Below are positions 1-20,007 of a stretch of 20,007 bases of DNA, one piece after another; the first letter of the stretch is position 1, and every line of letters starts with the position of its first letter. Source of the DNA: a virus; IMG/VR virus record IMGVR_UViG_3300044482_000031, positions 1 to 20,007 of that record; one strand, given 5' to 3'. The position numbers were made by a program, and so were the translations under genes. Below the pieces are notes generated by a model. That model made no database searches and had not been told where the DNA came from. It was given only the letters and a program-made list of their open reading frames with translations.

Positions 1-1251
1 TCCATCAATAAACCCGATCATCTGAACGTTGCCAGTCTGGTTCGATATGATGTGCGCTTGAACGGTGTAGTGTAACTGTCCACCGATACCGAGCGGAGCG
101 GGACCATACGGTCCGATAGTCGAGCTTTGATCTGCCGTAAACATCAGCCCTTCGCCAGAACCCATCGTCAATCCATCTCCGTTCGTCGGGTTCATCTCTG
201 ACGATGGTGCTGTCGATCCTGTCGGAACCGGAGCATAGTTGAACGACCACGCCGTCGTGACACCCTGATTCGGCCAGATTTGAGATTTGCAAACGTCAGC
301 GCCGTTGAGATTATTTTCGGTGATGCCGAACCATGTGCTAGAAAGATTGTCGCGGTACTGGTAGCAGCCAAGTCCAGAGAAGTCAATTGGATTGACGATG
401 CCGCGATTCGTTGTACTGAATACTTCGTTGTGCGCGCGGAGTGTCGTGGCTTGCCCGTGAATGATCGCCGGGAACGGATAGTTGCTCGCAACATCGACGA
501 ACGGAATAAAGAGTCCAAGTCCGACGTACTGTTTCGATGTGCCATCTGTCACCAGAACGTTCACACGACGCTCTGTCGTTGAGACGTATATCTTCGGGTC
601 TTGATTCGGCACACCGAAATAGAACGTCATCGTCGGCGGAACTCCCGGCTGTGACACCCACGGCAGAATACCAGAGTACGAACTGCCTATCGTCATCCGA
701 AGACCGTCATTCGCACCATTCAGTTCAGAGCGCATACCGATTGTCGGAGCATTCGCAGCCTTGACAGATGACACGAGCCATTCGACCGATGTAGTCGGAC
801 TGTCAACAACTAAAGAATCGGACGTCCATTTCGGCGTATCAGTTGTAATGTCCACAACTAGCCCGTCGTCTCCTGCTCCAGTCAGAGTCACGGTTGCAAT
901 TCCGAGCACTAAGTTCTCAGGACTGTTGAGCGGACTATTCGACGGGAGTGCCGTGTACGCTCCCCACGATATGATCTCGACTGCGGTTACTTGACCAAGA
1001 CTTGCCGGAGAAGCAAGCGCTGTGACGCGACCTGTCGCATGGAAGCTGTCACCATTGATGACGACAGGCGTCCCAGCGTTTATACGGAACGTATCACCGA
1101 CCGCATATCCAGAACTGAGCGGAGAACTTACAGCGACAGCCAGTGATGAAATATGGCTGTTCGTAATGATCTCATAGATCGCTTCGGAAACGATGTGCCG
1201 ACCTTCAGTCGTTACACCATCAGCGGAGAGTTGCTGTTCGATGAATGGCAT
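1..1251 (-). CDS. Distal tail structural protein, N-terminal part (runs off window)
   Basis: I read this frame codon by codon from the ATG at 1251 down to base 1 and found no stop, so 417 residues are visible and the C-terminus lies outside the window. The protein starts MPFIEQQLSADG. The start overlaps the tape measure stop (TAATG), with a GGGA-type ribosome binding sequence just upstream inside that gene. The protein is rich in Gly, Ser, Thr, Val and Asn with few charged residues and reads as mostly beta strand. It has no signal peptide or membrane segment. In siphophages the gene directly after the tape measure usually encodes a distal tail, baseplate hub or receptor-proximal protein, and I infer such a role from position and composition. 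I do not recognise the family. Confidence 0.75.
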   Translation of the reverse strand, partial: MPFIEQQLSADGVTTEGRHIVSEAIYEIITNSHISSLAVAVSSPLSSGYAVGDTFRINAGTPVVINGDSFHATGRVTALASPASLGQVTAVEIISWGAYTALPSNSPLNSPENLVLGIATVTLTGAGDDGLVVDITTDTPKWTSDSLVVDSPTTSVEWLVSSVKAANAPTIGMRSELNGANDGLRMTIGSSYSGILPWVSQPGVPPTMTFYFGVPNQDPKIYVSTTERRVNVLVTDGTSKQYVGLGLFIPFVDVASNYPFPAIIHGQATTLRAHNEVFSTTNRGIVNPIDFSGLGCYQYRDNLSSTWFGITENNLNGADVCKSQIWPNQGVTTAWSFNYAPVPTGSTAPSSEMNPTNGDGLTMGSGEGLMFTADQSSTIGPYGPAPLGIGGQLHYTVQAHIISNQTGNVQMIGFIDG

Positions 1252-4200
1252 TATTGGATTCCCAGTGCGTTTCTATAAGACGATTGATTCTCAGTCATGT
1301 TGTTCAGGACGACAGAGTTCCCGCCACCACGATTGAACGCCCCGACGATAGCAGCATCGTCAATGGTGTTCACGATTGTCGGTCCACCGACGCTGACCTG
1401 TGGAGCTTGCTGCTTGCCACCGAGCATGTCGTTCGGGATCACCGTTCCAGATTGACGCGGCGTGATGATCTCCGGACCTTTCTCGCCGACCAGAATCGGC
1501 TTCCCGGCTTGCACGTTTCCGCCTTCCGCGAACTGTCCTGCGATGGTATCAAGGATTCCGCCGCCACCACCACCGATTGCGGAGAAGAAGGACTTCAGAA
1601 GTTGCTGCGACAGTAACTCGGAAGCCATTCGCTTCAGAGTTTCCGTGAAATCAGCGAGAAGCCCGTCAAGCCCGTTCGAGAACGGATCGAACAGGAAGTC
1701 TGCGAACGCTGACTGAACGTTTCGCGCTGCCTGAATCGCAAACTCCTTGAAGAAGTCTGTCGTGTCGAACATCTTTTTCTGTAGCGCTTCAATTGCTGCG
1801 ATGAACTGTGGATTCGATTCTGGGTCAACGATGCCAGCCAGATCGAAAGCGTCAAAGATATCTTGTCTAATCTGCGCGAACTGCTCCGCCTTCGGTAGCG
1901 CATCGAACATGATCTCCGCCGCTGTGCCAAGACCCGCTGATTGCAGCGTCGCATCGATCAGCGATTGTCCGAGAGCGTCTATTTGTCCGCCCATCACAGC
2001 GAATGCAGAACTCTCCGGGTCTTCCGCCGCTTGAAGGTCTTGAATAGCCTTCAGTTGAGTCTTTAGCGCATCGACCTTGTTCACAGGGATCGAACCTAAC
2101 GCATCAGCCCACGCTCGCGATGCGATGATCGATGCCGTGATCGTCTCCAGAGTTTCAGTTGTCCCTTCACCAAGATCAGCGAGAATCTGTCGCGCCTGTT
2201 GCGTCGCTTCGATGTCGATCAGCGCTCCGCCCGCGCGAACGAACGCGAACGCTTCGGCAACGTCGGCAGTACTCTTCCGCAAGTCATCAAGGAACTCGAC
2301 GGCAGCTTTCTGCTTCTGGAACGCTTCGGCTATCGCGTCGATCTTTTCCTTCAACAAGCGCTTTTCATTGACAAGACGACGAATCGATTCTGCCGTTGCA
2401 TCAGTACGCCCCTGCAACGCAGAGAGAATCTTTCCCGTCTCCGTTAAGTCTTCTGCGAGTCCGATGCCTTCTTGTCCTAGTTCCTGAAGGTGAGTCAGGT
2501 CAAGTGCCAAGAACGAGACTTCATCTTTCAGTTTTGTTAGGCTCTTCAGACCGCTATCGAATAGCTCTTGATCGAATGCTATTTCCTTCGTCGCTTCCAC
2601 TACTTCCTCGATGGCGGATGCTTGGTTCTTTAGCGCAAGCGCGATTCTCTGACGAGCAAGTTCTTCACGATCATTTTGGCGTTCAGCTATACGCTGTAGA
2701 CTCAACGCTTCTCTAAGCTGCTCTAGCTGTTGCTTTCGATCCCCAGTCAAATCTATACCACCGACAGACGTGAAGAACTTTCGTAGAGAGCCACCACCTT
2801 CCAGTCGTTTCAACTCGTCGTCGAGTTCTCTGATGTTGTTTAGATTGCGAATGATAGGGTCATCACTACCGATCAACGCTTCGGCGATTGACTCCCCAAA
2901 TAGCTTCGCTGACTTCCCTGCGAAGGAAAAAGCATCACCGATAGCGACGACCACTATCTCCAGACCCTTCAGAACTATCGCCGCCGCTTGTGCAACAACG
3001 GTCACGAGCGGAAGGAAAGTCTCACCGATAGACTTCAGCGAAAATAGCATCGCAGTCAACGCCACATCCATCTTCTGACCTGTCGTCTCCGCCACAATGC
3101 TCATCGCAGTATCCAGAGAGCCAGTTGAGTTAGCCACGCTTTCAAAAATCTTTCCAACATCTCCGGCGTTCTTGCCGACGAGTGGAAGAATCGCGCGCAA
3201 CGCTCGAATGTTCGGGAAGACGCGAGTCAGTGCTTCTTCGTTGTCGCCGAATCGTTCCTGCAAGTCCTGAAGGGCTACTAGCAGTCCTTCATTCTTGACC
3301 TTTGCTCGAAGCTCGCTCGCTGACGTGCCGAACTCTTCAAGTGCCTTCTTCGCATCTTGTCCCGGCTTCTGGATTGCTGCCAGTGTCGCGCCAAGTGCTG
3401 TTGCACCTTGATCAGCACCGAGACCGATACGTGTTAGTGCTGCAATTGTTCCGCCTAGTTCTGAGAACTTGACACCTAATTCCGAAGCTGCCGGGAGAAT
3501 CTGACCCAGAGCGCCAGCAATGGAGTCTGCTTCAGCTTTACCTTCACGAACTGTTGCGACAAGTATGTCTGTGGCTTGAGCAGCAGATAGGTTCTCTGCT
3601 CCGTAGGCGTTGATCGCAGACGTAACAGCATCAGCGACTTGCTTCGTCTCACCGAGACCAGCCGCAGCCGCCTTCGCTGACACTTCGAGAATGTCCAGTG
3701 CTTGTTTACCGCGTGCGCCCGCTGACGTGATAAAGAACAACGCTTCCGCAAGTTCGTTCGGTCCCTTACCGACAGCCCTGCCAATGTCTTCCATCGGTCC
3801 CTTCAACTCTTCGACTTCGGTAGCAGTCAAGCCTACAAGACCTTGAATTTTGGCGAACGTGGATTCAAATTCCTTCGCCTGTTTCACACCGACGCCGACA
3901 GCGATGGCGATAGCAGCACCAACACCGACAACCGCTGTGCTCATGCCGACAAGTGATCCAGCCGCCGTCTTCATCTGCGTTGCTATTGTTCCAGCACTCG
4001 CCGCAGTTCTCGCCAATGATGCGGAAGCTGCCGCTTGCAGTCGAAGGAATGCCGCTGTCAGTCTATTCGTTTGCGTTGTTGTACCAGCTTCCGCGCCAGC
4101 GGTCTCCGCTGCTCTTGCTGCTACAGAAGCGAGTGTTTTTGAGACGGAAGCGTTCGCGATGGATGCAAGGTTTTGTGAAGACGCCAGTGCGCCAGACGCC

Positions 4201-4364
4201 GACACTGTGGTACTGAGTGCTATACTTGTTCCGGAAGCCGCTGCGGTTGTTGTTTCTAGGCTTGTAGAAGTTCCGGCGGCGGCGGCTCGAATATCTTTGA
4301 GCGCGCGGACGAGTCTCTTCGCGCCAGTCACATCCGCTTTAATGCCTACTCTTAGTTCAGCCAT
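1251..4364 (-). CDS. Phage tail tape measure protein (TP901 family)
   Basis: At 1037 residues this is the longest gene in the window. The first ~135 residues are Ala/Thr/Ser-rich. A Gly/Ala/Val hydrophobic stretch follows at about 136-160. The TP901-type core spans about 165-450, with characteristic stretches such as FITSAGARG (211-219) and LPAASELGV (290-298). Another hydrophobic stretch lies at about 448-477. Charged helical segments suited to coiled coil follow. A Gly-rich C-terminus contains GEKGPEIITP, a signature common at the end of tape measure proteins. Tape measure proteins set tail length and are ejected with the DNA; 1037 residues suggest a tail near 155 nm. The start overlaps the end of the frameshifted chaperone gene by eight bases, with only a weak AGAAGAAG ribosome binding sequence, suggesting translational coupling. 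Confidence 0.95.
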   Translation of the reverse strand: MAELRVGIKADVTGAKRLVRALKDIRAAAAGTSTSLETTTAAASGTSIALSTTVSASGALASSQNLASIANASVSKTLASVAARAAETAGAEAGTTTQTNRLTAAFLRLQAAASASLARTAASAGTIATQMKTAAGSLVGMSTAVVGVGAAIAIAVGVGVKQAKEFESTFAKIQGLVGLTATEVEELKGPMEDIGRAVGKGPNELAEALFFITSAGARGKQALDILEVSAKAAAAGLGETKQVADAVTSAINAYGAENLSAAQATDILVATVREGKAEADSIAGALGQILPAASELGVKFSELGGTIAALTRIGLGADQGATALGATLAAIQKPGQDAKKALEEFGTSASELRAKVKNEGLLVALQDLQERFGDNEEALTRVFPNIRALRAILPLVGKNAGDVGKIFESVANSTGSLDTAMSIVAETTGQKMDVALTAMLFSLKSIGETFLPLVTVVAQAAAIVLKGLEIVVVAIGDAFSFAGKSAKLFGESIAEALIGSDDPIIRNLNNIRELDDELKRLEGGGSLRKFFTSVGGIDLTGDRKQQLEQLREALSLQRIAERQNDREELARQRIALALKNQASAIEEVVEATKEIAFDQELFDSGLKSLTKLKDEVSFLALDLTHLQELGQEGIGLAEDLTETGKILSALQGRTDATAESIRRLVNEKRLLKEKIDAIAEAFQKQKAAVEFLDDLRKSTADVAEAFAFVRAGGALIDIEATQQARQILADLGEGTTETLETITASIIASRAWADALGSIPVNKVDALKTQLKAIQDLQAAEDPESSAFAVMGGQIDALGQSLIDATLQSAGLGTAAEIMFDALPKAEQFAQIRQDIFDAFDLAGIVDPESNPQFIAAIEALQKKMFDTTDFFKEFAIQAARNVQSAFADFLFDPFSNGLDGLLADFTETLKRMASELLSQQLLKSFFSAIGGGGGGILDTIAGQFAEGGNVQAGKPILVGEKGPEIITPRQSGTVIPNDMLGGKQQAPQVSVGGPTIVNTIDDAAIVGAFNRGGGNSVVLNNMTENQSSYRNALGIQ

Positions 4365-5102
4365 GCTTCTTCTGCTCTCGCTTCAGCTTCTCGCGATGAT
4401 GCTCCAGATATTCGCCGTCCATCGTTTGTATGTATCGAACCAGATCAGAACGATCTTCGATTTCATTCAGCCGAGCGTAGGCTTCGATCTCTGAAACAAG
4501 AATCGGCTGTGGTCCATTGAACCCCCACTGCCGCCCTTTGTCGAGAACGCTGAACGCAGCCCAGACCCATTCTACGAGCACATGAACCTGCGGCCACTCC
4601 AGCAGCATTGCTGGCGTCCTGCCAGTTTTTTCCTCGACTAACTCAAGGGCTTTGAGATTCGGTCCTACCTTCAGACTCCACTTCAAAGCCTCTATAAGTT
4701 TTTTTCGTTTTCCTCGATGACCTCTTTGCGAAACGTTTCCCGCGAATTTGCAGCGGTGAGAACATCTTCCTGAAAGTCTTCGAACTCCTTCATCAGCTTT
4801 TCCGCTGCTTCCGGTGAATACTTGACGGCCTTTCCATCGACCTCGATTCCGCGCCATCCGATGACGACATACTTTGCGACAGCCTTGCGTGTCAGATCAT
4901 CGAGCATCTCTCGGAACTCTGCGGTGTTGTTACCTCGCTGAATCCGACGCTCGTGCGGCTTGCGCATCTTCGTCAAAGCATCAGCGAACTTCTTGTTGTT
5001 GGATCGGCGGACAGTGACGAAAGCACCATCACCGAGATCAACTTCAACACCGTTCTTTTCGAGATCAACGTCAGTTGTCCCGTAAGTCTTTTTCAAGTCC
5101 AT
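4357..5102 (-). CDS. Tail assembly chaperone, frameshifted long form (gpGT-like)
   Basis: A -1 frameshift at 4698-4704 joins the first 135 residues of the short chaperone to a 113-residue extension that begins LIEALKWSLK and ends REQKKHG, giving a 248-residue product. The extension frame is also open back to base 4857, but the part before the slippery site is a shadow of the short chaperone and has no convincing start of its own. In lambda, the T part of gpGT recruits tail tube subunits while the G part binds the tape measure. The same division of labour is inferred here from the gene arrangement. The extension contains WPQVHVLVEWVWAAF, a Trp-rich helix. Its end overlaps the tape measure start by eight bases. 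Confidence 0.85.
4648..4690 (-). promoter_or_regulatory. Candidate frameshift-stimulating hairpin
   Basis: Seven bases after the slippery heptamer the minus strand reads GGCTTTGA, and 27 bases later its perfect complement TCAAAGCC (4655-4648). The eight-base stem sits at the five-to-nine-base distance typical of stimulatory structures for -1 frameshifting. The loop contains GGT and ACC segments that could form a small inner stem. The structure was inferred by eye; no folding energy was computed. Confidence 0.6.
4692..5102 (-). CDS. Tail assembly chaperone, short form (gpG-like)
   Basis: This 136-residue protein begins MDLKKTYGTTD, with GGAG six bases before the ATG. It has a short beta-rich start (VEVDLGDGAFVTVRR) followed by a helical, charged remainder, the usual shape of lambda gpG-like chaperones. 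Its position between the tail tube gene and the tape measure gene is the canonical one. Chaperones of this class coat the tape measure protein during tail assembly and are not part of the finished virion. The last codons run over the slippery heptamer A-AAA-AAC and terminate at TAG three codons later, so most ribosomes make this short form and a minority shift to the long form. A strong terminator lies between it and the tail tube gene, which should lower its expression relative to the tube. Confidence 0.88.
   Translation of the reverse strand: MDLKKTYGTTDVDLEKNGVEVDLGDGAFVTVRRSNNKKFADALTKMRKPHERRIQRGNNTAEFREMLDDLTRKAVAKYVVIGWRGIEVDGKAVKYSPEAAEKLMKEFEDFQEDVLTAANSRETFRKEVIEENEKNL
4698..4704 (-). 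other. Programmed -1 ribosomal frameshift slippery site
   Basis: On the minus strand the heptamer is A-AAA-AAC, in exactly the X-XXY-YYZ register of the upstream frame (codons GAA AAA AAC). After slipping back one base, translation continues CTT ATA GAG into the long extension. The heptamer lies three codons before the TAG of the short chaperone. This is one of the most efficient -1 slippery sequences known in bacteria and occurs at the expected place for a G/GT tail chaperone pair. Confidence 0.88.
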
Positions 5103-5122
5103 TAGTGGCTCCAGTTATTGTG

Positions 5123-5159
5123 AAAAAGGGAAGAGTGATTGACCGACCACTCTTCCCTT
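5123..5159 (-). terminator. Intrinsic terminator after the tail tube gene
   Basis: On the minus strand AAGGGAAGAGTG and CACTCTTCCCTT form a perfect 12-base-pair stem around a 10-base loop, followed by a run of five T residues overlapping the stem end. It lies a few bases past the tail tube stop and before the chaperone gene. It should end most transcripts after the tube gene, with read-through supplying the chaperones and tape measure. Confidence 0.88.
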
Positions 5160-5165
5160 CGGTTA

Positions 5166-6398
5166 CTACTGAACGATTGCCGGGATTGAGCCGTATCGGT
5201 TCAGACCGAATGTGAATCCGAGTGTCGGATCACGTTTTGCTGTGAACTCGATGGTGACGAGTACGTCTTCATCGTTTCCGCCCGCTACGACTTCGCCGCT
5301 GGTGAACTTCACTGACGGGAAGTCGAACAAGTACGTGTTCCCATCCTGATCAGTTACCGTGAACGAGACTGCGACAGTATTGAAGTTCAGATACTTTTCG
5401 AAGAACGTCCGGTTGACGAAGTACGCGGAGAGCGTACCTGAAATCTGTGTCCGTCCGACGCCGATTCCGCTTGACTCCAGTTGTCCGATACACGGCTGGA
5501 AGCGAAGGTTGTTCTCGACATCAAAGGAGATTTCAGTAAAGCATACGTCCGGATCGACTGCTCCGTCAATCAAAACGTTCCCGACGTTGTCAACAGCGTT
5601 GAAGACGTTGTTCGCCGCGACCGGGATTGACTCCGGAGAAGTGAGTCCAGCGATGATGCTCGTGCCTTGAACCGTGGCATTCTCTCCAGAGAAGCCGAAG
5701 CTCCCTGTCAAGATCGCTCCCGGAGCAATGCTGACGTTCGCTGTACCGACGCGCATTCCTGTGAAGGTGAAGAACTCGTTGACATCAGTGAACGCCTTCT
5801 CCAGAAGGAATGACTTCAGAGTCACGCCGTTCCGCAGATGCGATCCTTTGATGGCGAACGAATCAGTTCCGATTGTCGGCAGCGCGGGAGATACTTCAAT
5901 GGTCCCTGATAGCGGACGTGAAACGACTCGAACATAACTGTCATTGATCGGTGACAATGTCGATCCGCTGATCTGGATGAAAGAGCCGATCACCAGTGCA
6001 TCAAGGAACGCAAGTCCGCCAGCATCCGGCGAACCAGAAGTGATGAACGTGCCATTCGGCGACCCGGCAACAACGAAGGCTGGTTGCGGAGAAAGCGTAC
6101 TTGAATCCGCGACAGCAGACCAGTCGTTGTAGAGCATCCCTTCGAATAGATCATCGAATGCACCGAACGAAAGCTCGATCCCGATATCTCCGCCCGATTC
6201 AACACCCGTCCGAATAATATCCGAGACCTGTCGGTCGCTGCGGATTTCTTCAGAGACGGCTGTCTGAGCCGAGTAGTTCAGAGACTCATTAGTGAAACGC
6301 AATTCTCGGAGCGGATTCATCGGGGAAGTAAGAGCAGGGTCTTCTCCCCAGACATTCTCCGGTCGGTAGAATAGCTGTGTACTTGAACTGTCTGACAT
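5166..6398 (-). CDS. Phage tail tube protein (Phage_tube_2 type)
   Basis: This 410-residue protein shows the signature of the Phage_tube_2 family near its N-terminus: RELRFTNESLNYS (31-43), then SEEIRSDRQVSDII (49-62) and ELSFGAFDDLFEGMLYNDW (75-93). Subunits of this family polymerise into the hollow tail tube. Residues about 125-185 read as an inserted small beta domain (VIGSFIQISGSTLSPINDSY), and the C-terminal third (about 280-400) is beta-rich, ending GLNRYGSIPAIVQ. The start is ATG with GGGAGAG a few bases upstream. It follows the tail-terminator gene with 12 bases between and is followed by a strong intrinsic terminator. That fits a product needed in many copies. Confidence 0.92.
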   Translation of the reverse strand: MSDSSSTQLFYRPENVWGEDPALTSPMNPLRELRFTNESLNYSAQTAVSEEIRSDRQVSDIIRTGVESGGDIGIELSFGAFDDLFEGMLYNDWSAVADSSTLSPQPAFVVAGSPNGTFITSGSPDAGGLAFLDALVIGSFIQISGSTLSPINDSYVRVVSRPLSGTIEVSPALPTIGTDSFAIKGSHLRNGVTLKSFLLEKAFTDVNEFFTFTGMRVGTANVSIAPGAILTGSFGFSGENATVQGTSIIAGLTSPESIPVAANNVFNAVDNVGNVLIDGAVDPDVCFTEISFDVENNLRFQPCIGQLESSGIGVGRTQISGTLSAYFVNRTFFEKYLNFNTVAVSFTVTDQDGNTYLFDFPSVKFTSGEVVAGGNDEDVLVTIEFTAKRDPTLGFTFGLNRYGSIPAIVQ

Positions 6399-6410
6399 GT
6401 CTTCTCTCCC

Positions 6411-6824
6411 TTACCTCAATTCGTCTGCTTGAAATGGTGTGTTCGCATTGTACTGCAACCATGCACCATCAAGACCGACACGATTCAGGGATGTCGCCCT
6501 GAAAATAACTCCCGACAAAGTGAGTCCTTCAAAAATCTGAATCACTGTGTCGCCGAGTTCCGTTGCCAAGCCCGTCCCAGACGCGGCGGGAACAAAAATT
6601 TGAACGGCAACGACTCCCACTCGTCGCCATCTTCGAAGACGTCCCATCTCCACTTGTTGCGATGCACCCGGCAGAATTGTGAGTCTTACCCACGCTGAAT
6701 TCTGCGGCGGCTGGACATCGTCTCCAGCATTGTCATGAAAAACCTGTACTGTCGGTCGCGCCGACGACCAGAGTGTAGCGAAGCGCGAACGGATTGTCGA
6801 TTCTGTTGCAGCGTACCCCATCAA
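6411..6824 (-). CDS. Tail terminator-like protein (DUF4128 type)
   Basis: The 137-residue protein matches the pattern of phage tail terminator-like proteins: an opening helix (TIRSRFATLWSSARPTVQVF), the segment SAWVRLTILPGASQQVEMG, then RRVGVVAVQIFVPAASGTG, and a C-terminal LDGAWLQYNANTPFQAD-like end. Proteins of this family cap the growing tail tube and form part of the head-tail joint. Its start overlaps the stop of the upstream gp10-like gene as ATGA, indicating coupled translation. Two adjacent ATG codons are possible starts (6824 and 6821); I give the first. The order gp10-like, tail terminator, tail tube is standard for siphophages. Confidence 0.87.
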   Translation of the reverse strand: MMGYAATESTIRSRFATLWSSARPTVQVFHDNAGDDVQPPQNSAWVRLTILPGASQQVEMGRLRRWRRVGVVAVQIFVPAASGTGLATELGDTVIQIFEGLTLSGVIFRATSLNRVGLDGAWLQYNANTPFQADELR

Positions 6825-7318
6825 ATATTCCCTAGTCCAGCGGCAATCTCAGCCAAGCTCACAGCGACCATGCCTATCGGAGCTTGTTTCTTCGAATGAC
6901 CATGCTCTAGTGCGGTAATATAACGCACATTGTTGTAAATCCATATAGTCCCGCCGTACTTCGCCGTCGCCATCGCCGTCCACCCAGCCGTTTCCTGCAT
7001 TGTAGATATTTTCTGCTTTGTCACGACACCCGTTTCAGGGTCTTTACTGGAGTCGCTTCCCGCTGTTGCGACGCTGATCTGCCAGTTCGCACGCGCACGC
7101 CCGCCGACGTATCCCTTCGGTGCTGGAAGGGATGATTCGGCCCAGATACTCGGATTTCCGACAGGAGTTTTCTCGATGATGCGCGAAAAGAGATCGATGG
7201 CGATCTTCTTCTGAATAGCGAGATGCTGATCTGGCAGGGTCTTTTCAATGAACACATTGAGTTCGTGCTCGAACTCTCTTCGATTCTTGAACGATAGTTT
7301 GACGACTGGCTTTGCCAT
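6821..7318 (-). CDS. HK97 gp10-like head-tail joining protein
   Basis: This is a 165-residue protein. It begins with a basic segment and a long helix (REFEHELNVFIEKTLPDQ), followed by FSRIIEKTPVGNPSIW, GGRARANWQISV, and a late segment with IYNNVRYITALEHGHSKKQAP (about 126-146). The combination TPV...GRARANW...NN..Y...LE.GHS..QAP is the hallmark of HK97 gp10-type proteins, which act at the junction of head and tail. It starts immediately after the upstream gene's TAG (TAGATG) and its end overlaps the tail terminator gene, so the three connector genes form one translational unit. Confidence 0.87.
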   Translation of the reverse strand: MAKPVVKLSFKNRREFEHELNVFIEKTLPDQHLAIQKKIAIDLFSRIIEKTPVGNPSIWAESSLPAPKGYVGGRARANWQISVATAGSDSSKDPETGVVTKQKISTMQETAGWTAMATAKYGGTIWIYNNVRYITALEHGHSKKQAPIGMVAVSLAEIAAGLGNI

Positions 7319-7681
7319 CTACTGCCTCAACTGGACTTCATACGCCGCCGTCTGTTCTCCAGAGACAATCGGGAAGACCGCGACCACTTGCCATGTCTGC
7401 CCGCCGATGATGAACAGGTCCGCTGATTTCGGCACGATCCCAGACAGCGACGACATGATGATGCGCTGATCTCCTAGCTGGATCAACGTCCCATCAATGC
7501 GCCGCTGATCATACGGGGAAGGCGGAGTGATGCTGATAGTGGTATCGACGTTCGACACGGTGTTCTTCCCGGTCGCGACGTTGTACGTGCGCGAGACCGC
7601 TCGATGCGTCACCGAGAAGCCGAATGTGTTGTCCACAAGCTGCGTCGCCAGCGGCACGAATATGTCGTCAAATTTGGTCAT
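7319..7681 (-). CDS. Head-completion / head-tail stopper-like protein
   Basis: I place the start at the ATG at 7681 because GGGAG lies seven bases upstream; an in-frame start 48 bases earlier lacks such a site. The 120-residue product begins MTKFDDIFVPLATQLVDNTFG and is largely beta strand, with ADLFIIGGQTWQVVAVFPIVSGEQTAAYEVQLRQ-type strands at the end. Small beta-barrel proteins at this place, directly before a gp10-like gene, are usually the stopper that closes the filled head. This is an inference from size, fold pattern and order; I see no family-specific motif. It is the first structural gene after the antisense island and is divergent from it, so it may need a promoter of its own. Confidence 0.7.
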   Translation of the reverse strand: MTKFDDIFVPLATQLVDNTFGFSVTHRAVSRTYNVATGKNTVSNVDTTISITPPSPYDQRRIDGTLIQLGDQRIIMSSLSGIVPKSADLFIIGGQTWQVVAVFPIVSGEQTAAYEVQLRQ

Positions 7682-7700
7682 CGTGGCACTCCCTGTGGGG

Positions 7701-7729
7701 ATTCTAGCTGTTTTTGTGATCTGGGTCAC
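7701..7729 (-). promoter_or_regulatory. Weak candidate leftward promoter before tail module
   Basis: On the minus strand GTGACC (7729-7724) and TAGAAT (7706-7701) are separated by 17 bases, a four-of-six -35 match and a five-of-six -10 match to sigma70. Initiation near 7694 would give a very short leader carrying the GGGAG of the 120-residue gene. The -35 hexamer lies inside the CRP-like palindrome, so a protein bound there would be expected to block it. Sequence-only suggestion. Confidence 0.3.
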
Positions 7730-7730
7730 A
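7715..7730. promoter_or_regulatory. CRP-type operator palindrome
   Basis: The sequence TGTGA TCTGGG TCACA has both five-base half-sites identical to the CRP consensus with the correct six-base spacing, and is flanked by T-rich DNA. It lies in the 143-base divergent region between the leftward head-completion gene and the rightward small-gene cassette, with its centre about 78-79 bases upstream of the expected rightward start site. A homologous regulator such as Vfr or another CRP/FNR-family protein could use such a site. Binding is not demonstrated. Confidence 0.6.
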
Positions 7731-7766
7731 TTTTTCGTATTTCCTCAATAAATCGTGGAAATTAGC

Positions 7767-7794
7767 TTGACTCCCTGAGTTTTAAGCGTATATT
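7767..7794 (+). promoter_or_regulatory. Rightward sigma70-type promoter for the antisense island
   Basis: TTGACT (7767-7772) and TATATT (7789-7794) are five-of-six matches to the -35 and -10 hexamers with a 16-base spacer. Transcription would start near 7801, leaving a leader of about 24 bases with AAGGAG before the first ATG at 7825. It is the clearest promoter in the window and points against the structural genes. Confidence 0.75.
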
Positions 7795-7824
7795 GAAGAT
7801 GTGGGACAGAGAAAGGAGAACGAA

Positions 7825-7947
7825 ATGACAGACACCAAGAACTTCAAGACCATCGCCACCAAGAGAGAGACTGGTGAGACGAAGACCTTTTACGGTTTCT
7901 TCATTCCGCATCACAACGCTGCCGCGAAAGCTTGGCTGGCAGCATAA
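7825..7947 (+). CDS. Small hypothetical protein (40 aa), first gene of island
   Basis: An ATG follows AAGGAG at good spacing, opening a 40-codon frame ending TAA: it starts MTDTKNFKTIATKRETG and ends AAAKAWLAA. The short coding length would miss most size cut-offs. It is supported by a strong ribosome binding site, a promoter just upstream and a second well-formed ribosome binding site beginning at its stop codon. The product is basic, soluble and has no membrane segment; it contains FYGFFIPHH. I recognise no family. Small basic proteins of this sort in phages are often expressed early to bind host proteins or nucleic acid, but nothing here proves that. Confidence 0.65.
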   Translation: MTDTKNFKTIATKRETGETKTFYGFFIPHHNAAAKAWLAA

Positions 7948-7959
7948 AGGAGAGATGAG

Positions 7960-8340
7960 ATGAGAATCACAGTAATGCACATCAGGAAATTCGACGGCGT
8001 AGAACGCGCACGCTTGAACGGTTCGAACGGCGGATGGGATTCAGAGCCGCGCTTCAGCCGCTACGCGGACGCTACGATGTTTCCGGACGACGCAGCCATT
8101 CGCGCGGTCTGGGAAGCTGGCGAGTACGACGTGATCGCCGATCTGGAAGTCGCCGATCTGGAAGTCGCGTTCTCGATGTCGAACAGCATCAACGGCAACT
8201 GGACTGAGAATTCTGAAGTCACCAGCTACAGCGGTGATGGCAAGGAGCGCAGCACGAGCGTCGGAGACATACTGGCGAACCCGGACACTGGCGAGTACTA
8301 CTACGTCGCACCGATGGGATTTGAGAAGTTCGTAATCTAA
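7960..8340 (+). CDS. Hypothetical acidic protein (126 aa), second gene of island
   Basis: The start ATG at 7960 follows AAGGAGAG spaced normally; another ATG four bases upstream is out of frame. The product begins MRITVMHIRKFDGVERARL and is acidic overall, with helices in the middle (DDAAIRAVWEAGEYDVIADL) and a Tyr-rich end (DTGEYYYVAPMGFEKFVI). A perfect 15-base tandem duplication gives a repeated A-D-L-E-V. No signal peptide or membrane segment is visible. It is separated by 12 bases from the previous gene and 11 from the next and clearly shares their transcript. I do not recognise the family. Confidence 0.75.
   Translation: MRITVMHIRKFDGVERARLNGSNGGWDSEPRFSRYADATMFPDDAAIRAVWEAGEYDVIADLEVADLEVAFSMSNSINGNWTENSEVTSYSGDGKERSTSVGDILANPDTGEYYYVAPMGFEKFVI
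8136..8165 (+). repeat. 15-base perfect tandem duplication within the 126-aa gene
   Basis: CGCCGATCTGGAAGT occurs twice back to back (8136-8150, 8151-8165) and keeps the reading frame, duplicating five residues (ADLEV). The perfect identity suggests a recent slippage event. Confidence 0.9.
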
Positions 8341-8351
8341 GAGGAAGTATT

Positions 8352-8636
8352 GTGAAATGGATCAAAGAACATCATGAAGGATCACCCGGAAGTCGCGGCT
8401 GGAATAATTACCGAAGCGACGACGGTGTGTTCTTCATTCGTCAGAACTCCAGTGGACCACGCTGGATCATCACGACGACCGACGGATCAAAGCGGTTCAA
8501 CGGACCTCGCGGAGTACGATCACATGTAGCCGTGGCGTATAACATCGAAGACGCGAAATCTGTATGCGCCAGCACCTACTTCAAGATCGCCACCATCAGC
8601 ACGATCACGAGTGAGAAGAACGCGACCATTGAATAG
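8352..8636 (+). CDS. Hypothetical protein (94 aa), third gene of island
   Basis: The frame opens with GTG at 8352, preceded by GAGGAAG eight or so bases upstream, and encodes (V)KWIKEHHEGSPGSRG at its N-terminus. The middle contains SGPRWIITTTDGSKRFNGP, a pattern seen in many small phage proteins in which a Trp-containing beta strand is followed by a DG turn, then a helix (NIEDAKSVCAS). The C-terminus is Ser/Thr-rich. The last 61 bases overlap, tail to tail, the 58-residue membrane protein gene on the minus strand, so the two transcripts would be complementary there. Function unknown. Confidence 0.7.
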   Translation: MKWIKEHHEGSPGSRGWNNYRSDDGVFFIRQNSSGPRWIITTTDGSKRFNGPRGVRSHVAVAYNIEDAKSVCASTYFKIATISTITSEKNATIE

Positions 8637-8752
8637 TTCACCGAGAACTTTTCATACTTGATCGTCGGAAGCCCGGTCATCATCTCCCACCAGCCAAAGA
8701 ATCCACCGATGTTCTTCATCAGGAATGCCATCAATGCGTCGAGATATTTCAT
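8576..8752 (-). CDS. Small single-pass membrane protein (58 aa)
   Basis: The start ATG at 8752 follows the DnaT-like gene's stop by one base (TAATATG), with AGGA eight bases upstream inside that gene. An upstream in-frame start would overlap the previous gene and has no ribosome binding site. The product begins MKYLDALMAFLMKNIGGFFGWWEMM, an amphipathic Trp/Phe-rich segment, and ends with a clear membrane span (about 41-57, MVAFFSLVIVLMVAILK). One span and a short C-terminus give no safe class; a holin-like or superinfection-exclusion role is possible but unsupported. It is the last leftward gene before the antisense island and converges on it. Confidence 0.65.
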   Translation of the reverse strand: MKYLDALMAFLMKNIGGFFGWWEMMTGLPTIKYEKFSVNYSMVAFFSLVIVLMVAILK

Positions 8753-8753
8753 A

Positions 8754-9338
8754 TTAGTTCCTAAAGATTTGCCCGCTGAATGCGTTTCCAAGATCAAGGA
8801 ACGGAGCGATTGTCTGTTCGACGTTCCAGTACTTCGTCGTCTGGCGTGATGAGCCTTGCGCCTGATCGAAGTATTCTACTTCGAGCACGCCGAGCTTTTC
8901 TCGCTTCGTCGTTCGTCCGAGCGCTGGCTGAATCACGCCTGTCGATAATGACCCGCTGAACGTTTCATTCGCGACGAGAATTTGCGCGACCTTCGCTTCA
9001 TACAGCACTTGGTTTTCTGGAATCCAGTACGTGTCCTGAAAGTCGAGCGGCACGTTTGACAGATCACGGTAGAACGGATCAAAGAAGTCTGGCACAGCAA
9101 CACCGCGTCGCGGCCATGACAAGCGTTGCGTCACGGTCGCGCGCGCGCCTGTCCAGAGCAGACGGAACTTCTGCTCCAAGTAGTCCGCACCCTTGATCAA
9201 CGCCGCAGAGATTTGATCGTCGTCAGCTTCCGCGAGTGTCGTGTTTCCACGTTCTTCATTGAACGACACGAACTCCGCCACTGTAGCAAGGGAATTTGCA
9301 TTCGATAGTCCTGCGCCTGTTTCAACCGTCAACGCCAT
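8754..9338 (-). CDS. DnaT-like head-tail connector protein
   Basis: The 194-residue protein begins MALTVETGAGLSNANSLATVAEFVSFNEERG, the opening typical of phage proteins annotated as putative DnaT-like ssDNA-binding proteins, which in structural clusters behave as head-tail connector (adaptor) components. Supporting segments are AALIKGADYLEQKF (46-59), a TQRLSWPRRGV-like motif (70-80), and EAKVAQILVANET, an extended helix. The WPR segment after a helix recurs in this family. AGGAG lies six bases before the ATG. The stop of the upstream adaptor-like gene is nine bases away. The DnaT name is historic for the family; a replication role is unlikely here given the neighbours. Confidence 0.8.
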   Translation of the reverse strand: MALTVETGAGLSNANSLATVAEFVSFNEERGNTTLAEADDDQISAALIKGADYLEQKFRLLWTGARATVTQRLSWPRRGVAVPDFFDPFYRDLSNVPLDFQDTYWIPENQVLYEAKVAQILVANETFSGSLSTGVIQPALGRTTKREKLGVLEVEYFDQAQGSSRQTTKYWNVEQTIAPFLDLGNAFSGQIFRN

Positions 9339-9347
9339 TTCATTCTC

Positions 9348-9710
9348 CTATTTCGACGCAATCTTGATCGTCGCCCGTCGCGTGTAACATCGCGGACCGG
9401 GGACTGCTTCGCTGTCGATTGCATCGATCCTGAGTGTGTACTTCGCACCGAGCCGACCATCTTTCAGCCAGATCAAAACCTGATCATTGATAGACGGAGA
9501 CGTCGCACCACTCGACACAACTTCGCACTGTGGCGATCCAATGAAATCAAGTTCCAGTTCTGAATTCGGTGAAGGTTCCGCCGGATCGACGGCTTCGATT
9601 GTGCATTGAGCCGAGACAAGCTGCGTCCCTGCCGGGAGCAAGTCGGTGAACTCGACGGTGTAGTCGAGACATTCACGCGGGTCTTTGTTGTCAAATTTAA
9701 TGAAAGCCAT
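9348..9710 (-). CDS. Fiber-tail adaptor-like / Ig-like phage protein
   Basis: The 120-residue product begins MAFIKFDNKDPRECLDYTVEFTDLLP. The pattern K-DP-x(3)-LDYTV-(D/E)(W/F)-x-D-x-L followed by a beta sandwich with VLIWLKDGRLGAKYTLRIDA and a terminal RRATIKI strand fits small phage virion proteins often annotated as fiber-tail adaptors. Its start overlaps the previous stop as TGATG. It sits between the nonapeptide-repeat protein and the DnaT-like connector, consistent with a role in the virion rather than in DNA metabolism. The family name is from memory of the pattern, not from a search. Confidence 0.62.
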   Translation of the reverse strand: MAFIKFDNKDPRECLDYTVEFTDLLPAGTQLVSAQCTIEAVDPAEPSPNSELELDFIGSPQCEVVSSGATSPSINDQVLIWLKDGRLGAKYTLRIDAIDSEAVPGPRCYTRRATIKIASK

Positions 9711-10210
9711 CAGCAGTCCTCAAGTTCATGTTTACGATCCTGAGAGCCAGCCGTCCCGGTTCGGTTCTCTTCACTCGTACTTCCGTCTCTGGTCTCGGTA
9801 GCTACAGCCCCGCCCCTATTTTCGGAAGAGACCGTGGAAATTCGAGACTCACTTCCAGCGCGACGGTTGCGATCCAGCTTCCCGGCTGTGTCACGGCGAT
9901 TCTCCGCAGCGATCTTGTGCGTCCGGGACGATGGATCAAGCAGAGCGTCACGATCTTCGCTGCCCACAATGGCGACGCGTCCTTCTGCGTCCACGATCCG
10001 TGACCGGGCTTCCCCGGACACACTTGCCGCTCGTGATTCTGCGATGATAGCTGCCATTCGATCCTCTTCCAGTACCCTGAATATTTTCCGCGCTGTGCGG
10101 ATGATAACATCAAGAAAGCGCTCGCGCGTAAGTCCGTAAGCTGCCATCGAGCCAATATATGAGTCGGTATCAGTGTTCCGCCCGAACCCGTATGCGATAT
10201 GAATCGTCAT
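9710..10210 (-). CDS. Phage protein with E-x-R nonapeptide repeats
   Basis: The 166-residue protein has two parts. Residues 1-48 form a short N-terminal region (MTIHIAYGFGRNTDTDSYIG, then a helix with RERFLDVIIRTARKIFRVLEE). From residue 49 to 159 arginine occurs every nine residues without exception (51, 60, 69, 78, 87, 96, 105, 114, 123, 132, 141, 150, 159), usually preceded by E-x, with Ser/Ala/Thr/Gly/Val between. Such regular short repeats suggest a solenoid or fibrous fold with the E and R stacked in ladders. I recall similar ENR-type repeats in other phage virion proteins. ATGA overlaps link it to the gene upstream, and TGATG to the one downstream, so it is probably made in proportion to those virion proteins. 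Confidence 0.82.
   Translation of the reverse strand: MTIHIAYGFGRNTDTDSYIGSMAAYGLTRERFLDVIIRTARKIFRVLEEDRMAAIIAESRAASVSGEARSRIVDAEGRVAIVGSEDRDALLDPSSRTHKIAAENRRDTAGKLDRNRRAGSESRISTVSSENRGGAVATETRDGSTSEENRTGTAGSQDRKHELEDC
9734..10066 (-). repeat. Coding 27-base repeat array (13 E-x-R nonapeptide units)
   Basis: The protein-level repeat has an exact period of nine residues over thirteen units, while the DNA copies have diverged enough that no long identical repeat remains. The array occupies the C-terminal two thirds of the gene. Examples of consecutive units are ESRISTVSS, ENRGGAVAT and ETRDGSTSE. Confidence 0.88.
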
Positions 10211-10899
10211 TCCATGCGCTTCCTGCGCTCGACGCCCTTGCCGCGATACGGGACAGCGCCTTGCGCATCTTCATACAGATCGGCTTGCAGGATGACCGTC
10301 AGGTTGTCGTCGTCAAGAAGCGTGATCTTGCCAGACGGGATGACCGTCTCCGGAGATGTTCCGAGCGTGACCGTCTCACCCTGCTTCGTGGTGATCATCT
10401 CATTGCGAAGCAATTTCTGGATGAACAGCAGCGCTGTGCTCTCCGCTGGAGTCAGCCCGGACGAGATCGTCTCGACGACCGTTGTCAATGACTGTGGCGA
10501 AATCTTCAGACGGACTGTCGCAGTGTACCCGCCCAGTGTCGGGATGAATGACGGTCTCGTCACATCAAGTGCGAACAGGTTGCCTTCGAGCGTCGTCTCA
10601 CCATTCATCTCAGCCGGACGAATGCGCCATCCATCGATGTTATTCAGGAAGAAATACGGTGAGATCGTCTCACCCGGTCCAGTCGGGTTTCCACCTACCG
10701 ATCCGCCAGCGCGGACGCCACCGATGTTCGATTCGAGAAACGCTGGCGGAACTTTCGCTGCCAGTCCAGTCGTGTCCGCCGCGACGGTCGATTTCCAGTC
10801 TGAATATAATTCACTCTCCACACTGAACACCCCTATCCCGTTCCCTGAGATGATCAGGTTCACGAAATCGAAAGTAAAATTTGCGGGAGAATGGCTCAT
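10207..10899 (-). CDS. Conserved phage structural protein (230 aa)
   Basis: The product begins MSHSPANFTFDFVNLIISG. It has VESELYSDWK near residue 30, a segment with FLNNIDGWRIRPAEMNGET in the middle, then LPTLGGYTATV-like strands (IPTLGGYTATVRLKI), a helix with LLFIQKLLRNE, and finally strands with a DDDNLTVILQADLYEDAQG turn and a basic end (GVERRKRME). The DGWRIRPAE plus PT-GGYT combination is familiar to me from virion proteins of many siphophages, but it has no assigned molecular role that I can state. Both ends overlap their neighbours (ATGA), between the lectin-like and the nonapeptide-repeat proteins. Confidence 0.72.
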   Translation of the reverse strand: MSHSPANFTFDFVNLIISGNGIGVFSVESELYSDWKSTVAADTTGLAAKVPPAFLESNIGGVRAGGSVGGNPTGPGETISPYFFLNNIDGWRIRPAEMNGETTLEGNLFALDVTRPSFIPTLGGYTATVRLKISPQSLTTVVETISSGLTPAESTALLFIQKLLRNEMITTKQGETVTLGTSPETVIPSGKITLLDDDNLTVILQADLYEDAQGAVPYRGKGVERRKRME

Positions 10900-12506
10900 G
10901 GGTTCGAGAAATTCCTGTCAATAATCTGTGAGATCGGGAACGACGAGTCTGAATTCGGGATCACGAAGTTCCGTATGCGATTGTCCGGCGGAAGCACGTA
11001 GGCGATATTGAATACGACGATATCCACGACCAGTCCCGCCGCCGCGCTGAACGAGAACTCTGATGGCGATCCAGTGTTCTCGATGCCAGCGATCTCCGTG
11101 GTGTTGATCGGAGACTCTACCGGATAGACACGAACTTCTGAACCCGGCTGAATGTTCGTTATCGTCACGCTGATGTTGTTGTTGATCGTGACGGTTCCAG
11201 TGTAGCTCGCGACAGTTCGGTATGATGGTGTGTCTCCGCCGCCAGCAATGTTGATCGTGATGTTCGTGGTCAGATCAGTCGGATTGATGAACAGCGCACG
11301 AGTACTCTCCGGGCTGCTCGACTGTGAGCCGTATCCGTTGAACTTCCAGCCGAAGAACTCATACACCACTTCGTCCGGTGAAGAACTCGCTGGTGCAATC
11401 TCAACGGCGTGTCCTGTGCCATCGCTGTTGAATGTCAGATTGTCTTGCGAATCAGTCGGTGAATTCGTCAGCAACAATGCACCGTTAGCATCAGACGAGC
11501 CATTGAATATCGCGCCGTTTACGGTGATAAGGTCAAAGAATATTTGAGCGCAGTTGTTATAAATTACACTCGCGAGTGAGCCTACACTCGCCCATGTGTG
11601 AGTCCCTGAATCTGTCCAAGTGATAGCGGTGAAAGAAATCGTGTTGAAGTCTGGATCAGTGAAGTCCCAGTTGACGGGAGTTCCTAGATTCTGGAACAAG
11701 CCACTCGACAGAGTTAAGACATTCGTACCTGATCCGGCGATAGTTCGAACAATGAAGTTCCCAGCACCCATGTCGCGAGCATCGATGTACACCTGAAAGT
11801 TAGAGTCTACGAAATAGCTGTCAGCGTTAGCGACATCGCCCCACTGCCAACTTGCATTGATGTCAAATTTTGATCCTTGAAGATTCGCTACCATGCCCCA
11901 TCCATTCGTCACGTCATCGCCAGAGACATCAGCCCACGTTTCCGGTGTACCTACTGTTCCGGCGTTGATGGTCAGCGCATAGCTGGTGTTGAGAATGAAG
12001 TACGATGCGTCCATCCAGACGTTATCGACCGCGCCGACAGCTTTGGATGCGTGGATCGTGCCGTACCCGACGCCTGTGATGGCTGTCACTGTGAGGTTGC
12101 CAAGCACACCCGCATAGACGTTGCTGCTAAATGCGGCACGATTAGACACGTCCAGCTTCAGACAGTTGTAGTACGACGGCAAGGACAGTCCGGGAGAGTC
12201 GTTGCCATTGCTGTAGAAGCCGACGCGATCCGTGCCATCGTGTAGCACCACCTGTCCGCCGCCCGCCGCCTTGCTGCTTTGAAGGTTGTCTTTCACAAGG
12301 AACCACACTGATGCAGCACTTAGGTCTCTTGTGCCACCAATGCTAGTCGTGTACATGTGCTCAAGTGCGTTCGACAACTGCGTCGAGAGTGCGCCGCTGC
12401 CTTCGTAGAAGTCACCAGCATTGGTCGTGACGGTGGCTGTGTCATCACCAGTCCAGCCAGTGATAGCCGAGGCATCGTTCAGAAGTGTTCTGTTGTCTAC
12501 ACTCAT
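10896..12506 (-). CDS. Lectin-like beta-rich virion protein (536 aa)
   Basis: The start is the ATG at 12506, which overlaps the upstream stop as ATGA; a possible start 27 bases earlier would overlap that gene more and lacks support. The protein begins MSVDNRTLLNDASAITGWTG. The first ~190 residues resemble a concanavalin A-like jelly roll of phage proteins, with SVWFLVKDN, VVLHDGTDRVGFYSNG and NVWMDASYFIL segments. The remainder is low-charge, Asn/Ser/Thr/Gly-rich beta strand suited to a beta helix or repeated sandwiches, and the C-terminus has YVLPPDNRIRNFVIP, a conserved-looking tail. I infer a surface-exposed fiber or appendage that could bind host glycans; no enzymatic motif is visible. 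It is followed by an ATGA overlap with the 230-residue gene. Confidence 0.7.
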   Translation of the reverse strand: MSVDNRTLLNDASAITGWTGDDTATVTTNAGDFYEGSGALSTQLSNALEHMYTTSIGGTRDLSAASVWFLVKDNLQSSKAAGGGQVVLHDGTDRVGFYSNGNDSPGLSLPSYYNCLKLDVSNRAAFSSNVYAGVLGNLTVTAITGVGYGTIHASKAVGAVDNVWMDASYFILNTSYALTINAGTVGTPETWADVSGDDVTNGWGMVANLQGSKFDINASWQWGDVANADSYFVDSNFQVYIDARDMGAGNFIVRTIAGSGTNVLTLSSGLFQNLGTPVNWDFTDPDFNTISFTAITWTDSGTHTWASVGSLASVIYNNCAQIFFDLITVNGAIFNGSSDANGALLLTNSPTDSQDNLTFNSDGTGHAVEIAPASSSPDEVVYEFFGWKFNGYGSQSSSPESTRALFINPTDLTTNITINIAGGGDTPSYRTVASYTGTVTINNNISVTITNIQPGSEVRVYPVESPINTTEIAGIENTGSPSEFSFSAAAGLVVDIVVFNIAYVLPPDNRIRNFVIPNSDSSFPISQIIDRNFSNP

Positions 12507-12922
12507 GCAGCGGATTTCCGGACGCGATCCCATAGAACAATGGGCGCGACTTGAATGGCGAACATATCATTCGCCCCCGGCGTATAAACGGTCACGATGT
12601 CATCCGATTCTTTCCTGATGTGTCGCATGTTGTTATCACCAGCCCTTCCGAAAATGTAACAGGCGTTCTCCGGATGTGTATAGTCCTGAAGATCAATGCC
12701 TTTGTGAGTGTTGCGCGGTTGCAGATACACTAAGTGACAATCCGTCGTCTCAAGTGCTTCAGGTACGCAGTCGAACTGCTCAACAGCGCCGCCGCAAGGA
12801 TAACGCCGTGGAATTGCCATGAAGCGTTCGACACGATAGGAATTCTTCAATGTACGCCACATGAATTCTTCCGTGTCAGGCGGAAGCCATCCATCTTCCC
12901 ACATTGCCAGAAGTTCAATCAT
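12503..12922 (-). CDS. SPOUT/SpoU-like small protein, possibly degenerate methyltransferase
   Basis: The ATG at 12922 has GGAG six bases upstream; an earlier in-frame start lies within the terminator region and is less likely. The 139-residue product begins MIELLAMWEDGWLPPDTEEF. Residues 83-98 (HPENACYIFGRAGDNN) resemble SpoU motif II (HPEN-hydrophobic-FG-x-E-G), and 113-132 (YTPGANDMFAIQVAPIVLWD) resemble motif III, which forms the AdoMet-binding knot and usually reads P-x(4)-SLNVSVA. The SLN of motif III is replaced, and motif I at the N-terminus is not evident, so AdoMet binding or catalysis may be lost. Known relatives such as TrmL are slightly longer and modify tRNA. It is unusual between virion genes: a terminator precedes it and the lectin-like gene overlaps it. 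Confidence 0.6.
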   Translation of the reverse strand: MIELLAMWEDGWLPPDTEEFMWRTLKNSYRVERFMAIPRRYPCGGAVEQFDCVPEALETTDCHLVYLQPRNTHKGIDLQDYTHPENACYIFGRAGDNNMRHIRKESDDIVTVYTPGANDMFAIQVAPIVLWDRVRKSAA

Positions 12923-12932
12923 CTTGTTCTCC

Positions 12933-12970
12933 AAAAAGAAAGCGAGAGCCGACTTTCGCCGACCCCCGCT
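12933..12970 (-). terminator. Intrinsic terminator after the 649-aa gene
   Basis: On the minus strand AGCGGGGGTCGGC pairs with GTCGGCTCTCGCT over 13 positions, four of them G-U, closed by a GAAA tetraloop and followed by TTCTTTTT. The stop of the 649-residue gene is just upstream and the ribosome binding site of the SPOUT-like gene just downstream. Confidence 0.82.
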
Positions 12971-12995
12971 CCTTTGATCAGCCAACTCGTAGCCC

Positions 12996-14945
12996 TTAAA
13001 CCGGGTTCGAGTAGTTTCTTTCCAGACCAGCCGTCAGCGTGAATGAAAGTCCGACGGTTCGAGTGATCGCACCCGTCGTCTCCACGAACTGTGCTGTCTC
13101 CAGACCGATTGCGCGGAGCAGTACTGCCGCATCCGTTGACGCCGTTCTTCCGCCTTGAACGTTCCCATCGTAGTCGTAGTCGAACGCCGCTGTCGGACCA
13201 CTGATCGCGCCTGTAATCGGCAACGGTGAGAACGACCCGGCAGAATCGACAATGATCGCATCCGGAGAGTTGATCGGGTTCTTGTCGAGCGTACCTGATC
13301 CCGGTCCGGTCTCGTTCGACACCGTGTCTTGATTGGTCTTCGAGATCGATGCCGTATTCGGTGACACCGCTCCGAAGCCTGTGACTTGCCAGATGCCGTT
13401 GTTGTTCGGATCGACGAATCCCTGAAGATTGATGTAATCGTTTGTCGTGAGTTCCGTTTCGAGATTCACCGTTGTCGATGCGAGCGTCGCAGTGAACCCG
13501 GAAGCCGCCGAGAGAGTAAAGATTTCAGTGAAGCGCTCCGTGTACTCGTAGAACATCCAGAACGTGCCGATGCTGTCGTTGACCAAGTTCGCGTTGAAGT
13601 TGATCGTGCCAGCGGCGACGAACGGGAAAGTCCTGCGTGCGGTTGTTCCGAACTCGTTGTCAGCGAATGACAGCCTGTTCGTGTCGTTGCTGTCGAAGTT
13701 CGTGACGTACACGCCAGTCCCGCCACCGAGCGGATTCGTCGCTGACAACGTCTGCATCGCGTCTCCTACGAATGACAGAAGCTCGTCAGCGATGTTGCCC
13801 GCGACAACTGTTCCGCCACCATCGTTGATGTCGGCTGCTTGTCGCAATGACCACTGAACGTATTCATACGCCTGTTCCGCCGTGTAGCCTTGTGCATCGA
13901 TGACGATGCCGAAGTCCGCCGTTGTATTCGGGGAGTTCGTACTCGCGGCATCGGCGACGAAACCAGTGAACGTCTGCGGCGCGGCGAAGTACGTTATCGT
14001 GACAACCGGAGAGCGAGCGATGATCGTCGCATCTGTGTTTGTTACCTTCAGATCAGCGCCGTTAGATACGGGGAATCGATACGCCTGATATGTCAGCGTT
14101 GTAACACCGATGTCCGTCAGGTTTGCCGCCGAGAAGGTCTTACCGCTACCGAATCCGGCGTCGTACCCTTCACGAAGCAGGATCGTGAATGCGTTGCGGA
14201 ATTCTTTCGCAATGCGTGACCCTTGATCCGATCCAGTGTTTCCAGTGAACGGCGTACCAGACACAGTGAGCACGGTCCCGGTGACGTTCGTCAATACGAA
14301 CGTTCCATTGCGTGCGGTGTTGTCTGATCCGACCACGACTGCCCTTGCACCAATGGCAAAGCCATCAGTCAGGAAGCTTCCGCCGTCGTTCCGGGTAATT
14401 GAAGACGCAGCGAAGGTATGCCCCGGAGATGTAGTGTCAGCAGGAACGATTTCTTCATACGACAGAACGGGTTCGTTGACAGCATCCGGGCGATCAAAGT
14501 TCGTCGCCGCTGCGGTGTCTGAGGTGTCTGTGCCTTGCTGGTAGTACGCCTGATCAGTTACTTCGGCGAACGCTCCCAGTGTGACTACCCCGAAGAACTC
14601 TTTCTTCAACACATCGAGTTCGTTGATCTCACGCCATCCGCACGTCTTCATTCGAAGTCGTGTCTTGTTGTTCTCCGGCTCCCAGTCAGAGATAAACTCG
14701 AACTGCTCCGGAGTAATGGCGATCATCGGGAATGGATGGGGAATCTTTGTCGCGTCGTTCTTCCACTCTTCTTTGAAGAACGAATAGATCGCTTGTCCGG
14801 TTACTCCATCAGAATCAATTCGCGATAATGGTGACTGCGCCGGAGAAGCATCGGTATCGATAACGATGCCAAACTTCCGCAATGCGGTGCTGATGTAAAC
14901 TTCTCTGTTCTGACTGATGAAATCCGGATCGACAGTGATTGTCAT
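12996..14945 (-). CDS. Large phage structural protein (649 aa)
   Basis: The ATG follows AAGGAGAGAG closely. The N-terminal ~165 residues form a mixed domain with VTGQAIYSFFKEEWKND (48-64) and FPMIAITPEQFEF (72-84). A small beta domain follows at about 175-245 (SFLTDGFAIGARAVVVGSDN). A central domain (about 250-475) contains EQAYEYVQWSLRQAADIND and NPLGGGTGVYVTNFD. A second small beta domain lies at about 480-550, and a C-terminal domain ends LTAGLERNYSNPV. I recognise the overall type as a conserved virion protein of siphophages but cannot name its part. A dedicated terminator behind it suggests high expression, like capsid and tube. Its distance from the tail tube gene argues against a tail sheath. 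Confidence 0.75.
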   Translation of the reverse strand: MTITVDPDFISQNREVYISTALRKFGIVIDTDASPAQSPLSRIDSDGVTGQAIYSFFKEEWKNDATKIPHPFPMIAITPEQFEFISDWEPENNKTRLRMKTCGWREINELDVLKKEFFGVVTLGAFAEVTDQAYYQQGTDTSDTAAATNFDRPDAVNEPVLSYEEIVPADTTSPGHTFAASSITRNDGGSFLTDGFAIGARAVVVGSDNTARNGTFVLTNVTGTVLTVSGTPFTGNTGSDQGSRIAKEFRNAFTILLREGYDAGFGSGKTFSAANLTDIGVTTLTYQAYRFPVSNGADLKVTNTDATIIARSPVVTITYFAAPQTFTGFVADAASTNSPNTTADFGIVIDAQGYTAEQAYEYVQWSLRQAADINDGGGTVVAGNIADELLSFVGDAMQTLSATNPLGGGTGVYVTNFDSNDTNRLSFADNEFGTTARRTFPFVAAGTINFNANLVNDSIGTFWMFYEYTERFTEIFTLSAASGFTATLASTTVNLETELTTNDYINLQGFVDPNNNGIWQVTGFGAVSPNTASISKTNQDTVSNETGPGSGTLDKNPINSPDAIIVDSAGSFSPLPITGAISGPTAAFDYDYDGNVQGGRTASTDAAVLLRAIGLETAQFVETTGAITRTVGLSFTLTAGLERNYSNPV

Positions 14946-14963
14946 CGCTCTCTCCTTCGATGA

Positions 14964-15599
14964 TTAGGCGATTCTCACGGCGATCTTGTCCCCGTGGAAA
15001 TATAGTGGTTGCGCCTCGCATTCTGCAACTTCACAGACCAGAGCGCAAGCAATGGCAGCGCCGTAGAGAACCGTCCCGGCTCTGATGTGCTTCGCAACTG
15101 GAACGATCTCCGTTCTATTCATGGTTGCGACATGTAGAAATAAGATCGGAAAGTGAAATACGGGAGCTTCCCGATAAAGCCTCACGCGCCCGTTCATTGT
15201 TGGCGGCGTGTGATAATGCGCACCAGACTCAGCCTTCAGGCTATCGAGCAAGGATGAACGCTTGTTCTCCAAGTCGTCAATGACCGTGAAGTTCTCGTCA
15301 CGGTGCTCTGATAACCACGCTGCGATCTTGTTTAGATCGTCAACGGCTCCTTCAAGTCCGATCTGTACTGCAAGACCGTGTTCAGTCTTCCAGTCTACCG
15401 CTCTCAGCGCTGCCCTGATCAGATGCTCCGGTCTCTCCATCGGAGACGCCAGCACCATAAACTTCTTCGACATCAGGTCGGCTGGCATCATCTTCGGGAT
15501 CATCTTCTCCGCCTTCAGTACTGGCGGCTTCGGTTTGAATAGCGGTGTCGGCGTCTGCGTCCGCATCATTCGCTGTTTCAGGTTCTCGGATGGCTTCAT
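14964..15599 (-). CDS. Hypothetical protein with basic N-terminus (211 aa)
   Basis: I choose the ATG at 15599 because GGAG lies six bases upstream; an open frame continues to 15662 and a second plausible start with AAGGCGGAG lies at 15503, so the length could be 232, 211 or 179 residues. The N-terminus is basic and Met/Pro-rich (PLFKPKPPVLKAEKMIPK). The rest looks like a folded domain with LIRAALRAVDWKTEH and a Val/Ala/Cys-rich end (YGAAIACALVCEVAECEAQP). The first ~72 codons overlap the acidic tail of the upstream gene in another frame. No family recognised; the position between capsid and the 649-residue protein suggests a virion or assembly role. Confidence 0.6.
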   Translation of the reverse strand: MKPSENLKQRMMRTQTPTPLFKPKPPVLKAEKMIPKMMPADLMSKKFMVLASPMERPEHLIRAALRAVDWKTEHGLAVQIGLEGAVDDLNKIAAWLSEHRDENFTVIDDLENKRSSLLDSLKAESGAHYHTPPTMNGRVRLYREAPVFHFPILFLHVATMNRTEIVPVAKHIRAGTVLYGAAIACALVCEVAECEAQPLYFHGDKIAVRIA

Positions 15600-15906
15600 C
15601 CTGCTCTCCAGATTTGAACTGCCCGTTTGCGTCGGCGAAGTGAATTTCGACGTCGTTCGCATACTTTCGATATGCGTCGCAGATTTCTTCCGCGTGCATA
15701 CAGCCTTCTTCGATAACGATTGCGCGCCCTTCCATCATCAGTGACTCAGCGCCCTTCCATTTCTGACTCCACACACACGTTGTCCGTCCGCCTTCAGCAC
15801 GAATGCGTGCGGCGAGTTCCTTGTATGCCGATGAATTCTGCGGTGAGAAATAGAGAATCGCGTGCTTGTTCTCGCGTTGCGTTGTATTGCTTTTGACTTC
15901 CGACAT
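15382..15906 (-). CDS. Hypothetical protein with acidic C-terminal tail (174 aa)
   Basis: The product starts MSEVKSNTTQRENKHAILYF. Residues 15-92 look like a small alpha/beta domain (ILYFSPQNSSAYKELAARIR, then VWSQKWKGAESLMMEGRAIVI and ANDVEIHFAD). From about residue 100 onward the chain is low-complexity and strongly acidic (EGGEDDPEDDASRPDVEEVY). The ribosome binding sequence is GGAG ten bases before the ATG, somewhat far. The gene follows the capsid terminator and its acidic tail is encoded over the start of the next gene. I recognise no family; proteins with long acidic tails in head modules may bind basic assembly partners, but that is only a guess. Confidence 0.68.
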   Translation of the reverse strand: MSEVKSNTTQRENKHAILYFSPQNSSAYKELAARIRAEGGRTTCVWSQKWKGAESLMMEGRAIVIEEGCMHAEEICDAYRKYANDVEIHFADANGQFKSGEQDEAIREPETANDADADADTAIQTEAASTEGGEDDPEDDASRPDVEEVYGAGVSDGETGASDQGSAESGRLED

Positions 15907-15928
15907 GGTTTTAAGACTCCGAAGGTTG

Positions 15929-15956
15929 AAAAAAGGGGAGACCGAAATCTCCCCTT
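15929..15956 (-). terminator. Intrinsic terminator after the capsid gene
   Basis: On the minus strand AAGGGGAGA and TCTCCCCTT form a perfect nine-base-pair stem with a TTTCGG loop, and the stem end runs into six T residues. It starts some 20 bases after the capsid stop, matching the usual arrangement in which capsid messages terminate and a fraction read through. Confidence 0.88.
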
Positions 15957-15975
15957 CCTTTCCGTAGCTCTCCCG

Positions 15976-16980
15976 CTACAGACTGACTATTGCGCAGCCG
16001 CCCAAATCCTTGACGTTTGCCATCACAGAGTCCCAGTTCGTTCCGGTTCCCAGTGCGGTATCGTCAGGATTGATGCCACCATTCGCGACATCCCATGCAG
16101 TTCCTTTGCATGAAATATTGTACGCGAACTCACCTTGCAAGCGGACAACTAGGTTGTCTTTACCAGTGATCAAGTCGCCCATCAATGACTCTTCTTCCGA
16201 GTCTTCCAGCGTGACAGCACCCTCGACAAGACCGAGTGTGGTGTACAAGCCGCCGCTGAACAGTGACGCCGAGTCAGTGACCAGAACCGGACGGTTCAGT
16301 GTGACAGGCGCAGCATTAGCGACGTTGAAGTTCGAAACGCCATCGATGTTGAGTCCGATCTGATTCTTCACCAGATCGAAATAGACTTTCGAGTGCATGA
16401 CCCAGATTGCGATTCGTGAAGCCGCATCGCCGAACAACGCAAGACCATCAACCAGACGGTTCGTGTCAATTGTTGCTTGTGGCGAAGACGTATTCGTGAG
16501 CGTACCCTGATTGGTGATCGCAGCGACAATCGAGGTCAAACCAGCTTCAAGCTGATCTACCTGAATTCCCTTTGCAATCTGAACACCGATCTTTCGAGAT
16601 AGAACTTCGAGATCAGCATTCTCACCGAGCTTGCGAAACGAATCGAGTGTCTGATCAATAGGTCCGATTCGACGGTTGACCTTGACACTTACACGCTCAC
16701 CCATCGGAACGGGGTTACTAGCTACGGAAGCATTCTCCGGAGAACCAGCGACGCCGCGTCGATTGACGAGACCAGATACGTTCTTGATGAACGATTCCTG
16801 AGCGAAATCACCGCGCCGACGCTGCGTTACAAGGCGAATGGTATTGCGTGAAGCTGCATTGAAAGCGTCCGTATTTTGTACGAGCGTTTCTACCATGCCA
16901 CCGTGAACGAGTTCCGGGTAGATAAGTCCTTCAGGCAGACGGCCAGATGCCGCCCAAAGTTGTCGAGTTCCTTCAGCCAT
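15976..16980 (-). CDS. Major capsid protein (HK97-fold type)
   Basis: The 334-residue protein begins MAEGTRQLWAASGRLPEGLIYPEL, with GGGAGAG upstream. It contains QESFIKNVSGLVNRRG, PMGERVSVKVNRRIGPID, a helix with SRIAIWVMHSKVYFDLVKNQ (about 188-207), NRPVLVTDSASLF and a C-terminal strand region with VRLQGEFAYNISCKGTAWDV. This succession, with a WVMHSKVY segment followed by a RPVLVTD strand, is typical of HK97-type coat proteins of the major capsid protein 13-like group. It follows a scaffold-like gene and is followed by a strong terminator, both usual for the coat gene. A separate scaffold rather than an N-terminal delta domain explains the moderate length. Confidence 0.9.
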   Translation of the reverse strand: MAEGTRQLWAASGRLPEGLIYPELVHGGMVETLVQNTDAFNAASRNTIRLVTQRRRGDFAQESFIKNVSGLVNRRGVAGSPENASVASNPVPMGERVSVKVNRRIGPIDQTLDSFRKLGENADLEVLSRKIGVQIAKGIQVDQLEAGLTSIVAAITNQGTLTNTSSPQATIDTNRLVDGLALFGDAASRIAIWVMHSKVYFDLVKNQIGLNIDGVSNFNVANAAPVTLNRPVLVTDSASLFSGGLYTTLGLVEGAVTLEDSEEESLMGDLITGKDNLVVRLQGEFAYNISCKGTAWDVANGGINPDDTALGTGTNWDSVMANVKDLGGCAIVSL

Positions 16981-17030
16981 TATTCTCTCCCTTTAGGAAA
17001 TGGCAAAACAAAAAGTCAGAACGTGGGAGC

Positions 17031-17843
17031 TTATTGCGGAAGCTCTAGGAGCTTGTCAATGCCGTGAGCTTTCTGAAAATCGATTTTTTGACGGTCGGTC
17101 ATCGTTGAAAGTCTCAAGTCCCCGTTCAATAGCGGCTTCCCGCCGTTGTTTCCGTTTGCACCGCTGCCGCCCTTGCTCGGTTCGCTCCCGCTCCCCGATT
17201 GTTCGGACGCCTTAAATGCTCCGGAATAGATGTCTGACTTTCGCATCTCGCTTATCAGTGCGTCTATATTAACTGGATTTCCATTCCCGTCAACCTTTGG
17301 CGTCTTGCCATCGGTATCAAGGACGGTTGTTGAAAAGTCATCTGTGTTCAGCAAAAGCCTAGAACGAACGTGCGGCTTCAACAATTCGACGTTTCCACCA
17401 GCCTTCGAAATGGCTTCAATGACCTTCGAATCAATCTGAACAGTTTCAAGTTGTCGCGTAAGTCGCGCGGAAATCTCGCGTTCCTTCTGTAGATCGGCGG
17501 AGTGCTGTACCGTCATCTGTTCTTTCATCTTCGTCCACTCGCCCGCCTGTTCGAGACGCTTCGTCTCTGCATCGGCTTCTTTGTCGAGTAGTTCTTTGTA
17601 CTTGTCCGGGTCAATCCCGGCGAGCTTGCCTTCGAGAGCTTTGACTTTTTGCGCCGCTGTGCGCGCCGCGTCCCGTTCTTTCTGTAACGCTGACTTCAGG
17701 CCAGATGTGTCTTCGAGATCATCGGCGGAGACGAATCCGTCCGGCGGCATGAGATGAAACGCGCCGTCATCTCTCTTCTCATACAAGTCATGAAGTGCTT
17801 CAGGTAGGTTGTCGAGTGTGTCAAGCTTAATATTCAAAGGCAT
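17031..17843 (-). CDS. Phage scaffold-like protein (270 aa)
   Basis: I start at the ATG at 17843, with GGAGAG six bases upstream, rather than nine codons earlier, where there is no ribosome binding site. The product begins MPLNIKLDTLDNLPEALHDLY. Residues ~45-150 are a long charged helix or coiled coil (GLKSALQKERDAARTAAQKV, then LEQAGEWTKMKEQM). A short folded segment follows (VIEAISKAGGNVELLKPHV), then a Gly/Ser/Asn-rich linker (about 222-243) and a small C-terminal domain. That layout fits GP20-type scaffolding proteins. Scaffolds guide coat assembly and leave before DNA packaging; the C-terminal region typically contacts the coat protein. It sits 50 bases before the capsid gene. Confidence 0.85.
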   Translation of the reverse strand: MPLNIKLDTLDNLPEALHDLYEKRDDGAFHLMPPDGFVSADDLEDTSGLKSALQKERDAARTAAQKVKALEGKLAGIDPDKYKELLDKEADAETKRLEQAGEWTKMKEQMTVQHSADLQKEREISARLTRQLETVQIDSKVIEAISKAGGNVELLKPHVRSRLLLNTDDFSTTVLDTDGKTPKVDGNGNPVNIDALISEMRKSDIYSGAFKASEQSGSGSEPSKGGSGANGNNGGKPLLNGDLRLSTMTDRQKIDFQKAHGIDKLLELPQ

Positions 17844-17927
17844 TGGAATCTCTCCGTGTGCCGCACGCATCCCGCGCGGTTTGTTGGTAGTTGGTGGCTT
17901 TCAGTGCTGAAAAATACGCTGGTAGAA

Positions 17928-18173
17928 CTAAGCTGTCAAGCCTTCGGTCGAAAGCTTGAGCGCTTGCGCATCTGTTACGGGACTGATGTTCGAGAGTCCG
18001 GCGTCCTGTTGATCCATGAACGCACCACGCAGCAAGTCGTTGTCATGCGTGACCCATGCCTTCTTCTCGACGTCGAAGCGCTCGATGACATTGATCAGCT
18101 TCCGTGTGTCATAGGTCCACCGGAATACTTGCCACGGGGGAAAGTCGGAAACCATGAAATGTTGTTTTCGCAT
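17928..18173 (-). CDS. Small hypothetical protein with D-F-P-P-W-Q-V motif (81 aa)
   Basis: The product begins MRKQHFMVSDFPPWQVFRW and continues with TYDTRKLINVIERFDVE and an acidic DNDLLRG segment. I see no ribosome binding site at good distance before the ATG at 18173. Instead an extended -10 promoter element ends six bases upstream, so the message may be leaderless; an alternative internal ATG at 18155 also lacks a site. A related DSPPWHV motif occurs in the 63-residue gene just upstream, coded by an 18-base stretch matching at 16 positions. Function unknown. Some 84 bases separate it from the scaffold gene. Confidence 0.62.
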   Translation of the reverse strand: MRKQHFMVSDFPPWQVFRWTYDTRKLINVIERFDVEKKAWVTHDNDLLRGAFMDQQDAGLSNISPVTDAQALKLSTEGLTA

Positions 18174-18179
18174 GATTAA

Positions 18180-18188
18180 ATTATATCA
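18180..18188 (-). promoter_or_regulatory. Extended -10 promoter element (TGATATAAT)
   Basis: On the minus strand TG-A-TATAAT is a perfect extended -10 box in an AT-rich 64-base gap. Initiation about seven bases downstream would fall on or next to the ATG of the 81-residue gene. No -35 match is apparent at 16-18 bases, which extended -10 promoters do not need. Confidence 0.42.
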
Positions 18189-18208
18189 CCATTTTTAATT
18201 AAATAGGC

Positions 18209-18237
18209 ATGATAGCTTCCGGGTTATATTTAAGCAA
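18209..18237 (-). promoter_or_regulatory. Candidate sigma70 promoter before head genes
   Basis: TTGCTT (18237-18232) and TATCAT (18214-18209) lie 17 bases apart on the minus strand directly after the 63-residue gene's stop. Initiation near 18202 would give the 81-residue gene a leader of about 30 bases and could drive scaffold and capsid expression. It may be an alternative to the extended -10 element downstream. Confidence 0.4.
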
Positions 18238-18429
18238 TTAGAAGTTGTCTGTCGCCGTATTGTCTTCACCTACTTCGGGAATTGCGGTGTTCGTCTCAAT
18301 GGCTTTGCGTAATGCGTCTTCAGGGTCTAGTCCGTGGTTCACATGCCACGGCGGAGAGTCGCCGAACTTTTTTCGGTACTCACTCGACAGTATTGCCAGA
18401 TTGTCTTCGGGAAATTCGCTTACCATCAT
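18238..18429 (-). CDS. Small hypothetical protein with D-S-P-P-W-H-V motif (63 aa)
   Basis: The start overlaps the stop of the metallopeptidase-type gene as ATGA, with GGAG five bases upstream in that gene; a second ATG follows immediately. The product begins MMVSEFPEDNLAILSSEYR, contains FGDSPPWHVNHGLDPEDALR and ends acidic (VGEDNTATDNF). It shares M-V-S-[ED]-F-P and D-[SF]-P-P-W-[HQ]-V with the next small gene. Translational coupling to the minor-head-type protein suggests a role with it. Family not recognised. Confidence 0.65.
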   Translation of the reverse strand: MMVSEFPEDNLAILSSEYRKKFGDSPPWHVNHGLDPEDALRKAIETNTAIPEVGEDNTATDNF

Positions 18430-20007
18430 CCTTTCTCCAGTAGTTTCATCGCTTTAATCAAGTCCTTCAGATATTTGTCCGTTCCCCACGATCTCAATAG
18501 TGCTTCGAAGAATAGTCTGTCTTCTCCGCCCATCATACCAAAGAAATTAGCGAATGCCTCTTTGTGCTTTCCTGATGCTCCATGCCGTGCCGCACTGTAG
18601 TACGCATCACTGTGTCCCCAGTTCCCTCTGACTTTGTTCTTCGTGATTGATCCGATGTAATCCGACATTGAAGCAAGGTCGCCGCCACCTTTGAAAAATC
18701 CCGTTGTGCCAGCGTTCAAGAATCCCTGTACATTGCCAGTCTCAATCGACGCCAGCATGTTAGGGATGAAGAAATCGTCCACGTAGTTATCGAACTTGTG
18801 TCCGGCAGTAAGATTGAAGTTTCTCTTCGCCATTGCGATCACTTGATCGTATGTCATGCCGTGTTTCTTCAGCAACGGATTGAAGTACTTCTCACGCCCA
18901 TTCTGGAATGACTCTGTCTGTAACTTCGTCACGAGTCGGTCGTACTTTACGCTATCCTCACCTGTGCCTTTCCATCTCTGGAATCGTTTGCTGTCTGCTA
19001 ACAACGACTTATTGAACGCACGAGAGATGATCGGTATTCCACTTTTATCGGTAGCCAAATCCATACCAGACAGACGATAGAACCGCTCCGCAAGATCGAA
19101 GTCAATAGCATGACCGTACTCGTGCCGCCATGTTGCATTCAATCCGATGCGGACATCATGACTCCCAGCATGAATCCATACTTCATTCTGATAATTCCTA
19201 TAGAAAGCACCGTTATCTTTCAGCACGTAATCTTGCACGAATGCCTTGAGTGGCTTACGTTGACCGATGACGCTCTTGATGTATGAAGGAGCATTCGAGT
19301 ACGCATCGACGTGCATATCGATGACAGCCTGTGACTCACCAGCTTTCAGGAACTCTCCCTTCAGTGCGCTCTTCACAGCTTCGGCTTCGGTCATCTCTGC
19401 TTTCGCCAGACCAGCGGCTTTCTCTTCCGCAGCGGCTTTCTCCAGAGCTTCGCGCTCTGCCTTTATCTTCGCCGCGCTTTCCGCGAGTTCGTCTTGCTTC
19501 TTCTTCATTGCCATGCGCCATTCAGCGTGCAAGCCCGCGCGATCTCGTGGCGTGATCCCATTGCCTTTCTTCAGTAGTTCCTTGATCTGCTCCTTTACCA
19601 GATCAGCGTCTTCAGGTAGCCAGCCGTAGTCGTCGCCCATGTCTGTCAGCAAGCGCTTCCGCGTCACTTCGATAGGCTCCTTCATCAGAGCAGCTTCCTT
19701 CGCTTTCCTGTCAGCTTCCTTCTTCTGCGCTGCTTTGAATTTCTTCTGCGCTGCGAGTTGCCGCTTTTTAGCCTGTTCGAATATCTCCTTCTGACGAGCG
19801 GGGTTCGGCTTGTTGTAAATCTTTGCGAGGTCTTCGAGGAACTGGATGTTCTTCGGAACCGGGATCGCTTGTGCGTTTGCCAGCATCTCCGCTTGTAGCG
19901 CCTGTCCTTCTGGTCCTACCTGCTTCGCCTTCGACAGTACTCGGAACTTCTCATACAACGTGTGGTTGATGCCGTTCTTTACTTCGAAGGATTGCGCTGT
20001 GTGGAAC
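18426..20007 (-). CDS. Minor-head-type protein with HEYGH zincin domain, C-terminal part
   Basis: The reading frame remains open to the window edge (the codons before 19958 encode NGINHT and more), so the true start lies upstream. In the visible part, counted from the TTG at 19958, residues ~50-190 form an Ala/Lys/Glu-rich coiled-coil-like region. A folded domain follows with HEYGH at 279-283 (bases 19124-19110), the zinc-binding HExxH of metallopeptidases, and a plausible third ligand Glu at 467 in HKEAFANFF. The C-terminus ends SWGTDKYLKDLIKAMKLLEK. Position before scaffold and capsid suits a SPP1 gp7/MuF-type minor head protein carrying a C-terminal effector or maturation protease. It might process head proteins or be delivered with DNA; neither is shown. 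Metallopeptidase assignment rests on these two motifs. Confidence 0.72.
   Translation of the reverse strand, partial: FHTAQSFEVKNGINHTLYEKFRVLSKAKQVGPEGQALQAEMLANAQAIPVPKNIQFLEDLAKIYNKPNPARQKEIFEQAKKRQLAAQKKFKAAQKKEADRKAKEAALMKEPIEVTRKRLLTDMGDDYGWLPEDADLVKEQIKELLKKGNGITPRDRAGLHAEWRMAMKKKQDELAESAAKIKAEREALEKAAAEEKAAGLAKAEMTEAEAVKSALKGEFLKAGESQAVIDMHVDAYSNAPSYIKSVIGQRKPLKAFVQDYVLKDNGAFYRNYQNEVWIHAGSHDVRIGLNATWRHEYGHAIDFDLAERFYRLSGMDLATDKSGIPIISRAFNKSLLADSKRFQRWKGTGEDSVKYDRLVTKLQTESFQNGREKYFNPLLKKHGMTYDQVIAMAKRNFNLTAGHKFDNYVDDFFIPNMLASIETGNVQGFLNAGTTGFFKGGGDLASMSDYIGSITKNKVRGNWGHSDAYYSAARHGASGKHKEAFANFFGMMGGEDRLFFEALLRSWGTDKYLKDLIKAMKLLEKG

Follow-up and report, generated by a model that had tools for sequence, protein, structure and literature searches.

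Why should a block of small plus-strand genes stand in the middle of a phage virion operon that is read in the opposite direction? The window analysed here is one complete viral record of 20,007 bases, linear and probably a fragment, in which nearly all genes run leftward (minus strand) and encode virion parts, namely the major head protein, scaffold, Ad1, Hc1, neck protein, tail terminator, tail tube and tape measure. Between the minus-strand genes for the head-tail adaptor (Ad1, phrog_477) and the head closure protein (Hc1, phrog_161), a sequence-only reading had described a plus-strand island resembling a moron, and this island is real. Its left boundary, placed at 7682 in that reading, agrees with the best placement of the Hc1 start, at ATG 7681. 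We propose that the island is probably an exchangeable cargo cassette of early type, inserted in antisense orientation where Ad1 and Hc1 meet in the late operon, with products that most likely target the host or competing phages (Table 1).

Table 1. Features at the Ad1/Hc1 junction and antisense cassettes of two relatives; positions are those of the window unless a relative (G006, G007) is named
Feature	Positions	Strand	Remarks
Hc1, head closure, flanking gene	7319..7681	-	phrog_161; start placed by alignment
CRP-like palindrome TGTGATCTGGGTCACA, upstream of promoter	7715..7730		exact match
Sigma-70-type promoter TTGACT-16-TATATT	7767..7794	+	10/12 match
Leader CAGAGAAAGGAGAACGAA with Shine-Dalgarno	7807..7824	+	type common to other antisense cassettes and to relatives' nonstructural genes
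I1, 40 aa	7825..7947	+	coding score 17.1 (null maximum 16.4); identical in L002
I2, 126 aa, phrog_37892-like	7960..8340	+	coding score 33.7; PHROG E 2.5e-5
I3, 94-aa ORF, probable gene	8352..8636	+	position and ribosome site; coding score 7.0
Sense-strand gene, 58 aa, apparently membrane protein	8576..8752	-	homologue at same place in G001, E 5e-6
Ad1, head-tail adaptor, flanking gene	8754..9338	-	phrog_477
G006 cassette after scaffold gene	53231-54157	antisense	87, 101 and 91 aa
G006 cassette, tail region	28097-28306	antisense	69 aa
G007 cassette between tail tube and tail chaperone	2290-2863	antisense	65, 68 and 53 aa

All three plus-strand frames of the island are present as previously read, each with a Shine-Dalgarno-like sequence. 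The frames were scored by codon log-odds, with the late genes as training set. I1 and I2 score higher than anything in the two null sets, namely 66 antisense ORFs located in late genes (maximum 9.0) and 100 synonymous shuffles (maximum 16.4), and are therefore supported as genes. The score of I3 falls within the null range and is not significant, leaving two of the three claimed genes with coding support and the third as a probable gene. Of the minus-strand ORFs opposite the island, the gene caller chose none except that at 8576-8752. The promoter, I1 and codons 1 to 36 of I2 are also present in a contig that is 93% identical to the window over 4.5 kb (L002). A single base differs across this stretch, too little variation for selection to be measured, and promoter, leader and I1 have the same sequence in both, although the neighbouring neck gene differs. 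The differences in the neck gene (about 20) are clustered at 7046-7169 between stretches of 96-100% identity, and the tape measure proteins of the two share only 50% identity, a pattern that by sequence comparison is a recombination mosaic.

The gene at 8576-8752 was missed by the sequence-only reading. It lies on the late strand, begins one base past the Ad1 stop (TAA T ATG), overlaps I3 tail-to-tail by 61 bp at its 3' end and encodes a protein with a hydrophobic C-terminus. Its homologue in the closest different species in our sample (G001; 33% identity) overlaps the stop of Ad1 (TGATG), an arrangement that Hc1 itself shows in L013, a relative with an empty junction. A start at or over the stop of Ad1 implies that the sense gene is most likely translated from the late message. 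A weak match to this gene in L045 was judged spurious.

The strong promoter reported ahead of the island was confirmed at the sequence level, and it is the only match to TTGACN16-19TATAWT in the 20-kb window, where about 0.05 would be expected. Further upstream lies the palindrome TGTGATCTGGGTCACA, about 70-75 bases from the predicted transcription start of the cassette and, on the other side, 33 bp ahead of the start of Hc1. Approximately 0.8 CRP-like sites with at most one mismatch are expected by chance in the whole window and the palindrome is absent in G001; it is a possible regulatory site, CRP-like by sequence. Simple scans found no convincing terminator on either strand at the convergent end of the cassette, and a candidate restart promoter before Hc1 (GTGACC-17-TAGAAT, 9/12) was no better than chance.

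Comparison with relatives shows that the block varies by presence and absence at this junction. In 26 viral contigs with Ad1 identities of 41-65% (some of them near-duplicates), no gap separates Ad1 from Hc1, the two genes abutting or overlapping; they also adjoin in Caulobacter phage DMCA and in L082, making the junction seamless in 28 more distant relatives in all. The sister species G001 (Ad1 70%, tail tube 83% identity), by contrast, has 1.67 kb at the same place, comprising four antisense genes (71, 70, 115 and 188 aa) that score as protein-coding with good ribosome sites, under a perfect TTGACA-16-TATAAT promoter. None of these genes resembles I1-I3. Different genes in the same slot of the closest relative therefore make it look like an exchangeable cargo site. 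The sequence-only reading had regarded a lack of conservation of the frames as evidence against a cassette, and taken literally the frames are not conserved, yet an exchangeable cassette would be expected to turn over. The sampled carriers of the slot are the window, L002 (whose contig ends inside I2) and G001. In a concatenated tree the window and G001 form a split with 100% bootstrap, and most simply the slot and its sense gene would have been gained once in their common ancestor with the antisense content exchanged afterwards; two separate gains are possible. Just upstream of Ad1, two genes at 9348-10210 are present in distant relatives (L004, L005, L006 and L018) and gave no match in the nearer G001, G002 and G003, where other genes occupy that place.

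The sequence-only reading recognised no family among the three products. This holds for I1 and I3, for which the searched collections yielded no relatives, whereas I2 does belong to a family, phrog_37892, albeit one without known function. Relatives of I2 occur in phages phiM12 and phiN3 and in jumbo phages (the 595-kb LR756511 and a 340-kb contig); its C-terminal RSxSxGD...GF/GW region is common to this family including phiM12 gp473, and it shares an N-terminal DSEPR stretch with the phiM12 protein. The phiM12 relative sits in a long run of hypothetical genes that all point in one direction, unlike I2 in its antisense cassette. The 188-aa gene of G001 resembles gp666 of Bacillus phage G (E 4e-8). 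With relatives of both proteins in very large phages, the cassette genes appear to be drawn from a pool that those phages also use. Family searches with I1 and I3 (PHROGs, Pfam, NCBIfam, PADLOC and phage genomes, and for I3 also PDB) gave nothing useful, and tblastn against 50,697 phage records found no match for I1, I3 or the sense gene and no Mu-like phage among the matches of I2. PADLOC returned no match up to E 1 for the cassette proteins of the window or of G001, and an anti-CRISPR (acr-aca) test found no Pfam match to a helix-turn-helix Aca in I1-I3 or the G001 cassette. AlphaFold models of I2 (mean pLDDT 44.5, 3-row alignment) and I3 (47.8, single sequence) were too poor for fold searches. 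Hotspots for anti-phage systems in P2-like phages and in P4-like satellites resemble this slot in holding different cargo per relative at a single locus (PMC9122126). Those hotspots carry tested defence systems, whereas here there is no PADLOC match and only two cargo types were observed in the slot.

Antisense cassettes are also found at other late junctions. The 64-kb relative G006 has an empty Ad1/Hc1 junction and carries antisense genes elsewhere, as does G007 (Table 1), although most other relatives have no antisense cassette within the stretch seen. The leader motif AGA(GA)AAGG, counted within 25 bases of the start, precedes all five first genes of cassettes, three of the eight other cassette genes, 2 of 143 late-strand genes of the structural region and 30 of the 154 remaining genes. 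The difference between first cassette genes and late genes (Fisher P 4e-8) is optimistic because the motif was picked after the cassettes were seen; that between the remaining, mostly nonstructural, genes and late genes (P 1e-7) involves no cassette genes. The motif resembles a strong ribosome-binding site in general. This distribution suggests that each cassette is a unit of early type within a late-gene region.

In G007 a perfect GC-rich hairpin with a T-run (L069:2866-2890) lies on the late strand directly past the tail tube and before the antisense cassette, and a very distant relative (L030:8811-10265) has three antisense genes directly past the tail tube, the same junction as in G007.

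The moron interpretation is sound insofar as the cassette has its own promoter, a junction that is seamless in relatives, and swapped content; the implied benefit to a lysogen is not supported. We found neither a tyrosine integrase (PF00589) nor a serine resolvase (PF00239) in ten relatives, three of which (those of 64-67 kb) encode DNA polymerase A (DNA_pol_A), and a search of 84,980 genomes with the tail tube and Ad1 as markers recovered no relative. Since both the window and the phages nearest to it are represented by fragments, the lack of an integrase is judged from phages that are more distant. These findings favour a virulent lifestyle over lysogenic conversion.

Four other explanations were weighed against an exchangeable early-type cassette. 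Among published systems, the anatomy that appears closest is the Tab/anti-Tab pair of the temperate Pseudomonas aeruginosa phage JBD26, in which one antisense gene, tab, with its own promoter, is the blocker and sense gene 30, overlapping the stop of the upstream late gene by one base, is the antidote (PMC10884400). In a system of that type the blocker stops other phages from assembling their tails, and the antidote binds the blocker. Likewise, the junction here combines small antisense genes under their own promoter between adjacent late genes with a small sense gene coupled to the stop of the upstream late gene, in the window and in G001. An exclusion pair of this kind, whose antisense product would block the virion assembly of other phages while the late sense membrane protein protects the phage's own, is nonetheless unlikely. 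The JBD26 slot lies between the small and large terminase genes (PMC10884400) rather than between Ad1 and Hc1, and holds one antisense gene, as opposed to three or four with swapped content beside a persistent sense gene. Wholly different antisense genes alongside a retained sense gene, as between the window and G001, misfit a specific antidote; the sense protein looks membrane-bound, no such partner was seen for the cassettes of G006 and G007, and no temperate functions or sign of lysogeny were found in the relatives. We regard as quite improbable a unit expressed from a prophage that alters host fitness or excludes other phages. Morons (Cumby et al. 2012, cited in PMC9122126) are additional genes that bring a promoter of their own, lie between virion genes and are missing from close relatives. 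The cassette matches that description in its promoter, which is independent of the surrounding operon, its insertion among late genes at a place where 28 relatives have abutting genes, and its absence from close relatives; its content turnover would also suit a moron. It departs from the description in being antisense to the operon, in comprising several genes, in the lack of a terminator at its end by simple scans and in showing no evidence of lysogeny. Lysogeny genes could lie outside the window, which is a fragment, yet the lack of an integrase in ten relatives, including the three of 64-67 kb with DNA polymerase A, leaves a lysogenic moron unsupported, and neither marker protein led to a relative in the 84,980 genomes.

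The remaining two explanations question the proteins themselves. A strong convergent promoter within a late operon, with a terminator found on neither strand, would suit a promoter that mainly makes antisense RNA to delay or dampen late transcription, the proteins being secondary. Such a transcript would oppose Ad1 and the genes upstream of it only if it continued past 8636, and coding scores together with good ribosome sites support I1, I2 and the four genes of G001 as protein-coding; with most relatives doing without a cassette at all, this explanation is very improbable. Lower still in our estimation is a decaying insert of chance frames with no present function. The unsupported coding of I3 and the small number of carriers would fit such an insert, but I1 and I2 score above the null, and L002 retains the same promoter, leader and I1 despite the differences in its neighbouring neck gene.

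For the exchangeable early-type cassette, we predict the following course of expression. The host sigma-70-type promoter would drive the cassette without phage late factors, so that I1, I2 and probably I3 would be made soon after DNA entry. Strong leftward late transcription would later cross the cassette as antisense and turn it down, while translation of the sense-strand membrane-protein gene would use the late message and be coupled to that of Ad1. Early in lytic infection, the products most likely target the host or rival phages, in takeover, anti-defence or exclusion. A broader possibility, which we offer tentatively and consider somewhat doubtful, is that a group of apparently virulent siphophages keeps several exchangeable "early pockets" antisense at different head and tail junctions, where early genes would be read first and then shut off by late transcription, such that position itself acts as a timing switch. 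For this uncultured phage group, the locus points out a slot for exchangeable cargo, filled with two unrelated gene sets in sister phages, and such slots are good places to seek small phage proteins that target hosts or competing phages. From the antisense layout it follows as a prediction that late transcription switches the early cassette off.

The record of G006 contains seven perfect TTGACA/TATAAT promoters compared with about 0.02 expected. Their places include L056:6296, L057:7829 and 8039, and L058 (minus strand near 13034-14030), and their spacers are similar. A spacer motif (GG/GATAA) was rejected as a common early-promoter signature, with the hexamers alone shared with G001 and a different spacer in the window. 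The near-palindrome GTGYTATAATTATAACAC covers the -10 box at some of the seven promoters, which suggests a dispersed repressor operator. Between two of them, about 175 bases without an ORF (L057:7862-8036) may encode a phage RNA; this region folds moderately better than its shuffles (z -1.9) and had no convincing match in Rfam. In the window itself, two minus-strand tail-chaperone ORFs (4692-5102 and 4357-4857) overlap at 4692-4857, and the slippery sequence GAAAAAAAC lies just ahead of the first stop, making this overlap a likely programmed frameshift of the G/GT type.
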